Assembly (NCBI RefSeq): GCF_942548115.1 | Contig: NZ_OW824151.1 | Location: 310,001-374,000, forward strand | DNA length: 64,000 nucleotides | Direction: 5' to 3' | DNA from: Aeromicrobium sp. Leaf245 | GTDB taxonomy: Bacteria; Actinomycetota; Actinomycetes; Propionibacteriales; Nocardioidaceae | Shown here: positions 1 to 64,000 of the stretch, piece by piece | Numbering within the stretch: the stretch's first letter is position 1 | How the letters are laid out: every line of letters starts with the position of its first letter | Program-made: the position numbers and the translations under genes | The notes under the pieces: model-generated | What the model was told of the DNA's origin: nothing | The model's database searches: none | The model's input: the letters and a program-made list of their open reading frames with translations, nothing else

Positions 1-582
1 GCGTGGGAGGAGCGGTACGGCGAGGCGGCTCCGGTCTGGAGCGGTCGCGTGAACCCGCAGGTCCCGGTGAAGGCGTCGGAGCTCACGCCGGGCCGCGCGA
101 TCGACGTCGGCTGCGGCGAGGGTGCCGACGTCATCTGGCTGGCCCAGCACGGGTGGGACGTGACGGGCATGGACTTCTCGCCCACCGGTCTCGACCGGGC
201 GCGGCAGCACGCCGAGGAGGCGGGGGTGGCCGAGCGGACGTCGTTCCGGGTGGGCGACATCCGCACCTGGGAGCCGGGCGACGAGCGCTGGGACCTCGTG
301 ACCGCGCACTACGTGCACCTGCCGCCCGAGCCGATGCTCGACGTCGTGCGCCGGCTCTCGGCGGCGGTGGCGCCGGGCGGCACGCTGCTCGTCGTGGGGC
401 ACCACCCGGGCGACGTGCCGGCGGGCATCCGCGACCGCGACGACCTCTTCGTGCCCGAGGCGCTGCTGCCGGCCCTCGGCGACGGGTGGGACGCACGCAC
501 CGAGGTCGTCGAGCGCACCCACACCGGCATGGGCGCCCACACCGTCCGCGACAGCATCCTCGTCGCGACGCGGGCGACCTAG
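1..582 (+). CDS. Class I SAM-dependent methyltransferase, 5' end cut by the window
   Basis: Transfers a methyl group from SAM to an unknown substrate; no substrate clue is visible. The frame is open from base 1, and the first visible residues (AWEERYGEAAPVWSGRVNPQ) look like the usual N-terminal part of this family. I therefore treat the GTG at 49 as internal and the gene as starting left of the window. The SAM-binding motif I, DVGCGEG, is at visible residues 35-41, followed by an acidic motif-II end (GMDFS). The gene ends tail-to-tail with the next one, their stop regions overlapping by 4 bp. Confidence 0.85.
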   Translation, partial: AWEERYGEAAPVWSGRVNPQVPVKASELTPGRAIDVGCGEGADVIWLAQHGWDVTGMDFSPTGLDRARQHAEEAGVAERTSFRVGDIRTWEPGDERWDLVTAHYVHLPPEPMLDVVRRLSAAVAPGGTLLVVGHHPGDVPAGIRDRDDLFVPEALLPALGDGWDARTEVVERTHTGMGAHTVRDSILVATRAT

Positions 583-2003
583 AGGCGCCGCAGGGCGGCC
601 TCGGCGGCGTTGAAGCCGCCCATGCCGTGCACGCCGCCGCCGGGCGGGGTGGCGGCGGAGCACAGGTACACGCCGTCGACGCCGAGCGAGTACGGGTCGA
701 GCGTGGGGCGGGGGCGCAGGGGGATCTGGCGCCACGTGTTGGCGCCGGTGCCGATGTCGCCACCCACGTAGTTGGCGTTGCCGGCCTCGAGCTGCGCCGT
801 GCCCTTGGAGACCACCTGCACGACCCGGTCACGGAAGCCGGGGGCGAAACGCTCGACCTGGCCCAGGATCAGGTCCGTCGCGTCACCCGGCCACGCGTGC
901 GGGACGTGCGCGTACGCCCAGATCGGGTTGATCCCGTCGCGCGAGCGACTGGGGTCGGCGAGGTGCTGCTGGCCGAGCAGCACGAAGGGACGGTCCGGCA
1001 TGACTCCCCGCGCGGTGCGTCCCTCGGCGTCGACGATCTCGGCTGCGGACCCGCCGACGTGGACGGTGCCGGCGCGGCGGACCTCGTCGTTGGTCCACGG
1101 GATCTCGCCGTCGATCGCCACGTCGATCTTGAACGCCGCCGGACCGTAGCGGTAGCCCCGCAGCTGCCGGGCCACGAGGGGCGGGATCGCGTCGCCGACG
1201 ATGCCCAGGGCGCCGCGCGGCGAGGTGTCGAGCAGGATCACGTCGGGTCGGGTGCCGATCTCCTCGGCCAGCTGGCCCATGCTCGTGACCTCGACGCCGG
1301 TGCGCACGGTGCCTCCGAGCTCCTCCAGACGGGCGACCAGCGCTGCTGCGATCGATCCCGAGCCACCCTCGGCGACCGGCCAGCCGTAGCGGTGGCCCGC
1401 GGCGCCGAGCATGAGGCCCACCGAGGCGCTGAGCGGCGTGTCGAGCCGACCGAACACGTGCGCGGCCACGCCCATGAACAGGGAGCGGGCGGGCTCGTCG
1501 TCGAAGCGACGGACCAGCACGTTCGCCGGCAGGGCCGCCTGGAGCCCGAAGCGGGCGAGGGTGAGCGGGTGCGACGGCACGTGCACGACGGGACGCAGCA
1601 CGTCGGCGAGCAGGTCGTCGAAGTCTCGCGTGATCGGGCCGAACAGCTTCTTCCACGAGCGCGCGTCGGCGCCGAGCGAGGCTGCCGTGCGCTCCATGTC
1701 GCGGCTGACCACCCCGGCGCGACCGTCGTCGAGCGGGTGCGCGAGGTCGACCTCGGGCCAGAGCCAGCGCAGGCCGTTCCGCTCGAGCTCCAGGGACGCG
1801 AGGTAGGGCGAGGCGACGCCCATCGGGTGGAACGCCGAGCACTCGTCGTGCAGCACCCCGGGCACGGTCAGCTCGCTGGTGCGCGTCCCACCGCCGACGC
1901 GGTCGGCGGCCTCGAGGACGGTCACGTCGAGACCCTCCTGCGCCAGGCGCACGGCGCCCGCGAGCCCGTTGGGTCCACTGCCCACCACCACCGCCGACGT
2001 CAT
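579..2003 (-). CDS. FAD-dependent oxidoreductase, phytoene-desaturase-like (PYROXD2 type)
   Basis: A 474-residue flavoprotein. The N-terminus has the dinucleotide-binding motif GSGPNGL (residues 8-14), followed by VTVLEAADRVGGGTR, the FAD-binding pattern of the CrtI/PYROXD2 superfamily. The C-terminal GVHGMGGFNAAEAALRRL is the conserved second FAD segment. The CSAFHPMGVASP and LRPRPTLDPYSLG stretches are typical of PYROXD2-like proteins rather than true phytoene desaturases. The substrate is unknown. The gene lies 56 bp downstream of the HMG-CoA lyase gene on the same strand, so it may be the last gene of that catabolic operon. A role in the distant carotenoid cluster is unlikely, because a CrtI is present there. 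Confidence 0.8.
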   Translation of the reverse strand: MTSAVVVGSGPNGLAGAVRLAQEGLDVTVLEAADRVGGGTRTSELTVPGVLHDECSAFHPMGVASPYLASLELERNGLRWLWPEVDLAHPLDDGRAGVVSRDMERTAASLGADARSWKKLFGPITRDFDDLLADVLRPVVHVPSHPLTLARFGLQAALPANVLVRRFDDEPARSLFMGVAAHVFGRLDTPLSASVGLMLGAAGHRYGWPVAEGGSGSIAAALVARLEELGGTVRTGVEVTSMGQLAEEIGTRPDVILLDTSPRGALGIVGDAIPPLVARQLRGYRYGPAAFKIDVAIDGEIPWTNDEVRRAGTVHVGGSAAEIVDAEGRTARGVMPDRPFVLLGQQHLADPSRSRDGINPIWAYAHVPHAWPGDATDLILGQVERFAPGFRDRVVQVVSKGTAQLEAGNANYVGGDIGTGANTWRQIPLRPRPTLDPYSLGVDGVYLCSAATPPGGGVHGMGGFNAAEAALRRL

Positions 2004-2059
2004 GGCTCCATCCTGTCACCGCCCCAGACGCCCGCAGCCCGGCCGCAAGGCCGCACGGC

Positions 2060-3019
2060 TCAGGACAGGGCGCGGACCACGGCGCTGGCCGGGGGCTTGC
2101 CCAGCTGCTCGGCCATCCAGGAGCTGGTGGCCACGAGCGCGTCGAGGTCGACGCCGTGCTCGATGCCGAGACCGGTCAGGAACCACACCAGGTCCTCGGT
2201 GGCCAGGTTGCCGGTCGCGCTCTGCGCGTACGGGCACCCGCCCAGGCCACCGGCCGCGGCGTCGAAGGTCGTGACGCCGGCCTGCAGCCCGGCGTGGACG
2301 TTGGCGAGGGCCTGGCCGTAGGTGTCGTGGAAGTGCAGGGCCAGCCGCTCGGGCCCCACCCCGGCCGCCCCGAACCGACGCACGAGGTCGCCCACCTGGC
2401 CGGCGGTCGCGACGCCGATCGTGTCGCCGAGCGACAGCTGCACCGCACCCAGCTCGAGCAGGTCGCTGCCCACGCGGACGACCACGTCGGGGTCGACCGG
2501 ACCCTCCCAGGGGTCGCCGAAGCACATCGACACGTAGGCACGGACGTCGGCGCCGGCCTCGCGGGCACGTCGCACCACGGGCTCGAACATCGCCATCTGG
2601 GCGTCGAGGGCGCTGTTGAGGTTCTTGGCCGCGAAGGTCTCGGTGGCACTGGCGAACACGGCCACGTGGCTGCACCCGGCCTCCAGCGCTCGGTCGAGGC
2701 CGCGCTCGTTGGGCACGAGCACCGGGTGCTCGAACCGAGGCCCTTCTCGCAGGGCCTCGACCAGGTCGGCGGCGTCGGCCAGCTGCGGCACCCACCGTGG
2801 GTGGACGAAGCTGGTGGCCTCGACGACGGACAGCCCGGCTGCGACGAGGCGACGCACGAACGCGGCCTTCACCTCCAGCGGGACCACGGCCTTCTCGTTC
2901 TGGAGGCCGTCACGAGGGCCGACCTCGTAGATCGTCACGCGGTCGGGGAGTCCCGGCTCTGGCACGACCATCGGCAGGGGTGCCGGGCCCTGGGCGGCAG
3001 GGGATTCCGGGAGCGTCAT
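2060..3019 (-). CDS. Hydroxymethylglutaryl-CoA lyase
   Basis: Cleaves 3-hydroxy-3-methylglutaryl-CoA to acetyl-CoA and acetoacetate, the last step of leucine catabolism. The 319-residue protein is a DRE-TIM barrel. The N-terminal motif YEVGPRDGLQNE spans residues 31-42, the metal-binding HFHDT is at 229-233, and the signature loop GGLGGCPYAQSATGN contains the catalytic Cys262. The ATG at 3019 is chosen because it overlaps the stop of the upstream carboxylase gene (ATGA), implying translational coupling. Its position after two acyl-CoA carboxylase subunits mirrors liuB-liuD-liuE type operons. Confidence 0.93.
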   Translation of the reverse strand: MTLPESPAAQGPAPLPMVVPEPGLPDRVTIYEVGPRDGLQNEKAVVPLEVKAAFVRRLVAAGLSVVEATSFVHPRWVPQLADAADLVEALREGPRFEHPVLVPNERGLDRALEAGCSHVAVFASATETFAAKNLNSALDAQMAMFEPVVRRAREAGADVRAYVSMCFGDPWEGPVDPDVVVRVGSDLLELGAVQLSLGDTIGVATAGQVGDLVRRFGAAGVGPERLALHFHDTYGQALANVHAGLQAGVTTFDAAAGGLGGCPYAQSATGNLATEDLVWFLTGLGIEHGVDLDALVATSSWMAEQLGKPPASAVVRALS

Positions 3020-4878
3020 GCGTCCTCCTCCACGTGCAGAACGACGTGGCCCATCGCCACCTGGTCGCCGACGGCGGCTCCCACGTGCGTGACGGTGCCG
3101 TCGTGGGGGGCGACGAGTGCGAGCTCCATCTTCATGGCCTCCACGGCGCCGAGCCGCTGACCCGCCGTCACCGCGTCGCCGACCGCGACGTCGAGCGCCA
3201 CGACCGCACCGGGCATGGGCGAGACGACGTCGGCGGTGCCGGCGGCCGCCACCGACGAGCGTCGCATGGCGTCGGCGGCCTCGAGCACCCACGTCTGCCC
3301 CTGCCAGGTGGCCCAGACGCGGCGCCCCCGCGCGGTCGCGTCGGCATGCGCGAGACCGGGATCTTCGACGACGTCGTGCGTCGTGCCGTCGGGCTCGGCG
3401 ACGTGCACCGTCAGCGGCACGGGAGGACCGGCCGAGCGCCAGCCGTCGCCGCGACCGAACGGCGACTCGTCGTCGGCCTCGCCGAGCAGCAGCGCCGCGG
3501 ATCGCAGCGCCTCGGGCGCGACCGACGGCCGCTCCAGCAGCGGGCCCTCGTAGGCGTCGAGCCAGCCGGTGTGCACCTCGCCGGCGCGGAACTCCGGCGA
3601 GTCGACGAGCCGCCGCACCCAGCCGAGGTTCGTCTCGATGCCCTCCACCGCAGAGGCGTCGACGACGTCGAGCAGCGCGTCGACCGCGGCGTCGCGGTCG
3701 GGCCCGTGGGCGACGAGCTTGGCCAGCATCGGGTCGTACGCCGACGAGACGACCGCCTCCCCCTCGATCGAGGCGTGGACCTCGGCCCGGCGGGGGTGCC
3801 GGGCCGTGGGCGGCAGATCGACAGAGCCCCAGCGCGCGTCGAGCACGTGCCCGGCCTGCGGGAGGAACCCGGTGTACGGGTCCTCGGCGTACACGCGCAC
3901 CTCCACGGCGTGGCCGGTGCACGTGACCTCGTCCTGCGCGAGGGGCAGCGGCAGGCCCGCCGCGACGTCGAGCTGCCACTGCACGAGGTCGAGGCCCGTC
4001 ACCTGCTCGGTCACGGGGTGCTCCACCTGGAGGCGCGTGTTCATCTCGAGGAAGTAGGCGGTCTGCCCCTCGGGGGAGTCCGCGACGAGGAACTCGACGG
4101 TGCCCGCGCCGACGTAGCCGACCTCCTGGCACAGCGCCAAGGACGAGTCGTGCAGCAACGTGCGCAGCGCCGGATCGAGACCCGGGGCCGGCGCCTCCTC
4201 GACGACCTTCTGGTGGCGACGCTGCGCGGAGCAGTCGCGCTCGAAGAGGTGCACGACGGTGCCGTGCTCGTCGCCGAAGACCTGCACCTCCACGTGGCGG
4301 CCGCCCTCGACGTAGGCCTCGACGAGCAGGGTGTCGTCGCCGAACGACGACGCCGCCTCTCGACGAGCGGTGGCCACGGCGTCGGCGAGGTCCTCGGGGC
4401 GGCGCACCACGTGCATGCCCTTGCCGCCACCGCCCGCCGCGGCCTTCACGAGCACCGGGTAGGCGTCGGCGGGGACGTCGTCGGTCTCGTACCGCGGGGT
4501 CACCGGAACGCCGGCCCGCTCGGCGACCTCGCGGGCCCGGTCCTTGCGACCCATCAGCTCGATGACGTCGGGCGACGGACCCACGAACACGAGCCCGGCG
4601 GCCTCCACGGCACGCGCGAAGGCGGCGTTCTCGGACAGGAAGCCGTAGCCCGGGTGCACGGCGTCGGAACCTGAGAACACGGCAGCGGCCACGACCTCCT
4701 CGACGTCGAGGTAGGAGCCGATGCGCACGGCCTCGTCGGCCTCCTCCACGTGGAGCGCGTGCGCGTCGAGGTCGGTGAAGACGGCGACGCTGCGCAGGCC
4801 GGCGGTCCGGCACGCACGGACCACGCGGCGGGCGATCTCGCCGCGGTTGGCGATCAGGACGGTCTGGAGGGTGGTCAT
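3016..4878 (-). CDS. Acyl-CoA carboxylase biotin-carrying alpha subunit (methylcrotonyl-CoA carboxylase type)
   Basis: Carboxylates enzyme-bound biotin with ATP and bicarbonate and delivers it to the beta subunit encoded upstream. The 620-residue protein begins with the biotin carboxylase signature (VLIANRGEIARRV) and has the ATP-grasp glycine loop KAAAGGGGKGMHVV (145-158) and the FLEMNTRLQVEHPVTE catalytic segment. A C-terminal biotinyl domain carries VEAMKMEL, with biotinyl-lysine at Lys583. The HMG-CoA lyase next door argues for 3-methylcrotonyl-CoA as substrate, but propionyl/acetyl-CoA cannot be excluded by sequence alone. The ATG at 4878 is preferred over one at 4920, which would reach into the upstream gene. 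Confidence 0.9.
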   Translation of the reverse strand: MTTLQTVLIANRGEIARRVVRACRTAGLRSVAVFTDLDAHALHVEEADEAVRIGSYLDVEEVVAAAVFSGSDAVHPGYGFLSENAAFARAVEAAGLVFVGPSPDVIELMGRKDRAREVAERAGVPVTPRYETDDVPADAYPVLVKAAAGGGGKGMHVVRRPEDLADAVATARREAASSFGDDTLLVEAYVEGGRHVEVQVFGDEHGTVVHLFERDCSAQRRHQKVVEEAPAPGLDPALRTLLHDSSLALCQEVGYVGAGTVEFLVADSPEGQTAYFLEMNTRLQVEHPVTEQVTGLDLVQWQLDVAAGLPLPLAQDEVTCTGHAVEVRVYAEDPYTGFLPQAGHVLDARWGSVDLPPTARHPRRAEVHASIEGEAVVSSAYDPMLAKLVAHGPDRDAAVDALLDVVDASAVEGIETNLGWVRRLVDSPEFRAGEVHTGWLDAYEGPLLERPSVAPEALRSAALLLGEADDESPFGRGDGWRSAGPPVPLTVHVAEPDGTTHDVVEDPGLAHADATARGRRVWATWQGQTWVLEAADAMRRSSVAAAGTADVVSPMPGAVVALDVAVGDAVTAGQRLGAVEAMKMELALVAPHDGTVTHVGAAVGDQVAMGHVVLHVEEDA

Positions 4879-4885
4879 GCGGGGA

Positions 4886-6526
4886 TCACATCCGGAAGAC
4901 GCCGAAGCCGGGGGCTCCACCGTCGAGATCGGGTCGGTCGGCGAACGACGGCACGGGCGCGTTCGCGCAGGTCTGGAGGGCGAGCCCGAGCACGCGGCGG
5001 GTCTCGCGCGGGTCGAGGATGCCGTCGTCCCACAGGCGCGCGGTGGCGTAGTAGGGGTTGCCCTGCTCCTCGTACTGGTCGCGGATCGGCGCCTTGAACG
5101 CCTCCTCGTCCTCGGCGGACCACGCGCCGCCCTTCTGCTCGATGCCCCCCGCCTCGATGGCAGAGCGACGCACGGTTGCGAGCACCGACGCGGCCTGCTC
5201 GCCGCCCATCACCGAGATGCGCGCGTTGGGCCAGGTCCAGAGGAAGCGGGGGTCGTAGGCCCGGCCGCACATGCCGTAGTTGCCCGCACCGAACGAGCCA
5301 CCGATGATCACGGTCAGCTTCGGCACGACGCTGGACGCGACGGCGGTGACGAGCTTCGCGCCGTCCTTCGCGATGCCGCCGTTCTCGTACTCGCGGCCGA
5401 CCATGAAGCCCGTGATGTTCTGCAGGAACAGCAACGGGATGCCGCGCTGGTTGGCCAGCTCCACGAAGTGGGCACCCTTGAGGGCCGACTCGCTGAACAG
5501 GATGCCGTTGTTCGCGACGATGGCGACGGGATAGCCCTCCACGTGGGCGAACCCGCACACGAGCGTGTCACCGTAGAGGGGCTTGAACTCGTGCAGGCGC
5601 GAGTCGTCGACGACGCGGCGGATCACCTCGCGCACGTCGTAGGGCGTGCGTCCGTCGACGGGCACGACGTCGAGCAGCGTCTCGGGGTCCTCGCGCGGCG
5701 GCAGCGCCGGCTGCGGCTCCAGGTGGGTGCGGGCCGGACCCAGGGTGCCGACGATGGAGCGGACGATGTCGAGGGCGTGCGCGTCGTCGTCGGCCAGGTG
5801 GTCCACGACGCCGGACGTGCGGGCGTGCACGTCGCCGCCACCGAGGTCCTCGGCCGTCACGACCTCGCCCGTCGCGGCCTTCACGAGCGGCGGCCCGCCG
5901 AGGAAGATCGTGCCCTGCTCCTTGACGATGACCGACTCGTCGCTCATCGCCGGCACGTACGCACCGCCGGCCGTGCACGAGCCCATGACGGCCGCCACCT
6001 GCGCGATGCCGCGCGCCGACAGCTGCGCCTGGTTGAAGAAGATGCGGCCGAAGTGGTCGCGGTCGGGGAACACCTCGTCCTGCATCGGCAGGAAGGCGCC
6101 CCCGGAGTCGACGAGGTAGACGCAGGGCAGCCGGTTCTGCAGCGCCACGGTCTGGGCGCGCAGGTGCTTCTTGACCGTGAGCGGGTAGTAGGTGCCGCCC
6201 TTCACGGTGGCGTCGTTGGCCACCACCATCACGTCACGGCCGGCCACGCGGCCGATGCCGGTGATGATCGACGCGCTCGGCACGGCGTACTCGTCCGCAG
6301 CCGCAGGCCCGTCGCCCCCGTACATCCCGTAGGCCGCCAGGGGCGCGATCTCGAGGAACGGCGAGCCCGGGTCGAGCAGCCGGTCGACCCGGTCACGCGG
6401 AAGGAGCTTGCCGCGGGCGACGTGCCGCTCGCGCGAGGCGTCGCTGCCGCCGCGGCGGACGCGGGCGGTGCGCTCGTGCAGCTCGTCGACGAGGTCGCGC
6501 AGCGTGGAGGGGGAGCCGGTGCTCAT
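4886..6526 (-). CDS. Acyl-CoA carboxylase carboxyltransferase (beta) subunit
   Basis: Transfers the carboxyl group from carboxybiotin to an acyl-CoA, most likely 3-methylcrotonyl-CoA. It is 546 residues long, a normal size for MCC/PCC beta subunits. It has the crotonase-like carboxyltransferase fold with the acyl-CoA oxyanion region ([12 protein letters not shown]) and the biotin-site glycine stretch ([18 protein letters not shown]). It is the first gene of the leftward operon; the alpha-subunit gene follows after 7 bp. Upstream, TAACCT at 6539-6534 lies 7 bases from the ATG and looks like the -10 of a nearly leaderless transcript. That hexamer overlaps a palindrome and is probably controlled by the divergent TetR protein. 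Confidence 0.92.
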
Positions 6527-6534
6527 GCGCCTGA

Positions 6535-6552
6535 GGTTAACACCCATTAACC
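6535..6552. promoter_or_regulatory. Perfect palindrome GGTTAA-N6-TTAACC, probable TetR operator
   Basis: A perfect inverted repeat with 6-bp arms and a 6-bp spacer lies in the 46-bp gap between the carboxyltransferase gene and the divergent tetR gene. Its left arm overlaps the apparent -10 hexamer (TAACCT on the minus strand) of the carboxylase operon, and it ends 8 bp before the TACGGT hexamer of tetR. Binding here would block the catabolic promoter and could autoregulate the regulator. Size and position are standard for a TetR-family site; the assignment is inferred. Confidence 0.65.
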
Positions 6553-6572
6553 AGATGCGGTACGGTCGTGCC

Positions 6573-7121
6573 ATGTCCGACCGCCGTCGCGAGATCGCCC
6601 GCAGCGCGGTCGAGCTGTTCGCCGACCGCGGCTTCCACGGCGTCAGCGTCGGCGACGTCGGCGCGGCGTCGGGGATCTCGGGCCCGGCCATCTACAAGCA
6701 CTTCCGCAGCAAGGAATCAGTGCTCGCCCAGGCGCTGGTCGACATCAGCACGGAGCTGCTGGAGACCGGTCGGGCACGCGTGTCCGCCGCACCCGACGGA
6801 CCGGGTCGGCTCGACGCTCTCATCGACTGGCACATCGACTTCGCCGTCACCCACCCCGCCTACATCGTGGTGCAGGAGCGCGAGTGGTCTTCCCTCGACG
6901 CCGACGCCCGTGCCGAGGTGCGAGCCCTCCAGCTGGCCTACGTCGACGTGTGGGTCGACGTCGTGCGCACGCTCCGCGACGACCTCACCCGTACCGCCGC
7001 CCGCGCCGCCGTGCAGGCGACGTTCGGTCTGCTCAACTCCACCCCGCACAGCGCACGCATCGCCGAGGCCGACCTGCGGGTCCTGCTCGCACGGATGGCG
7101 CGGGCCGCGCTGCTCGGCTGA
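6573..7121 (+). CDS. TetR-family transcriptional regulator, likely of the carboxylase/HMG-CoA lyase operon
   Basis: A 182-residue protein with an N-terminal TetR helix-turn-helix: [21 protein letters not shown], then [15 protein letters not shown], at residues 4-52. The C-terminal ligand domain has no obvious relative. It is divergent from the acyl-CoA carboxylase operon with a palindrome between them, so an acyl-CoA or branched-chain catabolite is a plausible effector (inference). The start at 6573 is supported by TACGGT at 6561-6566 exactly 6 bases before the ATG and no Shine-Dalgarno sequence, which suggests a leaderless message. Confidence 0.88.
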
Positions 7122-7158
7122 CGCCCGGTCGCGCCGCTGGACCGTCAGGAGGGGGCGA

Positions 7159-8055
7159 TCAGGAAGGGGCCGCCACCACGGCGGGTCGCCGGCTCGACGT
7201 CACCGCGACCGTCACGCCCACCAGCATGACCAGGGCACCCACCGCCTCGAGCACGTTCGGCACCTCCCCCAGCACGAGCCAGGCGCTGAGCATCCCGACC
7301 GGGGGCACGAGCAGGATGTACGGCACCACCGACGACGCGGGGTGCTTCGCCATGAGGCCGTTGAAGATCGTGTAGCCCACGAGCGACGCGCCGACCACGG
7401 TGTACAGGGTGCTCAGCAGCGCCGCCCAGCCGAAACCGGCCATCGCCTCGACCATGACGTCGGGGCCGTCGACGACCCACGAGACCGCCAGGCACGGCAG
7501 GGGGACCACGAGCGCCGACCACACCACGAGCGAGAGTCCGGACTCGACCTTGGCCGCACGGGCGACGACGTTCCCGATCGCCCATGACAGCGCGGCGCCC
7601 ACCGTCACGACGAGGGGCACGATCGACGCACCGGCGCCGAAGCCGACCGCCACGACGACCAGCCCCGCCGTGCCGACCAGGGCCCCGGCCGCCTGGCGCC
7701 GGCTCGGCCGCTCGTCGAGGGCGACCGCCGCGATGACGATGGTCAGCACCACCTGGGCCTGCAGCACCAGCGAGGCGAGACCGGCCGGCATGCCGGTGGC
7801 GAGCGCGAGGTACAGCAGGCCGAACTGGCCGAGGCTCATGAACGCGCCCACGGCGACCACGGCCTGCCACGACGCCTTCGGCCGCGGGACCAGGAACACC
7901 AGAGGCAGGGCCACCAGCACGAAGCGGATCGCCAGGAACAGGAACGGGGGGAAGTCCTCACCGTCACCGCCCTCGAGGCCGAGGTGGATGGCCACGAAGT
8001 TGCCGCCCCACAGGACGGCGACGAGCACGGCGAGGAGGCTGTCACGGCGGGTCAC
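7159..8055 (-). CDS. EamA/DMT-superfamily transporter
   Basis: A 298-residue integral membrane protein with about ten hydrophobic helices in two EamA repeats. The first begins SLLAVLVAVLWGGNFVAI; the second begins near PLVVTVGAALSWAIGNVVARA. The family exports amino acids, nucleosides or related metabolites; the substrate here is unknown. The GTG at 8055 is chosen because the first helix follows directly. It diverges from a LysR-type regulator with a 72-bp gap, the common regulator/exporter arrangement, so the regulator probably controls it. It converges on the tetR gene to its left. Confidence 0.85.
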   Translation of the reverse strand: MTRRDSLLAVLVAVLWGGNFVAIHLGLEGGDGEDFPPFLFLAIRFVLVALPLVFLVPRPKASWQAVVAVGAFMSLGQFGLLYLALATGMPAGLASLVLQAQVVLTIVIAAVALDERPSRRQAAGALVGTAGLVVVAVGFGAGASIVPLVVTVGAALSWAIGNVVARAAKVESGLSLVVWSALVVPLPCLAVSWVVDGPDVMVEAMAGFGWAALLSTLYTVVGASLVGYTIFNGLMAKHPASSVVPYILLVPPVGMLSAWLVLGEVPNVLEAVGALVMLVGVTVAVTSSRRPAVVAAPS

Positions 8056-8127
8056 CGAGCCAGTCTGGTGGTCGAGACCGTGTACGTCCAGCGATGCTTT
8101 CTTCACGATTCCATGTACGGTTCCTGC

Positions 8128-9021
8128 ATGATCGACCTGAGCGCCCTCCGCTCCCTGCTCGCCGTGCACCAGCACGGCAGCGTCGTGGCCGCGGCCCACG
8201 CCCTGGGCTACACGCCGTCGGCGGTCTCCCAGCAGGTCAAGCGCCTGGAGCGGCAGCAGGGCCGCCCCCTGCTGGAACGAGTGGGACGCGGCGTCGTGCT
8301 CACCGACGTCGGCCGACTGCTCGCCGAGCGTGGGTCGGCGGTGCTCGACGAGCTGGAGTCGCTGTCGAACCTCGGGCGCGACGGCAGCCGCCCCCAGGGT
8401 CCGTTCCACCTGGCCACGTTCGCGACGGCGAACCGCGGGCTCGTGGCACCCCTGCTCGCGCGCCTGGCCGTCGAGGCGCCGGAGCTGCGGGTCACGGTGG
8501 TCGAGGCGGACCCGCGCGACGTCGTGCTCCAGGTGGCCAGGGGCACCGCCGACGCCGGGCTCGTGCACGACTGGGAGTCCGTCCACCTCGAGATCCCCCC
8601 GGGCGTCGACGCGGCGCTCCTGCTCACCGACCGGGCCGACCTCGTGGTCCACCGCGACCACCCGCTCGCCACCCGGACGTCGGTGACCCCGCGCGACCTG
8701 GTGCGGGAGCAGTGGGTGTGCACGCCTGCCGGCAGCATCTGCCACGACTGGCTCGTGGCCATGTTCGCCGGTCACGCGCTGCGGCCCGAGCTGCGCTACA
8801 TCGACCACGAGTACGCCTCGCACCTCGCGCTCGCCGCTGCGGGCGTGGCCGTCGCGCTCGTCCCACGGATGGGTCGCGGGCCCCTGCCCCCGGAGGTCGT
8901 CACGGTGCCCGTCGTCGACCCGGTGCCCGAGCGACGCGTCCAGCTCGTCTGGCGGCGCGCCACCACCGACCACCCCGCACGACGACTGCTCCACGACCTC
9001 CTCGTCGACGTCGTGGGCTGA
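8128..9021 (+). CDS. LysR-family transcriptional regulator
   Basis: A 297-residue protein with an N-terminal winged HTH (LSALRSLLAVHQHGSVVAAA, then YTPSAVSQQVKRLERQQGRPLLERVGRG) and a type-2 periplasmic-binding-like effector domain. It is divergent from the EamA transporter gene and probably senses the transported compound. TACGGT at 8116-8121 ends 6 bases before the ATG at 8128, so leaderless transcription is likely and this ATG is favoured over upstream in-frame starts. TGTACG occurs at 8081-8086 and again at 8115-8120 in the shared control region, which may be part of the LysR site. Confidence 0.87.
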   Translation: MIDLSALRSLLAVHQHGSVVAAAHALGYTPSAVSQQVKRLERQQGRPLLERVGRGVVLTDVGRLLAERGSAVLDELESLSNLGRDGSRPQGPFHLATFATANRGLVAPLLARLAVEAPELRVTVVEADPRDVVLQVARGTADAGLVHDWESVHLEIPPGVDAALLLTDRADLVVHRDHPLATRTSVTPRDLVREQWVCTPAGSICHDWLVAMFAGHALRPELRYIDHEYASHLALAAAGVAVALVPRMGRGPLPPEVVTVPVVDPVPERRVQLVWRRATTDHPARRLLHDLLVDVVG

Positions 9022-9041
9022 ACCGGCGATCCGCGGCGGCG

Positions 9042-10631
9042 CTAGAGCTTCGGCTCGAACGTCTCCGGCGAGGCCGTGGTCCAGTCCCTCACCCAGCCCT
9101 CCGGCGGCGTGGCGAGCAGGGCGCCGGGCTCGAGCCACTCGAAGAGCTCGGCGTAGGTCTGGGTCACCTGCGGGTCGACGCGCCGGAACAGCTTGCGCGG
9201 GGTGAGGTCGTCGAAGGAGTCCAGCCCCATCGACGCGACGATCTGCTGTGCGCTGTTGACCGTGTTGGCCTGGAAGTCGCGCACCCGGTGCACCTTGTCG
9301 TCGACCACGAGGGCCCGGGCGCGCCACGGGTCCTGCGTCGCGACGCCCACCGGGCAGGTGTTGGTGTGGCAGGTCTGGGCCTGGATGCACCCGACCGCGA
9401 ACATCATGGCGCGGGCCGCCAGCGTGAAGTCGGCGCCCTGGCAGATCCGCTTCACGATGTCGATCCCGGTCGCGACCTTGCCGCTCGCGCCGATCTTGAC
9501 CCGGTCGCGCAGCCCGGTCCCGACCAGGGCGTTGTGCACGAACATGAGGCCCTCGGTGAGCGGCATGCCCACGTGGTCCTCGAACTCGACCGGCCCGGCC
9601 CCCGTCCCGCCCTCGGAGCCGTCGACGATGATGAAGTCCGGAGTGCTGTCGCGCTCGACCATGGCCTTGCAGACCGCCAGGAACTCCCGCCGCGAGCCGA
9701 TGCACAGCTTGAACCCCACCGGCTTGCCGCCGCTGAGCCGACGCAGCTCAGAGACGTAGTCGACCAGCCCGAGGGGCGTGTCGAACGCACGGTGCGTGGG
9801 CGGGGAGACCACCGTGGTGCCGATCGCGACGCCTCGCGCCTCGGCGATCTCGTCGTTCACCTTCGCGCCGGGCAGCAGACCGCCCAGGCCCGGCTTGGCG
9901 CCCTGCGACACCTTGATCGAGATCGCCTTCACCTGTGGGTCGACCGCCCGTTCGGCGAACCTCGCGGCATCGAAGCCACCGTCCTCGGTCCGGCACCCGA
10001 AGTAGCCCGACCCGATCTCCCAGATGAGGTCGCCGCCGCGCCTGCGGTGGTACCGGGAGATGGAACCCTCGCCGGTGTCGTGGGCGAAGCCTCCCAGCGC
10101 CGCACCGCCGTTGAGCGCCTCGATCGCGTTGCCCGACAGCGACCCGAAGCTCATGGCCGACACGTTCAGCAGGGCGATGTCGTAGGGCTGCGTGCACTCC
10201 GGCCCACCGAGCCGCACGGTCGGGCGGACGTCGGGCTTGGTGCGGGCCCGCATCGAGTGGGCCACGAACTCGTAGCCCACGGCGTTCACGTCGCGCTCGG
10301 TGCCGAACGGCTCCTCGCCGTGGTTGCCCTTGGCCCGGTCGTAGACGAGGTCCCGGGTCTCGCGGTCGAAGGGCGTGCCACCGGTGTTGGACTCGATGAA
10401 GTACTGCTGGATCTCGGGCCGCAGCCGCTCCATCGCGAAGCGGGCGTGCCCGAGCACCGGGTAGTTGCGCAGGATGCTGTGCCGACGCTGCAGCAGGTCG
10501 TGCAGCCCCGTCGCCGCCAGCACGGCGAGCGGGGCCGCAGCCCACCACCACAGCGCGGACGTCCCGAGTGCGAGCACCCACCCGACCGCAGCCGCCACCA
10601 CCAGCGCGAGGACCGCGAGCCACCGGATCAT
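9042..10631 (-). CDS. FMN-binding glutamate synthase-family protein
   Basis: A 529-residue protein related to the central/FMN part of GltB but lacking the glutamine amidotransferase domain. An N-terminal hydrophobic segment (about residues 4-45, two helices) suggests membrane attachment. The barrel region contains KAISIKVSQGAKPGLGG and GSEGGTGAGPVEFEDHVGMP, typical of the glutamate-synthase FMN domain. Cysteines in CIQAQTCHTNTCPVG match the iron-sulfur ligands. Such stand-alone proteins are widespread and their physiological reaction is not established; glutamate synthesis should not be assumed. No gltD-like partner is adjacent. The stop is 20 bp from the convergent lysR gene. Confidence 0.85.
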   Translation of the reverse strand: MIRWLAVLALVVAAAVGWVLALGTSALWWWAAAPLAVLAATGLHDLLQRRHSILRNYPVLGHARFAMERLRPEIQQYFIESNTGGTPFDRETRDLVYDRAKGNHGEEPFGTERDVNAVGYEFVAHSMRARTKPDVRPTVRLGGPECTQPYDIALLNVSAMSFGSLSGNAIEALNGGAALGGFAHDTGEGSISRYHRRRGGDLIWEIGSGYFGCRTEDGGFDAARFAERAVDPQVKAISIKVSQGAKPGLGGLLPGAKVNDEIAEARGVAIGTTVVSPPTHRAFDTPLGLVDYVSELRRLSGGKPVGFKLCIGSRREFLAVCKAMVERDSTPDFIIVDGSEGGTGAGPVEFEDHVGMPLTEGLMFVHNALVGTGLRDRVKIGASGKVATGIDIVKRICQGADFTLAARAMMFAVGCIQAQTCHTNTCPVGVATQDPWRARALVVDDKVHRVRDFQANTVNSAQQIVASMGLDSFDDLTPRKLFRRVDPQVTQTYAELFEWLEPGALLATPPEGWVRDWTTASPETFEPKL

Positions 10632-10650
10632 GCCGTCATGCTGGCACGGA

Positions 10651-12225
10651 TCAGTGCTGGACGCCCTCGACCGCCGGCGCGTGCTTGAGCGTGCGCCACG
10701 AGACCAGCGCAGCGAGCAGGGCGATGCCGATCGCGAGCCCCGACGTGCGCTGGACCCCGAGGTCGAAGGCAGCCCGTGCCGACTCGGCGAGCGCCGCCCC
10801 CATCTCGTTGGGGTAGCGCTCGGCCATGGTGAGCGTGCTGCCGAGCGTCTCGAAGGCGTGGTCGCGCTCGCCGTGCTGCAGCATGGCCGGCACGGTCAGC
10901 TCGGCGCGGTAGGTGGCCGTGAGGATGCTGCCCAGCACGGCGGTGCCCAGCACGGCGCCGATCTCGTAGGCGGTCTCGGAGATCGCGGACGCCGACCCCG
11001 CCTTGTGCGGGGGCACCGCCGCGAGCACGAGGTCGTTGGTGAGCGTCTCGGCCAGGCCGATGCCCACCCCCATCACCACGAAGGCGACGAGCACGGTCGC
11101 GACGGTCGGGTGGCCGGTGAAGGCCGCCACGGCGTAGCCGGCCGAGGACGCCACGAAGCTGAGGCTCACGAGGACCCGCACGGGGAAGCGGCGCACGAGA
11201 CGCACGGCCAGGAAGCCGGCGGCCATCGTCACGACGAGACCCGGGAGGAGCACCATGGCCGAGTCCATGGGCGACATGCCCAGCACCAGCTGCAGCAGCT
11301 GCGCGGCGAAGAACAGGAACCCGGTCAGACCCATCAGGCTGAGCAGGTTGGCCGCGAGCGCACCGCTGAAGACCCGGTTGCGGAAGAGCGACAGGTCGAG
11401 CATGGGCGAGGCGCTGCGCTGCTGGCGACGCACGAACAGCGCGCCGGCAGCGATGCCCAGGGCGAACGAGCCGAGCGTCACGTCGTCGATGCCGGCCTTG
11501 GCGAGGTGCTTGATCCCGTAGACGACGGGCAGCATCGCCACGACCGCCAGCACGATCGAGGTCGGGTCGAGCGGGCCGGGGCTCGGGTCCTTGGACTCGG
11601 GCACGAGCCACAGGGCCAGCGGGACGAGCAGCACGATGAGCGGCACGTTGATGAGGAAGACCGAGCCCCACCAGAAGTGCTCGAGCAGGTACCCGCCGAG
11701 CACCGGGCCCAGGGCGGCGCCACCGGAGAACATGGCGGCCCAGGCTGCGATGGCCAGACGCCGGTCCTGGGCGTGGTGGAAGACGTTGCGGATCAGCGAC
11801 AGCGTCGAGGGCATGAGCGTGGCGCCGAAGAAGCCCAGCAGCGCACGGGCGACGAGCAGCGTCTCGGCGCTGCTCGCGTACGCCGCGACCAGCGAGGCCG
11901 CGCCGAAGCCCACCGCGCCGATGACCAGCAGACGGCGCCGACCCACGCGGTCGCCGATGCTGCCCATCGCGATGAGCAGACCGGCGAGCATCAGTGCGTA
12001 GACGTCGACGATCCACAGCAGCTGGTTGCCGGTCGGGCGCAGCTCGGTGCTGATGGAGGGCAGCGCGAAGCTGAGGACGGTGTTGTCGACCGAGACGAGC
12101 AGCACCGGGATCATCAGGACGGCGAGGGCACACCACTCGCGCAGGCCCGCACGGACGGGGGGCACCTCGGGCAGTGGTGCAGATGACGGGGCAGTCGAGC
12201 TCGAGCGGGGATCGATGGTGGTCAT
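10651..12225 (-). CDS. MFS drug efflux transporter, DHA2 (14-TM) family
   Basis: A 524-residue proton-coupled exporter. The VDNTVLSFALPSI segment in helix 1, the loop GSIGDRVGRRRLLVIGAVGFG (motif A) and the GPVLGGYLLEHFWWGSVFLINVP motif-C region are classic for the EmrB/QacA family. About fourteen helices are visible. The ATG at 12225 is preceded by AAGGAGG at about 12239-12232, a strong ribosome site. It is divergent from a tetR gene across a palindrome. A QacR/TetR-style inducible efflux unit is the simplest reading; the drug is unknown. It ends 19 bp from the preceding gene on the same strand. Confidence 0.9.
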   Translation of the reverse strand: MTTIDPRSSSTAPSSAPLPEVPPVRAGLREWCALAVLMIPVLLVSVDNTVLSFALPSISTELRPTGNQLLWIVDVYALMLAGLLIAMGSIGDRVGRRRLLVIGAVGFGAASLVAAYASSAETLLVARALLGFFGATLMPSTLSLIRNVFHHAQDRRLAIAAWAAMFSGGAALGPVLGGYLLEHFWWGSVFLINVPLIVLLVPLALWLVPESKDPSPGPLDPTSIVLAVVAMLPVVYGIKHLAKAGIDDVTLGSFALGIAAGALFVRRQQRSASPMLDLSLFRNRVFSGALAANLLSLMGLTGFLFFAAQLLQLVLGMSPMDSAMVLLPGLVVTMAAGFLAVRLVRRFPVRVLVSLSFVASSAGYAVAAFTGHPTVATVLVAFVVMGVGIGLAETLTNDLVLAAVPPHKAGSASAISETAYEIGAVLGTAVLGSILTATYRAELTVPAMLQHGERDHAFETLGSTLTMAERYPNEMGAALAESARAAFDLGVQRTSGLAIGIALLAALVSWRTLKHAPAVEGVQH

Positions 12226-12253
12226 GGCGGGCCTCCTTCCGGCGGACGGCGAA

Positions 12254-12277
12254 CGGCCCGGACGGTCGTCCGGGCCG
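12254..12277. promoter_or_regulatory. Perfect 11-bp inverted repeat in the efflux gene leader
   Basis: CGGCCCGGACG at 12254-12264 is followed by 2 bases and its exact reverse complement at 12267-12277. It lies between the TetR-type palindrome and the ribosome site of the MFS gene, so it would fold as a very stable hairpin in the 5' leader of that message. It could be a leader hairpin or attenuator, or a second operator. No U-tract follows. Confidence 0.55.
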
Positions 12278-12283
12278 AGCACC

Positions 12284-12307
12284 ACTATACCGTCCAGCCG
12301 GTACAGT
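12284..12307. promoter_or_regulatory. Imperfect 24-bp palindrome, probable operator for the TetR/MFS pair
   Basis: The half-sites ACTATACCG and CGGTACAGT are arranged as inverted repeats around 12295/12296, with a perfect TACCG-N6-CGGTA core at 12288-12303. It sits in the shared region between the MFS exporter and its divergent TetR regulator. By analogy with QacR/TetR systems it is the likely repressor site. The TATACC/TACAGT hexamers inside it may also act as promoter elements. Confidence 0.65.
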
Positions 12308-12371
12308 CACCACCCTCTCCGGTGCTGCGCGGCGGTGATCCTCGTCGCACCGCCGCAGGTAGGCTCGCGCC

Positions 12372-12899
12372 ATGCCGTCGGCCGAACGCTCCACCCGTGA
12401 CCGCGTGCTCGACGCCTTCGAGACGCTCCTGGTCACGCAGGGCAGCCGCGCAGCCACCCTCGACGCCGTCGCCGCGCTCGCCGAGGTGTCGAAGGGCGGC
12501 CTGCTCTACCACTTCCACAGCAAGGACGAGCTGGTCGACGGCATGCTGACCCGCCTGCGCGAGCAGGGAGCCCGCGACGCCGACGCCATGAGCCGTGCTC
12601 CGAAGGGTCCGGTCGACTACTACCTCGAGACCTCGGTCGACTCCGGCAGCGACTTCGACCGCGCCCTCATCGCAGCCGGACGCATCGCCCAGGAGAACGA
12701 CGCACGCGCCTCCGACGCGCTGGCCGACCTGCGCGAGGGCTGGTTCGTCGTCCTGCGCGAGCACCTCGGCGACGAGTCGCTGGCCCGCACCATCCAGCTG
12801 ATCGGCGACGGGCTGTACTTCGACGACACGACGGGCCTGGCCGAGAAGAACGCCCTCGGGCACGTGCGCGACGTGCTGCGCCGCCTCGACGCCCTCTGA
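12372..12899 (+). CDS. TetR-family regulator of the divergent MFS exporter
   Basis: A 175-residue protein with an N-terminal HTH (TRDRVLDAFETLLVTQG, then VSKGGLLYHFHSKDELVDGM) and a C-terminal helical domain. The LLYHFHSKDEL wording is characteristic of drug-efflux TetR repressors with a TetR_C-like ligand pocket. It is transcribed away from the exporter gene and probably represses it through the palindrome at 12284-12307. TAGGCT at 12360-12365 stands 6 bases before the ATG, again suggesting a leaderless transcript and supporting this start. Confidence 0.88.
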   Translation: MPSAERSTRDRVLDAFETLLVTQGSRAATLDAVAALAEVSKGGLLYHFHSKDELVDGMLTRLREQGARDADAMSRAPKGPVDYYLETSVDSGSDFDRALIAAGRIAQENDARASDALADLREGWFVVLREHLGDESLARTIQLIGDGLYFDDTTGLAEKNALGHVRDVLRRLDAL

Positions 12900-12961
12900 C
12901 CGTCACGCGCCCGGCGGACGCACGTCGCCCGGCGTTCACCCGCAGCGGTTGCCCTGGAGTC

Positions 12962-14092
12962 ATGAAGCTCCTCGCCATCGGCATCGCCGCAGCCGGCATC
13001 ATCGCCACGCCGAGCGTGGCCGTCGCCGCACCCTCCGCTCCGGTCGTCGACAAGCCGACCACCACGCAGGGACCGAAGAAGCCCACCCGCAGCATCACGG
13101 TGTTCGCGCACCGCGGTGCCTCCGGCTACCGGCCCGAGCACACCCTCGCCGCCTACGAGCTGGCCATCCGTCAGGGCGCCGACGTCATCGAGCCCGACCT
13201 CGTCAGCACGAAGGACGGCGTGCTCGTCGCCCGCCACGAGAACGAGATCAGCGGCACCACCGACGTCGCCTCCCACCCGGAGTTCGCGGACCGGCGCACC
13301 ACGAAGGTCATCGACGGCGTGGACGTGACCGGCTGGTTCACCGAGGACTTCACCCTGGCCGAGCTGAAGACGCTGCGCGCCATCGAGCGCCTGCCCCAGG
13401 TCCGTCCCGGCAACACGGTCTACGACGGCCGCTACGAGGTCCCCACGTTCGACGAGGTGATCGAGCTGGCCCGGCGCGAGAGCCGCGGACGCCGCACCAT
13501 CTCGGTGGCGCCGGAGACCAAGCACCCCACGTACTTCCGCTCCATCGGCCTCGACCTTTCCAAGCCCCTCGTGCGGTCGCTGCGCCAGGCCGGGTGGGAC
13601 CGCCGCAACGCCCCGGTCGTCATCCAGTCGTTCGAGACGTCGAACCTCCGCGAGCTGGCTCGCTGGACGAGGGTCCCCCTGGTGCAGCTCACGTCGGGGT
13701 CCGGCGCTCCGTACGACCTGGTCGCGCAGGGCAGGAGCACCACCTACGCGGACCTCCTGACGCCCGAGGGCCTGCGCGACGTGGCCCGCTACGCCCGGTG
13801 GATCGGCCCGGAGAAGAGCCAGGTCATCCCCCGCGACGCCTCCGGCGCCCACACCGAGCCGACGTCGCTCGTGGACGACGCGCACCGCGCCGGCCTCAAG
13901 GTGGCCGTCTACACGATCCGCGACGAGAACCGGTTCCTGCCGACGGACCTGCGCACCGGGTCCGACCCCAACGCCCGCGGAGACGTGGCCACCGAGCTGC
14001 GCCGCTACTTCGAGGCCGACGTGGACGGGGTCTTCGCCGACTACCCCGACACCGCGGTCGCGGCTCGCGCCGCCTGGGTCAAGCGCCGCTGA
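12962..14092 (+). CDS. glpQ: Secreted glycerophosphodiester phosphodiesterase (GlpQ type)
   Basis: Hydrolyses glycerophosphodiesters to glycerol-3-phosphate and an alcohol outside the cytoplasm. The 376-residue protein has a signal peptide (charged start, hydrophobic core to about residue 20, VAVAAPSA cleavage region). The GDPD catalytic motif AHRGASGYRPEHT spans residues 49-61 (His50, Arg51, His60). Metal-binding Glu77/Asp79 in IEPDL and His92 in RHENE are present. The long form, with insertions around residues 100-140, fits the GlpQ group. It stands alone and is followed by a strong terminator hairpin. Confidence 0.9.
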   Translation: MKLLAIGIAAAGIIATPSVAVAAPSAPVVDKPTTTQGPKKPTRSITVFAHRGASGYRPEHTLAAYELAIRQGADVIEPDLVSTKDGVLVARHENEISGTTDVASHPEFADRRTTKVIDGVDVTGWFTEDFTLAELKTLRAIERLPQVRPGNTVYDGRYEVPTFDEVIELARRESRGRRTISVAPETKHPTYFRSIGLDLSKPLVRSLRQAGWDRRNAPVVIQSFETSNLRELARWTRVPLVQLTSGSGAPYDLVAQGRSTTYADLLTPEGLRDVARYARWIGPEKSQVIPRDASGAHTEPTSLVDDAHRAGLKVAVYTIRDENRFLPTDLRTGSDPNARGDVATELRRYFEADVDGVFADYPDTAVAARAAWVKRR

Positions 14093-14106
14093 CACCTCAC
14101 CGAGAC

Positions 14107-14154
14107 GCACGACGGGCCGGCCCTTCCGAGGAAGGACCGGCCCGTCGTCGTGCG
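14107..14154. terminator. Bidirectional terminator hairpin
   Basis: A long GC stem lies between the convergent glycerophosphodiesterase and methyltransferase genes. GACGGGCCGG at 14111-14120 pairs with CCGGCCCGTC at 14137-14146, with a further inner stem CCTTC/GAAGG and outer CGCACG/CGTGCG pairing. It has no clear U-tract, as is common in actinobacterial terminators. Confidence 0.8.
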
Positions 14155-14170
14155 CGTCGGGTGGTGCCGC

Positions 14171-14932
14171 TCAGCGGCGGCGCAGCTCCAGGAAGATGCT
14201 GGGGCCGAAGTCGTTGGCGGCGAGCCGCTCCTGCAGCGCCTTCTCGACCGACACGAGCAGCCGCGTGGGGAGAGCCTTCTTGAGCTTCTCGCTGCGCAGG
14301 TTCGAGACCGACAGCTTGCGCTCGAGACCGAGGCCGACGTCGGACAGCTGGGCGACCACGGTGTCGACGTTGTGGTTGACGAAGGCGATCGCGTCGGGCT
14401 CCTCGGCCGTGGCGGTGCGGATGCTCACCGGCTCCTTCGGCAGCGGCGTGCCCTGCTTCTTGAACCGGCGACGGTTCAGGAAGTGGCCGTAGTTCGCGAC
14501 CTCGATCAGCGCGGTCGCGCCGGGCTTGAGCACGCGCGCGATCTCGCCGAACTCCGTCGACGGCTCGGGGATGTGGTGCATGACCCGGACCATCGTCAGC
14601 AGGTCGAGCGAGGCGTCGTCGAACTGCAGGTCGTCGGCCTGCATCTGCACCTGGGCGATGTCGGTGCCGGCGAGGACGCGCTCGGCGGCCTCCAGCTGGG
14701 TGCGGCTCGGCTCGGCCAGCGTCACGTGGTCGGCGTACTCGCGCAGCAGCAGGCAGAGACGGCCGAAGCCGCCGCCCACGTCGGCCGCGCGACCGAAGTG
14801 CCGGCCGTCGAGCAGGCGTCGGATCGCGGCCTCCTCGGCAGCGTGCTCGTAGTCGCGGTTGTCCCAGTACGTCGTGTAGTCGTAGCCGCGGTCGTACTGG
14901 TCGGCGACCTTCTTGCGCTTCTCGTCCGTCAC
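14171..14932 (-). CDS. Class I SAM-dependent methyltransferase
   Basis: A 253-residue protein. SAM motif I is AADVGGGFGRLCLLL, followed by the acidic VTLAEPS, the motif-IV region LDLLTMVRVMHHIPEP and a post-motif RVLKPGATALIEV. This is the methyltransf_11/25 pattern; the substrate is unknown. The N-terminus (KKVADQYDRGYDYTTYW) resembles methyltransferases acting on small molecules or sugars. The GTG at 14932 is preceded by TAGGCT (minus strand 14945-14940) with a 7-base spacer and no ribosome site, so leaderless transcription is likely. It has no operon partners; the terminator at its 3' end is shared with the convergent gene. Confidence 0.82.
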   Translation of the reverse strand: MTDEKRKKVADQYDRGYDYTTYWDNRDYEHAAEEAAIRRLLDGRHFGRAADVGGGFGRLCLLLREYADHVTLAEPSRTQLEAAERVLAGTDIAQVQMQADDLQFDDASLDLLTMVRVMHHIPEPSTEFGEIARVLKPGATALIEVANYGHFLNRRRFKKQGTPLPKEPVSIRTATAEEPDAIAFVNHNVDTVVAQLSDVGLGLERKLSVSNLRSEKLKKALPTRLLVSVEKALQERLAANDFGPSIFLELRRR

Positions 14933-15021
14933 GCGCGTCAGCCTAACAACGGCAGCCAGCGGCCCGACCGGCGCCGACGGGTGCAGGACCCGAACCGCTG
15001 GGTTGCTGTGCTCGGTCGGGT

Positions 15022-15825
15022 TCAGTCGAACGTGCGGGGGCCGAACTCGGGGGTCTCACGCTTCATCCCGGCACGGCGAGCGATGGCCGTGTTGGGCGAG
15101 CGGAACATCCGCAGCTGGTAGACCCGCTCACGCCGGAACGCCGACCGCAGACCACCGAGCCGCACACCGTTCAGCAGCTTCTTCGTCGCGGCGACCGAGT
15201 CGGGCGAGCGGGCGACGATCGCGTCGACCAGCTCGAGCGCCGGCTTCAGCGGGTCGTCGGCCACGCCGGACGCCAGGCCGATCTCGACCGCCTCCGACCC
15301 GCTCACGACCTCGCCCGTCATGGCGAGCCGCTTGGCGACGTCGGCGCCCACCAGCTCGACGAGGGGGACCGTCCCACTCATGTCGGGCACCAGGCCCCAC
15401 TTGGCCTCCAGCACGGACCACTGCGCGTCGGGCGTCGTGAACCGGAAGTCGGCTGCGAGGGCCAGCTGGATCCCCGCCCCGAACACGTGGCCGCGCGTCA
15501 CGGCGATGACCGGCACGGGGAGCTCCCGCCACGCCCAGAGCGCCTGCTGGAACCCGTTCGTCGCCCGCCACGGAGGCGTGAGGAAGAACGCGGCGACCTT
15601 CTTCCTCTGCGGGCTGACCGTCGCGAAGTCGAGTCCGGCACAGAAGGAGCTGCCCTCGCCCTGGAGCACGACCGCGCGGACCTCGCGGTTGCGGCGCAGC
15701 TCGGCCGCGGCCTCGAGCAGCCCGTCGAGCACCTCGAAGTCGACCCCGTTGAGCTTCTCGGGCCGGTTGAGGCTCACGTAGGCGAGGTGGCCCTCGATGC
15801 GGGTGGTGACGGCGGCACTGGTCAT
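15022..15825 (-). CDS. Enoyl-CoA hydratase/isomerase (crotonase) family protein
   Basis: A 267-residue crotonase-fold protein that binds acyl-CoA. The first oxyanion-hole segment is SSFCAGLDFATV and the second is HVFGAGIQLALAADFRF. The residues usually acting as catalytic acids in true hydratases are not conserved around VLEAKWGLVPDMSGTV, where MSGT replaces the usual pattern. It may therefore be an isomerase, hydrolase or divergent crotonase. The C-terminal FRRERVYQLRMFRSPNTAIARR is typical of the long-chain crotonase-like proteins of actinobacteria. TAACCT (15837-15832, minus strand) is 6 bases before the ATG. Confidence 0.83.
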   Translation of the reverse strand: MTSAAVTTRIEGHLAYVSLNRPEKLNGVDFEVLDGLLEAAAELRRNREVRAVVLQGEGSSFCAGLDFATVSPQRKKVAAFFLTPPWRATNGFQQALWAWRELPVPVIAVTRGHVFGAGIQLALAADFRFTTPDAQWSVLEAKWGLVPDMSGTVPLVELVGADVAKRLAMTGEVVSGSEAVEIGLASGVADDPLKPALELVDAIVARSPDSVAATKKLLNGVRLGGLRSAFRRERVYQLRMFRSPNTAIARRAGMKRETPEFGPRTFD

Positions 15826-15862
15826 GACCTCAGGTTACCCGCCGGTAGTGCCGGGCCGACCG

Positions 15863-16843
15863 TCAGCGGACGCGGTCGAGGACCTGCCGGACCGCACCGT
15901 GGACGTCGGTGGGGATCTCGGGGGCCTCCAGCCCGAACCGGATGCTCATCTCGTCGGGCCACGCGCCGGACGCCCGGATGAACGAGCCGGACTGGCCGGC
16001 GTCGAGGTGACGACGGACGAGCGACGCGGACTCCGCGGGGGCGCCCCACGTGACCACGACGGACGGCGACAGGTGCGTGGCGAGGTCGAGCACCTCGCGC
16101 AGGTCGACGTCGGGGCCAACGATCCGCAGGCCGATGTCGGCCTGGGCGAGCGCCGCCCCCCAGGCGACGAACGGCAGGGCCTTCGCCTCGTCGACGAACG
16201 TCGCGAGCAGCACCTGCGCCTTGACGCCGTTGCGGCGATGAGCGTCCTGGGTGCCGCGGACGTCGTGCAGGTGCTCGAGCACGGCCTTCCGGGCGAGGGT
16301 CTGGGACTCGGGCGTGACCGCACCGCGGGAGACCTCGTGGGTCAGTCGGCCGAGGGTCGGCGACAGCACGTCACGCCAGACCTCCAGCACCGGCGTGCCG
16401 GCCAGCATGGCGAGCAGCAGGTCGTGGAGCCGCTGCTCGTCCGCCGCCGTGGCGGCGGCCAGCAACGAGTCGAGCAGGTCGTCGGTCGCCAGGTCGGTCT
16501 GGCTGGGCGACTCGCCCCGCAGGGCCGACGACAGGTCGTCGCGGTCGAGGTGGCGCGCCACGCGGGCGGCGTCCTGGGCGGAGACCCCTCGGGCCACCAT
16601 GCGTCGCACCAGCTCGACCCGACTGATGTCGCGCTCGGTGTAGCGACGGTGACCACCGTGGGTGCGATGGCTGGGACCGATGCCGTAGCGGCGCTCCCAC
16701 GTGCGGAGCGTGGAGGCGGCAACGCCCAGACGCGACGCCACGGCGCCGACGCCCCACGTGAGATCGCCTCCGGCGTGAGCGACGTCGACCCACTCCCCGG
16801 CCGTCGGGCGCGGTTCGTCGGGACGTCCCGGCGAGTCCTTCAC
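15863..16843 (-). CDS. MerR-family regulator with a degenerate B12-binding domain (CarH/LitR-like)
   Basis: A 326-residue protein. The N-terminal MerR HTH is at about residues 32-75 (GAVASRLGVAASTLRTWERRYG). It is followed by a four-helix segment (about 120-195) and a Rossmann-like domain (205-275) arranged as in the B12-dependent photoreceptors CarH/LitR. By eye, the residues that hold adenosylcobalamin are missing: the W-x9-EH motif aligns with Val171 and Gln181-Thr182, and the ligand histidine with Lys221 in DEAKALPF. It probably does not bind B12 in the normal way. The GTG at 16843 follows GGGAGG at good spacing; the adjacent GTG at 16846 is possible. A carotenoid cluster lies 16 kb away, but no link is shown. 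Confidence 0.8.
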   Translation of the reverse strand: MKDSPGRPDEPRPTAGEWVDVAHAGGDLTWGVGAVASRLGVAASTLRTWERRYGIGPSHRTHGGHRRYTERDISRVELVRRMVARGVSAQDAARVARHLDRDDLSSALRGESPSQTDLATDDLLDSLLAAATAADEQRLHDLLLAMLAGTPVLEVWRDVLSPTLGRLTHEVSRGAVTPESQTLARKAVLEHLHDVRGTQDAHRRNGVKAQVLLATFVDEAKALPFVAWGAALAQADIGLRIVGPDVDLREVLDLATHLSPSVVVTWGAPAESASLVRRHLDAGQSGSFIRASGAWPDEMSIRFGLEAPEIPTDVHGAVRQVLDRVR

Positions 16844-17026
16844 CACGTCACCTCCCGGCCGCGTCGGGCCTTGCTGCCACTGTAGGCCTCTTGCGCAGGG
16901 TTGCCATTCGGGGAGCCACCTGGATAGGTTGTGAAGAAGTTGCGTTCGAGGTGGAGCACACCGCTTCGGGCCCATCGAGGTGAGACAGGTCGGAGCTTCC
17001 GACGTCCGCCGAGAAGGGGCACGATC

Positions 17027-17323
17027 ATGGTCAGCATCAAACGACTCCCCATGCCACTGCAGGAGACCTACGAGTGGCAGTACGACGGCCTCTGTCGCGA
17101 TGTCGACCCGGAGGGGTTCTTCTCCCCCGAGGCCGAGCGCGGCACACCGAAGGCCCGACGCGAGGAGGCGGCGAAGGCGCTCTGCGCCCGCTGCCCGGTC
17201 ATCGAGCAGTGCCGCGAGCACGCGCTCACCGTCCAGGAGCCGTACGGCGTCTGGGGCGGACTGAGCGAGGCCGAGCGCCGCGAGATCCTCGAGCGTCGCC
17301 CCCGCACCACCGACGTCGCCTGA
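17027..17323 (+). CDS. WhiB-family iron-sulfur transcription factor (WhiB3/WhiD-like)
   Basis: A 98-residue protein with the four cluster ligands Cys23, Cys53, Cys56 and Cys62 (GLCRD, ALCARCPVIEQC) and the WhiB turn EPYGVWGG (71-78). The ERG...RREEAAK spacing and EPYGVWGG wording fit the WhiB3/WhiD clade better than WhiB1, WhiB2 or WhiB4. It would bind a redox- or NO-sensitive 4Fe-4S cluster and the primary sigma factor. The ATG at 17027 follows AGAAGGGG; an upstream in-frame ATG at 16931 would add an atypical basic extension. The 183-bp gap to the divergent merR gene must hold its promoter, but I see no clear motif. Confidence 0.9.
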   Translation: MVSIKRLPMPLQETYEWQYDGLCRDVDPEGFFSPEAERGTPKARREEAAKALCARCPVIEQCREHALTVQEPYGVWGGLSEAERREILERRPRTTDVA

Positions 17324-17354
17324 GACGTCGCCCCCAACGAACAGGAGGACAGAC

Positions 17355-17915
17355 ATGTCCGACACGTCCTTGAACGGCAAGACCGTCGCCTTCCTCACCG
17401 CCCAGATCGGGGTGGAGAAGCCCGAGCTCGAGCAGCCGTGGCAGGCCGTCCTCGACGCCGGCGGGACTCCGGTCCACGTGGCACCCGAGGCCTCGACGGT
17501 GCAGTCCATGGTCGGAGACGTCGACAAGGACGCCACCTTCGAGGCCACCGTGGCCGTGGCCGACGCCTCGGCGGCCGACTACGACGCGCTCGTGCTGCCC
17601 GGTGGCACCGTGAACGCCGACAAGGTGCGTGCCGACGCCGACTCCGTCGCGCTCGTGAAGGCGTTCGTCGACGCGGGCAAGCCGATCGCGGCGATCTGCC
17701 ACGCGCCCTGGATCCTCGTCGAGGCCGGCGTGCTGCCGGGCAAGACGCTCACGTCGTTCCCGTCGCTGACCACCGACGTCCGCAACGCGGGCGGCACGTG
17801 GGAGGACGCGGAGGTCGTGCACTGCCCGACGAACGGCTGGGACCTCGTCACCTCGCGCAACCCCGACGACCTGCCCGCGTTCGACGCGAAGCTCGTCGAG
17901 GTCTTCGCGGGCTGA
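17355..17915 (+). CDS. DJ-1/PfpI-family (type 1 glutamine amidotransferase-like) protein
   Basis: A 186-residue PfpI/YhbO-like protein. The nucleophile elbow AICHAPW carries the reactive Cys, with the His directly after it, and an acidic partner (GVEKPELEQPW) near residue 25. Relatives are described as deglycases, chaperones or cysteine peptidases acting on glycated or damaged protein; the exact activity is unsettled. It lies 31 bp after whiB with its own strong ribosome site (CAGGAGGACAG before the ATG at 17355). It may be cotranscribed with whiB, and a stress role would be consistent. A terminator hairpin follows. Confidence 0.87.
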   Translation: MSDTSLNGKTVAFLTAQIGVEKPELEQPWQAVLDAGGTPVHVAPEASTVQSMVGDVDKDATFEATVAVADASAADYDALVLPGGTVNADKVRADADSVALVKAFVDAGKPIAAICHAPWILVEAGVLPGKTLTSFPSLTTDVRNAGGTWEDAEVVHCPTNGWDLVTSRNPDDLPAFDAKLVEVFAG

Positions 17916-17942
17916 CGCCCCCGACGCCCACCCGGACAGCAC

Positions 17943-17980
17943 CGAGGCGCCACCTGCTCCGTGGAGCGGGTGGCGCCTCG
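17943..17980. terminator. Terminator hairpin after the PfpI-like gene
   Basis: CGAGGCGCCACC at 17943-17954 pairs perfectly with GGTGGCGCCTCG at 17969-17980, and GCTCC/GGAGC pairs inside the loop. It lies between convergent genes and can serve both. Confidence 0.85.
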
Positions 17981-18000
17981 TCGTGCGGGTCGGTCGGGCC

Positions 18001-18312
18001 TCAGGAGCCGGGCCACTCCCCGGTGACCTTCTCGAAGGTGCGCGCGCCCTGGCGGTCGATGACGGCCTTGACGGCGGCGTAGATCGCCCCCTGGAGCACG
18101 GCGGCGAGCATGATCTCCTTGAACGGGTACTCGCTCTGCAGCGGACCGGGGACGTCGCCGCTGGCGTCCGTCGAGGGGCTCACCCGCTTCCAGACCTGCT
18201 TGAAGATCATGCTGGCGAACAGGCCGCCGAGGATGGAGCTCACGAGCCCGACGGGCCGGTAGAGGACCTTGGCGGAGGTGCTGGGCTTCTTCTGCGGGGC
18301 ACTGGACGGCAT
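18001..18312 (-). CDS. DUF4235-domain small membrane protein
   Basis: A 103-residue protein of the actinobacterial DUF4235 family. Two hydrophobic helices are visible (LYRPVGLVSSILGGLFASMIF and FKEIMLAAVLQGAIYAAVKAV), separated by a charged loop containing WKRVSP. The family is common in actinobacteria and has no established function. The start at 18312 gives the usual family length. It converges on the PfpI-like gene, with the terminator between them. Two GC-rich stem-loops lie between it and the next minus-strand gene. Confidence 0.82.
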   Translation of the reverse strand: MPSSAPQKKPSTSAKVLYRPVGLVSSILGGLFASMIFKQVWKRVSPSTDASGDVPGPLQSEYPFKEIMLAAVLQGAIYAAVKAVIDRQGARTFEKVTGEWPGS

Positions 18313-18430
18313 GGTCCCGACGGTAGCCACGGACGCCTCGATCCGCATCACGACGCCCGTCCCCCCGATGCGGACGGGCGTCGCGGACCGGACGCGTCGC
18401 CGCCCCCTGGAGGAGGGCGACGACGCGGCC

Positions 18431-18598
18431 TCAGGAACGACCGTGTCCGGAGAGCACGGTCGGCCGGCGACGGTGTCCCGCCGTCGCCGGATGGGTGAGG
18501 GCGGCCTCGAGCGCGGCCGTGGCGACGACGCGGCGCACCTGGCGTCGGCGTCGCTCGATCTCGGACCTGCGGTGGGCAGGTGCGGCGATGCGCTCCAC
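18431..18598 (-). CDS. Small basic hypothetical protein (55 aa)
   Basis: A short reading frame from a GTG at 18598 with a near-consensus ribosome site (GAGGAGACACC) directly upstream. The product is basic and probably helical (EIERRRRQVRRVVATAALEAA), with no membrane segment or known domain. A stem-loop at 18395-18422 downstream and a terminator upstream isolate it as its own unit. I do not recognise it; the ribosome site and codon bias are the only support. Confidence 0.4.
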   Translation of the reverse strand: MERIAAPAHRRSEIERRRRQVRRVVATAALEAALTHPATAGHRRRPTVLSGHGRS

Positions 18599-18674
18599 GG
18601 TGTCTCCTCTCGTCGTCGCATCCACTGTGTCGCGCCCGGACAGGACGATGCGAGGGTCGAGCGGCTCAACCGAC

Positions 18675-18692
18675 GTGGGCCTGCGGGCCCAC
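18675..18692. terminator. Short hairpin after the MDR oxidoreductase gene
   Basis: GTGGGCC at 18675-18681 pairs with GGCCCAC at 18686-18692 across a 4-base loop, just downstream of the leftward oxidoreductase gene. Confidence 0.5.
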
Positions 18693-18719
18693 CCGGCGCA
18701 CGGGAAGGAGCCGAAGGGG

Positions 18720-19649
18720 TCAGTCGGTGCTGACGCGCACGGCGAGCTTGCCGTGCACGTGACCCTCCTGGCTGCGGGCGAAGGCCGCGGGAAGCTCCTC
18801 GAGGGGGTAGGTGTCCTCCACCTCGATGCGCAGCGTGCCGTCGTCGACCAGCCCGACGAGCCGACCCAGGTCGTCGGCGTCGGGGCGCACCCACAACCAG
18901 GCGCCGCCGGCACCGAGCACGGCGTCGTCGGCGATGGAGGCGTGACGGCCGTCCTCCTCGAGCAGCGCCGTGGTCTGGTCCACGACGCCGCCGACGAGGT
19001 CGAGCACCACGGAGACGCCGTCGGGGGCGAGCCCGCGCACGGCCTCGACCAGGCCGTCGCCGTACTCGACCGGCTCCCCACCGAGCTCGCGGATGCGGTC
19101 GTGCTGGCTGCTGGACGCCGATCCGATCACCCGGGCGCGGAAGGCCCGCGCGGCCAGCTGCACCGCGAACGAGCCGACGCCTCCGCCGGCACCGTGCACG
19201 AGGACCGTGTCCTCCGGGCCGACCTCGAGCCGCTCGAGCGCCTGGAAGGCGGTCAGGCCGGCGAGCGGGAGCGACGCGGCCTCCTCCCACGACACGTCGA
19301 CCGGCTTGCGGGCGGCGGCACGCACCGGGACCGTCGTGTACTCGGCGAAGGTCCCGCCGTGGACGTAGTCCTTGCGGTTGTAGGCCACGACCTCGTCGCC
19401 CACGGAGAACTCGGGCGTGTCGATGCCCACCTGGGCCACGACACCGGCGACGTCCCAGCCCGGGACCACGGGGAACCGGACGTCCATGAGGGCGTCGAGG
19501 CCACCGCTCATGAGCTTCCAGTCGACGGGGTTCACGGAGGCCGCTCGCACCTCCACGAGCAGCTCACCCGGTCCGACCTTGGGGGTCGGCTGGTCGGTGA
19601 GCTCGAGGACGTCGTCGTCTCCGTACTGGGCATAGGTCATGGCACGCAT
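18720..19649 (-). CDS. NAD(P)-dependent medium-chain (MDR) oxidoreductase, quinone reductase-like
   Basis: A 309-residue member of the zinc-independent MDR family. The N-terminal GroES-like fold begins MTYAQYGDDDVLEL, with SVNPVDWKLMSG typical of quinone reductases. The nucleotide-binding motif is VLVHGAGGGVGSFAVQLA. No structural zinc cysteine cluster is visible, as expected for this group. The likely reaction is NADPH-dependent reduction of quinones or enals. The ATG at 19649 or the one three codons later (19640) could start it. It stands alone and diverges from the NUDIX gene. Confidence 0.85.
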   Translation of the reverse strand: MRAMTYAQYGDDDVLELTDQPTPKVGPGELLVEVRAASVNPVDWKLMSGGLDALMDVRFPVVPGWDVAGVVAQVGIDTPEFSVGDEVVAYNRKDYVHGGTFAEYTTVPVRAAARKPVDVSWEEAASLPLAGLTAFQALERLEVGPEDTVLVHGAGGGVGSFAVQLAARAFRARVIGSASSSQHDRIRELGGEPVEYGDGLVEAVRGLAPDGVSVVLDLVGGVVDQTTALLEEDGRHASIADDAVLGAGGAWLWVRPDADDLGRLVGLVDDGTLRIEVEDTYPLEELPAAFARSQEGHVHGKLAVRVSTD

Positions 19650-19725
19650 GTCATGGTCAACGGACCACGGCGGCGGACCATTCCATCCGCGCCCCGGAGG
19701 GAGTCGTGCCGCCTACCCTCGTCCC

Positions 19726-20199
19726 ATGAGCACCCCGGACTTCATCCTCGCCCTTCGCGAGAAGATCGGGACCGACCCGCTGTGGCTCCCCGGCGTCACG
19801 GCGGTGACCACGCGCGGCGACGACGTCCTGCTCGTCCGCCGGGCCGACGACGGCACGTGGACACCGGTCACCGGCATCATCGACCCCGGCGAGGAGCCTG
19901 CCGACGCCGCGGTGCGGGAGACCCTCGAGGAGGCCGGCGTCGCGGCGGAGCCGGTGCGCGTCGCGCGCGTGGGGGTCACCGACGTCGTCGTCTACGCCAA
20001 CGGCGACCGGACCCAGTACACGGACATCACCTTCGGCCTGCGGTGGGTCTCGGGCGAGCCGCACCCCGCCGACGGCGAGAACACCGAGGCGCGCTGGTTC
20101 GCCCTCGACGACCTGCCGGACATGACCGCCGACATGCGCGGTCGCGTGGCCGCCGCCCTCGAGGACGGTCCGACGACCTTCGGCTGGTCGGGGGCCTGA
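19726..20199 (+). CDS. NUDIX hydrolase
   Basis: Hydrolyses nucleoside diphosphates linked to another moiety; the substrate is unknown. The 157-residue protein carries the Nudix box GIIDPGEEPADAAVRETLEE with AGV after it (G-x5-E-x7-RE-x2-EE-x-G), with Thr at the position usually held by a bulky aliphatic residue. TACCCT at 19714-19719 ends 6 bases before the ATG, so the transcript is probably leaderless and the start is well supported. It converges on the LysE gene with only 3 bp between stops. Confidence 0.9.
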   Translation: MSTPDFILALREKIGTDPLWLPGVTAVTTRGDDVLLVRRADDGTWTPVTGIIDPGEEPADAAVRETLEEAGVAAEPVRVARVGVTDVVVYANGDRTQYTDITFGLRWVSGEPHPADGENTEARWFALDDLPDMTADMRGRVAAALEDGPTTFGWSGA

Positions 20200-20202
20200 G
20201 CC

Positions 20203-20823
20203 TCAGGACTCGGCGGCCAGGGCGGTCGCGAAGCCGAGCATGACCACGCCCGTGCCGCCGTCGATGCCGCGCCGGAACCCCGGACGGGCGATCCGTGACG
20301 CGGCGGCGGACGCCCCGTGCACGACCACGAGCAGCACCACGGCGCCCACCGCCACGAGGGTCAGCGCATAGGCAGCGAGCACGGCCACGCCCTGGTCGCG
20401 GCCCACGAACTGCGGCAGCACCGCGAGGTTGAAGGCGAGCACCTTGGGATTCGTGATGTTGCAGACGAAGCCCTGGCGCACGGCGGTGCGACGCCGCACC
20501 TGGGCACGGCCCGAGCCGACGGCCCAGGCGCTCCCGTCGCGGCGCAGGGCCGAGCGCAGGGCCGTGACCCCGAGCCACGTGAGGTAGACGACCCCGGCCC
20601 ACCGGATCGTGAGGAACACCGGCTCGGAGGCAGCGAGCACCGCACCCAGTCCCATCGCGGCGAGGAGTCCCTGGACCGCACCGGCGGCCGTGATGCCGGC
20701 GGCCGTGTACATCCCGCGCCGACGTCCGCCCACGACGCTGGCGCGCAGGGTCAGGAACGTGTCGGGTCCCGGCGCGACGGCGAGCAGCGCCGCGAACGCC
20801 AGGAAGGAGAGGTACGTGGCCAC
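20203..20823 (-). CDS. LysE-family amino acid exporter
   Basis: A 206-residue protein with about six membrane helices and the family signature AVAPGPDTFLTLRASVVGGRRRG near the N-terminus, followed by GFVCNITNPKVLAFN, the conserved second-half motif. These proteins export amino acids such as lysine, threonine or homoserine lactones; the substrate here is unknown. The GTG at 20823 gives the normal family length and places the first helix at the start. No regulator is adjacent. Confidence 0.87.
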   Translation of the reverse strand: MATYLSFLAFAALLAVAPGPDTFLTLRASVVGGRRRGMYTAAGITAAGAVQGLLAAMGLGAVLAASEPVFLTIRWAGVVYLTWLGVTALRSALRRDGSAWAVGSGRAQVRRRTAVRQGFVCNITNPKVLAFNLAVLPQFVGRDQGVAVLAAYALTLVAVGAVVLLVVVHGASAAASRIARPGFRRGIDGGTGVVMLGFATALAAES

Positions 20824-20977
20824 GGGAAGAGCGTAGGGCCCCGCGACCGTGGTCGTGACCGCTTCCGAGGGGGCTGAGGCCTGCGTCGACGCGACCCGGC
20901 TCACACCGGCCCCCGGAACGGTCGGGGCGGGCCGTTCGTCCCACCGCTCGTACCGTCCACACGACCTCGGGGGTCCC

Positions 20978-21448
20978 ATGTCCACTCAGTCCACATCGAC
21001 CCGGGCCACGTCCGGCCTCGCTCGCACGCTCGACCACCACCGGCCCGCCGTCGCCCGCGACGCCGGTCTGCTCCTCGGGCGGGTGGTCGTCGGCGTCGTC
21101 TTCGTCGTGCACGGCTGGCAGAAGTGGTCGGCCGGGATCGGTGGCACGCAGGACGGGTTCGCTCAGATGGGCGTGCCGCTGGCCGACGTCACCGCCGTGC
21201 TCCTGGCCACGCTCGAGGTGGCGGGCGGCGTCCTGCTCGTCGCCGGCGCACTGACCACGGTCGTGGCACCGCTGCTCGGCGTGGCCATGCTGGGCGCGGC
21301 CTGGTTCGCCCACCGCGACGCGTTCCTCGTCGCCGACGGTGGCGCCGAGTTCGTGATCGTGCTGGCGGCCGCGGCCTTCCTGCTGGCGCTCGTCGGGCCC
21401 GGACGCTGGAGCGTCGACGCCCTGCTCGCGCGCCCCCGCCCCGCCTGA
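20978..21448 (+). CDS. DoxX-family membrane protein
   Basis: A 156-residue protein with four membrane helices. DAGLLLGRVVVGVVFVVHGWQKW is the conserved first helix of DoxX/DoxD-like proteins, and the last helix ends near FLLALVGPGRWSVD. In actinobacteria, DoxX proteins have been linked to membrane oxidoreductase complexes and redox stress; the role here is not shown. The ATG at 20978 gives the normal length. The methyltransferase gene follows after 41 bp on the same strand. Confidence 0.85.
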   Translation: MSTQSTSTRATSGLARTLDHHRPAVARDAGLLLGRVVVGVVFVVHGWQKWSAGIGGTQDGFAQMGVPLADVTAVLLATLEVAGGVLLVAGALTTVVAPLLGVAMLGAAWFAHRDAFLVADGGAEFVIVLAAAAFLLALVGPGRWSVDALLARPRPA

Positions 21449-21489
21449 CTCCCGTCCCGCCTGACTCCCGCGGCGGCCTACGGTGGCCC

Positions 21490-22146
21490 ATGGGCTGGTG
21501 GGACCGGCACGTGGTGCCACGGATCGTCGACCGCGCCTGCGGTGACGCGCAGCTCGACGACGTCCGCGTGCGGGTCGCCCGCGGGTTGCGCGGCCGTGTG
21601 CTCGAGATCGGCTTCGGTTCGGGCACCAGCTGTCGCTTCCTGCCCCCGGCGGTGGACGAGCTGCTGGCCGTCGAGCCCTCCGACGTGGCGTGGGAGCTGT
21701 CCGCCGGGCGGCGCGGCGACTGCTCGGCGGCGGTCCGGCGTGTGGGGATCGACGGATCCCGGGTCGACGTCGGGACCGGGTCGGTCGACGCGGTCCTGTT
21801 CGCGTTCACGCTCTGCACCGTCGAGGACCCGGCCGCCGTCCTGGCCGAGGCTCGTCGTGTGCTGCGCCCGGACGGCGCCCTGCACCTGGCCGAGCACGGG
21901 CTCGCTCCCGACGCGGGCGTCGTGCGCTGGCAGCGTCGGCTCGACGGCGTGCAGCAGCGGTCGTTCGGGGGCTGCCACCTGACGCGCGACCCCGTCGAGA
22001 TACTCGAGCGCGCCGGGTTCGCGACGAACCGGCTCGACCAGGGCTACCTCCCGGTCCCGCCGATGGGACGCCCGTGGGCTTTCGTCACGACCGCCGTGGC
22101 CACGGCGACTACGGTGGGGGACGTCGACGACGAGGAGATGACATGA
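21490..22146 (+). CDS. Class I SAM-dependent methyltransferase (methyltransf_11 type)
   Basis: A 218-residue protein with motif I VLEIGFGSGTSCRF, an acidic strand end (LLAVEPSD) and AVLFAFTLCTVEDPAAVLAEARRVLRPDGALH, the usual late motifs. The C-terminal YLPVPPMGRPWAF is typical of a small actinobacterial subgroup. The substrate is unknown. The ATG at 21490 is preceded by TACGGT (21479-21484) at 5 bases, suggesting a leaderless start. Its stop overlaps the next ATG (ATGA), so it is coupled to the UspA-like gene. Confidence 0.85.
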   Translation: MGWWDRHVVPRIVDRACGDAQLDDVRVRVARGLRGRVLEIGFGSGTSCRFLPPAVDELLAVEPSDVAWELSAGRRGDCSAAVRRVGIDGSRVDVGTGSVDAVLFAFTLCTVEDPAAVLAEARRVLRPDGALHLAEHGLAPDAGVVRWQRRLDGVQQRSFGGCHLTRDPVEILERAGFATNRLDQGYLPVPPMGRPWAFVTTAVATATTVGDVDDEEMT

Positions 22147-22535
22147 GCACGATCGTGGCGGGATATGTCCCGACCCCCGAGGGCGAGGCCGCGCTGGCGT
22201 GGGCCCTGGCCCAGGCCAAGAGGGACGGCTCGCGGGTGGTCGTGGTGGCCACGCCCGGCGCCGACACCGACGAGGCGATCTCCGAGGAGCAGCAGATCGA
22301 CGCGCTCGAGTCGCGCCTGGCCGAGGACGGCGTGACCGGTGAGGTCGTGCACTTCCGCGGCGCCGGCGGGGCCGCCGACTCGATCCTCGACCACGCGAAG
22401 GCCGACGACGTCTCGCTCGTGGTCATCGGGCAGCGTCGCCGCTCCCCCGTGGGCAAGCTGGTGCTCGGCAGCACGTCCCAGCGCATCCTGCTCGAGGCCG
22501 ACGCCCCGGTCGTGGCGGTCAAGGTCCCGCACTGA
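22143..22535 (+). CDS. Universal stress protein (UspA) family protein
   Basis: A 130-residue single-domain UspA protein. The C-terminal ATP-binding signature GQRRRSPVGKLVLGSTSQRI matches G-2x-G-9x-G-S/T in general form, followed by DAPVVAVK. It starts inside the stop of the methyltransferase gene (ATGA at 22143-22146), indicating translational coupling. Its function in stress or nucleotide sensing is inferred from the family. Confidence 0.87.
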   Translation: MSTIVAGYVPTPEGEAALAWALAQAKRDGSRVVVVATPGADTDEAISEEQQIDALESRLAEDGVTGEVVHFRGAGGAADSILDHAKADDVSLVVIGQRRRSPVGKLVLGSTSQRILLEADAPVVAVKVPH

Positions 22536-22547
22536 GACGACGCGGCC

Positions 22548-22856
22548 GTGGGTGACGGACCGGTGGAGGACGACCACTTCTTCGTGGTCAAGGGCCGGCG
22601 GTGGCGCCGTACCGACCCCTGCCTGCCCGACGACGTGGTCGAGGCGCTCACGTCGCACCTCGGCCGCGGCCGTTCCGGAGTCCGCGTGGCGAAGAAGGAC
22701 GGTGACGACGAGGCCGTGGCCGCCGCGCGTCGTCGCGTCGGGCTCGCGAAGCACGGCCTCGGCGAGCGCGGCCCGCGCTGGTGGGAGGACGACCCCGACG
22801 CCCGTCGCGCCCGGGCCCGCGAGGCGCTGGAGCAGCTCGACGCACTCGACGACTGA
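22548..22856 (+). CDS. Small conserved protein of unknown function (102 aa)
   Basis: A 102-residue soluble, charged protein. The segment FFVVKGRRWRRTDPCLPDD at the start and LAKHGLGERGPRWW near residue 75 match a short conserved family found in actinobacteria and proteobacteria, sometimes labelled biopolymer transporter Tol without good reason. No membrane helix or catalytic motif is visible. The GTG at 22548 lies 12 bp after the UspA-like gene, so it is probably the third gene of that unit. Confidence 0.7.
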   Translation: MGDGPVEDDHFFVVKGRRWRRTDPCLPDDVVEALTSHLGRGRSGVRVAKKDGDDEAVAAARRRVGLAKHGLGERGPRWWEDDPDARRARAREALEQLDALDD

Positions 22857-22925
22857 CGAGTGCGCCCGCTGCACGAGCGACGTCGTCGTGTGGCGCCCCC
22901 CGGCACCCGGTCCTAGCGTGACGCC

Positions 22926-23087
22926 ATGAACAGCCCCACCCTCTGGTACGTGGCCGGACTCCTCTTCGTGGTCGCCGGCATCGTGAGCCTCGTGAGCGGG
23001 ACCACGACCATCGCCCTGCTTCTCCTCGCCGCGGGCCTGCTGTCGCTGTCCGTCCCGAGCTACAACAACAGCCGCCGGCGGAAGTAG
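22926..23087 (+). CDS. Small two-helix membrane protein (53 aa)
   Basis: The short frame starts at the ATG at 22926 and ends at the TAG at 23085-23087. The product has two hydrophobic helices (LWYVAGLLFVVAGIVSLVSG, then TIALLLLAAGLLSLSV) and a basic tail ending SRRRK. TAGCGT at 22914-22919 is exactly 6 bases before the ATG, the leaderless promoter pattern seen elsewhere in the window. Similar tiny membrane proteins are frequent in actinobacteria and are usually missed by gene callers. Function unknown. Confidence 0.65.
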   Translation: MNSPTLWYVAGLLFVVAGIVSLVSGTTTIALLLLAAGLLSLSVPSYNNSRRRK

Positions 23088-23229
23088 TCGATCACCGCCC
23101 ACCCGGGCAACCGCCCTCGCGGAGAGCCTCAGCCGTCCAGCACGTCGCCGAAAGGCTCGGTGACGTCCGGTGCCGAGCGCCCGTGGACGGCCCCCCGGGC
23201 CCGCTCGCCACGTCAGCTCGCCGACGACC

Positions 23230-23400
23230 TCAGGAACGCTGGTGCCACTCGGAGTGCTCGGCCTGCGACTCGTAGGCGACGACCGCACCGCAGGTGAGGC
23301 AGGTGGGCATCCTGACCCCGCGCGTCGTCAGGCGGAAGCCCGCGAGAACTGCCACCCGATCGACGCCGAAGAAGGCGCTGGTCCGCGAGAAGACTCCCAT
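23230..23400 (-). CDS. Small C2H2 zinc-finger-like protein (56 aa)
   Basis: The frame runs from the ATG at 23400 to the TGA at 23230-23232. The C-terminal half has Cys-x2-Cys (CLTCGAVV) followed by His-x3-His (EHSEWH), a compact C2H2 zinc-binding pattern seen in small actinobacterial proteins. The N-terminal half (MGVFSRTSAFFGVDRVAVLA) is less certain and an internal ATG at 23310 could be the start. No strong ribosome site precedes either. Function unknown. Confidence 0.5.
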   Translation of the reverse strand: MGVFSRTSAFFGVDRVAVLAGFRLTTRGVRMPTCLTCGAVVAYESQAEHSEWHQRS

Positions 23401-23460
23401 GCCCGCCACGGTAGTTCAGCCCTCACCGCGCACGAGTCCGGTCTACTCGGGCCCCAGCGA

Positions 23461-23520
23461 CGACCGAGCCCCGGCAGCAGTGCTGCCGGGGCTCGGTCGT
23501 TCGGTGTGCGCGAGGGGGGA
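23461..23520. repeat. 60-bp copy of the tRNA-Leu 3' end plus terminator
   Basis: This segment matches 23598-23657 at 59 of 60 positions (C against T at the fourth base). It contains the terminator hairpin and the last 13 bases of the tRNA-Leu gene, but no tRNA body. The two copies are 137 bp apart. Between them, GCACACCGAACGACCG at about 23570-23585 is an inverted copy of part of the repeat. It may be the scar of an integrated element or a partial tandem duplication. Confidence 0.85.
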
Positions 23521-23597
23521 CTCCGTCGGTCGCTGAGCGACCTCCTCCTCAAATCCCCGACACCGCCGATGCACACCGAACGACCGGGCCCGTTCAA

Positions 23598-23636
23598 CGA
23601 TCGAGCCCCGGCAGCAGTGCTGCCGGGGCTCGGTCG
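23598..23636 (-). terminator. Terminator hairpin of tRNA-Leu (also inside the second 60-bp repeat copy)
   Basis: GAGCCCCGGCAGCA at 23603-23616 pairs perfectly with TGCTGCCGGGGCTC at 23618-23631, and the stem extends on both sides to 23598 and 23636. It begins 7 bases after the tRNA-Leu 3' end on the minus strand. An identical hairpin lies in the first copy at 23461-23499. Confidence 0.8.
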
Positions 23637-23643
23637 TTCGGTG

Positions 23644-23726
23644 TGCGCGAGGGGGGATTTGAACCCCCACGCCCTTGCGGACACTGGCACCTGAAGCCAG
23701 CGCGTCTGCCGTTCCGCCACTCGCGC
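23644..23726 (-). tRNA. tRNA-Leu (anticodon CAG)
   Basis: An 83-nt tRNA without encoded CCA. The acceptor stem pairs GCGCGAG (5' end at 23726) with CTCGCGC, followed by discriminator A at 23644. The anticodon arm is CTGGC-TTCAGGT-GCCAG, giving anticodon CAG. A long variable arm (TGTCCGCAAGGGCG) marks a class II tRNA, and the T-arm is GGGGGTTCAAATCCCCC. It is transcribed away from fhaA and followed by a terminator hairpin. A tRNA-Leu near fhaA is also seen near oriC in mycobacteria. Confidence 0.95.
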
Positions 23727-23813
23727 ATGGTTCCCGGAGGAACCGATCGCCGAGTCTAACAGGAGGCGTGCGGGCCGATCGCCCGCGGGGCGCGGAGCAC
23801 CCGCCCACCGTCG

Positions 23814-23915
23814 CCGTCATCGGTGGATCCTCGACTGCAGAGGCGCCGCCGGGGTCGAACATCCACCGATGGGGGCCGTCCCGAGGGCCTGATGCTGCGA
23901 ATCCACCGATGACGG
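23814..23915. promoter_or_regulatory. Three ATCCACCGAT boxes upstream of fhaA
   Basis: ATCCACCGAT occurs at 23861-23870 and 23901-23910 (40 bp apart) and inverted at 23819-23828. The outer two copies extend to perfect 15-bp inverted repeats (23814-23828 and 23901-23915). They lie 100-200 bp before the first gene of the cell-envelope operon. A repeated box at about four helical turns suggests a transcription-factor site; a DNA-loop or cruciform role is also possible. I do not recognise the motif. Confidence 0.6.
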
Positions 23916-24018
23916 GGTGGAACGCGTTCGCGTGCGAGTTCGCGTGCTGCGGCCCTGCCGATACGATCGTCGGGACCACCGACGACACCCGCGACCCGAC
24001 CGGCAGGAGCGACACCTG

Positions 24019-24741
24019 ATGGCAGGAGTGCTGAGCCGCTTCGAGCAGCGACTCGAAGGCGCCGTCACCGGTGCGTTCGCCCGCGCGTTCCGCAGCGCCG
24101 TGCAGCCCGTCGAGATCGCCGCCGCCATCCAGCGCGAGGTCGACAACTCCGCCCACGTGCTGTCGCGCCAGCGGATGCTGGTCCCCAACGACTTCACGGT
24201 CGAGCTGTCCGCCGTCGACCACGAGCGGCTCTCTCCCTTCGGCGACACGCTCACCACGGAGCTGGCCACGCTCGTCCAGGAGCACGTGACCGAGCAGCGG
24301 TACACGTTGGCAGGCCCGCTCAGCATCCAACTGGTGATGGCGACCGAGCTCGGCACCGGCCGGTTCCGCGTCCGCAGCCGCACCAACGCGTCGGTCCGCC
24401 CCGTCGAGGGCCAGCGGATGACCGAGACCGCCGTCCGCAGCTCGCAGGTGGTGCTCGAGGTCAACGGCCTCAAGCACCCCCTCACCCCGCCCGGCGTGGT
24501 CGTCGGGCGCGGCAGCGAGGCCGACCTGCGCATCGACGACCCGGGCATCTCGCGCCGGCACGCCGACATCAAGGTCCACGAGTCCGGCGGCAACACGAGC
24601 GTCACGGTCACCGACCTGCAGTCCACCAACGGTGTCATCCTCAACGGGCAGCGCGTGCAGACCGCGTCGGTCCGCGACGGGTCCGAGATCCGCCTCGGCA
24701 ACACCACCCTCACCATCCGCATCACGACGAGCGAGGCCTGA
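24019..24741 (+). CDS. fhaA: FhaA: DUF3662 and FHA domain protein
   Basis: A phosphothreonine-reading adaptor of the PknB cell-wall signalling system; in mycobacteria it binds phosphorylated MviN and slows peptidoglycan synthesis. The N-terminal DUF3662 domain starts [22 protein letters not shown]. The C-terminal FHA domain (about residues 145-240) has [20 protein letters not shown] and [12 protein letters not shown], the phosphopeptide-binding loops. At 240 residues it lacks the long low-complexity linker of mycobacterial FhaA. The ATG at 24019 follows GCAGGAGC. It begins the fhaA-fhaB-pstP-rodA-pbpA-pknB unit and shares a base with the fhaB start (TGATG). Confidence 0.93.
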
Positions 24742-25229
24742 TGTCGGACCTGACCCTCACCCTCATCAAGATCGGCTTCCTCGCCGTCCTGTGGCTGTTC
24801 GTCCTGTCGGCCGTCTCCGTCATCCGCTCCGACATCTTCGGCGCGAAGGCCCCCGCGGCCAAGGCCAAGCGCCAGCCCAAGGCCGCGGCGGCGCCCAAGC
24901 CGACCAAGGGCGGCAAGAAGCAGCGCACCCCGCGCGGCGCGCCCACCAAGCTGCAGGTCGTGTCGGGTCCCAACTCCGGCCAGAGCGTCCCCCTCGGCGA
25001 GGGCCCGGTGCTGCTCGGCCGCGGCACCGACGCCGCCATCCGCCTCGACGACGACTACGTGTCCACGCGCCACGCACGCTTCGCCACCAACGGCGAGCAG
25101 TGGTTCGTCGAGGACCTCGGCTCCACCAACGGCACCTACCTGGGCAGCCAGCGCATCACCTCACCCACGCCCGTCGGCCTCGGACTGCAGGTCCGCCTGG
25201 GCAAGACGATCGTCGAGCTGCGGAAGTAG
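24741..25229 (+). CDS. fhaB: FhaB/FipA: membrane-anchored FHA domain protein
   Basis: A 162-residue protein with one N-terminal membrane helix ([18 protein letters not shown]), a basic Ala/Lys/Pro linker, and a C-terminal FHA domain with [20 protein letters not shown] and [10 protein letters not shown]. In mycobacteria FhaB (FipA) is phosphorylated by the Ser/Thr kinases and links them to division proteins. The start codon overlaps the fhaA stop, and pstP follows after 4 bp, so the three genes are tightly coupled. Confidence 0.93.
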
Positions 25230-25233
25230 GGCG

Positions 25234-26535
25234 ATGACCTCCCTGACCTTGCGCTACGTCGCGCTGACCGACGTCGGCCTGCGCCGCTCGATGAACCAGG
25301 ACTCCGGCTACGCGAGCGGCCGGCTCATCGCCGTCGCCGACGGCATGGGTGGCGCAGCGGCCGGCGACCTCGCCTCCGCCGAAGCCATGAACGTCATCCG
25401 CCAGCTCGACCGCGAGCTGCCCGACATCGACCCGCTCGAGGCCCTCGAGAAGGCCGTCGCCCACGCCAACCACCGACTTGGCGAGCTGGTGCAGGACGAC
25501 CCCTCGGTCGAGGGCATGGGCACCACGCTCGAGGCCATGCTGTGGGACGGCGAGCGCTTCGCCACCGCCCACATCGGCGACTCCCGCGCCTACCTGCTGC
25601 GCGACGGCGAGCTCACCCAGATCAGCACCGACCACACCTTCGTGCAGAGCCTCGTGGAGGAGGGCAAGCTGACGCCCGAGGAGGCGCGTGTGCACCCGCA
25701 CCGCTCGCTCCTGCTGCGCGTCATGCTCGGCCGCGACGACAACGAGGCCGACTTCGACTGGTTCGAGGGCCAGCTGGGCGACCGCTTCCTGCTGTGCAGC
25801 GACGGCCTGTCCGACATGGTCGACGACGCCACGATCGAGCGCCTCCTGTCCTCGGAGACCATCGACGCCGCCGCCTCCGAGCTGGTCCGCACGGCCCTCG
25901 AGAACGGTGGGTACGACAACGTCACGGTCGTCATCGGCGAGCTCGTGGAGGACGACGGGGAGCCCGACGAGAACCTGTCGTCGTCCGACGGCCAGCCGCA
26001 GCTGGTCGGCGCGGCGTCCGGCGGTCCGCGACCCCGGACCGGCCAGGCCTCCGGCGGCACCGGCAAGTCCCGCACCCGCGGCGAGGCCAAGCGCGAGCGT
26101 GAGCGTGAGCCCGACCCCGAGGAGCTGCGCTACGCACCGGTCCCGCCCAGCAAGTGGCGCTGGGTGCGTCGGCTCGTGGCGCTCGCCGTGGTCGTCGGGG
26201 CGATCGCCGCGGGTCTCTTCTACGCCTACCAGTGGACGCAGGACCAGTACTACGTGGCCGCGTCCGACGGCAAGGTCACGATCTACCGCGGTGTGCAGGC
26301 CGACATCCCGCTCGTCACGCTGCAGCGCGTCGACGAGGTCACCGACATCGAGCTCGACACCCTGCCGGCGTTCCGCGCCGAGCAGGTCGAGGGCGGGCTC
26401 GAGGCCGACAGCCGGGCCAACGCCGAGCAGATCGTCGAGAACCTGCGCGACCTCGCCGTCGTGCCCGAGCCCACTCCGTCGCCGTCCCCCACGCCCAGCG
26501 CGAGCGCCTCGGCCGACGACGAGCAGGGGGCCTAG
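25234..26535 (+). CDS. pstP: PstP: membrane-anchored PP2C-type Ser/Thr phosphatase
   Basis: Removes phosphate from PknB and its targets. The 433-residue protein has a cytoplasmic PPM domain with the metal-binding motifs RRSMNQDS, VADGMGG, HIGDSRAYLL, LCSDGLSDM and YDNVTVV. An acidic/basic juxtamembrane segment and one membrane helix (LVALAVVVGAIAAGLFYAY) follow. The external part is about 90 residues with a Pro/Ser-rich end, the usual PstP layout. The ATG lies 4 bp after fhaB; rodA follows after 3 bp. Confidence 0.94.
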   Translation: MTSLTLRYVALTDVGLRRSMNQDSGYASGRLIAVADGMGGAAAGDLASAEAMNVIRQLDRELPDIDPLEALEKAVAHANHRLGELVQDDPSVEGMGTTLEAMLWDGERFATAHIGDSRAYLLRDGELTQISTDHTFVQSLVEEGKLTPEEARVHPHRSLLLRVMLGRDDNEADFDWFEGQLGDRFLLCSDGLSDMVDDATIERLLSSETIDAAASELVRTALENGGYDNVTVVIGELVEDDGEPDENLSSSDGQPQLVGAASGGPRPRTGQASGGTGKSRTRGEAKREREREPDPEELRYAPVPPSKWRWVRRLVALAVVVGAIAAGLFYAYQWTQDQYYVAASDGKVTIYRGVQADIPLVTLQRVDEVTDIELDTLPAFRAEQVEGGLEADSRANAEQIVENLRDLAVVPEPTPSPSPTPSASASADDEQGA

Positions 26536-26538
26536 GTC

Positions 26539-27918
26539 ATGACCACCCCCACCCTCGTCCCGCGCAAGCGCCGCGGGGCCGAGCTGACGCTCACGCTGCT
26601 CGCCATCTGCATCGGCGTGGCTGCCTACTGCGCGGTCGGCCTCGGCTCGGAGGGACGCATCCCGGCGGGCGCCGTCAAGCTGGCCGGCTGCCTCGTGGTC
26701 GCCGCCATCGCGACCCACCTGTTCGTCCGCAAGGTCGCGCCCTACGCCGACCCCGTGCTCCTGCCGCTGGTCATCTGCCTCAACGGTCTCGGCCTGGCGA
26801 TGATCTACCGCATCGACCTCGGCTGCGAGGACTTGTGCCTCGGTGGCAACTACGCGCCGCTCGCGAACTCCCAGCTCATCTGGTCGGCCCTCGGGATCGT
26901 CGCGTTCGCCGTGGTGCTGCTCGTGGTGCGCGACCACCGACGTCTGCAGGCCTACACGTACACCTTCGGCTTCCTCGCCCTGGCGCTGCTCGTCCTGCCC
27001 CTGCTGCCGGTGATCGGGCAGAACATCCGCGGCGCCCGCATCTGGATCAACCTCGGGCCGTTCAGCTTCCAGCCCGGCGAGGCCGCCAAGATCTGCCTGG
27101 CCATCTTCTTCGCCGGCTACCTGGTCGTGAAGCGCGACGCGCTCGCCCTCGCGGGACGCCGCTTCGCCGGCATCGACCTGCCCCGCGGCCGCGACCTCGG
27201 GCCCATCGGCGTCGGCTGGCTCATCAGCATCGGCATCCTCGTCTTCCAGCGCGACCTCGGCTCCTCGCTGCTCTTCTTCGGCCTCTTCGTGGTCATGCTC
27301 TACATCGCCACCGAGCGCCCCGGCTGGCTCGTGGTCGGCGGCGGGCTGTTCGTGGTCGGCGCCTACTTCGGCTACCTGGCGTTCGGTCACGTCCGGGTGC
27401 GCTTCGACGCCTGGCTCGACCCGTTCGCCGACCCCGACCGCAACGGCCAGATCATCAACGGCCTGTTCGGCATGGCCTACGGCGGCATCCTCGGCACGGG
27501 CTGGGGCCAGGGAAGTCCCCAGCTCACGCCGTTCTCGTTCTCGGACTTCATCGCGGCGGCCATGGGTGAGGAGCTCGGCCTCACCGGCCTCATGGCGATC
27601 CTGGTGATCTACGGGCTCGTGGTCGAGCGCGGCATGCGCATCGCCCTCACCTGCCGCGACGCGTTCGGCAAGCTCCTCGCGGCCGGCCTCGCCGTCTCGA
27701 TGGCCCTGCAGATCTTCGTCGTCATCGGCGGCGTCACGCGGCTCATCCCGCTCACCGGCCTCACGACGCCGTTCATGGCCCAGGGCGGATCCTCGGTCGT
27801 CATGAACTGGGCCATCATCGCGCTGCTCCTGCGCATCAGCGACCAGACCCGGCGCCCCGCGCCCGAGGTGTCGCAGTTCGACCACGACGAGGAGACCCAG
27901 GTGGTGAAGCTGTCATGA
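26539..27918 (+). CDS. rodA: RodA/FtsW-type peptidoglycan glycosyltransferase (SEDS)
   Basis: A 459-residue SEDS-family membrane enzyme that polymerises lipid II into glycan strands, paired with the transpeptidase encoded next. About twelve helices are visible. Conserved SEDS segments include NIRGARIWINLGPFSFQPGE, with AAKI after it, QRDLGSSLLFFGLF, and MALQIFVVIGGVTRLIPLTG with the catalytic-region aspartate in QRDLG. A cysteine-containing loop (LGCEDLCLGG) faces outside. Its last codons overlap the pbpA start (ATGA at 27915-27918). Confidence 0.93.
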   Translation: MTTPTLVPRKRRGAELTLTLLAICIGVAAYCAVGLGSEGRIPAGAVKLAGCLVVAAIATHLFVRKVAPYADPVLLPLVICLNGLGLAMIYRIDLGCEDLCLGGNYAPLANSQLIWSALGIVAFAVVLLVVRDHRRLQAYTYTFGFLALALLVLPLLPVIGQNIRGARIWINLGPFSFQPGEAAKICLAIFFAGYLVVKRDALALAGRRFAGIDLPRGRDLGPIGVGWLISIGILVFQRDLGSSLLFFGLFVVMLYIATERPGWLVVGGGLFVVGAYFGYLAFGHVRVRFDAWLDPFADPDRNGQIINGLFGMAYGGILGTGWGQGSPQLTPFSFSDFIAAAMGEELGLTGLMAILVIYGLVVERGMRIALTCRDAFGKLLAAGLAVSMALQIFVVIGGVTRLIPLTGLTTPFMAQGGSSVVMNWAIIALLLRISDQTRRPAPEVSQFDHDEETQVVKLS

Positions 27919-29384
27919 ACAAGCCCATCCGCAACCTCGCCGTGGCGTGCCTCGTGCTGTTCGCGGCGCTGCTCATCAACGTCAACGTGGTCCAGTTCGT
28001 GCAGGCCACGGACCTCAACGACCGCCAGGGCAACAAGCGCGTCATCGACGCCGACTTCTCGCGCGACCGCGGCGCCATCCTCGTCGGCGACGAGGCGATC
28101 GCCGAGAGCGAGCCGAGCGACGACCAGTACAAGTACCAGCGCACCTACCCGCAGGCCGAGCTGTACGCACCGCTCACCGGCTACTTCTCCTACCTGTACG
28201 GCAGCGAGAACCTCGAGCGGTCGCAGAACCGCGTGCTCTCGGGCAACGACAACCGGCTGTTCGTCAGCCGCGTGATCGACCTGTTCGCCAACAAGAAGCC
28301 CCAGGGCGGCAGCGTCGAGCTGACCATCGACCCCCAGGCGCAGAAGGTGGCCGCCAGCGGGCTCGAGGCCCTCGGCAAGGACACCAAGGGCGCCGTCGCC
28401 GCGCTCGACCCGAAGACGGGCGAGGTGCTCGCCATGGTCAGTCAGCCGTCCTACGACCCCAACGCCCTGGCCAGCCACGACTTCGGCGAGGTCGCCGACG
28501 CCATGGAGAAGCTGCAGGGCGACGACGACGACCCGCTCACCAACCGGGCCACCGAGCAGATCCTGCCCCCCGGCTCCACGTTCAAGCTGGTCACCGCCGC
28601 GGCTGCGCTCGACGAGCTGGGCCTGGAGCCCGACGACGACGTCAAGGGCGGCGCGCGCCTGTCGTTCCCCGGCATCGACTACACGCTGCCCAACGAGAAC
28701 GGTGGCAACTGCGGCGGCGACGAGATCACCTTCGAGCGCGCCCTCCAGGTCTCCTGCAACGTCTCCTTCGGCGACCTCGCCGGCAAGATCGGCCAGGACA
28801 AGCTCGAGGAGCAGGCACGCAAGTTCGGCTTCGGCACCGACCCGATCGAGGGCCTGCGCAACAACGCCAGCCGCTTCACGGTCGAGGGCACCGACCTCGA
28901 GGCCCCGCAGCTCGCCCAGAGCGGCATCGGCCAGTTCGAGGTCGCGGCCACTCCGCTGCAGATGGCCATGGTCGGCGCCGGCATCGCCAACGACGGTGTC
29001 GTCATGAAGCCGCAGGTGGTCAAGACCGTGCGCTCGCCCAGCCTCCGGGTCATCGAGTCCCTCGAGCCCGAGGAGCTCAGCGAGGCCATGACCTCCGACA
29101 ACGCCGCCAAGCTGCGCGACATGATGGTCGCGACGGTCGAGTCCGGGACGGCCACCTCGGCCCAGATCCCCGGCGTCGACGTCGGCGCCAAGACCGGGAC
29201 GGCGCAGTCCACCGCGGACCGTCCCCCCTACGCCTGGTTCGTGGCCCTCGCCCCGGCCGACGACCCCAAGGTCGCCGTCGCCGTGGTCGTGGAGTCCTCG
29301 GACACCGCCCGCAACGAGATCGCCGGCGGACGTCTCGCCGGCCCCATCGCACGCTCCGTCATCGAGGCGGTGCTCGGTGAGTGA
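27915..29384 (+). CDS. pbpA: PbpA: class B penicillin-binding protein, transpeptidase
   Basis: Crosslinks peptidoglycan stems as partner of the RodA-type glycosyltransferase. The 489-residue protein has one N-terminal membrane anchor (residues 6-28), the PBP dimerisation region, and a transpeptidase domain. The catalytic motifs are all present: SxxK as STFK at 221-224, SxN as SCN at 280-282, and KTG at 426-428. The size matches mycobacterial PbpA rather than larger PbpB. The gene overlaps rodA by 4 bp; pknB follows after 27 bp with its own ribosome site. Confidence 0.94.
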   Translation: MNKPIRNLAVACLVLFAALLINVNVVQFVQATDLNDRQGNKRVIDADFSRDRGAILVGDEAIAESEPSDDQYKYQRTYPQAELYAPLTGYFSYLYGSENLERSQNRVLSGNDNRLFVSRVIDLFANKKPQGGSVELTIDPQAQKVAASGLEALGKDTKGAVAALDPKTGEVLAMVSQPSYDPNALASHDFGEVADAMEKLQGDDDDPLTNRATEQILPPGSTFKLVTAAAALDELGLEPDDDVKGGARLSFPGIDYTLPNENGGNCGGDEITFERALQVSCNVSFGDLAGKIGQDKLEEQARKFGFGTDPIEGLRNNASRFTVEGTDLEAPQLAQSGIGQFEVAATPLQMAMVGAGIANDGVVMKPQVVKTVRSPSLRVIESLEPEELSEAMTSDNAAKLRDMMVATVESGTATSAQIPGVDVGAKTGTAQSTADRPPYAWFVALAPADDPKVAVAVVVESSDTARNEIAGGRLAGPIARSVIEAVLGE

Positions 29385-29411
29385 CTTCGACCCCTCAGGG
29401 AGAGTGACACC

Positions 29412-31184
29412 ATGACCGGTACCCCCGACGAGCCCATCCTGCTCGGCGAGCGCTACGAGCTCGGCGGACTGCTGGGGCGCGGCGGCATGGCCGACGTCCG
29501 CGTGGCCCGCGACCTGCGTCTCGGCCGCACCGTGGCGATCAAGCAGCTGCGGGCCGACCTGTCCTCCGACGACACCTTCCAGGCCCGCTTCCGGCGCGAG
29601 GCCCAGTCCGCGGCCGCCCTGAACCACCCGGCCGTCGTCGCCGTCTACGACACCGGCGACTCCACCGACAAGCACGGCAACCACATCCCGTACATCGTCA
29701 TGGAGTACGTGGAGGGCCAGACGCTGCGCGAGATCCTGCGCGACGACCGCAAGATCCTGCCCGAGCGGGCGCTGTCGATCACCGCCGACGTGCTCAGCGC
29801 GCTCGACTACTCGCACCGGTCCGGCATCATCCACCGTGACATCAAGCCGGCCAACGTCATGCTGACGCCGTCGGGCCAGGTCAAGGTCATGGACTTCGGC
29901 ATCGCCCGCGCGATCGCCGACTCCTCCAGCGCCATGACGCAGACCGCGGCCGTCATCGGCACCGCGCAGTACCTCTCCCCCGAGCAGGCGCGCGGCGAGA
30001 CCGTCGACGCCCGCTCCGACATCTACTCCACCGGCTGCCTGCTCTACGAGCTGCTCACCGGGCGCCCGCCGTTCGTCGGCGACAGCCCCGTGTCGGTGGC
30101 GTACCAGCACGTCCGCGAGGAGGCCCGTCCTCCGTCGCAGCTGAACCCCGACGTGTCGCAGCCGGTCGACCACATCGTCGCCAAGGCCCTCGCCAAGCGC
30201 ACCGACGACCGCTACCAGTCGGCCGCCGACATGCGCAAGGACCTCGAGCGCGCCATCGCCGGCCAGCACGTCGACGCTCCCACGCAGGCCACCTCGGCCA
30301 TCCCGGCGGCCACCGCCGTGGCCCCTGCCGTCGCCGCCGCAGCCGCCACGGGCACCCAGCCCGCCGTGGCCGACGACGAGGAGGAGGAGAAGAAGAACAA
30401 GGCCCTGTGGTGGGCGCTCGGCATCCTCGCCGCGCTGATCATCGCCGGCCTCGCGTACTTCCTGCTCGCCGGCAACGACACCGAGGACCCGGCCCAGGTG
30501 CGCGTGCCCGACGTGGTCGGCCAGGACGCCGTGGCCGCCCAGCGCACCCTCGAGGGCGAGGGGTTCACCGTCACGACCGAGGAACGTCCCGACGCCGACG
30601 TCGAGAGCGGCAACGTCGTCTCCCAGACCCCCGAGGGCGACTCCATGGCCCCCGACGGCTCGGAGATCGAGCTGATCGTGTCGTCCGGACCCGAGCAGGT
30701 CCAGGTGCCCAACGTCGTCGGGCTGAACTACGACGAGGCCAAGGACGCCCTGGAGGGCGAGGGCCTGAAGGTCAAGAAGGAGGAACGGGCCTCCGACGAG
30801 TCCAAGGACACCGTCATCAACACCAACCCCCCGGCCGGCCAGAGCGTCGACGTCGGGGCCACCGTCACCGTGATCGTGTCCGAGGGCGAGGTCACCGTGC
30901 CCAACGTCATCGGCATGTCGCGCGACGAGGCACAGAAGGCGCTCGAGGACCTCGACCTCGAGGTCTCGGTCACCGAGGACCCGTCGTCGAGCGCCCCCGA
31001 GGACGAGGTGACCGGCCAGTCCACACCGGCCGGGCAGACCGTGCCGCCGGGGTCGTCGATCGAGATCACCGTGTCGAGCAACCCCGGCGACGACGGGGGC
31101 CCGGGCAACGGTGACGCCGACGCGAACGGCGAGGCCGACGCCGATGCCGGGGCCGACGGCGTGGCCGACGGGCTGGGCCAGTAG
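29412..31184 (+). CDS. pknB: PknB: receptor Ser/Thr kinase with three PASTA repeats
   Basis: A 590-residue transmembrane kinase that senses peptidoglycan fragments or lipid II and controls growth and division. Kinase landmarks: Lys44, HRD at 141-143, DFG at 161-163, and activation-loop Thr176/Thr178 in AMTQTAAVIGT, equivalent to the autophosphorylated pair of mycobacterial PknB. The membrane helix is at about 331-353. Three PASTA repeats start near residues 363, 430 and 495; mycobacterial PknB has four. The tail after residue 560 is an unusual Gly/Asp/Ala-rich acidic stretch. No pknA gene precedes it, unlike the classical order. Confidence 0.95.
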   Translation: MTGTPDEPILLGERYELGGLLGRGGMADVRVARDLRLGRTVAIKQLRADLSSDDTFQARFRREAQSAAALNHPAVVAVYDTGDSTDKHGNHIPYIVMEYVEGQTLREILRDDRKILPERALSITADVLSALDYSHRSGIIHRDIKPANVMLTPSGQVKVMDFGIARAIADSSSAMTQTAAVIGTAQYLSPEQARGETVDARSDIYSTGCLLYELLTGRPPFVGDSPVSVAYQHVREEARPPSQLNPDVSQPVDHIVAKALAKRTDDRYQSAADMRKDLERAIAGQHVDAPTQATSAIPAATAVAPAVAAAAATGTQPAVADDEEEEKKNKALWWALGILAALIIAGLAYFLLAGNDTEDPAQVRVPDVVGQDAVAAQRTLEGEGFTVTTEERPDADVESGNVVSQTPEGDSMAPDGSEIELIVSSGPEQVQVPNVVGLNYDEAKDALEGEGLKVKKEERASDESKDTVINTNPPAGQSVDVGATVTVIVSEGEVTVPNVIGMSRDEAQKALEDLDLEVSVTEDPSSSAPEDEVTGQSTPAGQTVPPGSSIEITVSSNPGDDGGPGNGDADANGEADADAGADGVADGLGQ

Positions 31185-31191
31185 CCCGGGG

Positions 31192-31935
31192 TCAGGCCAG
31201 CGGGCGCGCGTGCTGCAGCGCGGTCGTGCCGGTGTAGGGACCGATCACGAGGTCGTCGCTCGACTCGACCTTCATGCCCAGTCGGTACTTGGTCACGTAG
31301 CGCTCGTAGTTGACGACCTCGGGCGACGTGCCGAGCGAGTACGTCATGCCCGGACGGTCGCCGATCGCCTCGACGACGTAGGGCGGGGAGTAGGGCCGGC
31401 CGTCGATGATGACCGTGCTGCCGACGCACACGATCGCCGTGGTGGACACCAGCCGCTGACCCTGCAGGCTCACCGCCTCGGCCCCACCGGCCCACAGCGC
31501 GTTCACGAACGCCTGGAGGTCCTGCTGGTGGACCACGAGGTAGTTGGGGTCGACCCCCGAGGTGGCGGCGCTGCGCGGTGCGTCGTCGAGCGTGACCCTG
31601 ATGCCCGGCCCGCGGGCCGTGCTGAGTCCTGCGACGTCGCGCAGCGACCGCAGCTGTCGGGTCACCGCGTCGATGCCGCTGCTGCGGTCGGCGGCGTCGA
31701 GGACGTCGTCGATCTCGCGCTGCAGGTCGTCGGCCTGCTGCTGGCGCTGCTCCACCCGGAGCGTGCGGTCGGAGACGAGCGAGGCGATGTCGCCACCGGC
31801 CGGGCGCAGGTCCTCGCCGTCCGACGTCGCGTGGGCGGCGGCTGCGGTCAGGCCGGCCACCGAGCACACCAGCAGCACCGCCACCGACCAGCCCCGGCGG
31901 GACCGGACCTGCGACCGCGCACGCGACCCTGACAT
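31192..31935 (-). CDS. DUF881 family membrane-anchored protein
   Basis: A 247-residue protein with one N-terminal helix (WSVAVLLVCSVAGLTAAAA), a coiled-coil segment (RVEQRQQQADDLQREIDDVL) and an external DUF881 domain (LSTARGPGIRVTLDDAP through GPYTGTTALQHARPL). The family lies next to crgA and the pknB cluster in many actinobacteria and resembles YlxW/YlxX of the Bacillus division region; its function is unknown. The ATG at 31935 is preceded by GAGAGGGACACGC. The gene is convergent with pknB, 7 bp apart, so no terminator separates them. Confidence 0.85.
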   Translation of the reverse strand: MSGSRARSQVRSRRGWSVAVLLVCSVAGLTAAAAHATSDGEDLRPAGGDIASLVSDRTLRVEQRQQQADDLQREIDDVLDAADRSSGIDAVTRQLRSLRDVAGLSTARGPGIRVTLDDAPRSAATSGVDPNYLVVHQQDLQAFVNALWAGGAEAVSLQGQRLVSTTAIVCVGSTVIIDGRPYSPPYVVEAIGDRPGMTYSLGTSPEVVNYERYVTKYRLGMKVESSDDLVIGPYTGTTALQHARPLA

Positions 31936-31991
31936 GCGTGTCCCTCTCCCCAGTCCGACGACGACCACGTCGGCGACTACGCTAGCCCAGA

Positions 31992-32477
31992 ATGTCCCGT
32001 AGGCAGCCGAAAGAGATCCCCGTGGCCAAGAACAGCAACCCGAGCAAGGTCCGCACCCCCCGAGGTGGCTGGCTGCACCCGCTCGCCCTGCTGCTGCTCG
32101 TGGTGGCGATCGCGTGGGCGGTCGGCGCCTTCTTCACGGTCTCGGACCGCTCCTTCCCCAACGTCGGAGCGATCCCCGGCCTCTTCCGCCTGGGCGGCTG
32201 GAACTTCGCCGTCGCCGCCGTCCTCGCCTTCGCCGCGTCGTCCGTGGCCGCCCGCACCCGCCCGGAGCCCGAGCCGGGCGCGCCCACCGGAAACCGGTAC
32301 GCCGCGCCGCTGATGATCGCCTCGGCCCTGGTCGGCCTGCTCTGGATCGTGGTCTTCTACGTCATCTCCGGCACCGACATCCAGATCCCGGTCTACTCCG
32401 ACCTCGGCGACTGGAACATCGTCATCGGCATGGGGTTCATCGTCGCGGCCTTCGGGTTCGCGATGAAGTGGGAGTGA
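31992..32477 (+). CDS. crgA: CrgA-family cell division protein with internal duplication
   Basis: CrgA is a small two-helix membrane protein that helps recruit division proteins (FtsI, CwsA) in actinobacteria; it is usually 80-95 residues. This one is 161 residues with four helices in two CrgA-like halves. The second half (about 100-161) is a standard CrgA ending SDLGDWNIVIGMGF. The first half repeats the plan (IPGLFRLGGWNFAVAAVLAF) 71 residues earlier. TACGCT at 31978-31983, 8 bases before the ATG at 31992, supports this start; a GTG at 32022 would give a 151-residue product. Confidence 0.85.
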   Translation: MSRRQPKEIPVAKNSNPSKVRTPRGGWLHPLALLLLVVAIAWAVGAFFTVSDRSFPNVGAIPGLFRLGGWNFAVAAVLAFAASSVAARTRPEPEPGAPTGNRYAAPLMIASALVGLLWIVVFYVISGTDIQIPVYSDLGDWNIVIGMGFIVAAFGFAMKWE

Positions 32478-32492
32478 CCTCCCCCAGGATCG

Positions 32493-33125
32493 CTACCGGA
32501 AGGTCACCTGGTCCGCGGGCACGTGCCCGTGCTCGTTGTAGGTGAGCAGCCGGGTGCCTCCACGCCCCACGATCAGGGTCGTGACCGACGCGTTCACGAT
32601 CACCCGGTTGAGCGTGATGAACAATGACGCGTCGCCGGCCAGCAGGTGCGAGGCGACGAGCGCGATCGGTCCTCCGGACGTGAACACCGCCACCCGTCGT
32701 CCCGTCCCGGCCTCGGCCACGGCGGCGTCGAGGGCACGCAGCACGCGCTCGGAGAACTCGGCGAACGTCTCCACCGACGACGGCGCCCCGCTCACCCATG
32801 CACCCAGGGCAGCGTCGAGCTGCTGCTGGAAGGCGCGCAGGTCCGTCGTCGGGGTCACGTCCATGCCGGCGAGCGCCAGGTGGTCGTACTCGTTCCAGCC
32901 GGCGTCGACGTCGTACAGGTCGCCGTCGATCGCGTCGAGCGCGGCCACCGCGGTCTGGGCGTGCCGCTTCATGGACCCCGCCACCGACCAGTCGGGGCGG
33001 AAGCCCGACGCCTCCCACGCCATGCCGAGCCAGGAGCCCTGTCGGGTGCCGCGCTCGGACAGCTGGTCGTAGTCGTCGCTGCCGAAGGAGGCCTGGCCGT
33101 GCCGGATCAGATGGAGGGCGCCCAC
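32493..33125 (-). CDS. Histidine phosphatase (phosphoglycerate mutase-like) family protein
   Basis: A 210-residue protein with the phosphohistidine motif LIRHGQAS at 6-13 (RHG) and the later catalytic regions SMKRHAQTA and AVFTSGGPIALVASHLL. It belongs to the broad phosphatase side of the family rather than true phosphoglycerate mutases; the substrate is unknown. The GTG at 33125 places RHG at the usual distance from the start. It is divergent from the carotenoid precursor gene idi-crtE, so it might act in isoprenoid phosphate metabolism, but that is speculation. It converges on crgA. Confidence 0.85.
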   Translation of the reverse strand: MGALHLIRHGQASFGSDDYDQLSERGTRQGSWLGMAWEASGFRPDWSVAGSMKRHAQTAVAALDAIDGDLYDVDAGWNEYDHLALAGMDVTPTTDLRAFQQQLDAALGAWVSGAPSSVETFAEFSERVLRALDAAVAEAGTGRRVAVFTSGGPIALVASHLLAGDASLFITLNRVIVNASVTTLIVGRGGTRLLTYNEHGHVPADQVTFR

Positions 33126-33213
33126 CTCGGAAGGCTAGCGGGTCGGCGGGCCGGGAGCCGCCCGGGTGACTTGCGCTGCGAAGTGGGCCCGGTGCGTCGA
33201 AGATGGAGGGATC

Positions 33214-33240
33214 ATGAACGTCTGGACGACACGCCGGTGA
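33214..33240 (+). CDS. Nine-codon leader ORF overlapping the idi-crtE start
   Basis: ATG at 33214 follows GGAGGG at 33205-33210, the best ribosome site in the area, and encodes MNVWTTRR before a TGA at 33238-33240. The stop overlaps the GTG start of idi-crtE (GTGA at 33237-33240). The fusion gene has no ribosome site of its own, so ribosomes translating the leader would re-initiate on it. This could simply be translational coupling, or a regulatory leader peptide with one Trp and two Arg codons. Confidence 0.55.
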   Translation: MNVWTTRR

Positions 33241-34907
33241 CCGCCCTGGAGACTGCACACGTCGAGTCGGGGCAGGACCTGGTGGTCCTGCTCGACGACG
33301 ACGGCACGCCGACCGGCACGGCACCCCGGCTCTCGGTCCACGGCACCGAGACCCCGCTGCACCAGGCCTTCTCGCTGCACCTGTTCGACGACCAGGGCCG
33401 GGTGCTGCTCACCCGTCGTGCCCTGGGCAAGCTCACCTGGCCGGGGGTCTGGACCAACTCGTGCTGCGGGCATCCCCGACCGGGCGAGGCCCTGGAGGAC
33501 GCCGTGCGCCGACGTCTGCGCGAGGAGCTGGGGGTCGAGGTGGACGACCTGCGGATCGTGCTGCCGGACTTCCGGTACCGCGCCGTCGACGCCAGCGGCG
33601 TGGTCGAGAACGAGATCTGCCCCGTCCTCGTGGGCCGGGTCCGCGGCAGCCTCGCACCCGACCCGGCGGAGGTGGGCGAGCACCTCTGGGTGCCCTGGTC
33701 CGACCTCGTGGCCGCCGCGAACGCCACCCCAGGCGTCTACAGCCCGTGGTCGGTGCTGCAGGTGCCGCAGCTCGACGCCCGCCGCTCCCGCCTCCCCCTG
33801 CGTGGCAGCGCACCCGCGGTCGGCTCGACGACGGGCACGGAGGCCGGCACGGTCACGGCCGTCGCCGATCTGCTCTCCGCCGAGCTGACGTGGGTGGAGT
33901 CGGTGTGGGACGCGCTGGTCCCTCCGGGCGGCGCGGGCCCGCTCGCGGGAGGTCCCGGCGACCTTCCCGCCTGGCTGCGCTCCCTCGTGCTCGGCGGCGG
34001 GAAGCGGCTGCGCCCGCGGATGTGCCACTGGGGCTTCGTGGCGGCGGGTGGCGAGATGGGCACGCCCGCCCACGAGGACGTGGTGCGCGCCGCGGCCGCC
34101 CTCGAGACGCTGCACCTGTTCGCCCTCGTGCACGACGACGTCATGGACCAGTCCGTCGAGCGCCGGGGTGCGGCGGCCGCCCACGTGGTCGCCGCGCGCC
34201 GTCACCGCGAGGTCGACGGCCACGGCGACCCCGACCGCTTCGGCCAGAACATCGCGATCCTGCTGGGCGACCTCGCGCACAGCGAGGCCGACCGGCTCGT
34301 CCACACGCTGCCCCTGGCGCTGCGCGACTACTGGTACGAGCTCAACCTCGAGCTGATCGTCGGCCAGCGGGCCGACCTCACGGGGGCCGCAGGGCGCCGC
34401 ACCGACCTGGCCCACGCCGAGGCCGTGGCCGCGCTCAAGTCCGGCGCCTACACGATCGGCCGCCCGCTCCAGCTCGGCGCGCTCGCGGCCGGCGCCACCG
34501 CGGCGCAGCGTGACGCGCTCGAACGGTTCGGCTCGCACCTCGGGCGCGCGTTCGCCTGGCGTGACGACGTGCTCGGCGTGTGGGGCGACCCCGCCGTCAC
34601 GGGCAAGCCGTCGGGCGACGACCTGCGCGAGGGCAAGACCACGCTCATCTGGGTGCTCGGCGCCGACCGGCTGACGGGTGAGGCCGCCGCCGCCATGGCA
34701 CGCGTCGGCACCACCGACGCCCGCGACGGCGACGTCGCGCTGCTGCAGCAGGCCCTCGCCGACGCGGGCGTGCGGCAGGAGGTCGAGGACCGCATCCGGG
34801 CCGAGACCGACCGAGCCGAGCAGGTCCTGCTCGGCTCCCCGTTCACCGCGGAGGGTGTCGTCGGTCTGCGCGACATCGCCCGCACCATCTCCTGGAGGTC
34901 TGCATGA
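33237..34907 (+). CDS. Fused isopentenyl-diphosphate isomerase (type 1) and geranylgeranyl diphosphate synthase
   Basis: One uninterrupted 556-residue frame. Residues 1-180 are a complete Idi: TNSCCGHP with catalytic Cys77, and ENEICPV with Glu124/Glu126. Residues about 205-556 are a complete trans-prenyltransferase: GGGKRLRP at 253-260, first aspartate motif DDVMD at 300-304, second motif from Asp443-Asp444 in WRDDVLGVWGD. A 25-residue Gly/Thr/Ala linker joins them. No in-frame ATG with a ribosome site precedes the second domain. The pair would interconvert IPP/DMAPP and build GGPP for phytoene. The stop overlaps crtI (ATGA). Confidence 0.9.
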   Translation: MTALETAHVESGQDLVVLLDDDGTPTGTAPRLSVHGTETPLHQAFSLHLFDDQGRVLLTRRALGKLTWPGVWTNSCCGHPRPGEALEDAVRRRLREELGVEVDDLRIVLPDFRYRAVDASGVVENEICPVLVGRVRGSLAPDPAEVGEHLWVPWSDLVAAANATPGVYSPWSVLQVPQLDARRSRLPLRGSAPAVGSTTGTEAGTVTAVADLLSAELTWVESVWDALVPPGGAGPLAGGPGDLPAWLRSLVLGGGKRLRPRMCHWGFVAAGGEMGTPAHEDVVRAAAALETLHLFALVHDDVMDQSVERRGAAAAHVVAARRHREVDGHGDPDRFGQNIAILLGDLAHSEADRLVHTLPLALRDYWYELNLELIVGQRADLTGAAGRRTDLAHAEAVAALKSGAYTIGRPLQLGALAAGATAAQRDALERFGSHLGRAFAWRDDVLGVWGDPAVTGKPSGDDLREGKTTLIWVLGADRLTGEAAAAMARVGTTDARDGDVALLQQALADAGVRQEVEDRIRAETDRAEQVLLGSPFTAEGVVGLRDIARTISWRSA

Positions 34908-36388
34908 GCCACGTCGTCGTCGTCGGAGCGGGGCTGGCGGGCCTCGCCGCCGCCTGCCACCTGGTGGGCGACGGGCACCGCGTCACGGTGCTCGAGCGCG
35001 AGGACGTGCCCGGTGGTCGCGCCGGTCGACTGACCCGCGAGGGCTTCACGTTCGACACCGGCCCGACGGTGCTGACGATGCCCGACCTCATCGACCGGCC
35101 GCTGCGCGCAGCCGGCTCGAGCCTGGCCGAGCGGCTCGAGCTGAGCCTGCTCGACCCGGCGTACCGGGCCTTCTTCGCCGACGGCTCCACGCTGGAGGTC
35201 CGGCACGGACACGAGGCGATGCGCGCCGAGATCCACCGCGAGTGCGGCAGCGTCGACGCCGCAGCGTTCGACGAGTTCGTGGTGTGGCTCCGCAAGCTGT
35301 ACCTGACCGAGATGCCGCACTTCATCGACCGCAACTTCGACCGTCCGACCGACCTGCTCTCCCGGCCCATGGCCGCCGCACGTCTGCTGGCGATGGGTGG
35401 GTTCACCCGGCTCGGGCCGATGATCCGGCGACGCTTCGCCGACGAGCGTCTGCACCGGTTGTTCTCGTTCCAGGCCATGTACGCGGGCCTCGCGCCGGAC
35501 GACGCACTCTCGCTCTACGCCGTCATCACGTACATGGACTCGATCGAGGGCGTCTACTTCCCGAAGGGCGGCATGCGCGCCGTGCCGCAGGCCCTGGCCG
35601 ACGCCGCCTCCGACGCCGGTGCGGACTTCCGCTACGGCACCACCGTCACCGCTCTCGTGCGCGACTCCGGGGGCCGCGTGCGTGGCGTGGCCACGGGCGA
35701 GGGGACCATCGCGGCCGACGCCGTCGTGTGCACCATCGACCTGCCGACGGCCTACGAGTGGCTGCTGCCCGAGCTCAAGCTCCCCCGCGCCGTCCGTGGC
35801 ATCGGCGGACGCCTCGGTGGGGACTACTCGCCGTCGTGCGTCGTGTGGCACGTGGGCGTCAAGGGTCTGCCGCAGGGCAAGGCCCACCACAACATCCACT
35901 TCGGCCACGAGTGGGCGGGGGCGTTCGAGGACCTCATGAAGCGCGGCACCCTGATGCGAGACCCGTCGCGTCTCGTCACCATCCACTCCCTCGACGACGA
36001 CGAGGCCGCGCCCGAGGGCGACAGCACGCTCTACGTGCTGGAGCCGACGCCCAACCTCGACGTCGGCCACATCGACTGGAAGGCCGAGCGCGAACCGATG
36101 AAGGAGCGCCTCATGGAGTTCCTCGAGGGTGCCGGCTACCCGACCGACGTCGTCGTCGACGAGTTGGTGACGCCCCTGGACTGGCACGAGCAGGGCATGG
36201 CCGCAGGGACCCCGTTCGCGCTGGCCCACACGTTCGCCCAGACCGGCCCGTTCCGCGCCGCCAACGTCGACAAGCGGGTCCCCGGCCTGGTGTTCGCCGG
36301 CTCCGGCACGGTCCCCGGCGTCGGCGTGCCGATGGTGCTCCCGTCAGGCCGCCTCGCCGCGGAGCGGGTCAACCAGCTCCTGCGCTGA
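34904..36388 (+). CDS. crtI: Phytoene desaturase CrtI
   Basis: Converts phytoene to lycopene by stepwise FAD-dependent desaturation. The 494-residue protein begins with VVVVGAGLAGLAAACHL, has GRAGRLTREGFTFDTGPTVL directly after, and ends with PGLVFAGSGTVPGVGVPMVL and a final FAD segment, all standard for bacterial CrtI. Its ATG overlaps the idi-crtE stop by 4 bp, so the two are translationally coupled. A long stem-loop follows before the convergent cyclase gene. Confidence 0.94.
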   Translation: MSHVVVVGAGLAGLAAACHLVGDGHRVTVLEREDVPGGRAGRLTREGFTFDTGPTVLTMPDLIDRPLRAAGSSLAERLELSLLDPAYRAFFADGSTLEVRHGHEAMRAEIHRECGSVDAAAFDEFVVWLRKLYLTEMPHFIDRNFDRPTDLLSRPMAAARLLAMGGFTRLGPMIRRRFADERLHRLFSFQAMYAGLAPDDALSLYAVITYMDSIEGVYFPKGGMRAVPQALADAASDAGADFRYGTTVTALVRDSGGRVRGVATGEGTIAADAVVCTIDLPTAYEWLLPELKLPRAVRGIGGRLGGDYSPSCVVWHVGVKGLPQGKAHHNIHFGHEWAGAFEDLMKRGTLMRDPSRLVTIHSLDDDEAAPEGDSTLYVLEPTPNLDVGHIDWKAEREPMKERLMEFLEGAGYPTDVVVDELVTPLDWHEQGMAAGTPFALAHTFAQTGPFRAANVDKRVPGLVFAGSGTVPGVGVPMVLPSGRLAAERVNQLLR

Positions 36389-36403
36389 CCCTGCCCGCCA
36401 GCG

Positions 36404-36479
36404 CGTCCTTCCGTTTCGGACACGTCCGGGGCACTTCGAGCGGTCGGACTGCCCCGGAACTGTCCGAAACGGAGGGACG
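36404..36479. terminator. Very long stem-loop between convergent crtI and lycopene cyclase genes
   Basis: Two 30-base arms (36404-36433 and 36450-36479) match at 27 of 30 positions as inverted repeats around a 16-base loop. The arms contain TCCGTTTCGGACA and its complement, and CCGGGGCA/TGCCCCGG. It can stop both converging genes, but it is much longer than ordinary terminators here and lower in GC at TTTCGG. It may be a mobile palindromic repeat unit. Confidence 0.75.
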
Positions 36480-36512
36480 TGAGGGCGGGCGGGCGGAAGG
36501 AGGGGTGGTCGG

Positions 36513-37643
36513 TCAGCGGCCGAGGGTGGCGCGGGCCAGCTCGCGCCGGCCCGACCACGGCATGTGGCGGAACATGGTCCACATGGCGCCGGCCACGGCC
36601 GACGGTGGCGCGTCGCGCGACATGAAGGCACGCTGCTGGTGGGCCGGGAGGCGGCCGAAGCCGTCGAAGAGGGCGAGGGTGCCGTCCACGTCGAGGCGCA
36701 GCAGGGCCCGCAGACCTGCCTCGCGGAGCCCGTCGACCGGACGCACCGGATCGACCTGGTCCGGCACGCGCCCGGCCGCCAGGTCGTCGGCGAGGGAGCG
36801 ACCTCGCAGCAGCGCGTGCGCCACCGAGTAGCCGGTGACGAGGTGCCCGCCGCGGCCGGCGACGCCGAGCGCGAGCGTGCCCGGCACCGGTGGTCGACCG
36901 CGGCCCCGCATCGGGATCCGCACGACCTCGCGGGCCAGCGGAGCGTCGACCACGGAGGGGTCCACACCGCGGGCCACCAGCCGACGCCGCAGCCGGTCCT
37001 GCAGCTCCTCGACGGCCATGCCGGGCGCGGCGGCCAGGCAGGTCTCCTCCAGCAGCACGGTCCCGTCGCCCAGGTCGAAGGCGTACAGGAACGTGGGGAT
37101 CGCACCCGCGGGCGGCGCCCCGCCCGGCGCCCAGTCGGTGCGCCAGTCCATCAGCAGCGACTCCGCACCCTGCAGCGCCGGAGCCGCGACGTCGGCGGGG
37201 ACGACGACGCCGAACGCGGTCTGCGCCGGCGCCGGGTCGTGGGCCACCCGCCCGTCGGGACGCGCGCCGCGGGCGTCGACGACGACCCTGGCCTGCCCCG
37301 CCAGCGCCGCGACCCCGGCGTCGTCGAGCCGGTCGCGGCGCACGTCGACCCCGTCGAGCGGCAGCGCGGCCTGCACCGCCGCGTTGTCGAGCACCACGTA
37401 CGTGCGCGGCAGCCGGTGGACGGCGGTGGCCCGCACCTGTGGCGCCGCCGACCGGGCCCGCACGACCGTCGGCGGCAACCCGGACAGCTCGTCCTCCCAC
37501 ACGCCGTACGTGGGCGTCCAGACCGCGTCGGGCCGCGAATCGACGGCCAGCACGCGCAGACCGAGCGCCGCGCAGCGCGACGCGAGCGTGCGGCCGGCCG
37601 GACCGAGCCCGACGACCGCGACGTCAGCGGGACCGGTTGTCAT
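36513..37643 (-). CDS. crtY: Lycopene beta-cyclase (CrtY/CrtL family)
   Basis: Cyclises lycopene ends to beta-ionone rings, giving beta-carotene. The 376-residue flavoprotein has the N-terminal nucleotide-binding motif VAVVGLGPAGRTLASRCAA, then TYGVWEDELSGLP, a hallmark of lycopene cyclases. LLMDWRTDW and PTFLYAFDLGDGTVLLEETCLA contain the conserved DW and E-T-C-L motifs. It is the soluble CrtY type, not the heterodimeric CrtYc/Yd membrane type found in Brevibacterium and Corynebacterium. The ATG at 37643 follows GGGAGGATGGGCC. It is divergent from crtB across 40 bp. Confidence 0.92.
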   Translation of the reverse strand: MTTGPADVAVVGLGPAGRTLASRCAALGLRVLAVDSRPDAVWTPTYGVWEDELSGLPPTVVRARSAAPQVRATAVHRLPRTYVVLDNAAVQAALPLDGVDVRRDRLDDAGVAALAGQARVVVDARGARPDGRVAHDPAPAQTAFGVVVPADVAAPALQGAESLLMDWRTDWAPGGAPPAGAIPTFLYAFDLGDGTVLLEETCLAAAPGMAVEELQDRLRRRLVARGVDPSVVDAPLAREVVRIPMRGRGRPPVPGTLALGVAGRGGHLVTGYSVAHALLRGRSLADDLAAGRVPDQVDPVRPVDGLREAGLRALLRLDVDGTLALFDGFGRLPAHQQRAFMSRDAPPSAVAGAMWTMFRHMPWSGRRELARATLGR

Positions 37644-37664
37644 GCGGCCCATCCTCCCGCACCT

Positions 37665-37673
37665 CAGTAGGCT
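37665..37673. promoter_or_regulatory. Overlapping divergent -10-like hexamers of crtY and crtB
   Basis: TAGGCT at 37668-37673 reads toward crtB, 10 bases from its ATG. TACTGA at 37670-37665 on the minus strand reads toward crtY. The two share three base pairs within a 40-bp gap, so the genes would compete for or share polymerase. This is an inference from hexamer similarity only. Confidence 0.4.
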
Positions 37674-37683
37674 GGGCTGCACC

Positions 37684-38628
37684 ATGGCACGCCCCCTGCA
37701 CCCCGACCCGCGGCTGGCCGAGGGCTACGCGCGGTGCGCCGAGCTGACGAGGCGCCACGGCACCACCTACTACTGGGGTGCGCGGCTGCTCCCCCGCGAG
37801 CAGCGGATCGACGTCTACACCGTCTACGCGCTGTGCCGGCTCGCCGACGACATCGTCGACGAGCCCGAGCGCGTCGACCCGGCCGTCCCTGGCCACGGCG
37901 AGGTCGACCCCGGGGTGCGGCTGCGGATGTTCGAGCAGCACTTCTGGGACTGCGTGGCCGCCGGCCGGTCCGACGAGCCCGTCATGGCCGCCGTCGTCGA
38001 CAGCCTGCAGCGCCGTGGCACCGACCCCGAGTGCTTCGACCGATTCTTCCGCGCCATGGAGCTGGACCTGACCCGCACCACGTGGGAGACGTGGGAGGAC
38101 CTGCGCGACGGCTACATGGAGGGCTCGGCCGCTGTCATCGGCGAGATGATGCTGCCCGTGCTGCAGCCCCTCACCCCGGCGGCGAAGGAACCGGCCCGCG
38201 CGCTCGGGCACGCGTTCCAGCTGACGAACTTCCTGCGCGACGTCGGCGAGGACCTCGACCGCGGGCGGGTCTACCTCCCCCAGGAGGACCTGAGGCGACA
38301 CGGCGCCGACCCGTGGACGCGCCGGGTCACCCCCGCGTGGCGCTCGATGATGGCCGAGCAGGTGGAGCGCAACCGCGCGCTGTACCGCGAGGCGGCTCCC
38401 GGCGTGGCCATGCTGCCGAGGCCCGGGGCACGCTGCGTGGCCACCGCGCTGCGCATGTACTCGCGCATCCTCGACCTGGTCGAGGAAGCCGACTACGACG
38501 TCTTCTCGGGCCGCCTCCGGGTGAGGCCACGCACCAAGGTCGCGATCCTGGCCGACGTGCTGGTGCGCGGTCCGGGCCGCGGTCTGCCGCCCTCCCCGAG
38601 GGCCAGCCTCGCCCCCCGGAGCCAGTAG
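37684..38628 (+). CDS. crtB: Phytoene synthase CrtB
   Basis: Condenses two GGPP molecules to phytoene. The 314-residue protein has TYYWGARLLPREQRIDVYTV and YALCRLADDIVDEPE (first aspartate motif DDIVDE) and GHAFQLTNFLRDVGEDLDRG, the second (DVGED). The C-terminal region YSRILDLVEEADYDVFSGRLRV is conserved. The ATG at 37684 lies just after a TAGGCT hexamer. The last 136 bp overlap, tail-to-tail, the end of the P450 gene on the opposite strand, including conserved CrtB sequence. Confidence 0.94.
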   Translation: MARPLHPDPRLAEGYARCAELTRRHGTTYYWGARLLPREQRIDVYTVYALCRLADDIVDEPERVDPAVPGHGEVDPGVRLRMFEQHFWDCVAAGRSDEPVMAAVVDSLQRRGTDPECFDRFFRAMELDLTRTTWETWEDLRDGYMEGSAAVIGEMMLPVLQPLTPAAKEPARALGHAFQLTNFLRDVGEDLDRGRVYLPQEDLRRHGADPWTRRVTPAWRSMMAEQVERNRALYREAAPGVAMLPRPGARCVATALRMYSRILDLVEEADYDVFSGRLRVRPRTKVAILADVLVRGPGRGLPPSPRASLAPRSQ

Positions 38629-39827
38629 CCGGCGATCAGGTGGTCCCAGCCCAGCTCGGGCTCGGCCTCCAGCCGCGGCTCGAGCGCCAGCAGCCGCAGC
38701 AGCAGGGCGTCGGACTCCAGCAGGGCCAGCGGCTGCCCGGGACACTTGTGCTCGCCGTCGCCGAACGCCAGCACCGGGTCACCCACGCCTGCGGGCAGGG
38801 AGCGGCCGGAGCACAGGTCGAGCGGGGCGTCGCCCACCGCGCGGGGGTCGGCGTTGCCGGGGCGCACGCACACGTCGACGAGGTCACCGGGCTCGATCGT
38901 CCACGCGTCGTCGCCGTCGGTCACCGCGATCTCCTGCTGGGCCCGCCGGTACAGGTGCCCGACGACGGGCTCGAGCCGGATGATCTCGCCCAGGATCGCC
39001 AGCCGCTCGGACTCGGGCGCCACCAGGTAGCGGGCGCGCAGGGCGTCGTCGTCGAGCAGGTGCAGCGCGGCCATGACGATGAACTCGCGCGTGGTGACCA
39101 TGCCCGCCGTGCCGTACGTGACGCACTCGACGAGGATGCTCGCCGTCGAGTACTCCTCGGCCAGCAGGTGGCTGATGATGTCCTCGCGCGGCTCGCGTCG
39201 CCTCGCCCGGACGGCGGGGCGCACGTCGGCCAGGAACAGCCGACCCACCGGGAGCAGCCCGCGGTAGGCGGCCTGCATCCACTGCCGGCGGGACCTGCCG
39301 AGGTCTCGGCGGGTGATGTCGAACGGCGGCTGGCTGAACATCGCCTCCAGCCGTCGCGCCATGCGCGGCACGGACGACTCGGTGAGCCCGACGACCTCGG
39401 CCGTGACCTCGACCGTGTACAGCAGCGCCAGCTCGTCGAGGGTGCACCCGCCGTCGGCGACGGCCTCGGCGAGCAGCCGGTCGGCCACGGAGTGCATGAG
39501 GTCGGTGTACCGCTCCGCCACGACGGTCGGTGCGAGGAAGCGCGCCACCTTGCGGCGCTGCTCGTCGTGCTTCGGGCCGTCGGAGACCAGGATCGGGTGG
39601 TGCTCGAGGTAGCCCTGCGGGATCGCCTCGGCCGTGAAGCCCGCCTGGGTCGTGGCGTGCCGGGCGCGCAGCACCTGACGCGCGGCCTCGAGCGACCGGA
39701 TCCGCCAGACGGTGCTGACGCCGGGGCGGCCGCCGGCGTCGACCCGCTCCACGCGCAGGTCGCCCGTCTCGTGCCCCGCCTCGTCGGGCAGGACGGCGCG
39801 ACGTCGCGACCGGGTGGCGTCGCTCAT
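38493..39827 (-). CDS. Cytochrome P450 in the carotenoid cluster
   Basis: A 444-residue soluble P450. The heme-ligand motif FGDGEHKCPG has Cys362, and ExxR is EIIR at 281-284. In the I helix, AGMVTTREFI has Val where most P450s have an acid before the Thr. After the usual family end (about residue 412) there is a 30-residue basic tail, encoded antisense to the end of crtB. Its start overlaps the crtU stop (ATGA). Cluster context suggests carotenoid ring hydroxylation, as proposed for the Brevibacterium P450 linked to 3,3'-dihydroxyisorenieratene; the substrate is inferred. Confidence 0.88.
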   Translation of the reverse strand: MSDATRSRRRAVLPDEAGHETGDLRVERVDAGGRPGVSTVWRIRSLEAARQVLRARHATTQAGFTAEAIPQGYLEHHPILVSDGPKHDEQRRKVARFLAPTVVAERYTDLMHSVADRLLAEAVADGGCTLDELALLYTVEVTAEVVGLTESSVPRMARRLEAMFSQPPFDITRRDLGRSRRQWMQAAYRGLLPVGRLFLADVRPAVRARRREPREDIISHLLAEEYSTASILVECVTYGTAGMVTTREFIVMAALHLLDDDALRARYLVAPESERLAILGEIIRLEPVVGHLYRRAQQEIAVTDGDDAWTIEPGDLVDVCVRPGNADPRAVGDAPLDLCSGRSLPAGVGDPVLAFGDGEHKCPGQPLALLESDALLLRLLALEPRLEAEPELGWDHLIAGYWLRGARLALGEGGRPRPGPRTSTSARIATLVRGLTRRRPEKTS

Positions 39828-41422
39828 CGCGAGAGCGAGGGCAGCCGTGGGCGTCGGCGCAGCAGGCCGTCGAGCGGGACGGTCCACACGTCCTCGCCCC
39901 GCACGCCCCACCCCGCGAGCAGCTGGTTGGCCGCGAGCACGCCGGTGGTGGCGGCCCGCTCCATGAGCGCGATCGGCCAGTCGACCCGCAGCCCGTCGCC
40001 GGCGAGCACGAGCCCGGCGTAGGGGGTGTCGACGGTCAGGCGGTCGCGCCACGGTCCTGTGCCCACCAGTCCGCAGTCGTCCTCCACGAGCAGCTCCTCG
40101 TGCACGATCCCGAGCGTGCGGGTCTCGGGGTAGACGTCGTGCAGGGCGGTCAGGAGCCGCTGCCGCACCAGGGCGACGTCGAGACCTCCGGGGCCGTCGC
40201 CGGCCAGGTCTGCGTCACGCACGGGGTCGGTGGCGTAGGCGTGCAGCTCCACCACCGAGCCGCCGTGCCGGGCGGACCACTCGGCGGCCCCGCGCTCGAA
40301 GCGCTCCAGCACCGTGACGTTGTCGAGCAGGTCGTACCCGCTCGTGCCGAGGAACGCCTCCCGCTCCGCCGCGACCGTGCCGTCGAGCCACAGCCGCAGC
40401 ACCGCGAAGGGCGGGGCGTTGCGGCCGGCGGCAGCGCGGCGGTGCCAGTCGCGACGTTCGTCGTCGTCGGCGGGCAGGGGGGCCACGAGCGTGCGCGTGG
40501 TGCGGGGGTCGGTCGCCAGCACCACGGCGTCGGCCCGCAGGGCCTCCTCCCCTGTGTGCACGAGCCAGCCGCTCCCGTCGGGTGCGACCCGGTCGGCCCG
40601 CGCGGCGGTGCGCACTCGCGCGCCCAGTCCCTCGAGGTAGCGGCCGAGCGGCGCCCAGAGCACGGCGTCGTAGTCGTCGTCGGGCACGTCGAAGAGCAGG
40701 CCCTCGGAGCTGCCGGTGAAGTAGGTGTGGAACATGCCGACCAGCTCACCGGCCCCGAACTCGGTGGGGTGGGCGAAGAACGATCGGGCGAAGACCTCCA
40801 GCGCGAGGTGCCGCGCCCCCTCGGGGAAGCGCAGCCGGTCGAGGAAGTCCTGGGCGGACTCGCCGTCGTAGCGCTCGTGGCTGGCCGGGTAGGAGGCGTC
40901 GACCAGCTCGAGGGCGCTCGGCACGTGGACCGACGGCAGGGCCGAGACGGGGAACGTGGGGCTGCGCAGCACGAAGGTCAGCAGGTTGAACGGCGGTGTG
41001 GCCGGCAGGGCCGCGAAGGAGTCGGTGAGCCCGTCGCCGCGGCGCAGCGGGTAGTCGGGCACCGGCACCAGGTGCGACAACGTGGGATCGACGCGGCGCA
41101 GCAGCGAGCGCAGCGTGTAGTACTGGCGGAAGAACGCGTGGAACCCGCGGCTCATCGTGCGCGAGCCGTCGGTTCCGCCGGATCCGGTGTCGCCGTCGTC
41201 GGCCAGCGGCCAGGCGCGCACCCGGCCACCCAGCTGGTCGCACGCCTCGAGCAGGGTCACCCGGGCGCCGCGCTCGGCCAGCACCACTGCGGCGCCGAGG
41301 CCGGCGATGCCGCCCCCGACCACCACGACGTGTCGGTCGTCGCCCAGCCGCGAGGAGCCGGGGGCAGCGCGGTGGAGCACGGCGTTCCGGTCGCGACCGG
41401 GCGGGACAGGACGTGAGGCCAT
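39824..41422 (-). CDS. crtU: CrtU-like carotene desaturase/methyltransferase (isorenieratene synthase)
   Basis: Aromatises beta-ionone rings, converting beta-carotene through beta-isorenieratene to isorenieratene. The 532-residue FAD protein has VVVVGGGIAGLGAAVVL near residue 32 and SRGFHAFFRQYYTLRSLLRR, a segment I associate with CrtU of Streptomyces and Brevibacterium. The C-terminal ALMERAATTGVLAANQLLAG, then WGVRGEDVWTVPL, also fits that family. The ATG at 41422 gives a short Arg/Pro-rich lead. The gene sits between crtT (10 bp) and the P450 (4-bp overlap). Confidence 0.87.
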   Translation of the reverse strand: MASRPVPPGRDRNAVLHRAAPGSSRLGDDRHVVVVGGGIAGLGAAVVLAERGARVTLLEACDQLGGRVRAWPLADDGDTGSGGTDGSRTMSRGFHAFFRQYYTLRSLLRRVDPTLSHLVPVPDYPLRRGDGLTDSFAALPATPPFNLLTFVLRSPTFPVSALPSVHVPSALELVDASYPASHERYDGESAQDFLDRLRFPEGARHLALEVFARSFFAHPTEFGAGELVGMFHTYFTGSSEGLLFDVPDDDYDAVLWAPLGRYLEGLGARVRTAARADRVAPDGSGWLVHTGEEALRADAVVLATDPRTTRTLVAPLPADDDERRDWHRRAAAGRNAPPFAVLRLWLDGTVAAEREAFLGTSGYDLLDNVTVLERFERGAAEWSARHGGSVVELHAYATDPVRDADLAGDGPGGLDVALVRQRLLTALHDVYPETRTLGIVHEELLVEDDCGLVGTGPWRDRLTVDTPYAGLVLAGDGLRVDWPIALMERAATTGVLAANQLLAGWGVRGEDVWTVPLDGLLRRRPRLPSLSR

Positions 41423-41432
41423 CACGCGCGGG

Positions 41433-42170
41433 TCAGAGCGGACGTCGGGCGAGGACGGTGTGCAGGATGCCCCGCTGCCAGCCGCCGGCCGTCGTCCAGG
41501 TGATGTCGGTGAGACCGGCACGCTCGAGCCGCGCCTGCAGCTCTGCGGTGGAGTCGTTGCGCAGCACGCTTCGCCACAGGTACCGGTAGATCGCGGGGTT
41601 GCCGCGCACCGCCACGGACAGCGGCGTGACGACGCCCCAGCAGACGGCGCTCCAGACGGCCTCGGCCGTCCGCGAGCCCTTCACGTGGTAGTCCTGCAGC
41701 GCGATCCAGCCGCCGGGGCGCACCTGGTCGGCGATGGCCGCGACCACGTCGTCACGCTGCTCCTGCGGCACGTTGCGCAGCAGGTAGGCCGCGAACGCAC
41801 CGTCGGCCGGGCCGTCGAGCTGGACCGCGGCCACACCGGGCAGGTCCTGGGCCCGCGCCTGCACGAAGCTGACGTGGTCGGGCCAGTCCTTCTCCTGCGC
41901 CTGGGCGAGCATCCCGGCCGACGCGTCGAGGCCCACGATGCGGGCGCCCGGTCCGGCGGCGTCGACCAGGGCCCGGGTGGAGAGGCCCGAGCCACAGCCG
42001 AGGTCCCACAGCGTCGGCGCCGTGCCCGTGACCGGCAGGCTCAGCACCAGTCGGCGCGCGGCGTCGCGCAACGCGTCGACGTAGCCGGGGTTGAGCGAGG
42101 TGAGCAGGTCGTAGCGGGGCGCGGCGCGGTCGAACTCGTCCGCGAGCAAGGTCCCAGAGGTCGGCTCCAC
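41433..42170 (-). CDS. crtT: CrtT-like SAM-dependent methyltransferase
   Basis: A 245-residue class I methyltransferase with motif I LWDLGCGSGLSTRALV, acidic IVGLDAS, and the later AAYLLRNVPQEQRDDVVA region. Methyltransferases of this type, called CrtT, accompany crtY and crtU in Streptomyces carotenoid clusters; the exact substrate is not established. The N-terminal EFDRAAPRYDLLTSLNPGY resembles UbiE-like enzymes, leaving a quinone substrate possible. It starts at the GTG at 42170, 26 bp after the ABC permease gene, and is part of the leftward unit. Confidence 0.8.
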   Translation of the reverse strand: MEPTSGTLLADEFDRAAPRYDLLTSLNPGYVDALRDAARRLVLSLPVTGTAPTLWDLGCGSGLSTRALVDAAGPGARIVGLDASAGMLAQAQEKDWPDHVSFVQARAQDLPGVAAVQLDGPADGAFAAYLLRNVPQEQRDDVVAAIADQVRPGGWIALQDYHVKGSRTAEAVWSAVCWGVVTPLSVAVRGNPAIYRYLWRSVLRNDSTAELQARLERAGLTDITWTTAGGWQRGILHTVLARRPL

Positions 42171-42196
42171 CCGCCCAGCCTACGGGGGTTCGCCCC

Positions 42197-43015
42197 TCAG
42201 GACCGGCGGGAGTACGCCCGCATGGTGAGCGGCCCGAACACGGCCACGAACACGCCCGAGATCACGAGGACCGTGACGATGGACCCGCCGTGCGGATCGC
42301 CGACCATGAGGCTGCGGACCGCGTCGACGAGGATCGAGACCGGGTTGTTCTCGACCGCCGGCTGCAGCCAGTCGGGCATCGTCTCGATGGGCACGAACAC
42401 GTTCGACAGGAACGTCAGCGGGAACAGGACCATCATCGAGACCCCCATCACCGACTCCGGGCTGCGCAGCTTCATGCCGAGCAGCGTCCAGATCCAGCTG
42501 ACGCTGAAGCAGAACACCAGCAGGAGCAGGACGGCCGCCACCACGCCCACGAGACCGCCGGGCGGCCGGTACCCGATGAGCATCGTGACCACCAGGATCA
42601 CGACCGAGGCCATCGTGTAGCGCAGGGTGTCGCCGAGCAGGGCCCCGACCATGAGCGACGGACGCCAGACCGGGAGGGACCGGATGCGGTCGAAGACGCC
42701 CTTCTTGATGTCGTTGTTGATGGTCATGGCCGTGTACATGGTGATCATGACGACGGTCTGCACGAGGATGCCCGGCGCCAGGTACTCCAGGTACTCACCG
42801 GTGGACCCGGCGATCGCGCCGCCGAAGATGTAGGTGAACATCAGCGTGAACAGGATCGGGAACATCGTCACGTCGAACAGCTGCTCGGGCACGTGCTTGA
42901 TCTTGAGCAGGGCCCGGTGCGTGAAGATCAGCGACGAGCCCAGCGGGCCCACCGGCTCGGGGCGCTCGCTGCTGCCGACCGCCTCGCGGACCTTGGCGTC
43001 CATGGTGGTGCTCAT
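42197..43015 (-). CDS. ABC-2 type (DrrB-like) export permease
   Basis: A 272-residue membrane protein with six helices. The central region ([20 protein letters not shown] through [21 protein letters not shown]) is diagnostic for DrrB/daunorubicin-type permeases. Its ATG overlaps the end of the ATPase gene by 4 bp. It precedes crtT on the same strand by 26 bp, so the exporter and the late carotenoid genes are probably cotranscribed. The substrate is unknown; export or membrane placement of a carotenoid or antibiotic are both possible. Confidence 0.9.
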
Positions 43016-43983
43016 GCCGGGACCTCCGTCGTGTCGGGCTCGACGTCGGTGACGTGCTCGCCGGTGAGGGCGAGGAACACCTCGTCGAGGCTGGGCTGGC
43101 CGAGCGAGAACTCCGAGACCGCGATGCCCTGCTTGGCGACGCGCACGAGGGCATCGGGGACGCCCTGCGGCGACGGCACCGAGAACGACAGGGCGTAGGG
43201 GTCCTTCTCGAGCACGGCCTCGGCGTCGAGGGTCGCGGCCAGGACCGACGCGGCACGCTCGCGGTCGGCCTGGTCGGCCACCCGCACCTTGAGCGCCCCC
43301 GCTCCCACGGACGCCTTGAGCTCACCGGTCGTGCCCTCGGCGATCACCGTGCCGCGGTCGATCACGGCGATCCTGTCGGCCAGCTGGTCGGCCTCGTCGA
43401 GGTACTGGGTGGTGAGGAGCACCGTGGTGCCGGCGGACACGAGGGCCCGCACGATGTCCCACACCTGGTTGCGGCTGCGCGGGTCGAGACCGGTGGTGGG
43501 CTCGTCGAGGAACATCAGCTCGGGTCGCACCACGATGCTGCCGGCGATGTCGATGCGTCGACGCATGCCGCCGGAGTAGGCCTTGACCTGGCGCCCCGCG
43601 GCGTCGGTGAGGTCGAAGGCGTCGAGCAGCTGGTGGGCGCGGTCGCGGGCCGCAGCACCGCGGTACCCGTACAACCGGGCCAGCATGACCAGGTTCTCCA
43701 GACCCGTGAGGTCCTCGTCGAGCGAGGCGAACTGACCGGTCATGGCCACCTTCGATCGCACCGCGGCCGACTCGGCGACGACGTCGTGGCCGAGCACCTC
43801 GGCCCGACCGCCGTCGGGCTTGATGAGCGTGGCGAGCATGCGGATGGTGGTGGTCTTGCCGGCTCCGTTGGGCCCGAGCACGCCGTAGACGCCTCCGGCC
43901 GGGATCTGCAGGTCGACACCGTCGACCGCTCGGTTCTCGCCGAAGAGCTTGACGAGGCCCTCGGTACGGATCGCTGTGGTCAT
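43012..43983 (-). CDS. ABC transporter ATP-binding protein (DrrA-like)
   Basis: A 323-residue ATPase. Walker A is [10 protein letters not shown] near residue 38, the signature is [12 protein letters not shown], Walker B is [13 protein letters not shown], and the switch region is [15 protein letters not shown]. The extra C-terminal domain (about 220-310) and [15 protein letters not shown] fit DrrA-type antibiotic-resistance exporters. It is the first gene of the leftward unit that runs through the permease, crtT, crtU and the P450. Confidence 0.92.
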
Positions 43984-44059
43984 GGCGACATCGTGCCACG
44001 TGTTACTGACAGGAATACAGACCTGGACTCGTGAGGTGCCCGACGGCCAGGGGACAGCA

Positions 44060-44096
44060 CGAGGCCCGGACCCCCTGGAGGAGGGTCCGGGCCTCG
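44060..44096. terminator. Terminator hairpin left of the fasciclin gene
   Basis: CGAGGCCCGGACCC at about 44060-44073 pairs with GGGTCCGGGCCTCG at 44083-44096. It lies downstream of the leftward fasciclin gene and upstream of the ABC ATPase gene, so it separates the two leftward units. Confidence 0.75.
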
Positions 44097-44148
44097 CGTC
44101 GATCAGTCGTCGGCGTGGTCGCTCACGTCGGGCTCACGACCGCGCCTC

Positions 44149-44165
44149 GATCACCTCGGGTGATC
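44149..44165. terminator. Short hairpin GATCACC-TCG-GGTGATC after the fasciclin gene
   Basis: A perfect 7-bp inverted repeat with a 3-base loop, 13 bp past the fasciclin stop. It may be a first terminator or an RNA-stabilising hairpin before the stronger one at 44060-44096. The rest of the 194-bp gap holds no gene that I can see. Confidence 0.45.
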
Positions 44166-44177
44166 GGGACTCGATGA

Positions 44178-44834
44178 TCAGGCCGGGGGCATGAGCACCG
44201 TGTCGATGAGGTACACCGTGGCGTTGGCGGTCTTGACGCCACCACAGATCACACCGGCCTGGTCGCCGACGCGGATGTTGTCGCCCTCGCCGGTGATGGT
44301 CAGCTCGGCGCCGTTGACGGTCTTGAAGGTGCCGTCGATGTCGGCGGGAGCGATCTGGTTGGGGATGACGTGGTAGGTCAGGACCGACTCGAGCGTCTTG
44401 GCGCCCTCGGGGGTGCCGAGCGTCTTGACGGTCTCCTCGGGCAGCTTGCCGAAGGCGTCGTCGACCGGCGCGAACACGGTGAACTCGCCACCGTTGAGGG
44501 TGTCGACCAGGTTCACGTCGGGGTTGAGCTCACCGGAGACGGCCGCGACGAGCGTCTTCAGCAGCGGGTTGTTGCTGGCGGCGGTGGCCACCGGGTCCTG
44601 GGCCATGCCCTCGACCGAGCCGGCGCCGTCCGGCACCTGCGCGGCGTAGTCGGCGCAGCCCGGGCCGACGAGGTCGGAACCGGCGTCGGACGCGTCCTCG
44701 GACGCGGGCGCCGAGGTCTCGTTGTCGGACGAGGAAGCGGCGTCGTCATCGCTCGAGCCGCAGGCCGCAGTGAACAGGGACAGCGAGGCCACGGCGGTGA
44801 TCGCGAGGGTCTTGCTCTTGGTCGTCGTGCGCAT
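44178..44834 (-). CDS. Fasciclin-domain lipoprotein (MPT83/MPB70-like)
   Basis: A 218-residue surface lipoprotein. The signal peptide ends with the lipobox FTAAC (lipidated Cys25) followed by an acidic Ser/Asp-rich spacer. One FAS1 domain follows from about residue 75, with [17 protein letters not shown] and [12 protein letters not shown] as the conserved H1 and H2 segments. Two further cysteines (GPGCADY and VICGGVK) frame the domain as in MPB70. AAGGAGAAGAAAC precedes the ATG. It lies 29 bp after the molybdopterin oxidoreductase gene and is probably cotranscribed with it. Confidence 0.92.
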
Positions 44835-44863
44835 GTTTCTTCTCCTTGGTTGGGTGTTTCCTG

Positions 44864-46432
44864 CTACTCGACGCGGAACCTGACGTTGTGCCAGCCGGTC
44901 GATCCGTCCGGTGCGATGGGCACCCGGTCGGAAGTCTGTGTGGTGCCGTCGGCGTCGGTCGCACGCACGGTCACCTGGTGGGTCCCCTCGGTGGCGTCCT
45001 CCCACGTCCAGGACCACTGTCGCCACGTGTCGACGCCGTCGCGGTCCGCGAGCTCGACGTCCTGCCAGTCGCCGTCGTCGATCTTGACCTCGACGCGCTC
45101 GATGCCCACGGTCTGCGCCCAGGCCACGCCGCCGATGCGGACGTTGTCGCGGGGCAGCGCCTGGAAGGCCTTGGGGACGTCGATGCGGGACGACAGCTTG
45201 ATCGGCGCCTCCTCGGAGTAGCCGCGCGTCGACCAGTAGGCCTTGAAGTCCGAGAACTTCGTGACCTCGATGTCGACGAGCCACTTCGTGGCGGAGACGT
45301 AGCCGTAGAGGCCGGGGACGACCATGCGGACGGGGAAGCCGTGCTCGAGCGGCAGCGGCTCGCCGTTCATGCCGACCGCGATCAGCGCACCACGGTCGGT
45401 GTCGGTGAGCGCCTCGAGCGGGGTGCCGATGGTCATGTCGTCGGCGCTGGTGGTCTTGACGGCGTCGGCGCCGTCCTTGACCCCGGCGCGGGCCAGGAGC
45501 TCGGCCACGGGGATGCCCAGCCAGGCCGCGTTGCCCACGTAGGGGCCGCCGACCTCGTTGGAGACGCAGGTCAGGGTGATGCGGCGCTCCACGAGGCGCT
45601 CCTTGAGCAGGTCCTCGAAGGAGAGGTTGAGCTCCTGGTCGACCATGCCGTGGATGCGGAGGTTGAACGTGCTCGCGTCGACCTGCGGCACGCGCAGGGC
45701 GGTGTCGATGCGGTAGAAGTCCTTGTTCGGCGTCACGTAGGGGCTGATCCCCTTCAGCTCCACCTGGGCGCCGGCCGGCACCGCGCTGGCCGGTACGGCA
45801 GCCTTCGGGAGCTTGACCGAGGCACGGGACTCACGACCGGCACTGGAGCCGAGGAAGCGGGTGACGCCGCCGCCGATCGCCATGACGGCGCTGGCGGCCA
45901 GGACGACCTGCAGGAAGGCGCGGCGGTCGAAGCCGGCGGGCGTCTCGTCACCGACCTTCGGCGCGAGCTCGAGTGCGCTGAGGAAGCGCATCAGGAGGAA
46001 CACGCTCACGACGAGGGTGACGGCGGAGGGGATGGCGGTGACGACGACGTTGGCCGTCGAGGTGCGGTCGAGGACCGCGGTCAGGAGAGCGACGATCCCC
46101 AGCAGCGCCGTGATGCCGAGGGCGAGCCGCGGCCGACGCAGGCCCAACCAGCCGGCGACGGCCGCGGCGACCAGGAGGGTCACGGCGACGCCGCCGATGA
46201 GCACGGGCTTGTCGTTCGTCCCGAACTGCTCGATGGCGAATTCCTTGAGCGGACGGGGCACCAGGTCGATCACCCGGTTGCCGACCGACTCGATCGGCGT
46301 CGGGACGCCCAGCAGAGTGGCGACGCCCGATCCGGCTGCGACGCCTGCGACCGCAGCGAGCAGGCCCGACACGGCACCGGTCCACCACGGAGCGGTGGCC
46401 CGCGTGGTCTGGGTGGCGATCGAGTGGCTCAT
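44864..46432 (-). CDS. Membrane-anchored molybdopterin-dependent oxidoreductase (sulfite oxidase family)
   Basis: A 522-residue protein. The N-terminal part has four to five membrane helices (about residues 17-45, 76-98, 102-121, 127-152), then a possible twin-arginine-like [15 protein letters not shown] at 168-182. The sulfite-oxidase-type Mo domain follows, with the molybdenum ligand Cys289 in [11 protein letters not shown], and a C-terminal Mo-cofactor dimerisation domain ends at [12 protein letters not shown]. The electron donor is unknown. The gene starts an operon with the fasciclin lipoprotein. A palindrome (46485-46507) lies upstream. Confidence 0.9.
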
Positions 46433-46484
46433 GCACGTGATTCGGGACCGTGACGGGCCTGGATGGGTCCAGATACAAGAAAGT

Positions 46485-46507
46485 GTTCACGTCGGCGTGT
46501 CGTGAAC
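46485..46507. promoter_or_regulatory. Perfect palindrome GTTCACG-N9-CGTGAAC
   Basis: Seven-base inverted repeats at 46485-46491 and 46501-46507, centred 64 bp upstream of the molybdopterin oxidoreductase start and 86 bp upstream of the divergent gene at 46582. It is probably a dimeric-repressor or activator site acting on the leftward operon, the rightward gene, or both. No regulator gene is adjacent. Confidence 0.55.
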
Positions 46508-46581
46508 AAGATCGCGTGTCACTCGCAGTTACCTTCGGCCGCCGGTTTCCCCTGCGCTCCCAGGGTTCCTAGGCTGTCGTC

Positions 46582-48021
46582 ATGACCACGCGCGAGGGAG
46601 TGCAGTTCCGGTCCGAGAGCACGTCCGCCACGGCGAGGGAGGTCCTGGCCGATGCGCTGCGGCCCGCCGATCCGGTCGGTGCGCGCGCCGTCGAGCACGA
46701 GACGGCCTGGCGGCGGCAGTACCTCCAGCACTTCCGCCGGGCCGTGGAGGCCGGCGTCGGGGATGCGGCGGCTGCGCGATCGATCGCGGCCGAGGGGCTG
46801 CGCAGCGCGCATGCGGCCATGCGGTTCGACGACGTCGCCCTCGACGAGGCCCTGGCGGTGACGCCGCTGGACCAGGTGCTCAGCACGACCACCGTCCAGG
46901 GCGAGGCGGAGCCGGAGACCGAGCTGACCGTGCCCTACCGCGGCGAGAGGCTGGGGGGCGACGCCCTCCTTCGCCAGCTGGACGACTGGCTGGACCGTGG
47001 TGTGGTCACGCCGTCGTGCGCGGACGCGGTGCGCACCGTGCAGGCGAACCCCGACTGGCTGCGGCTCGAGGGCGACCTCGTCGTCGTGCTCGGGGCGGGG
47101 GCCGAGATGGGTCCGTACCGCGCGCTGCAGCGGTGGGGTGCCGAGGTGGCCGCCGTCGACCTGCCCCGCGCCGACGTGCAGGGCCGCATCGCCGAGGTCG
47201 CGACGGGCGGGGCGGGCCGCGTGCACGTGCCCAGTCGGATCGTGACCCACGGTCGACCCGACGGTGGGAGCGACGTCGGCGCGGACCTGGTGCGCGAGCT
47301 GCCGGCCCTCGCCCACTGGCTGGGCTCCTTCGAGTCCCGCGTCGTGCTGGGCAACTACTGCTACGCCGACGGCGGGCAGCACGTCCGGGTCTCGATGGCC
47401 GCGGACGCGCTCGCGGACCACCTGGTGCGAGAGCGCCCCGACACCGCGCTGGCCTTCCTGGCCACACCCACCGACGTGTTCGCCGTCGGTGCCGACGACG
47501 TGGCGAGGTCGGAGGCGGCGTACCGCGCCGGCCGGTTCGGTCGGATGGCTCGCCACGCCACACGCGTGGCGAGCGGCGGACGGCTCCTGCAGCGGAACTA
47601 CCCGCCCGGCGCCGACCCGGGCATCTGCGACGCCCTCGTCCCGCAGCAGGGTCCCAACTACGCGTTCGCCAAGCGGCTGCAGCGCTGGCGTGCCACGACC
47701 GCTCGCGCCGCCGGCACCACGGTGTCGCTCAACGTGGCACCGGCCACCCGCACGCGGTCGGTCGTGAAGAACAAGGCCCTGGCGGCGGCCTACGCCGGCG
47801 CGCACCGCTTCGGCGTCGAGATCTTCGACCCCGCCACGTCGAACACCCTGATGGCCGCGCTCCTGGTCCACGACCTCCGCGCCGGCCTGCCCGCCGAGGC
47901 CGAGCCGTGGCAGGACGAGGCTCGCGGCGCCGCCCACGGCGGACTCTGGACGGCGGCCTACCACCCCCGCTCCGCCCTCGGCCTCGCCGCGGTGCTGGGC
48001 GTGGGGGCGCTGCGGGGGTGA
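46582..48021 (+). CDS. Rossmann-like protein of unknown function (479 aa)
   Basis: I cannot name this protein. An N-terminal helical part (residues 1-110) is followed by a nucleotide-binding-like strand-loop-helix, LVVVLGAGAEMGPYRALQ (167-184), and an acidic strand end (VAAVDLPRADVQGRI), which suggests NAD(P) or SAM binding. The second half has conserved-looking segments such as LQRNYPPGADPGICDAL and QGPNYAFAKRLQRW. No signal peptide or membrane helix is seen before a weakly hydrophobic C-terminus (LGLAAVLGVGAL). TAGGCT at 46570-46575 is exactly 6 bases before the ATG, giving a confident leaderless start. It stands alone before the repeat region. Confidence 0.75.
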   Translation: MTTREGVQFRSESTSATAREVLADALRPADPVGARAVEHETAWRRQYLQHFRRAVEAGVGDAAAARSIAAEGLRSAHAAMRFDDVALDEALAVTPLDQVLSTTTVQGEAEPETELTVPYRGERLGGDALLRQLDDWLDRGVVTPSCADAVRTVQANPDWLRLEGDLVVVLGAGAEMGPYRALQRWGAEVAAVDLPRADVQGRIAEVATGGAGRVHVPSRIVTHGRPDGGSDVGADLVRELPALAHWLGSFESRVVLGNYCYADGGQHVRVSMAADALADHLVRERPDTALAFLATPTDVFAVGADDVARSEAAYRAGRFGRMARHATRVASGGRLLQRNYPPGADPGICDALVPQQGPNYAFAKRLQRWRATTARAAGTTVSLNVAPATRTRSVVKNKALAAAYAGAHRFGVEIFDPATSNTLMAALLVHDLRAGLPAEAEPWQDEARGAAHGGLWTAAYHPRSALGLAAVLGVGALRG

Positions 48022-48236
48022 GCCTGGGGTCGACCTGCGGCTGGGCTCGCTGGGTGGGGCTCGACCTGGGGTGCGCTGGCTCGGCTGGGTCTCGTCCTGC
48101 GGCTGCGCCTCCTCGGCTGGGTCTGGACTTGCGGCCGCGCTGCTCCGCCCGGGTCTCGGCTCGGTCTCCGAAAGGGGCCTTGACCGGCGGACGGGCTCCC
48201 GCTCGGCCGAGCCCCGGTGCCGCGGGCCGGTCCTGG

Positions 48237-48431
48237 GCCGTCGGAGGTAGGTCTCGCACCGAACCAGGCCGTCAGAGATAGGTCTCGCACCTCATCGGGC
48301 CGTCAGAGGTAGGTCTCGCACCTCAAACCGCCCGCATGCGGTGCGTCTCCTACCTCCCACTGCCCAAGACGGGTGAGAGGTAGGTAGCGCGCGGAATCGG
48401 AGCGTCAGAGGTAGAGGGCCCGCGGTATGGA
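48237..48431 (+). repeat. 31-bp repeat units with core GTCAGAGGTAGGT
   Basis: Three contiguous units start at 48237, 48268 and 48299, each beginning GCCGTC and containing GAGGTAGGTCTCGCACC with one or two changes. Two more contiguous units start at 48370 and 48401. An inverted core (CTCCTACCTCCCAC at 48347) lies between the two groups. Confidence 0.75.
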
Positions 48432-48442
48432 GGTCTGTATCC

Positions 48443-48540
48443 GCGCGCCACCCACCTCCGCCCGGCGGATAACGCGTGCCACCTACCTCTCACGGCCCGC
48501 GCCCGGCGGATAACGCGCGCCACCTACCTCTGACGGCCCC
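48443..48540 (-). repeat. Inverted copies of the GAGGTAGG repeat with CGGCGGATAACGCG
   Basis: CACCTACCTCTCACGGC at 48480-48496 and CACCTACCTCTGACGGC at 48521-48537, 41 bp apart, plus a diverged copy at 48449. Each pair is separated by CCCGGCGGATAACGCG. They are reverse complements of the units at 48237-48431 and could pair with them in RNA or a cruciform. Confidence 0.7.
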
Positions 48541-48831
48541 AACCGACACACGACGAGGCAACGAGACGGTCAGGACGCCCCGAACGCACCATCGACGTCC
48601 CCGCGCCCCGAGAACCCAGGCCGAGCACGCACCCCACCGCCGGTCGAGGCCCCTTTCGGAGCGCAGGTCGACGAGGAGCCGAGGCAGCGCAGCCGCAGGA
48701 CACGACCCAGCCGAGCAGTCGCAGCCGCACGACGAGACCCGCCCGAGCAGCGCAGCCGCACGACGAGACCCACCCGAGCAGTGGCGCCGCAGGACCAGAC
48801 CCACCCGCCGAGGCGCAGCCGCAGGGCGGAG

Positions 48832-49500
48832 TCAGAGCCGCAGCTCGGCCGCCTCGTCCAGCGACGCGCGGGAGGTGCGGTAGGAGGCGGTGGGGTGGTC
48901 GAGGTCGGGGTGGCCGAAGGAGATGCCGCACACCACCTGACGGTCGTCGTCGAGGTCGAACCACTCCCGCAGCAGCTCCGAGCGCATGGCCAGGGCCGCC
49001 TGCGCGCAGGCGCCGAGACCGAGGGCCTGGGCCGCGAGCAGGAAGGACTGCACGTACAGACCGCAGTCGATCGCGCCGTACACGCCGAGCGAGCGGGTCG
49101 TGGTGACGATCGCGACGTGCGGGGCGCCGAAGAACTCGAAGTTGCGCATCGTCTGGGCGGCGGACCCGGCCCGGTCGCCCTTCACCACGCCGACCGCCTC
49201 GTACAGCTGCCAGCCCGACTCGCGCCGACGCTCGGCGTACACGCCCTCGTAGGACTCCGGGAAGGTCAGGTCGGGGCCGAAGCGCTCGTCGTCGGCCATG
49301 GCCTGCTTGAGCCGCTCGGTCTCGCCTCCGGCGGTCACCACCACGTGCCACGGCTGCGTGTTGCACCACGACGGGGTGCGCTGCGCGGCGGTCAGCAGCC
49401 GCTCGATGGTGGCCGCCTCGACCGGTTCGTCGGTGTATCCGCGGCAGCTCCAGCGCTCCTCCAGGAGCGCCTCGAGGGCCTCGATCCGGCTCTCGCTCAT
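48832..49500 (-). CDS. Nitroreductase family protein
   Basis: A 222-residue FMN-dependent NAD(P)H oxidoreductase. RWSCRGYTDEPV at residues 15-26, AAQRTPSWCNTQPWHVVV and LGLGACAQAALA are the usual FMN-contact segments; the last is a stretch seen in BluB/nitroreductase-like proteins. It probably reduces nitroaromatics, enones or quinones. The ATG at 49500 overlaps the end of the upstream enoyl-CoA hydratase gene (ATGA). It is the last of three coupled genes and faces the repeat region. Confidence 0.87.
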   Translation of the reverse strand: MSESRIEALEALLEERWSCRGYTDEPVEAATIERLLTAAQRTPSWCNTQPWHVVVTAGGETERLKQAMADDERFGPDLTFPESYEGVYAERRRESGWQLYEAVGVVKGDRAGSAAQTMRNFEFFGAPHVAIVTTTRSLGVYGAIDCGLYVQSFLLAAQALGLGACAQAALAMRSELLREWFDLDDDRQVVCGISFGHPDLDHPTASYRTSRASLDEAAELRL

Positions 49501-50255
49501 CGGCCCACGAACCCGGCGGCGCGCTTGTCCAGGAACGCCTGGATGCCTTCCTTCGAGTCCGCCGTGTCGGCGAGCTCCCGCTGCAGGCGCAGCTCGCGGT
49601 CCAACGTCTCGTCGAGGTGGCGCAGCGTGTTGGCGGCGATGGCCTGCTTGGTGGCGGCGTACGCGGCCGTGGGGCCGTTGGCCAGCTTCGCGACCAGCTC
49701 GGCCACCTGCTCGGCGTAGTCGTCGCCGCAGCACCGGTCGATGAGTCCCATCTGCGCCGCCTCGGCGGCCGGGAGCCGCTCGCCCAGCAGCGAGAGGCGG
49801 TTGGCCCGGGCCCGACCCACCGACGCGGCGAGCAGCTCGGTCGCCCCGCCGTCGGGCATGAGGCCGATGTTGACGAACGCCTGCAGGAAGTAGGCCGACT
49901 CGTGGGCGACGGTCACGTCGGCGGCCAGCGCCACTGACATCGCGATGCCGGCGGCGGGGCCGTTCACCGCGGCCACGACCGGGCGGTCCGTCGAGACCAG
50001 TGCGCGCACGAGCCGGTTGCCGTTCTCGTGCGTGCCGCCCCGCTCGAGCCGACGCAGGTCCGCGCCGGCGCTGAAGGCACGGCCCGCGCCGGTCACCACG
50101 ACGACGCGGGCGTCGGTGGTCTCGACGGCCTCGGCGGCCCTCTCGAGCATGGCCCCGTCGAGCGCGTTCATGACGTCGGGACGGTTGAAGGTGATCGAGA
50201 GGATGCCCTCGGTGGTGTCGAGCAGCAGCTCGGTGCTGGTCGGGTCGCTCGTCAC
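49497..50255 (-). CDS. Enoyl-CoA hydratase/isomerase family protein
   Basis: A 252-residue crotonase. The first oxyanion segment is RAFSAGADLRRLE, and the second is VNGPAAGIAMSVALAADVTVA. The position of the second catalytic Glu (INIGLMPDGGATELL region) carries Asp-Gly-Gly, as in PaaG/MenB-like and isomerase-type members, so isomerase is as likely as hydratase. The GTG at 50255 is preferred because it overlaps the hydrolase stop (GTGA) and follows GGAG at 5 bases; an ATG at 50267 is the alternative. Confidence 0.87.
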   Translation of the reverse strand: MTSDPTSTELLLDTTEGILSITFNRPDVMNALDGAMLERAAEAVETTDARVVVVTGAGRAFSAGADLRRLERGGTHENGNRLVRALVSTDRPVVAAVNGPAAGIAMSVALAADVTVAHESAYFLQAFVNIGLMPDGGATELLAASVGRARANRLSLLGERLPAAEAAQMGLIDRCCGDDYAEQVAELVAKLANGPTAAYAATKQAIAANTLRHLDETLDRELRLQRELADTADSKEGIQAFLDKRAAGFVGR

Positions 50256-51130
50256 GGGCGTCTCCATTCTCCGATGATGGCCTGCACGGCGGCGGTGAGC
50301 GCCAGCGGCTGGTCGAGCATCACGTGGTGCCCGGAGTCTCGCACGACCGTCACCGGCACGTGCCCGCCGAGCCGTTCGGCGACGGCGTCGGTGATGTCCG
50401 ACGTGGCCATCCCGCGGTCTCCGCGCAGGAGCGCCACCGGGCAGGCCGCCTCGGCGAGCTCCTCGGGCTCCATGCGCGACCGCAGGAAGATGCGTGGGTC
50501 GAACTTCCAGCGCCACCCCCCGGGCTCCCCGTCGGACGCCGGGACCTCGCGCACGGATCCCTCGGCGATGTGGCGGTGCACGAAGTCGAGCGTGGCGTCG
50601 TCGGCCGGGAGCGTGCGGAACCGGGCGAGGATCGCCTCACGATCGGGGTGCAGCTTGGGGGCGGGGATGACGCCGTGCGAGGCGATCCACGCTCGCGCCT
50701 CGCTCGACATCTCGCGGACCGGCGAGTCGATCGCGACGGCCCCGGCCAGTGCGGCGCCGTGGTCCCGGGCGGTGGTGAGGGCCACGAACCCGCCCATGCT
50801 GTGGCCGACGACGGCAGGGGGACGGGTGCTGCCCTGCGCCCGCGCGACGGCCATGACCTCGGCCGCCCAGGTCTCGAGCGCGTAGACGTCGCGGTGGTCG
50901 CTGTCCCCGTGCCCGCTCAGGTCCAGGGCGACGACGCGTCCGTCGAGCAGCGGCCCGACGTGGTCCCACCAGCCCGCGTGCGCGGCGCCGCCGTGCACGA
51001 GCACCGTGACGGGCTCGTCGACCGGGCCCCACGCCCGGTAGGTGATGCGCACGCCGTCGACGTCGACCGTGGCGTGCTCGGGCTGCTCCGCCAGGGCGGC
51101 CGTGAACCAGGCCGGTACGTCCTGCGCCAT
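50252..51130 (-). CDS. Alpha/beta hydrolase
   Basis: A 292-residue alpha/beta-fold hydrolase. The oxyanion strand VTVLVHGGAAHAGWW lies near residue 41, the nucleophile elbow is GHSMGG with the catalytic Ser, and the late catalytic His is in DSGHHVMLDQP. An Asp in LLRGDRG is the probable acid. The substrate is unknown; esters or CoA thioesters are plausible from its coupling to an enoyl-CoA hydratase. GGAGG lies 10 bases before the ATG. It is the first gene of the leftward unit. Confidence 0.87.
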   Translation of the reverse strand: MAQDVPAWFTAALAEQPEHATVDVDGVRITYRAWGPVDEPVTVLVHGGAAHAGWWDHVGPLLDGRVVALDLSGHGDSDHRDVYALETWAAEVMAVARAQGSTRPPAVVGHSMGGFVALTTARDHGAALAGAVAIDSPVREMSSEARAWIASHGVIPAPKLHPDREAILARFRTLPADDATLDFVHRHIAEGSVREVPASDGEPGGWRWKFDPRIFLRSRMEPEELAEAACPVALLRGDRGMATSDITDAVAERLGGHVPVTVVRDSGHHVMLDQPLALTAAVQAIIGEWRRP

Positions 51131-51153
51131 CGGTGCCGCCACCTCCAGAGAAA

Positions 51154-51169
51154 CAATCAACCTTGACTG
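51154..51169. promoter_or_regulatory. Imperfect 16-bp palindrome in the hydrolase/SDR control region
   Basis: The palindromic pattern CAnTCAA-N2-TTGAnTG matches its reverse complement at 12 of 16 positions. It lies 24 bp upstream of the hydrolase start and 58 bp upstream of the divergent SDR start. It is AT-richer than its surroundings. Candidate operator; no regulator gene is adjacent. Confidence 0.45.
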
Positions 51170-51226
51170 TTCTTGTCGTCCCCAGCACGATAGCGAGGAC
51201 GCACGTCCACGACGAGAGGACCCCCG

Positions 51227-52081
51227 ATGAGCCTGGCCGGAACGACGATGATCATGTCCGGAGGCAGCCGAGGCATCGGGGAGGCCATCGCGGTGCGCGC
51301 CGCCCGCGACGGCGCGAACGTGGTGCTGCTCGCGAAGACGTCCGAGCCGCACCCCAAGCTGCCCGGGACGATCCACACCGCTGCCGCCGCCATCGAGGAG
51401 GCCGGCGGCCGTGCGCTGCCGCTCGTGGGTGACATCCGCGACGACGCCTTCGTCGAGGAAGCCGTGGCCCGGGCCGTGGAGACGTTCGGCGGCATCGACC
51501 TGGTCGTCAACAACGCCAGCGCGATCGACCTGTCCCGCACCGAGGACATCTCGATGAAGAAGTACGACCTCATGACGCAGATCAACGCACGCGGCTCGTT
51601 CCTGCTGTCCAAGCTGTGCATCCCCCACCTGCGTGCGTCGGCGAACCCCCACGTGCTCACGCTCAGCCCGCCGATCAGCCTCGACCCGAAGTGGTTCGGC
51701 ACGTTCACCGCCTACGCGATCGCCAAGTACGCCATGAGCCTCGTGACCCTGGGCCTGGCCGAGGAGCTGCGCGAGGACGGCGTCGCGTGCAACTCGCTGT
51801 GGCCACGCACGGCGATCGACACCGCCGCGGTGCGCAACGTGGTGGGCGCCGGGCTGGAGACCAGCTCCCGCACGCCGGCGATCATGGCCGACGCCGCCCA
51901 CGCGATCCTCACGCGACCCAGCCGGGAGTGCACGGGGAACTTCTTCATCGACGACGAGGTCCTCGAGGCCGAGGGCGTCACCGACCTGTCGATCTACCTG
52001 AACGGCGGTCGCGAGGAGGACCTGGCGCTCGACTTCTGGGTGGAGCCGAAGGGCCCGCACGACCCCGCCAAGCGTCTGTAG
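51227..52081 (+). CDS. Short-chain dehydrogenase/reductase (HSDL2-like)
   Basis: A 284-residue NAD(P)-dependent SDR. The cofactor motif MSGGSRGIGEAIAVRAARDG is at 10-29, the catalytic Tyr-x3-Lys is in AYAIAKYAM, and NNAS is the classical structural motif. KTSEPHPKLPGTIHTAAAAI is the segment found in HSDL2-like enzymes, which are often linked to lipid metabolism. It is divergent from the hydrolase/enoyl-CoA hydratase operon and may act on the same pathway. GAGAGGAC precedes the ATG. Confidence 0.9.
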   Translation: MSLAGTTMIMSGGSRGIGEAIAVRAARDGANVVLLAKTSEPHPKLPGTIHTAAAAIEEAGGRALPLVGDIRDDAFVEEAVARAVETFGGIDLVVNNASAIDLSRTEDISMKKYDLMTQINARGSFLLSKLCIPHLRASANPHVLTLSPPISLDPKWFGTFTAYAIAKYAMSLVTLGLAEELREDGVACNSLWPRTAIDTAAVRNVVGAGLETSSRTPAIMADAAHAILTRPSRECTGNFFIDDEVLEAEGVTDLSIYLNGGREEDLALDFWVEPKGPHDPAKRL

Positions 52082-52102
52082 CCCGTCGGCGGACGATCCG
52101 GT

Positions 52103-52819
52103 TCAGCAGCCGTCGCGCACGAGGCCGGGCTGCCCGCCCTTGGTGACCTCGACGAACGTCACGCGGTCGTCGTCGGCCAGCTGGTCGGGCGTCGTGTCGA
52201 ACAGGAAGCCGATCCAGCTCGCGTCGTTGCTCTCGCGCACGAACACCCCGGTCTGGCCGTAGCCGGCATCCTGCGGGTCGCTCGCGACGGACCTCAGCTG
52301 GGCCCACGTGGTGCCGACACCGAAGCCGGACCGCGTGTGGGGGCCGGGCTGGCGGACGCCGACCGACAGGACGTCGCCGTTCTCGGCGGTCTGCAGGTCG
52401 ACGGTGTTCACGTACTCGTCGCGCCACGTGAGGGGGCGCACGGGACAGCCGTCGACGGGCGCGGGGACGTCGGCCACGAAGTAGCCGGTGGCGAGCGCCT
52501 GCGCCTTCGTCATGCCCGCCCTCACCGGACCGACCGCACCGGGGGTGATGAGGAGGTCCGACGGCGGCAGCAGACCCGCACCTGCCTCGGGCACCCCCTG
52601 ATCGCCCCCGCCTGACTCGACGGTCGGCGCTGCCGCGGCAGGCTCGGTCTCCTCCTTCTTCTCCTCCGCCGTCGGCAACGGAGTCGGGGAGGCCGACGCG
52701 CGTGGCGTGTCGCGGCCGGCGGTGTCGTCGCCACCGACGGCCGCGGCGACCGCCCCGGTGGCGACACCCAGCACCACGGCTCCGGCGAGCAGCGAGAGAG
52801 CGAGCTTGGTCTGCATCAT
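52103..52819 (-). CDS. Membrane-anchored or secreted protein of unknown function in the sigma operon
   Basis: A 238-residue protein. One N-terminal hydrophobic helix (KLALSLLAGAVVLGVATGAVA) is followed by a Pro/Ser/Glu-rich linker (residues 33-80) and an external domain. That domain has two BamE/SmpA-like turns (GAVGPVRAGMTKAQALATG and TRSGFGVGTTWAQLRSV) and two cysteines (DGCPV and the final RDGC). With only about five residues before the helix it has no cytoplasmic domain, so it cannot be a standard anti-sigma factor. It starts 34 bp after the sigma gene with AAGGA upstream and is probably cotranscribed. Confidence 0.7.
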   Translation of the reverse strand: MMQTKLALSLLAGAVVLGVATGAVAAAVGGDDTAGRDTPRASASPTPLPTAEEKKEETEPAAAAPTVESGGGDQGVPEAGAGLLPPSDLLITPGAVGPVRAGMTKAQALATGYFVADVPAPVDGCPVRPLTWRDEYVNTVDLQTAENGDVLSVGVRQPGPHTRSGFGVGTTWAQLRSVASDPQDAGYGQTGVFVRESNDASWIGFLFDTTPDQLADDDRVTFVEVTKGGQPGLVRDGC

Positions 52820-52853
52820 GAGCGTGCGTCCTTCGGTGAGGGGATCTGCACCA

Positions 52854-53438
52854 TCAGATGCCGTCCGGACCCGAAAGGTTGTCCGGACCGGGCGGTGGGT
52901 CCTGGCCGAGCCGCTCGCGCAGGTAGCGGCGGGCGGTGTGGATGCGTGCCTTGACCGTGCCGAGCGGCGCGTCGGTGAGGGCGGCGACCTCGTCGTAGGG
53001 GAGCGTCCCGAGGTCGCGCAGCACGAACGCATCGACGGCGGACGGGTGCTCGCGCTCGAGGTGCTCCAGGGCGTCGAGCAGGTCGAGCCGCGTGCCTGCG
53101 ATGACGCTCGTCGTGCGAGGGTCGGGCGCGTCGGGCACGAGGTCGGTGGAGCCCTCGTCGAAGCGACGCCGCATGGAGCGGTAGGCCTGGCGCGCCGTGT
53201 TGGACGCGACGACGGTGACCCACCCGACGAACGAGCCGCGGCCGGCGAAGGTGTGGAGCTTCTGCGCCACCACGAGGAGCGCCTCCTGCGCGGCCTCCTC
53301 GGCGTCGCCGGAGTACGGCAGGAACTTCGAGCAGCGCCGGAGCACGAGCGGACGCAGGTGCGCGAGCAGGTCCTCCATGGCGTCGGCGTCGCCGGCCTGG
53401 GCCCGCGCCACGAGCTCGAGCAGCTGGTCGTCCTCCAT
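52854..53438 (-). CDS. ECF-type RNA polymerase sigma factor
   Basis: A 194-residue sigma-70 family factor with region 2 (LVARAQAGDADAMEDLLAHL, then SGDAEEAAQEALLVVAQKL) and region 4 (DLGTLPYDEVAALTDAPLG, then TVKARIHTARRYL). No anti-sigma gene adjoins it; the next gene has no cytoplasmic domain. A Ser/Thr kinase is encoded divergently 89 bp away, which suggests control by phosphorylation, as in the EcfP/PknT pair of Vibrio (analogy only). AAGGGGGATCC precedes the ATG at 53438. Confidence 0.9.
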   Translation of the reverse strand: MEDDQLLELVARAQAGDADAMEDLLAHLRPLVLRRCSKFLPYSGDAEEAAQEALLVVAQKLHTFAGRGSFVGWVTVVASNTARQAYRSMRRRFDEGSTDLVPDAPDPRTTSVIAGTRLDLLDALEHLEREHPSAVDAFVLRDLGTLPYDEVAALTDAPLGTVKARIHTARRYLRERLGQDPPPGPDNLSGPDGI

Positions 53439-53527
53439 GGATCCCCCTTGCTCGTCTGCCGTCCACGGCCCGGCACCCCCGCCGGGCTCACCGCCGGGGG
53501 CCACGCCAGCGACCATACTGTCCCGTG

Positions 53528-54451
53528 ATGAGGCAGATCGGGAGGTACCGGCTCGACGCGGTCCAGGGGTCGGGCGCGTTCGCCACGGTGTGGCGGGGCT
53601 ACGACACCGAGCTCGAGGTGCCGGTGGCGGTGAAGGTGCTGGCGGAGAACTGGGCCCACCACGCCGACGTGCGCGAACGCTTCCTGGCCGAGGCGCGTCT
53701 GCTGCGACGGCTCGAGAGCTCCCGCGTCGTGCGGGTGCACGACATCGGCACCGAGACGTTCGACGGGACCGACCGGCCCTACTTCGTCATGGACTTCGCC
53801 GGGGGCGGCTCGCTCGACGCGGTGGCCGACGGGTCGCTCGCGCCGGCTGAAGCGGTGCGCCTGGCCGTCGAGGGTTGCCGGGCGGTGCACGTGCTGCACG
53901 CGGCGGGTGTGGTGCATCGGGACGTGAAGCCGGGCAACCTCCTGGTCGCCGACGACGGCCGCGTGCTGGTGGCCGACCTCGGCAGCGTGAAGCGGCTGGC
54001 GGAGGCCACCGGGTTCACCGTGACCACCGGGACGCCGGCGTACATGGCGCCGGAGCAGGCGTCGGGCGGACGCATCGACGCCCGCACCGACGTGTACGCG
54101 CTCGCGGTCGTGACCTTCGTCCTCGTCACGGGTGCGCTCCCCTTCGACGTGCCCGACGCCGCCGCCGTCCTGCGACGCTCCGAGGGCGAACGGCCCCGTG
54201 GTCTCGCCCGGACCCGCGGCGCGGCCGCCTCCCCCTTGCTGTCGCGGCTCGACGCCGTGCTGGACCGCGCCCTGTCACGCGACCCGGACCACCGGCACGC
54301 GTCGGCCGAGGCGCTCGCCGTCGAGCTGGAGCGGGTGACGTCGGGGCACCGCCCGCGTCGTCGGCCGGGCTGGCCGACGTGGGTGGTGGTGCCGGCCGCG
54401 CTGCTGCTGTTCGCCGCTGCTGCCACCGCCACCTGGTACGGCCTGCGCTGA
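53528..54451 (+). CDS. Ser/Thr protein kinase with C-terminal membrane helix and no sensor domain
   Basis: A 307-residue kinase. GSGAFATVW (glycine loop), Lys36 in VAVKVL, HRD at 130-132 and YMAPEQ (activation segment end) are intact. The DFG motif reads DLG (150-152), which keeps the metal-binding Asp. One membrane helix (VVVPAALLLFAAAATATWYG) ends the protein with no external domain, unlike PknB. It is divergent from the ECF sigma gene. TACTGT at 53516-53521 lies 6 bases before this ATG, so I prefer it to the GTG at 53525. Confidence 0.9.
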   Translation: MRQIGRYRLDAVQGSGAFATVWRGYDTELEVPVAVKVLAENWAHHADVRERFLAEARLLRRLESSRVVRVHDIGTETFDGTDRPYFVMDFAGGGSLDAVADGSLAPAEAVRLAVEGCRAVHVLHAAGVVHRDVKPGNLLVADDGRVLVADLGSVKRLAEATGFTVTTGTPAYMAPEQASGGRIDARTDVYALAVVTFVLVTGALPFDVPDAAAVLRRSEGERPRGLARTRGAAASPLLSRLDAVLDRALSRDPDHRHASAEALAVELERVTSGHRPRRRPGWPTWVVVPAALLLFAAAATATWYGLR

Positions 54452-54452
54452 C

Positions 54453-54881
54453 CTACTGCGTGTCGACGGGCGTGCCCAGCTCGACCGTGCGGCTCACCGT
54501 GCAGAGCCGGTCGTGGGACTTGGCGATCGCGTCGGAGAGCCGGCCGGCCGCCTTCGCGCCCTCCTCGTCCTCGCCGAACGCCACGTCGAAGCGCACCTGT
54601 AGATCGTCCATCCGGTTGCCGTCGTCGTCGCGGACCTTCTCGCCCGAGGCCGTCACCGCGAACCGCTCCGGCTCGGTCCGCTTGGTGGTGATGAGGTCGA
54701 CGTCGATGGCCGTGCAGCCCGCGATCGCGGCCAGCAGCAGCTCGACGGGCGTGAAGTCGTCGCCGGAGCCGTCGCCGATCACCATCTGCCCGCCCCGGGC
54801 GTTGGTGACGCGGTAGCGGCCGCGGTCGAGTCGTTCCAGGCCCACCTGACGGTGCTGTTCGGTCGCGGACGCATCACTCAT
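54453..54881 (-). CDS. OsmC/Ohr-family protein
   Basis: A 142-residue OsmC-fold protein. FTPVELLLAAIAGCTAIDVD contains the first conserved Cys (GCT) of the peroxidatic pair, and a second cysteine lies in HDRLCTVSRTVELG. This two-Cys arrangement is typical of thiol-dependent hydroperoxide reductases of the YhfA/OsmC group. The ATG at 54881 gives the normal length. Its stop is 1 bp from the convergent kinase stop. Confidence 0.87.
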   Translation of the reverse strand: MSDASATEQHRQVGLERLDRGRYRVTNARGGQMVIGDGSGDDFTPVELLLAAIAGCTAIDVDLITTKRTEPERFAVTASGEKVRDDDGNRMDDLQVRFDVAFGEDEEGAKAAGRLSDAIAKSHDRLCTVSRTVELGTPVDTQ

Positions 54882-54927
54882 GGGACCATCCTGCAACAGG
54901 GGTGGGAGCCCCGGGAACGAGGACGTG

Positions 54928-55626
54928 ATGCGCACGATCGGGATGCTCGGCGGGATGAGCTGGGAGTCGACGGCGGAGTACTACCGGCTCGCCAACGTGC
55001 TCGTCCGCGAGCGGCTCGGGGGCGTGCACTCCGCTCGCGTCCTGCTCGACTCGCTCGACTTCGCCGACGTCGAGACCCTCCAGTCCACGGACCGCTGGGA
55101 GGAGGCCGGCGCGCTCCTCGCCGACCGAGCGCAGCGGCTGGAGCAGGCGGGTGCAGAGCTGCTGCTGCTCTGCACCAACACGATGCACAAGGTCGTCGAC
55201 GTCGTCGAGGCCGCCGTGACGGTGCCCGTGCTGCACATCGCCGACGCGGCCGCCGAACGGGTGCGGCACGCCGGACTGGGCCGGGTCGGCCTGCTCGGCA
55301 CCGCCTTCACGATGGAGCAGGACTTCTACCGCGAGCGCCTCGCCCGGCACGGCATCGAGGTCCTGGTGCCCGGCGCCGACGACCGCGCGACCGTGCACCG
55401 GGTGATCTACGACGAGCTCGTGCGCGGGATCGTCAGCGAGACCTCACGTGCCGCGTACGCCGACGTGATCGGCCGACTGGTGGCCGACGGCGCGGAGGGG
55501 ATCGTCCTCGGCTGCACCGAGATCGAGCTGCTCGTCTCGGCCGACGACAGTCCGGTGCCGGTCTTCGCGACCACCCGGATCCACGTCGAGACGGCCGTCG
55601 AGCGTGCGCTGGCCAGGACTGACTAG
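54928..55626 (+). CDS. Aspartate/glutamate racemase family protein (RacX/YgeA-like)
   Basis: A cofactor-independent amino acid racemase of 232 residues. The two catalytic cysteines are Cys82 in LCTNTMHKV and Cys196 in GCTEIELL, both in family context. The N-terminal IGMLGGMSWESTAEYY is characteristic. Broad-specificity racemases of this group supply D-amino acids for wall remodelling; the substrate is not shown here. GAGGAC precedes the ATG at 54928 (a GTG at 54925 is possible). It is divergent from the OsmC gene. Confidence 0.9.
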   Translation: MRTIGMLGGMSWESTAEYYRLANVLVRERLGGVHSARVLLDSLDFADVETLQSTDRWEEAGALLADRAQRLEQAGAELLLLCTNTMHKVVDVVEAAVTVPVLHIADAAAERVRHAGLGRVGLLGTAFTMEQDFYRERLARHGIEVLVPGADDRATVHRVIYDELVRGIVSETSRAAYADVIGRLVADGAEGIVLGCTEIELLVSADDSPVPVFATTRIHVETAVERALARTD

Positions 55627-55726
55627 TCCATCGGGATCATCTTGGTGCGTTCTCACCGCGTCATCATCGTGTCGTCATACCGTCAAGGAGGGGAGAAGAC
55701 CAGCACCATCTCGGGAGCCTGACCAC

Positions 55727-56050
55727 ATGAGCGTGTACCTGTACGACCTCGACGGAGACGTCATCGCGTTCCGACGCGCCTGGGACGACGAGCACGTGTT
55801 CGACACGGCCGGACGCTGGATCGGCTGGATGCCCTGGGAGGGCACCGACGTCGTCGACGCGCGCGGTCACTACCTCGGGTCGGTCGTGGGCGACCGGCTC
55901 GTGCGCCGCAACGACTGCGGCAACCGGGTGTGCAGCGCCGACGTCGAGCACCCCGAGCGTGCCGAGCCCTCCGGGCGGCCCACCACGCCGCTGGAGTTCC
56001 CCAACCGGTTCGCCTACGACGACGTGGAGCAGCTGCACCGGGCCGGCTGA
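55727..56050 (+). CDS. Small protein with a 4-fold beta-flower-like domain
   Basis: A 107-residue protein. The repeating short beta units VYLYDLDGDVIAF, VFDTAGRWIGWMP and VVDARGHYLGSVVGDRLV fit the recently described 4-fold beta-flower fold. The C-terminal third is Pro/Glu-rich with two Cys (NDCGNRVCSADV). Function unknown. The ATG at 55727 is weakly preceded by GGGAG. A strong AAGGAGG at 55684-55690, 37 bases upstream, has no usable start codon at normal spacing. Confidence 0.65.
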   Translation: MSVYLYDLDGDVIAFRRAWDDEHVFDTAGRWIGWMPWEGTDVVDARGHYLGSVVGDRLVRRNDCGNRVCSADVEHPERAEPSGRPTTPLEFPNRFAYDDVEQLHRAG

Positions 56051-56126
56051 CACCACCGGATAGACCGGTGTGTGACCTCGACCCGCTCGGGATGCCCCGG
56101 CGCTCGGGGTCCCCGACGATGGGGAC

Positions 56127-57605
56127 ATGACGCTCTCCCTGGTCACCGGTGCCACCGGCTACGTCGGCGGCCGCCTCGTCCCCCAGCTCCTCGACGCCGG
56201 GCACGACGTGCGCGTCCTCGTCCGCGACGAGACCAAGGCGCGCGCCCACGCGTGGTCCGAGCGGGTCGACGTCGCCCAGGGCGACGCCACGGAGCCCGAG
56301 GACGTGCGCCGCGCCCTCGACGGCGTGGACGTCCTCTACTACCTGCTGCACTCCATCGGCTCGGGCGACGACTTCGCCGAGACCGAGCGCCGCATCGCCC
56401 AGAGCTTCGCCGACGAGGCCGCCGCCGCGGGCGTGAGCCGCATCGTCTACCTGGGCGGCATGGACCCCGAGGACGAGCAGCTGTCCGAGCACCTGGCGTC
56501 GCGCAAGAAGGTGGGCGAGGTGCTGCTCGCGTCGGGCGTGCCGACGACCGTGCTGCAGGCCGGCATCGTCATCGGCTCGGGCTCGGCGTCGTTCGAGATG
56601 CTCCGCTACCTCACCGAGCGGCTGCCCGTGATGGTGACGCCGAAGTGGGTGCACACCCGCATCCAGCCCATCGCCATCCGCGACGTGCTCCGCTACCTCG
56701 TCGGCAGCGCCGACATGCCCGCCGACGTGAACCGCGCCTTCGACATCGGTGGACCCGACGTCCTCACCTACTTCGAGATGATGCAGCGCTACGCCGCCGT
56801 CGCGGGGCTGCCGAAGCGGCGGGTGCTCCCCGTCCCGATCCTGTCGCCCGGCCTGTCGAGCCACTGGGTCGGCATCATCACCCCCGTGCCCGCGAGCATC
56901 GCCCGTCCGCTCGTCGAGTCGCTCAAGAACACCGTCGTCGCGAGCGAGAAGGACATCGAGCAGTACGTGCCCGACCCGCCCGAGGGTCTCATCGGCTTCG
57001 ACCGTGCCGTCGAGCTCGCGCTCACCAAGATCCAGAACCTCGACGTCCCCACCCGCTGGTCATCGGCGGCGACCGCCGGTGCGCCGTCGGAGCCGTTGCC
57101 GTCCGACCCGGACTGGGCGGGCGGCTCCCTGTACAAGGACGAGCGCACGCGCGAGGTCGACGCCTCCCCCCAGTCGCTCTGGACGATCATCGAGGGCATC
57201 GGCGGACGCAACGGCTGGTACTCCTGGGCGCTCGCCTGGTGGGTGCGCGGCATCCTGGACCGTCTCGTCGGCGGGCCCGGGCTGCGTCGCGGCCGGCGCA
57301 ACGACAAGGACCTCGTGGTCGGCGACGCCCTCGACTTCTGGCGCGTCGAGGCCACCGACGACCACGCCTTCCTGCGCCTACGGGCGGAGATGAGGGTGCC
57401 GGGGCTGGCCTGGCTGGAGCTGCAGGTGGGCTCGACCGAGGGTGGGAGCACGACGTTCCACCACCGCGCGCTCTTCCACCCCCGTGGTCTGCTCGGGCAC
57501 GCCTACTGGTGGGCGATCCTGCCCTTCCACGGCATCATCTTCGGCTCCATGCAGCGCAACATCGCGAAGGCCGCGGAGCAGCTCGACGCGGCGAGGACCG
57601 CCTGA
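56127..57605 (+). CDS. Two-domain NAD(P)-binding protein with DUF2867
   Basis: A 492-residue protein. The N-terminal atypical SDR/NmrA-like domain has SLVTGATGYVGGRLVPQLLD and VDVLYYLLHSIGSG. The C-terminal DUF2867 domain (about 340-485) includes TREVDASPQSLWTIIEGIGG and a hydrophobic end (GHAYWWAILPFHGIIFGSMQ). Fusions of this type are common in bacteria; the activity is unknown. The C-terminal domain resembles START-like lipid binding proteins. It lies alone between the beta-flower gene and the permease gene. Confidence 0.82.
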   Translation: MTLSLVTGATGYVGGRLVPQLLDAGHDVRVLVRDETKARAHAWSERVDVAQGDATEPEDVRRALDGVDVLYYLLHSIGSGDDFAETERRIAQSFADEAAAAGVSRIVYLGGMDPEDEQLSEHLASRKKVGEVLLASGVPTTVLQAGIVIGSGSASFEMLRYLTERLPVMVTPKWVHTRIQPIAIRDVLRYLVGSADMPADVNRAFDIGGPDVLTYFEMMQRYAAVAGLPKRRVLPVPILSPGLSSHWVGIITPVPASIARPLVESLKNTVVASEKDIEQYVPDPPEGLIGFDRAVELALTKIQNLDVPTRWSSAATAGAPSEPLPSDPDWAGGSLYKDERTREVDASPQSLWTIIEGIGGRNGWYSWALAWWVRGILDRLVGGPGLRRGRRNDKDLVVGDALDFWRVEATDDHAFLRLRAEMRVPGLAWLELQVGSTEGGSTTFHHRALFHPRGLLGHAYWWAILPFHGIIFGSMQRNIAKAAEQLDAARTA

Positions 57606-57654
57606 CCCCACCGGCACGGTTGCGCGCCGCAATCGTCGGGTGCAGGATCACCCG

Positions 57655-59121
57655 GTGAGCCTCTTCCGCACCAAGTCCGTCGAGCGGTCCATCGCCGAGA
57701 CCGACGAGCCCGACCATCGGCTGAGGAAGGACCTCTCCGCCTGGGACCTCACGGTCTTCGGCGTCGGGGTCATGATCGGCACCGGCATCTTCGTGCTGAC
57801 CGGCCAGGAGGCCTACCGGAGTGCCGGTCCCGCGATCGTCATCTCCTTCGTCCTCGCCGGCATCGCCTGCGCTCTCGCGGCGGTCTGCTACGCCGAGTTC
57901 GCGTCGACCGTGCCCGTCGCGGGCAGCGCGTACACGTTCTCCTACGCGACGCTGGGCGAGCTGATCGCCTGGATCATCGGGTGGGACCTCGTGCTCGAGC
58001 TGGCGCTGGGCGCGGCGGTCGTGGCCCGCGGCTGGTCGGCCTACCTCCAGTCGCTCCTCGACCTGCCGACGTGGCTCGCCGGTGACGCGGCCCGTCCCGA
58101 CTTCGGTGCCATCGCCATCGTCGTCGCCCTCACCGCGCTGGGCGTGCTCGGCACCAAGCTCTCCGGTCGGTTCACGAGCGTGCTCGTCGTGGTGAAGGTC
58201 GCCGTGGTGCTGTTCGTGGTCGTCGCCGGCCTGTTCTTCATCAAGGCCTCCAACCTCACGCCGTTCGTGCCGCCGTCGAAGCCCAGCTCGGGCGAGTCGG
58301 GGCTGGACTCCACGCTCCTGCAGACGATCTTCGGCGTCGAGCCGACCGTGTTCGGCATCTACGGCATCATCGCCGCCGCCTCCGTGGTGTTCTTCGCGTT
58401 CATCGGCTTCGACATCGTCGCGACGTCGGCCGAGGAGACCCGCAACCCGCAGCGCGACATGCCGCGCGGCATCCTGGGCTCGCTCGCGATCGTCACCGTG
58501 CTCTACGCGGCCGTCGCGTTCGTCGTCACCGGCATGCTCAAGTACAGCGACGACCGGATGAACACCGCCGCACCGCTGGCCGAGGCGTTCTCGGCCAACG
58601 GCCTGGAGTGGGCGAGCAAGATCATCTCCGTCGGCGCGGTGGCCGGGCTCACGACCGTGGTGCTGGTGCTCATGCTCGGCCAGGCCCGCGTGCTGTTCGC
58701 CATGTCGCGCGACGGTCTCCTGCCCCAGGGCCTCGCGAAGGTGCACCCGCGCTTCGGCACCCCCTACAAGATCACGATCATCACCGGCGCGTTCGTGGCC
58801 GTGCTGGCCGGCTTCGTCCCGCTGTCGGAGCTGAGCAAGCTGGTGAGCATCGGCACGCTGTTCGCGTTCGTGGTGGTCTCGGCGGGCGTCATCGTGCTGC
58901 GCCGCACCCGGCCCGACCTCGACCGCTCCTTCCGCGTCCCGGGCGTCCCGCTCGTGCCGATCCTCGCGATCGCCGCGTGCGTCTGGCTCATGGTGAACCT
59001 GTCGGTCGAGACCTGGCTGCGGTTCCTCGTGTGGATGGTGCTGGGCGTCGTCCTCTACTTCGTGTACGGCCGCACGCACTCACGCCTGGGTCGTGACGAG
59101 GCAGCCGGCAAGGCCGACTAG
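57655..59121 (+). CDS. APC-family amino acid permease
   Basis: A 488-residue permease with twelve helices. LSAWDLTVFGVGVMIGTGIF is the conserved first helix with the substrate-binding GTG, VCYAEFASTVPVAGSAYTF follows, and FFAFIGFDIVATSAEETRNP is helix 6-7 of the cationic amino acid (CAT/YfnA) branch. A basic or aromatic amino acid is the likely substrate. The start is the GTG at 57655, with AGGAT upstream. It has no operon partners. Confidence 0.9.
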   Translation: MSLFRTKSVERSIAETDEPDHRLRKDLSAWDLTVFGVGVMIGTGIFVLTGQEAYRSAGPAIVISFVLAGIACALAAVCYAEFASTVPVAGSAYTFSYATLGELIAWIIGWDLVLELALGAAVVARGWSAYLQSLLDLPTWLAGDAARPDFGAIAIVVALTALGVLGTKLSGRFTSVLVVVKVAVVLFVVVAGLFFIKASNLTPFVPPSKPSSGESGLDSTLLQTIFGVEPTVFGIYGIIAAASVVFFAFIGFDIVATSAEETRNPQRDMPRGILGSLAIVTVLYAAVAFVVTGMLKYSDDRMNTAAPLAEAFSANGLEWASKIISVGAVAGLTTVVLVLMLGQARVLFAMSRDGLLPQGLAKVHPRFGTPYKITIITGAFVAVLAGFVPLSELSKLVSIGTLFAFVVVSAGVIVLRRTRPDLDRSFRVPGVPLVPILAIAACVWLMVNLSVETWLRFLVWMVLGVVLYFVYGRTHSRLGRDEAAGKAD

Positions 59122-59164
59122 TCTCACCGGTCGACACGTCTGGAGGCAGCGGGTCGAACCACGC

Positions 59165-59620
59165 TCAGGGCGTGCGTGCGAGCCCCTGGATCAGCTCCAA
59201 TGTCGCGCCGTCGCGGTCGTGCAGGTAGGCGAACCGTGTTCCGGCTCGAGGACCCGTCGTCATCGTCCCGATGGCTCCCGCCAGTCGCCACCCGTGCTCA
59301 CCACACCGCGCGACGGTGCGGTCGAGATCAGTGACATCGAGCGCGAGGTGCCAGGAACCGAGATCGTTGGGCCTCGGCTCCAGGTGCTGTCGGCCCGCCG
59401 GCTCGAGGTACTCCAGCAGCTCGATCCGGTGACCGCCCAGCACGAGCACCGCTGCGCTGATTCGAGCTCCAGCCACACCGGTCACGTCGGCGGCGAAGGC
59501 ACCGTCCAGGACGAACCGGCGCTCCACCTCGGCGCCCAGGGCCCCCACCCAGAACGCCGCAGCCGTCTCGAGCGAGCGAACAGTGATTCCGGTGTGGGCG
59601 ACACTCACCACGGTGGTCAT
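59165..59620 (-). CDS. VOC-superfamily (glyoxalase/bleomycin resistance-like) protein
   Basis: A 151-residue protein with the two beta-alpha-beta-beta-beta modules of the VOC fold. Probable metal ligands are His9 (VAHTGITV), Glu in RIELLEYLEP, His in WHLALDV and Glu in LELIQGL. The methylmalonyl-CoA epimerase/lyase-like spacing is retained, but the substrate is unknown. The ATG at 59620 gives the normal length. It converges on the permease gene. Confidence 0.85.
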   Translation of the reverse strand: MTTVVSVAHTGITVRSLETAAAFWVGALGAEVERRFVLDGAFAADVTGVAGARISAAVLVLGGHRIELLEYLEPAGRQHLEPRPNDLGSWHLALDVTDLDRTVARCGEHGWRLAGAIGTMTTGPRAGTRFAYLHDRDGATLELIQGLARTP

Positions 59621-59683
59621 GGTGCAAGTGTCCTCGTCAGGGCTCGAGGCGCCGGCAGTGGTCAACGTGCTGACCGGTGACCA

Positions 59684-60373
59684 CTAGGCCGGCCGGGGCC
59701 TCGGCTTCACCCCGGCGTGGAAGACGCGCACGTTCTCGCGCCAGCCGCCGAGCGCGTCGAAGGGCATCGGGTCCTCCGCGGCCTTCTTGCGCACGTCGCG
59801 ACGTCGCTCGGTCGCGTCGAAGCCCTGGTCGATCGTGTCGGTGCCGCGCATCAGGAACGCGAGCGCCTCGGGCGTGTAGCGCCAGTAGTCGATCGGGCAC
59901 GGGTGGTAGCGCCAGCTGAACAGCGTCGAGGTGTACACGAGGCCCCCGGGCCGGAGGATCCGCACGATCTCCTCGCCCGCGAGCCACGGCCGGTCGATGT
60001 GCTCGAAGACGTCGACGCTGAGCACCACGTCGAAGGTGGCGTCGGGGATCTCGGGGCAGTGCGTGATGTCGCCGATGATGACGCCCGGGCCGGTCTCGGC
60101 GAGGTCGAGGTTGAGGTACTCGAAGCGGTCGGCGTCGAACACCCGGTGACGCGGGTGCCCTCGGCCGCCGATCTCGAGCACGCGCCCGCCGGGGACGCCG
60201 GACTTGTCGAGCACGAGCGCGAGGTGCTCGTTGATCCGGTCGTCACGGACGGGCCCGTCCTTCCACGCGTCGCGCAGCCGGTCGAGCGCGACCAGCTCGG
60301 GGTCGCGCGGCGGCTTCGGTGGGGGCGGTGGCGTCCAGATCCGACGGGCGAGGCGTTCGCGTAGTCCGGCCAT
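59684..60373 (-). CDS. SAM-dependent methyltransferase
   Basis: A 229-residue class I methyltransferase. Motif I is VLEIGGRGHPRHRVF, unusual in having Arg-Gly-His in place of the usual GxGxG, and FDVVLSVDVFEHIDRPWLAGEEIVRILRPGG provides the later motifs. CPIDYWRYTPEALAFLM resembles methyltransferases of surface-sugar clusters. The substrate is unknown. The ATG at 60373 is chosen over an upstream one because the Arg-rich lead is atypical. It is 61 bp from the iron ATPase gene on the same strand. Confidence 0.8.
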   Translation of the reverse strand: MAGLRERLARRIWTPPPPPKPPRDPELVALDRLRDAWKDGPVRDDRINEHLALVLDKSGVPGGRVLEIGGRGHPRHRVFDADRFEYLNLDLAETGPGVIIGDITHCPEIPDATFDVVLSVDVFEHIDRPWLAGEEIVRILRPGGLVYTSTLFSWRYHPCPIDYWRYTPEALAFLMRGTDTIDQGFDATERRRDVRKKAAEDPMPFDALGGWRENVRVFHAGVKPRPRPA

Positions 60374-60434
60374 GGCTCGCACGCTAGGGCGCGGTCGTGA
60401 ACGTGCCATGAGCCCTGGACGAACGTCGACCGAC

Positions 60435-61301
60435 TCAGACGGCGGCCGGTGACTCCGCCTCGGACGTGAGCCCGCCGACGTGGTGACGGCTGCGCGGCAC
60501 GACGAGCGGCGTGCCGCTCACGGGGTCGGGCACCACCTGGCAGGCGAGCCCGAACACGTCCTCCACCACGGCCGCGTCGATGACGTCGGACGGGCTGCCC
60601 TCCACGACGATCTCGCCGTGCTTCATGGCGATGATGTGGTCGGCGTAGCGGAACGCGAGGTTGAGGTCGTGCAGCACCATCGCGATGGTCTTGCCGTGCT
60701 CGCGGTTGAGGTCGGTGAGCAGGTCGAGCAGCTCCACCTGGTGGTTGATGTCGAGGTAGGTGGTGGGCTCGTCGAGGAGCAGCAGGTCGGTGTCCTGCGC
60801 GAGTGCCATGGCCACCCAGACGCGCTGGCGCTGTCCGCCCGACAGCCCCGTGATCGGGCGGTCGGCGAGGTCGGCGGTGCCGGTGGCCTCCAGCGCCTCG
60901 GCGACGGCTTTGTCGTCCTCCGGGCTCCAGCGGCGGAACCATCCCTGGTGCGGGTAGCGGCCACGACCCACCAGGTCGGCCACCGTGATGCCGTCGGGAG
61001 CGACGGGCGTCTGCGGCAGCAGGCCGACGATGCGGGCGACGTCGGCGGAGCGCTGCTCGTGCACCGACGTCCCGTCGAGCAGGACGGTGCCGTGGCGCGG
61101 CTTGAGCAGCCGGGCGAGGCCCCGCAGCAGCGTCGACTTGCCGCACGCGTTGGCGCCGACGATGACGGTGATCCGGCCGGGCGGGATCTCCACGTCCAGG
61201 CGGGACACGACGTCGGTCTCGGCGTACCCGAGCGTGAGGTCCTGCGCTCTCAGCTCATGGGTGCGGGGGTCATGGGTGCGGCCGGTGCTGGTGGTGGTCA
61301 T
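60435..61301 (-). CDS. fepC: Iron-siderophore ABC importer, ATP-binding protein (FepC type)
   Basis: A 288-residue ATPase for uptake of ferric siderophores. Walker A is GANACGKSTLL, with Cys in place of the usual Gly/Ser residue as found in FepC/FecE proteins. The signature is LSGGQRQRVWVAMALAQ, Walker B is LLLLDEPTTYLDI, and MVLHDLNLAFRYADH is the switch region. It overlaps the permease gene by 4 bp (ATGA). Cytoplasmic partner of the two permeases. Confidence 0.92.
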   Translation of the reverse strand: MTTTSTGRTHDPRTHELRAQDLTLGYAETDVVSRLDVEIPPGRITVIVGANACGKSTLLRGLARLLKPRHGTVLLDGTSVHEQRSADVARIVGLLPQTPVAPDGITVADLVGRGRYPHQGWFRRWSPEDDKAVAEALEATGTADLADRPITGLSGGQRQRVWVAMALAQDTDLLLLDEPTTYLDINHQVELLDLLTDLNREHGKTIAMVLHDLNLAFRYADHIIAMKHGEIVVEGSPSDVIDAAVVEDVFGLACQVVPDPVSGTPLVVPRSRHHVGGLTSEAESPAAV

Positions 61302-62341
61302 CCTCCGCGTCCTTCCCGGTTGACGGTGGCGAGCAGCCAGATGAGGTAGGGGGCGCCGACGGCGCCGGTGATCACCCCGGTGGGCAGGGCGACGGGCAGG
61401 GCGTGCTGCGCGACGAGGTCGGCCAGGAGCACGATGACGGCACCGACGAAGGCGGCCGCCGGCAGGCTGGCGGCGTTGCCGACGAGCCGGATCGCGATCG
61501 GTCCGGAGATGAGCGCCACGAAGGCGACGGGGCCGGCCGCGGCGGTGGCGAGCGCCACGAGCACGACCGACAGCGCGAGGAGGACGAGCCTCGATCGCTC
61601 CACGCTCACGCCGAGCGCGGACGCCGCGTCGTCGCCGAGCTCGAGCGCGCCGAGCCGCCGCGACAGCACGAGCACGACCGGCAGCAGCACCGCGACGCCG
61701 ATCAGCAGCGCGCGCAGCTCGAACGGGCCGGCCGAGCCGACCGAGCCCACGAGCCAGGTCATCGCCTCGCGCGCGTCGCTCAGCTCGGCCTTCGCGATCA
61801 CGTAGCCGGTGAGCGCCACGAACAGCTCGGACAGGCCGATGCCGATGAGGATGAACCGGTAGCCGGTGATGCCGTCGCGCCAGGCCAGCAGGTACACCGC
61901 GACGGCGGCGAGCACGGCCCCGAGCAGTGCCATGCCCGACGTCGCGACCGCACCCCACGTGGAGAACAGGATCGTCGAGACGGCGAACAGGCTGGCGCCA
62001 CCGGAGATGCCCACGAAGTCGGGCGAGGCCAGCGGGTTGGCGAGCAGCCGCTGGAAGACGAGGCCCGCGACACCGAGCGCGAGGCCCACGCCCACCGCCG
62101 TGGCGGCCGTGGGCAGGCGCAGGTCGAGCACGATGAAGTCGACGCTCGGGTCGTCCGTGAGCCGGAAGACGCTCCCGACCACCTCCCAGGCGGTGAGCCG
62201 GAAGGTGCCGATCATCATGGTCGCCACGAACAGCGCGAACGCCAGCGCCGCGAGACCTGCGGTGATGGCCGTCGTCCGGGCTCGGTGGCCGCGGCGCTGC
62301 GCGCGGACCGCGTCGCGCAGGGGCGTGGTCGCGGCGCTCAC
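61298..62341 (-). CDS. fepG: Iron-siderophore ABC importer permease (FecCD family, second)
   Basis: A 347-residue membrane protein with about ten helices. LDLRLPTAATAVGVGLALGVAGLVFQ and NPLASPDFVGISGGASLF are the FecCD signatures, and ALISGPIAIRLVG is the ATPase-contact region. It forms a heterodimer with the permease encoded upstream. The GTG start at 62341 overlaps the upstream stop (GTGA), and its stop overlaps the ATPase start. Confidence 0.92.
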   Translation of the reverse strand: MSAATTPLRDAVRAQRRGHRARTTAITAGLAALAFALFVATMMIGTFRLTAWEVVGSVFRLTDDPSVDFIVLDLRLPTAATAVGVGLALGVAGLVFQRLLANPLASPDFVGISGGASLFAVSTILFSTWGAVATSGMALLGAVLAAVAVYLLAWRDGITGYRFILIGIGLSELFVALTGYVIAKAELSDAREAMTWLVGSVGSAGPFELRALLIGVAVLLPVVLVLSRRLGALELGDDAASALGVSVERSRLVLLALSVVLVALATAAAGPVAFVALISGPIAIRLVGNAASLPAAAFVGAVIVLLADLVAQHALPVALPTGVITGAVGAPYLIWLLATVNREGRGG

Positions 62342-63393
62342 AGCTGGGCCAGGTTCTTGTAGCGGACGAGCGCGATGAACGCAGGCGCACCGAGCACCCC
62401 GAGCACCACGCCGACCTGGAGCTCGCTGGGGCTCACCAGCACCCGTCCGAGCACGTCGGCCGACAGCAGGATCACCGGGCTCAGCAGCAGGGTGTAGGGC
62501 AGGATCCAGCGGTAGTCGGGTCCGCAGATCGCGCGGGCCACGTGCGGGACGATCAGCCCGACGAACACGATCGGTCCGCACGCGGCGGTGGCGGCGCCGC
62601 CCAGCAGGGCGACCGTGACGAAGATGACCACCCGGGTCAGGCGCACCCGCTGGCCGAGGGCCACGGCCAGGTCGTCGCCGAGCGCCAGTCCGTTGAGGGC
62701 GCGACCCAGCAGCATCGCCACGACGATGCCGGCCACCAGGAACGGGTAGGTCTGCTCGAGCACCGGAAGGTACCGGCCGCTGAGCGAGCCGACCTGCCAG
62801 AAGCGCAGCTCGTTGAGCGCGCCGACGTCGGTCATGGTGATGCCGGTGGTGACGGAGTAGAGCGCGGCACTCACGGCGGCGCCGGAGAGCGCGAGCTTCA
62901 CCGGCGTGGCTCCCTCGCGGCCGAACGACGCGACGCCGTAGACCACCACGGTGGCGATGCCGGCCCCCGCGAAGCCCACCCACACCGACGCGGACTGGCT
63001 GATGCCGTCGAGGACCATGACGGCCACGACGATGCCGGTGGCCGCACCCATGTTGATGCCCATGATCCCGGGGTCGGCGAGGGGGTTGCGCGTGACGCCC
63101 TGCAGCAGCGCACCCGCGAGGCCGAGGGCCGCCCCGACGAGCAGGCCGAGCAGGGTGCGCGGAACCCGCAGCTCCCGGATGACCGTCTGCTCGGCCGACG
63201 CCCGGTCGTAGTCGGTGAAGGCCGTCCAGATCGTGCCCAGACCCACGCCGCGTGCCCCGATGGTGATGCTGACGAACGTGACGACCGCGAGCACCCCGAG
63301 CAGCACGAGCACGCCCACGCCGAGGCCCGCCGCCGACCGGTGCCGGGGCGCGGGCGCCTCGGTCGACGTCGAGCGCTGGAGCGTGGTGCTCAC
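62338..63393 (-). CDS. fepD: Iron-siderophore ABC importer permease (FecCD family, first)
   Basis: A 351-residue FecCD permease. ELRVPRTLLGLLVGAALGLAG, NPLADPGIMGINMGAATGIV and VFVGLIVPHVARAICG (ATPase contact) are conserved. The N-terminus has a Thr/Ser-rich lead before the first helix. The GTG at 63393 overlaps the binding-protein stop (GTGA), so all four genes are chained by 4-bp overlaps. No Fur/DtxR box can be sought, because the operon promoter lies beyond the window. Confidence 0.92.
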   Translation of the reverse strand: MSTTLQRSTSTEAPAPRHRSAAGLGVGVLVLLGVLAVVTFVSITIGARGVGLGTIWTAFTDYDRASAEQTVIRELRVPRTLLGLLVGAALGLAGALLQGVTRNPLADPGIMGINMGAATGIVVAVMVLDGISQSASVWVGFAGAGIATVVVYGVASFGREGATPVKLALSGAAVSAALYSVTTGITMTDVGALNELRFWQVGSLSGRYLPVLEQTYPFLVAGIVVAMLLGRALNGLALGDDLAVALGQRVRLTRVVIFVTVALLGGAATAACGPIVFVGLIVPHVARAICGPDYRWILPYTLLLSPVILLSADVLGRVLVSPSELQVGVVLGVLGAPAFIALVRYKNLAQL

Positions 63394-64000
63394 GTGAGGT
63401 CCGGGTCGGCCTTCTCGACCACGTCGCTGAGGATGTCGAGCTGCTCGGCGTAGGCGCGGTACGTGCTGATCCAGAAGGCGGGCCACGGGGTGACCGCGCC
63501 GGCCTCGGCAGCCTTGACCTTCGTCCACGTGGGCTGCTTCGCGACGATCTTCATGGCCTGGTCGTAGGTGCGGTCGTCCATGAGGATGAGGTCGGGCTGG
63601 TACTTGTCGGCGTTCTCCCACGACAGGTTCTCCCAGTACGGGAAGTCCGGGTCCGGGGAGTCCGGCACGGTGATGTCGAGCCCGTAGCGGCTGAAGTCGG
63701 CCAGCTCGGCGGAGTGCTTCGGCACCGCGACGTACAGCAGGTCGTCGGCGGGCGAGACCCCGAGGACGGACAGCCCCTCGGCCTTCGCCACCGTGTCCTT
63801 GAACCGGTCGCGCGCCGTCTCGAACGCCGCCTTGTCGGCGGCGATCTGCTCGGACTCCAGGTCGGCGCCGAGGGACTCGGAGAGCTCCTCGAAGCCGTCG
63901 AGCATCTCCTCGACCGACTGGTCGGCGGTGGGCCCGACGACCTGGGCGAGCTTGCCGACCTTCTTGCTGCTCTCCTTGACCCCGTCCTCGAAGCCGCCGT
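63390..64000 (-). CDS. Iron-siderophore ABC importer substrate-binding protein, N-terminus beyond window
   Basis: C-terminal 203 residues or so of a class III periplasmic/lipoprotein binding protein (FepB/FatB fold). The frame is open to base 64000 (visible start GGFEDGVKESSKKVGKL), so the lipoprotein signal lies outside. The long helix ESEQIAADKAAFETARDRFK links the two lobes, followed by YGLDITVPDSPDPDF and KYQPDLILMDDRTYDQ, typical of the C-lobe. It is the first of four overlapping genes; the siderophore type cannot be told. Confidence 0.88.
   Translation of the reverse strand, partial: GGFEDGVKESSKKVGKLAQVVGPTADQSVEEMLDGFEELSESLGADLESEQIAADKAAFETARDRFKDTVAKAEGLSVLGVSPADDLLYVAVPKHSAELADFSRYGLDITVPDSPDPDFPYWENLSWENADKYQPDLILMDDRTYDQAMKIVAKQPTWTKVKAAEAGAVTPWPAFWISTYRAYAEQLDILSDVVEKADPDLT

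Follow-up and report, generated by a model that had tools for sequence, protein, structure and literature searches.

A dispersed family of mosaic palindromic repeats with 31-bp units in intergenic gaps of Aeromicrobium sp. Leaf245

The mosaic elements of Neisseria, in which dRS3 motifs flank RS arrays, show that a short conserved motif can bound variable intergenic repeats. Neisserial dRS3 repeats correspond to CGTC-1 REPs (PMC3733652). Most descriptions of REP-type palindromes come from Proteobacteria, a few other phyla supplying the rest; RAYT transposases are considered to mobilise the GTAG class. REP, BIME and REPIN sequences are short palindromic units in alternating orientation with dozens of intergenic copies; they lie downstream of genes and in convergent gaps, form species-specific families and are targeted by insertion sequences, and the family described here resembles them in all of these respects (PMC3733652, PMC2817692, PMC1525189). 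A bias toward convergent gaps is seen in REPs (PMC3733652) and also in BOX, RUP and SPRITE repeats, for which it is mainly taken as insertion tolerance (PMC3049150). The 810-bp gap analysed here is, with a probability that we put at roughly 60%, one copy of a lineage-specific, non-autonomous mosaic element resembling REP, BIME and BOX sequences, whose 31-bp units would serve as protein-recognition sites at the level of DNA. A literature search of partial coverage found no account of repeats of this kind in the genus Aeromicrobium, and the family is apparently undescribed.

The window, that is, the whole stretch of 64,000 nucleotides that was analysed, contains the element at positions 48022–48831, where it fills the entire gap between the stop codon of a plus-strand ORF (46582–48021) and the 3′ end of a convergent, minus-strand gene of the nitroreductase family (48832–49590). 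ORF and gene calling agreed with the sequence-only reading that this gap holds no plausible gene. The 479-aa product of the upstream ORF belongs to no Pfam family and is conserved in Aeromicrobium; its identity is 41–86% across this genus and some other actinobacteria. The left outer arm (48022–48165, plus strand) consists of degenerate, GC-rich 31/32-bp units in reverse orientation, and the right outer arm (48662–48831, plus strand) of 31/32-bp units of the type CGCAGCCGCACGACGAGACCCACCCGAGCAG; such arms recur genome-wide. A repeat search of the window located the right-arm units at 48688, 48720, 48751 and 48782, with spacings of 32, 31 and 31 bp, and their mirror on the left side at 48069–48133, confirming the arm units with 31–32 bp spacing and the reversed mirror set that had been proposed. 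The inverted arms (I1) measure 130 nt and are 76% complementary. Inside them lies a boundary motif, J, present on the left as CTCCGAAAGGGGCCTTGACCGGCGG (48166–48190, plus strand), where it was recognised from the J sites of the genome and from identity among paralogues, and on the right in inverted form (48637–48661, minus strand); the two are identical at 24 of 25 bases, exactly as had been read before.

The core between the two J motifs contains nine copies of a 13-bp motif, B, at 48240, 48271, 48302, 48373 and 48404 in the forward and at 48348, 48450, 48481 and 48522 in the reverse orientation. The sequence-only reading had the count of five forward and four reverse motifs and the exact 31-bp spacing inside the forward groups right, and its coordinates were a few bases off. 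Three forward units with an exact 31-bp period (48240–48332, plus strand) lead into a first palindrome (48302–48360, no strand), in which the forward unit at 48302 faces the reverse unit at 48348 at an offset of 46 bp, the standard B>46<B geometry. Two forward units of subtype 2, 31 bp apart (48373–48434, plus strand), lead likewise into a second palindrome (48404–48462, no strand), formed by the units at 48404 and 48450, again at an offset of 46 bp. A 41-bp (31 + 10 bp) tandem duplication follows (48459–48539, minus strand), carrying the reverse units at 48481 and 48522 with 95% identity; it is missing from the other full-length copies, which shows that unit number is changing. No other tandem repeat in the 64-kb window scores as high as these arrays.

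Among the possibilities raised earlier, a repeat family turned out to be right. When the 810 bp served as a blastn query against the 3.46-Mb genome from which it comes (Aeromicrobium sp. Leaf245, G000), 181 matches resulted, including three long ones (at 505, 553 and 3410 kb) and many restricted to the arms. The family, which is non-coding and intergenic, occupies about 81 distinct intergenic places in this genome, and 51 copies were examined in G005, one of two sister species; these counts combine pattern matches, blast matches and extracted stretches and are lower bounds. The B consensus GTCAGAGGTAGGT occurs 86 times at up to one mismatch, versus 0 for the reversed control, and J (CTCCGAAAGGGCCTCGACCGG) has 82 sites at up to three mismatches, with a control of 0; the repeat signal lies far above chance. 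Inverted J motifs enclose a core of one of two kinds. In P cores, palindromes are nested about units of the type GGACGCANGATTCTGCGTTCG; B cores have units of GTCAGAGGTAGGT, and B arrays also occur alone, in gaps down to 83 bp. Adjacent B motifs on the same strand are exactly 31 bp apart in 44 of 48 cases, forward–reverse neighbours are 46 bp (15 cases) or 77 bp (7 cases) apart, and reverse–forward neighbours 25 bp (3 cases). The arms have a period of 31/32 bp and the P core one of 30 bp, so that three modules of unlike sequence share a nearly equal pitch of about three helical turns. Instead of being imposed by a protein, this near-equal pitch may reflect a common ancestral unit, and GACGCA is present in all three modules. 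The arms, J and P are shared with both sister species, G005 and Aeromicrobium sp. CnD17-E (G028), and an assembly artefact is unlikely, because there are many independent copies and these modules recur in the two other assemblies.

An alignment of four full-length paralogues, picked without reference to the B motif, gave identities of 0.897 for the B motif and 0.952 for J, whereas the remainder of the unit reached 0.737 and the arms 0.673. Such conservation above the surroundings accords with DNA recognition by a protein, and the protein-binding array suggested by the sequence-only reading fits both this pattern and the exact 31-bp spacing; the binding itself we infer. A multi-hairpin non-coding RNA, which had also been suggested, is highly improbable. 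Folding potential is high (z = -9.8 versus shuffles for 48022–48831 folded as single-stranded DNA), and across 28 B palindromes the inner stem has compensatory-looking pairs, with a pairing of 0.893 versus 0.726 for shuffled partners that arises through matching arm subtypes; this concordance is, however, also expected if one unit subtype gave rise to both arms. In the same 28 palindromes, pairing of the 13-bp motif is not above that of shuffled partners (0.813 versus 0.823). No described RNA family in Rfam matches 48022–48831, and among the arm mismatches of copies between co-directional genes, 56 G-U stand against 77 A-C on the transcribed strand, showing no G-U excess in the hairpin arms, where selection for a hairpin RNA should have let G-U persist more readily than A-C. 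On these three grounds an RNA element was rejected as the selected feature.

With genes called by a simple codon-usage script rather than a full annotation, convergent pairs flank 42 of the 81 places, whereas 41 of the remaining 362 gene pairs in these stretches are convergent (p = 2e-14); copies are underrepresented in divergent gaps (p = 0.001). The strong enrichment in convergent gaps would suit bidirectional terminators or insulators, palindromes kept to halt RNA polymerase or to absorb supercoiling between convergent genes. So would the fact that one gap can hold different palindrome arrays in different species, and that, at the junction orthologous to 48022–48831, CnD17-E and the MAG L116 have a simple terminator-like hairpin with a 20-bp stem and several other Aeromicrobium also have simple strong hairpins. 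As an explanation of the family we nevertheless regard it as rather doubtful. No U-tract pattern was seen on reading the copies, the sense-strand hairpins lack a G-U excess, a single hairpin would do without 810 bp of phased units, and REPs and BOX elements likewise favour convergent gaps, where they are read as occupying tolerated sites (PMC3733652, PMC3049150). Moreover, in G005 neither element nor hairpin lies between these two genes, whose stop codons are separated by four bases, GTCG. The terminator array of the sequence-only reading thus found no support as a selected property, given the missing sense-strand G-U excess and the missing compensatory signal in the 13-bp motif, whereas a passive role as a bidirectional barrier or terminator is possible, because relatives have simple hairpins at the same junction. 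The CnD17-E hairpin was considered as a dispersed family and dropped, as it has a single copy in that genome. At the junction after the orthologue of 46582–48021, many Aeromicrobium species (L116–L145) have other strong hairpins, for example of the GAGTGTGACGTTTC + complement types, which may represent further repeat families.

The empty G005 site is the kind of absence, in a relative with identical flanking genes, that had been named beforehand as grounds against the feature; the feature is still real, because the family is dispersed. At up to two mismatches, J has 77 sites in Leaf245, 98 in G005 and 86 in CnD17-E; it was found at zero sites in 33 other genomes of the genus and in 22 genomes of the same order, and one more genome of the genus had a single match, equal to its control. 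Exact copies of the B 13-mer number 48 in Leaf245, 0 in G005 and 1 in CnD17-E, which makes B a recent amplification, confined to the Leaf245 species, beside an older set of arms, J and P. Comparison of 1.2-kb flanks found that 10 of the 81 places are occupied in both Leaf245 and G005, where chance predicts one or two, and this excess means that some sites are old or preferred; at three of these ten, B is present in Leaf245 and J/P in G005. Both sisters have a third nested-palindrome family instead at the 553-kb site. This family (ATCGGTGGATCATCAACCGCAG...) was seen at L256 (G005 C1:106070–106378) and L257 (CnD17-E C188:9381–9563), where the corresponding Leaf245 gap holds a B/J element, and palindromes of the ATCGGTGGATCATCAACCGCAG type are also part of several G005 and CnD17-E cores. 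Copies match best to others of their own species in 78 of 80 and 50 of 51 cases, shared sites included. Copies are thus grouped by species and not by locus, which means spread or homogenisation inside each species; gene conversion that homogenises the copies could mimic spread. The exact 31-bp period, the inverted symmetry, the motif conservation above background and the distribution of about 80 sites round the chromosome would all suit phased arrays kept by selection for a dedicated host nucleoid protein. Such chromosome-architecture sites are improbable, since closely related species differ in where copies lie, the B array is nearly absent from the sisters, and clustering by species indicates spread rather than stable function. 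Separately, the flanks of Leaf245 C1:1163778 and 3303341 are swapped relative to G005 C1:754118 and 2883046, as expected for a large inversion, both breakpoints of which appear to lie at repeat copies.

How the family moves was approached through its possible mobilisers. RAYT (Y1_Tnp, PF01797) gave no match in Leaf245, G005 or CnD17-E, whereas control genomes were positive, and REPs driven by RAYT were therefore rejected; nothing similar was found in plasmid, phage and viral collections, and an origin from these was rejected as well. The searches found no mobilising enzyme or binding protein for the family. It is quite unlikely that the inverted J motifs are the ends of a MITE-type element recognised by a cognate transposase. 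J is near-invariant and inverted at both ends of the core, and an empty site exists in G005, as this reading would have it; yet J is subterminal, lying inside inverted arms of variable length, no target-site duplication is definable for the element, and a cognate insertion sequence ending in J was not seen. The one insertion sequence associated with the family targets the P unit, has other ends and is missing from Leaf245 and CnD17-E. It carries a DDE (rve) transposase, is presumably IS30-like and is present in exactly three copies in G005 (C1:642527–643222, 2337557–2338252 and 2826523–2827218; loci L173, L244 and L249), all three inside P palindromes at matching positions within the unit and accompanied by apparent duplications of 3 bp (CAG, CAG and AAG). 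Its transposase gene, which lies between J sites in three G005 elements, was rejected as the mobiliser, because the sequence is inserted in P, has its own ends and is absent from the two other genomes; it is a parasite of the repeat rather than its engine there, in parallel with the insertion sequences that target REPs (PMC1525189).

Combined with the above, the preferred reading of a REP/BIME/BOX-like mosaic element would work as follows. The analysis establishes the dispersal of the family, its architecture, its homogeneity within species, the turnover of its sites and its targeting by an insertion sequence in G005. Arms, J and core form an array of 31-bp units in nested palindromes, in which the 13-bp B motif and J would be read as double-stranded DNA by a putative protein at a three-turn pitch. 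Because no enzyme of its own was found, copying would probably take place in trans, or through recombination or hairpin-templated copying, and copies would spread inside each species and settle mostly downstream of genes, particularly in convergent gaps. An effect on the neighbours, such as a barrier to transcription or supercoils in a convergent gap, would then be a tolerated or co-opted side effect. A bolder reading, which we consider unlikely, is that the arrays are bound by a putative DNA-binding protein, specific to this lineage, which recognises units phased at 31 bp and drawn from several sequence families. It would copy these units and also organise the chromosome where convergent genes end, and fixed sites would swap their palindrome family and keep the array geometry.

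The family indicates that a counterpart of REP-type palindromes, far more elaborate in build, can thrive in an actinobacterium without RAYT. With its recent amplification in just one of the three sisters, B offers a natural before/after comparison for the birth and copying of palindromes, and the near-constant 31-bp pitch across modules allows a direct test of whether pitch reflects a protein. The pair of inversion breakpoints at copies suggests that the family may also shape chromosome rearrangement.

Compared with the known systems, the Aeromicrobium family has the many dispersed intergenic copies of REPs and BIMEs, but its host is an actinobacterium, a phylum unnamed in PMC3733652 or PMC2817692. 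Unlike REPs and BIMEs, its units are fixed in a 31-bp head-to-tail arrangement and its copies span hundreds of bp with arms and J; unlike the GTAG superfamily, it occurs in three genomes that all lack a RAYT gene. A REP unit is a palindrome of 20–40 bp bearing an unpaired GTAG or CGTC tag at one end, and no clear tag of this type is seen here: GTAG occurs inside GAGGTAGGT of B units, where a candidate neighbouring stem, GGTG-ACG-CACC, does not survive in subtype 2 owing to variation at positions 18 and 20, and P units have an ACGCA/TGCGT stem that is overlapped by CGTC. It resembles the dRS3-flanked arrays of Neisseria in that a conserved short motif, here J, bounds variable intergenic repeats, and differs from them in that J by itself is not cleanly palindromic, whereas the repeats that it encloses are palindromes in phase. 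In architecture, the only aspect compared, it shares with BOX of Streptococcus pneumoniae an assembly from modules that are constant at the ends and vary in number at the centre, the preference for convergent gaps and the clustering of different families; BOX, however, measures 67–637 bp and has A-B-C modules (boxA-boxB(n)-boxC) with TIR and TSD, whereas the Aeromicrobium element has ends that are inverted copies and a centre of nested palindromes built from 31-bp units (PMC3049150). The Aeromicrobium family is a new, lineage-specific bacterial interspersed mosaic palindromic element, not classed as a REP and set apart from REP and BIME sequences by its build and the missing transposase.

Follow-up and report, generated by a model that had tools for sequence, protein, structure and literature searches.

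The window, the whole 64,000-nucleotide stretch of the Aeromicrobium sp. Leaf245 genome that was analysed, contains a gene for an ECF sigma factor lying back-to-back with the gene of a Hanks-type Ser/Thr kinase, a pairing that recurs across many actinobacterial genera together with an acidic region 2.2 and an invariant linker motif in the sigma factor. On balance we favour an ECF sigma factor that is controlled by the kinase, through a phospho-switch which is probably not at the EcfP-type site. The observation made in a preliminary description of the locus is confirmed, and the interpretation given there is partly supported.

The sigma and kinase genes are the sole adjacent pair of their kind in the genome

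All three genes of the block at 52103-54451 are present in the layout first described, that is, a sigma gene on the minus strand, a divergent kinase gene on the plus strand and, on the minus strand, the gene of a protein with an N-terminal anchor or signal. The features referred to in the text are the following.

52854..53438, minus strand: ECF sigma factor gene, 194 aa (P0001), from Pfam, TIGR02937 and orthologues
53528..54451, plus strand: Hanks-type Ser/Thr kinase gene, 307 aa (P0002), divergent from the sigma gene, from Pfam Pkinase, motifs and hydropathy
52103..52819, minus strand: third gene, external protein, 238 aa (P0003), with an N-terminal signal/anchor and a YfeY-like predicted fold; Aeromicrobium-specific
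53295-53306, minus strand: DAEE motif of region 2.2, sigma codons 45-48 (codons 45-46 at 53301..53306), acidic and intact
53106..53114, minus strand: sigma2-sigma4 linker codons 109-111 (Thr-Thr-Ser), candidate phosphorylation or docking site
53439..53527, no strand: divergent intergenic stretch of 89 bp, holding CATACTG on the kinase strand just 5' of the kinase start

Read from the sequence, AAGGGGGA directly precedes the sigma ATG at 53438; the third gene begins about 35 bp after the sigma gene, and the kinase has an alternative GTG start at 53525. P0001 matches Sigma70_r2 (E=6.1e-12, residues 25-91) and Sigma70_r4_2 (E=5.9e-08, residues 136-172) in Pfam and TIGR02937 in NCBIfam, all above their cut-offs, with sigma2 and sigma4 as its only domains, the composition of an ECF factor. 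The genome has 18 matches to sigma region 2 and eight to kinases, and by coordinates this locus is the only place where the two are adjacent, the next closest sigma-kinase pairs being about 24 kb apart; because it is the sole adjacent pair and the pairing is conserved, the association is more than chance. Elsewhere in the window (27915-31184, plus strand), a gene for a penicillin-binding-type protein is followed by that of a 590-aa kinase resembling PknB with PASTA domains, an ordinary DFG kinase whose repeats lie outside the membrane and which is separate from the sigma-paired one.

The CATACTG lies a few bases 5' of the kinase start, and ATACT is found by pattern in 16 of 17 Aeromicrobium loci; judging from the letters, it is possibly the -10 element of a leaderless kinase transcript with a housekeeping-type promoter. 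An ECF-type promoter conserved 5' of the sigma gene was not found, GGAAC being present in 32 of 110 intergenic stretches and two-part patterns in 7/110 and 0/110.

The kinase keeps its catalytic motifs and has no ectodomain

P0002 matches Pkinase (Pfam, E=1.9e-38) and carries VAVK, HRDVKPGN, DLG and APE, in other words the catalytic Lys, HRD, metal-binding DxG and APE of a Hanks-type kinase. Hydropathy gives one segment at 188-206, inside the catalytic domain, and a likely membrane segment at 284-302, beyond which five residues remain and there is no ectodomain, in agreement with the initial claim of a kinase without an external sensor. The DLG in place of DFG, also pointed out at that stage, is present in P0002 and is not peculiar to it: all 109 of the 112 family kinases that the pattern matched have DLG, a trait of the whole kinase clade, and its reading as a defect of P0002 was rejected. 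Among the 112 family kinases, VAxK is found in 111 and HRDxxPxN in every one (with Lys at the HRDxK position in 100 and Thr in 12), and an activation-segment pattern fits 88. Six of the seven other kinase matches of the genome were fetched, all but one weak match: four with DFG and with 127-266 residues after the membrane segment, and two that did not match the pattern. Beside intact sigma genes, the kinase frames of L098, L108, L120 and L134 seem broken or cut, by sequencing error or decay.

The pair is conserved across actinobacterial genera

A search for the sigma factor in 58 relatives gave two identity groups, at 50 percent or more and at 39 percent or less, and among the first 30 loci a divergent kinase was present in 28/28 of the close group and 0/2 of the distant group. 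When 116 loci were scored, drawn from wider stretches of the relatives and from 80 named loci and in part redundant (the genomes of L001-L028 for the most part recur in L031-L063, and L034/L067 and L038/L070 each stand for a single contig), 109 had a divergent kinase less than 400 bp from the sigma gene. The other seven are L064-L066, which have no kinase and at 34-36 percent identity belong to another sigma family, L109 with a gap of 434, L092 and L123 with the kinase about 1.1 kb off, and L118, which ends at a contig end. A lack of conservation of the kinase-sigma neighbourhood, which would have spoken against the interpretation, was checked for directly, and the pair proved to be conserved far beyond Aeromicrobium, with a kinase within about 1.1 kb in 112 of the 113 family loci, the 113th being L118.

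The sigma orthologues share 49-75 percent identity and occur in many actinobacteria, in genera that include Aeromicrobium, Kribbella, Streptomyces, Nocardioides, Nocardiopsis, Actinomadura, Microlunatus, Terrabacter and Thermobifida. A phylum-wide sample, assembled independently of any motif, has a sigma match at E up to 1e-40 in at least 6 of its 296 genomes, a lower bound given by scoring 11 first-look candidates per genome. Two of these matches were already known and four are new, three of the new loci having a divergent kinase; at the fourth (L178) the kinase gene stands on the opposite side, convergent with the sigma gene and with a 76-aa frame between them. Within the genus itself the pair is patchy, a close homologue being present in 14 of 37 Aeromicrobium genomes (our own included, several incomplete). 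Conservation does not extend to the three-gene block that had been proposed, the third gene being seen in Aeromicrobium only and its place being taken in other genera by unrelated proteins or by none. Since the kinase-sigma pair is so widely conserved, control by the kinase is likely, and P0002 probably acts on P0001.

Several Kribbella-type genomes (G038, G041, G043, G046, G048, G051, G054 and G056) carry two to three sigma homologues each, at 50-60 percent identity; the second copies that were fetched mostly have ectodomain-bearing kinases, and the main copy a short kinase.

Region 2.2 is acidic throughout the family and the linker carries an invariant motif

Residues were counted in 109 distinct sequences from the 113 family loci. 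Region 2.2 reads D-A-E-[ED], with Asp at position 45 in 109/109 and an acidic residue at positions 47 and 48 in 109/109. The mechanism of EcfP/PknT, to which the locus had been likened, does not carry over, for the acidic motif that is absent in EcfP is intact here; with this motif intact, charge replacement of the EcfP type is probably not the switch, and an EcfP-type mechanism was rejected.

Between sigma2 and sigma4 the family shares the linker motif DPR(T/R)TSVIAG, in a block of invariance that spans residues 106-123: D106, T110, S111, V112, A114, G115, R117 and D119 are each found in 109/109, position 116 is Ser or Thr in 109/109, and at position 109 a Thr or Ser stands in 92 sequences and an Arg in 17. 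Over the AG[TS]R..DL part of the block conservation is inflated for the 80 named loci, because this was one of the two peptide search patterns behind them. TTS was in neither pattern, and the loci from the relatives' genomes were gathered by whole-protein comparison, not by motif. The TTSV motif is absent from 20 control sigma factors (11 others of the genome and nine distant homologues; L166 was left out for want of a scorable sigma, as were six further loci of the genome), some of whose linkers may be misaligned because they score weakly, down to 10 bits. None of the 20 control genes, the nine distant homologues included, has a kinase of the sigma-paired family up to three genes away in either direction. 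In one control, L149, the family's Thr-Ser-Val is replaced by Glu-Ser-Val, so that Ser-Val alone is not special; on sequence grounds, its Glu would fit a charge replacing T110.

Anti-sigma factors and possible modes of control

As the preliminary description held, the sigma gene has a kinase gene as its partner and no recognisable anti-sigma factor stands within the block. P0003 does not have the build of a canonical neighbouring anti-sigma factor: it matches no anti-sigma family in Pfam or NCBIfam, and a hydropathy rule places its hydrophobic segment at residues 10-28, which leaves at most about nine residues in the cytoplasm. The statement that this protein has no cytoplasmic part therefore stands, up to those few residues; its description as membrane-anchored is less secure, as residues 10-28 could instead belong to a signal peptide that is cleaved off. 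Ten other sigma genes of the genome were compared: the next gene encodes, in four cases, a protein whose membrane segment comes after about 90-100 residues and, in one, an HxxxCxxC protein of 95 aa, both kinds having the look of anti-sigma factors; in three (L159, L160, L163) it encodes a protein with a hydrophobic segment at its N terminus, as at the locus of P0003. Three comparable neighbours in ten warn against over-reading the third gene.

Direct control by the kinase is the best reading because the kinase partner is conserved, no local anti-sigma factor is recognisable and the kinase motifs are kept. The membrane kinase would phosphorylate the product of the sigma gene that lies back-to-back with its own, thereby setting the activity of the sigma factor, the likeliest site being the invariant Thr-Thr-Ser at 109-111 in the sigma2-sigma4 linker; phosphorylation there may change the contact with RNA polymerase, or the linker may be the place where the kinase docks. 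We put forward a phosphorylation site in the linker tentatively, at somewhat less than an even chance. An invariant linker may equally serve docking or RNA polymerase contact without being phosphorylated, and a missing charge is not evident in it, since the adjacent D106 is already acidic.

The width of the invariant block, greater than a phosphosite requires, would suit control by binding: docked on the linker, the kinase would hold the sigma factor in the manner of a membrane anchor or anti-sigma factor and release it on a signal, with no phospho-switch on the sigma factor itself. Such a kinase has the membrane segment it would need as an anchor, and a sigma factor with an intact core-binding motif should be active unless held. 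The catalytic motifs, however, are kept in nearly all 112 kinases and would not be needed for pure sequestration, and we consider control by binding unlikely. More improbable again is an anti-sigma factor encoded elsewhere, or control by transcription only, with the kinase directed at that anti-sigma factor or at something else. Region 2.2 of the usual acidic type would accord with it, as would two mycobacterial precedents given in the available parts of their sources, namely the phosphorylation of anti-sigma factors by PknB (PMC8999054) and that of the SigH linker by PknB, which leaves RshA binding unaffected (PMC13147305); yet the kinase and sigma genes remain neighbours in 112 of 113 loci, even in the rearranged L178, and no other gene of the block is conserved.

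The third gene and the secreted neighbours of other genera

P0003 has no NCBIfam match at E up to 0.1, and its sole Pfam match, to Kinocilin (E=0.022), is below cut-off and falls within the hydrophobic segment. Its structural model has pLDDT block means of 81-98 over residues 81-230, and the nearest solved fold is that of E. coli YfeY (PDB 2qzb), with a Foldseek E of 4.6e-4, Z 9.6 and rmsd 4.7 over 131 residues at 14 percent identity. The label "BamE-like" originally given to the protein is unsupported: there is no BamE/SmpA match in Pfam or NCBIfam, YfeY leads the fold matches, and BamE is absent among those listed for the model. The external domain occurs in 19 of the 116 loci, which are the 19 Aeromicrobium loci. 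On one contig (L034:2794-2913, L067:7081-7200) the third gene is broken or misassembled, with a 42-residue fragment of the external domain.

Where other genera have a protein in the place of the third gene, it is secreted in Streptomyces, Microlunatus, Terrabacter and some others, these proteins being distantly alike, with 20-36 percent identity to that of L076 outside its Streptomyces relatives. The sole neighbour modelled, L076:6606-7352 from Streptomyces, is predicted to have the fold of the PknH ectodomain (Foldseek E=7.8e-5; Z 12.8 and rmsd 3.6 over 166 residues against PDB 4esq), with TiME next at 11.8. PF14032 (PknH_C) is over cut-off in 0 of 10 partner proteins and is touched by L092 only (E=0.0028, 18 against 27 bits), and a Pfam scan of 10 partner proteins and four kinase ectodomains gave none over cut-off, L049 and L092 having sub-cut-off matches at E about 0.0025. 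Of the 11 main-copy loci of Kribbella, eight have a secreted-type protein encoded after the kinase gene, some with a shortened call, and one, L052, has it after the sigma gene; in L092 the partner is located, by eye, between the sigma and kinase genes. Nocardiopsis, Actinomadura and part of Nocardioides have kinases with an ectodomain of about 150 aa, and in such genera the genes after the sigma gene look by eye like an undecaprenyl diphosphate synthase, a sulfotransferase and an M1-peptidase-like lipoprotein of 500 aa.

It is possible that P0003 is a receptor, and we regard as doubtful, though not far-fetched, that it feeds a signal to the ectodomain-less kinase. We give an even chance to the external protein being instead a target of the sigma factor, namely an envelope protein encoded in its operon. 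The third protein varies between genera, as targets do, and YfeY, the nearest fold, is an E. coli lipoprotein regulated by sigma-E; moreover, 12 short-kinase loci (seven of Nocardioides, four of Kribbella and one other) have no small secreted neighbour, and in 10 Nocardioides loci the sigma gene is followed by a secreted protein of about 500 aa even though the kinase has an ectodomain. A sensory part is favoured by the predicted PknH sensor-domain fold of the Streptomyces neighbour, and by the small secreted neighbour that an automatic rule finds beside 40 of 56 ectodomain-less kinases versus 2 of 49 with an ectodomain (seven kinases in which no membrane segment was found fall in neither class), a difference that on the tree is essentially one deep split.

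That split was followed by later changes, at least four per trait, and a tree-aware test of sensing in cis or in trans found two independent pairs on starred branches, with the partner trait differing in neither. Given the one deep split and the lack of a difference in these pairs, sensing in cis or in trans should be taken as a hypothesis rather than a result. The tree states leave out L118, because of the contig end, and L098, L108, L120, L133 and L134, whose kinases are broken or cut. For L032, L033, L077 and L104 the state of the kinase was assigned by hand, as was the list of 12 partnerless short-kinase loci; by default, other short-kinase loci were scored with a partner and ectodomain-kinase loci without one. 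On the same tree L081 (NZ_JAAGLV010000003.1), titled Streptomyces sp. SID13031, groups with Kribbella and looks misnamed. When profiles were compared, the ectodomain matched neither partner family, and the two partner families matched one another at a probability of 27 percent (E=0.00067, 49 columns), which was not taken as homology; against the sequences of solved structures, the partner and ectodomain profiles had no match in one search and a best E of 0.15 in the other. Taken as one model, an acidic region 2.2 that is kept, a kinase that switches the sigma factor at the linker Thr-Thr-Ser and a sensor that is either fused or a secreted protein of changing fold acting in trans would be a rather unlikely combination.

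Comparison with known systems

Kinase-controlled ECF factors as such are known, and the family of the window has probably been grouped and predicted before. New are the intact region 2.2 and the invariant linker motif that go with the kinase, and the lineage-specific secreted neighbours; no description of the linker motif or of the neighbours of this sigma family was found in the open-licence literature. In that literature, to the extent of the parts available, the experiments in which a kinase directly switches an ECF sigma factor concern members of ECF43, and a widespread actinobacterial family with region 2.2 intact and Thr/Ser invariant in the linker would reveal a second switching route. 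The linker reading gives a simple prediction at T110/S111, and in the family the same kind of sigma factor stands beside natural kinases both with a fused sensor and without one.

Such factors had been called few in the preliminary description, which is partly right: according to the available part of PMC8999054, six ECF groups are predicted to be controlled by phosphorylation, one of them, ECF283, being actinobacterial. ECF283 is listed there on account of a neighbouring kinase gene, with WP_056749340.1 of Nocardioides sp. Root190 as an example, and groups other than ECF43 may, in the same account, work differently because their region 2.2 is still acidic (PMC8999054). The sigma family of the window is probably ECF283, to which it is alike in being actinobacterial, in having a kinase gene nearby and in including Nocardioides loci, a comparison made by description only, from the available part of that source. 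A search of the open-licence literature, where the term occurs in one paper, found no experiment on ECF283.

The PknH kinase of M. tuberculosis (4esq) has a sensor ectodomain whose fold matches the one predicted for the L076 neighbour, which there is encoded by a separate gene beside an ectodomain-less kinase; unlike the PknH ectodomain, P0003 of the window has another predicted fold, that of YfeY. In common with ECF43, represented by EcfP/PknT of Vibrio parahaemolyticus and EcfK/PknS of Xanthomonas citri, the locus has a Hanks-type membrane kinase beside the ECF gene, and no adjacent anti-sigma factor is reported. ECF43, however, has lost the acidic DAED of region 2.2, which is uncharged there with a conserved Thr and becomes charged by phosphorylation, whereas the family of the window is acidic; and the ECF43 kinases, as far as the available text describes them, have various ectodomains, whereas the window kinase has none. 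In the available part of PMC13147305, EcfK is phosphorylated by PknS at T51 and at linker sites, phosphorylation of T51 or of T106 being reported as required and sufficient, and SigH of M. tuberculosis is phosphorylated in its linker with a meaning given as unknown. The invariant TTS of the window family lies in the same linker region as the EcfK sites, a likeness by region and not by residue alignment.
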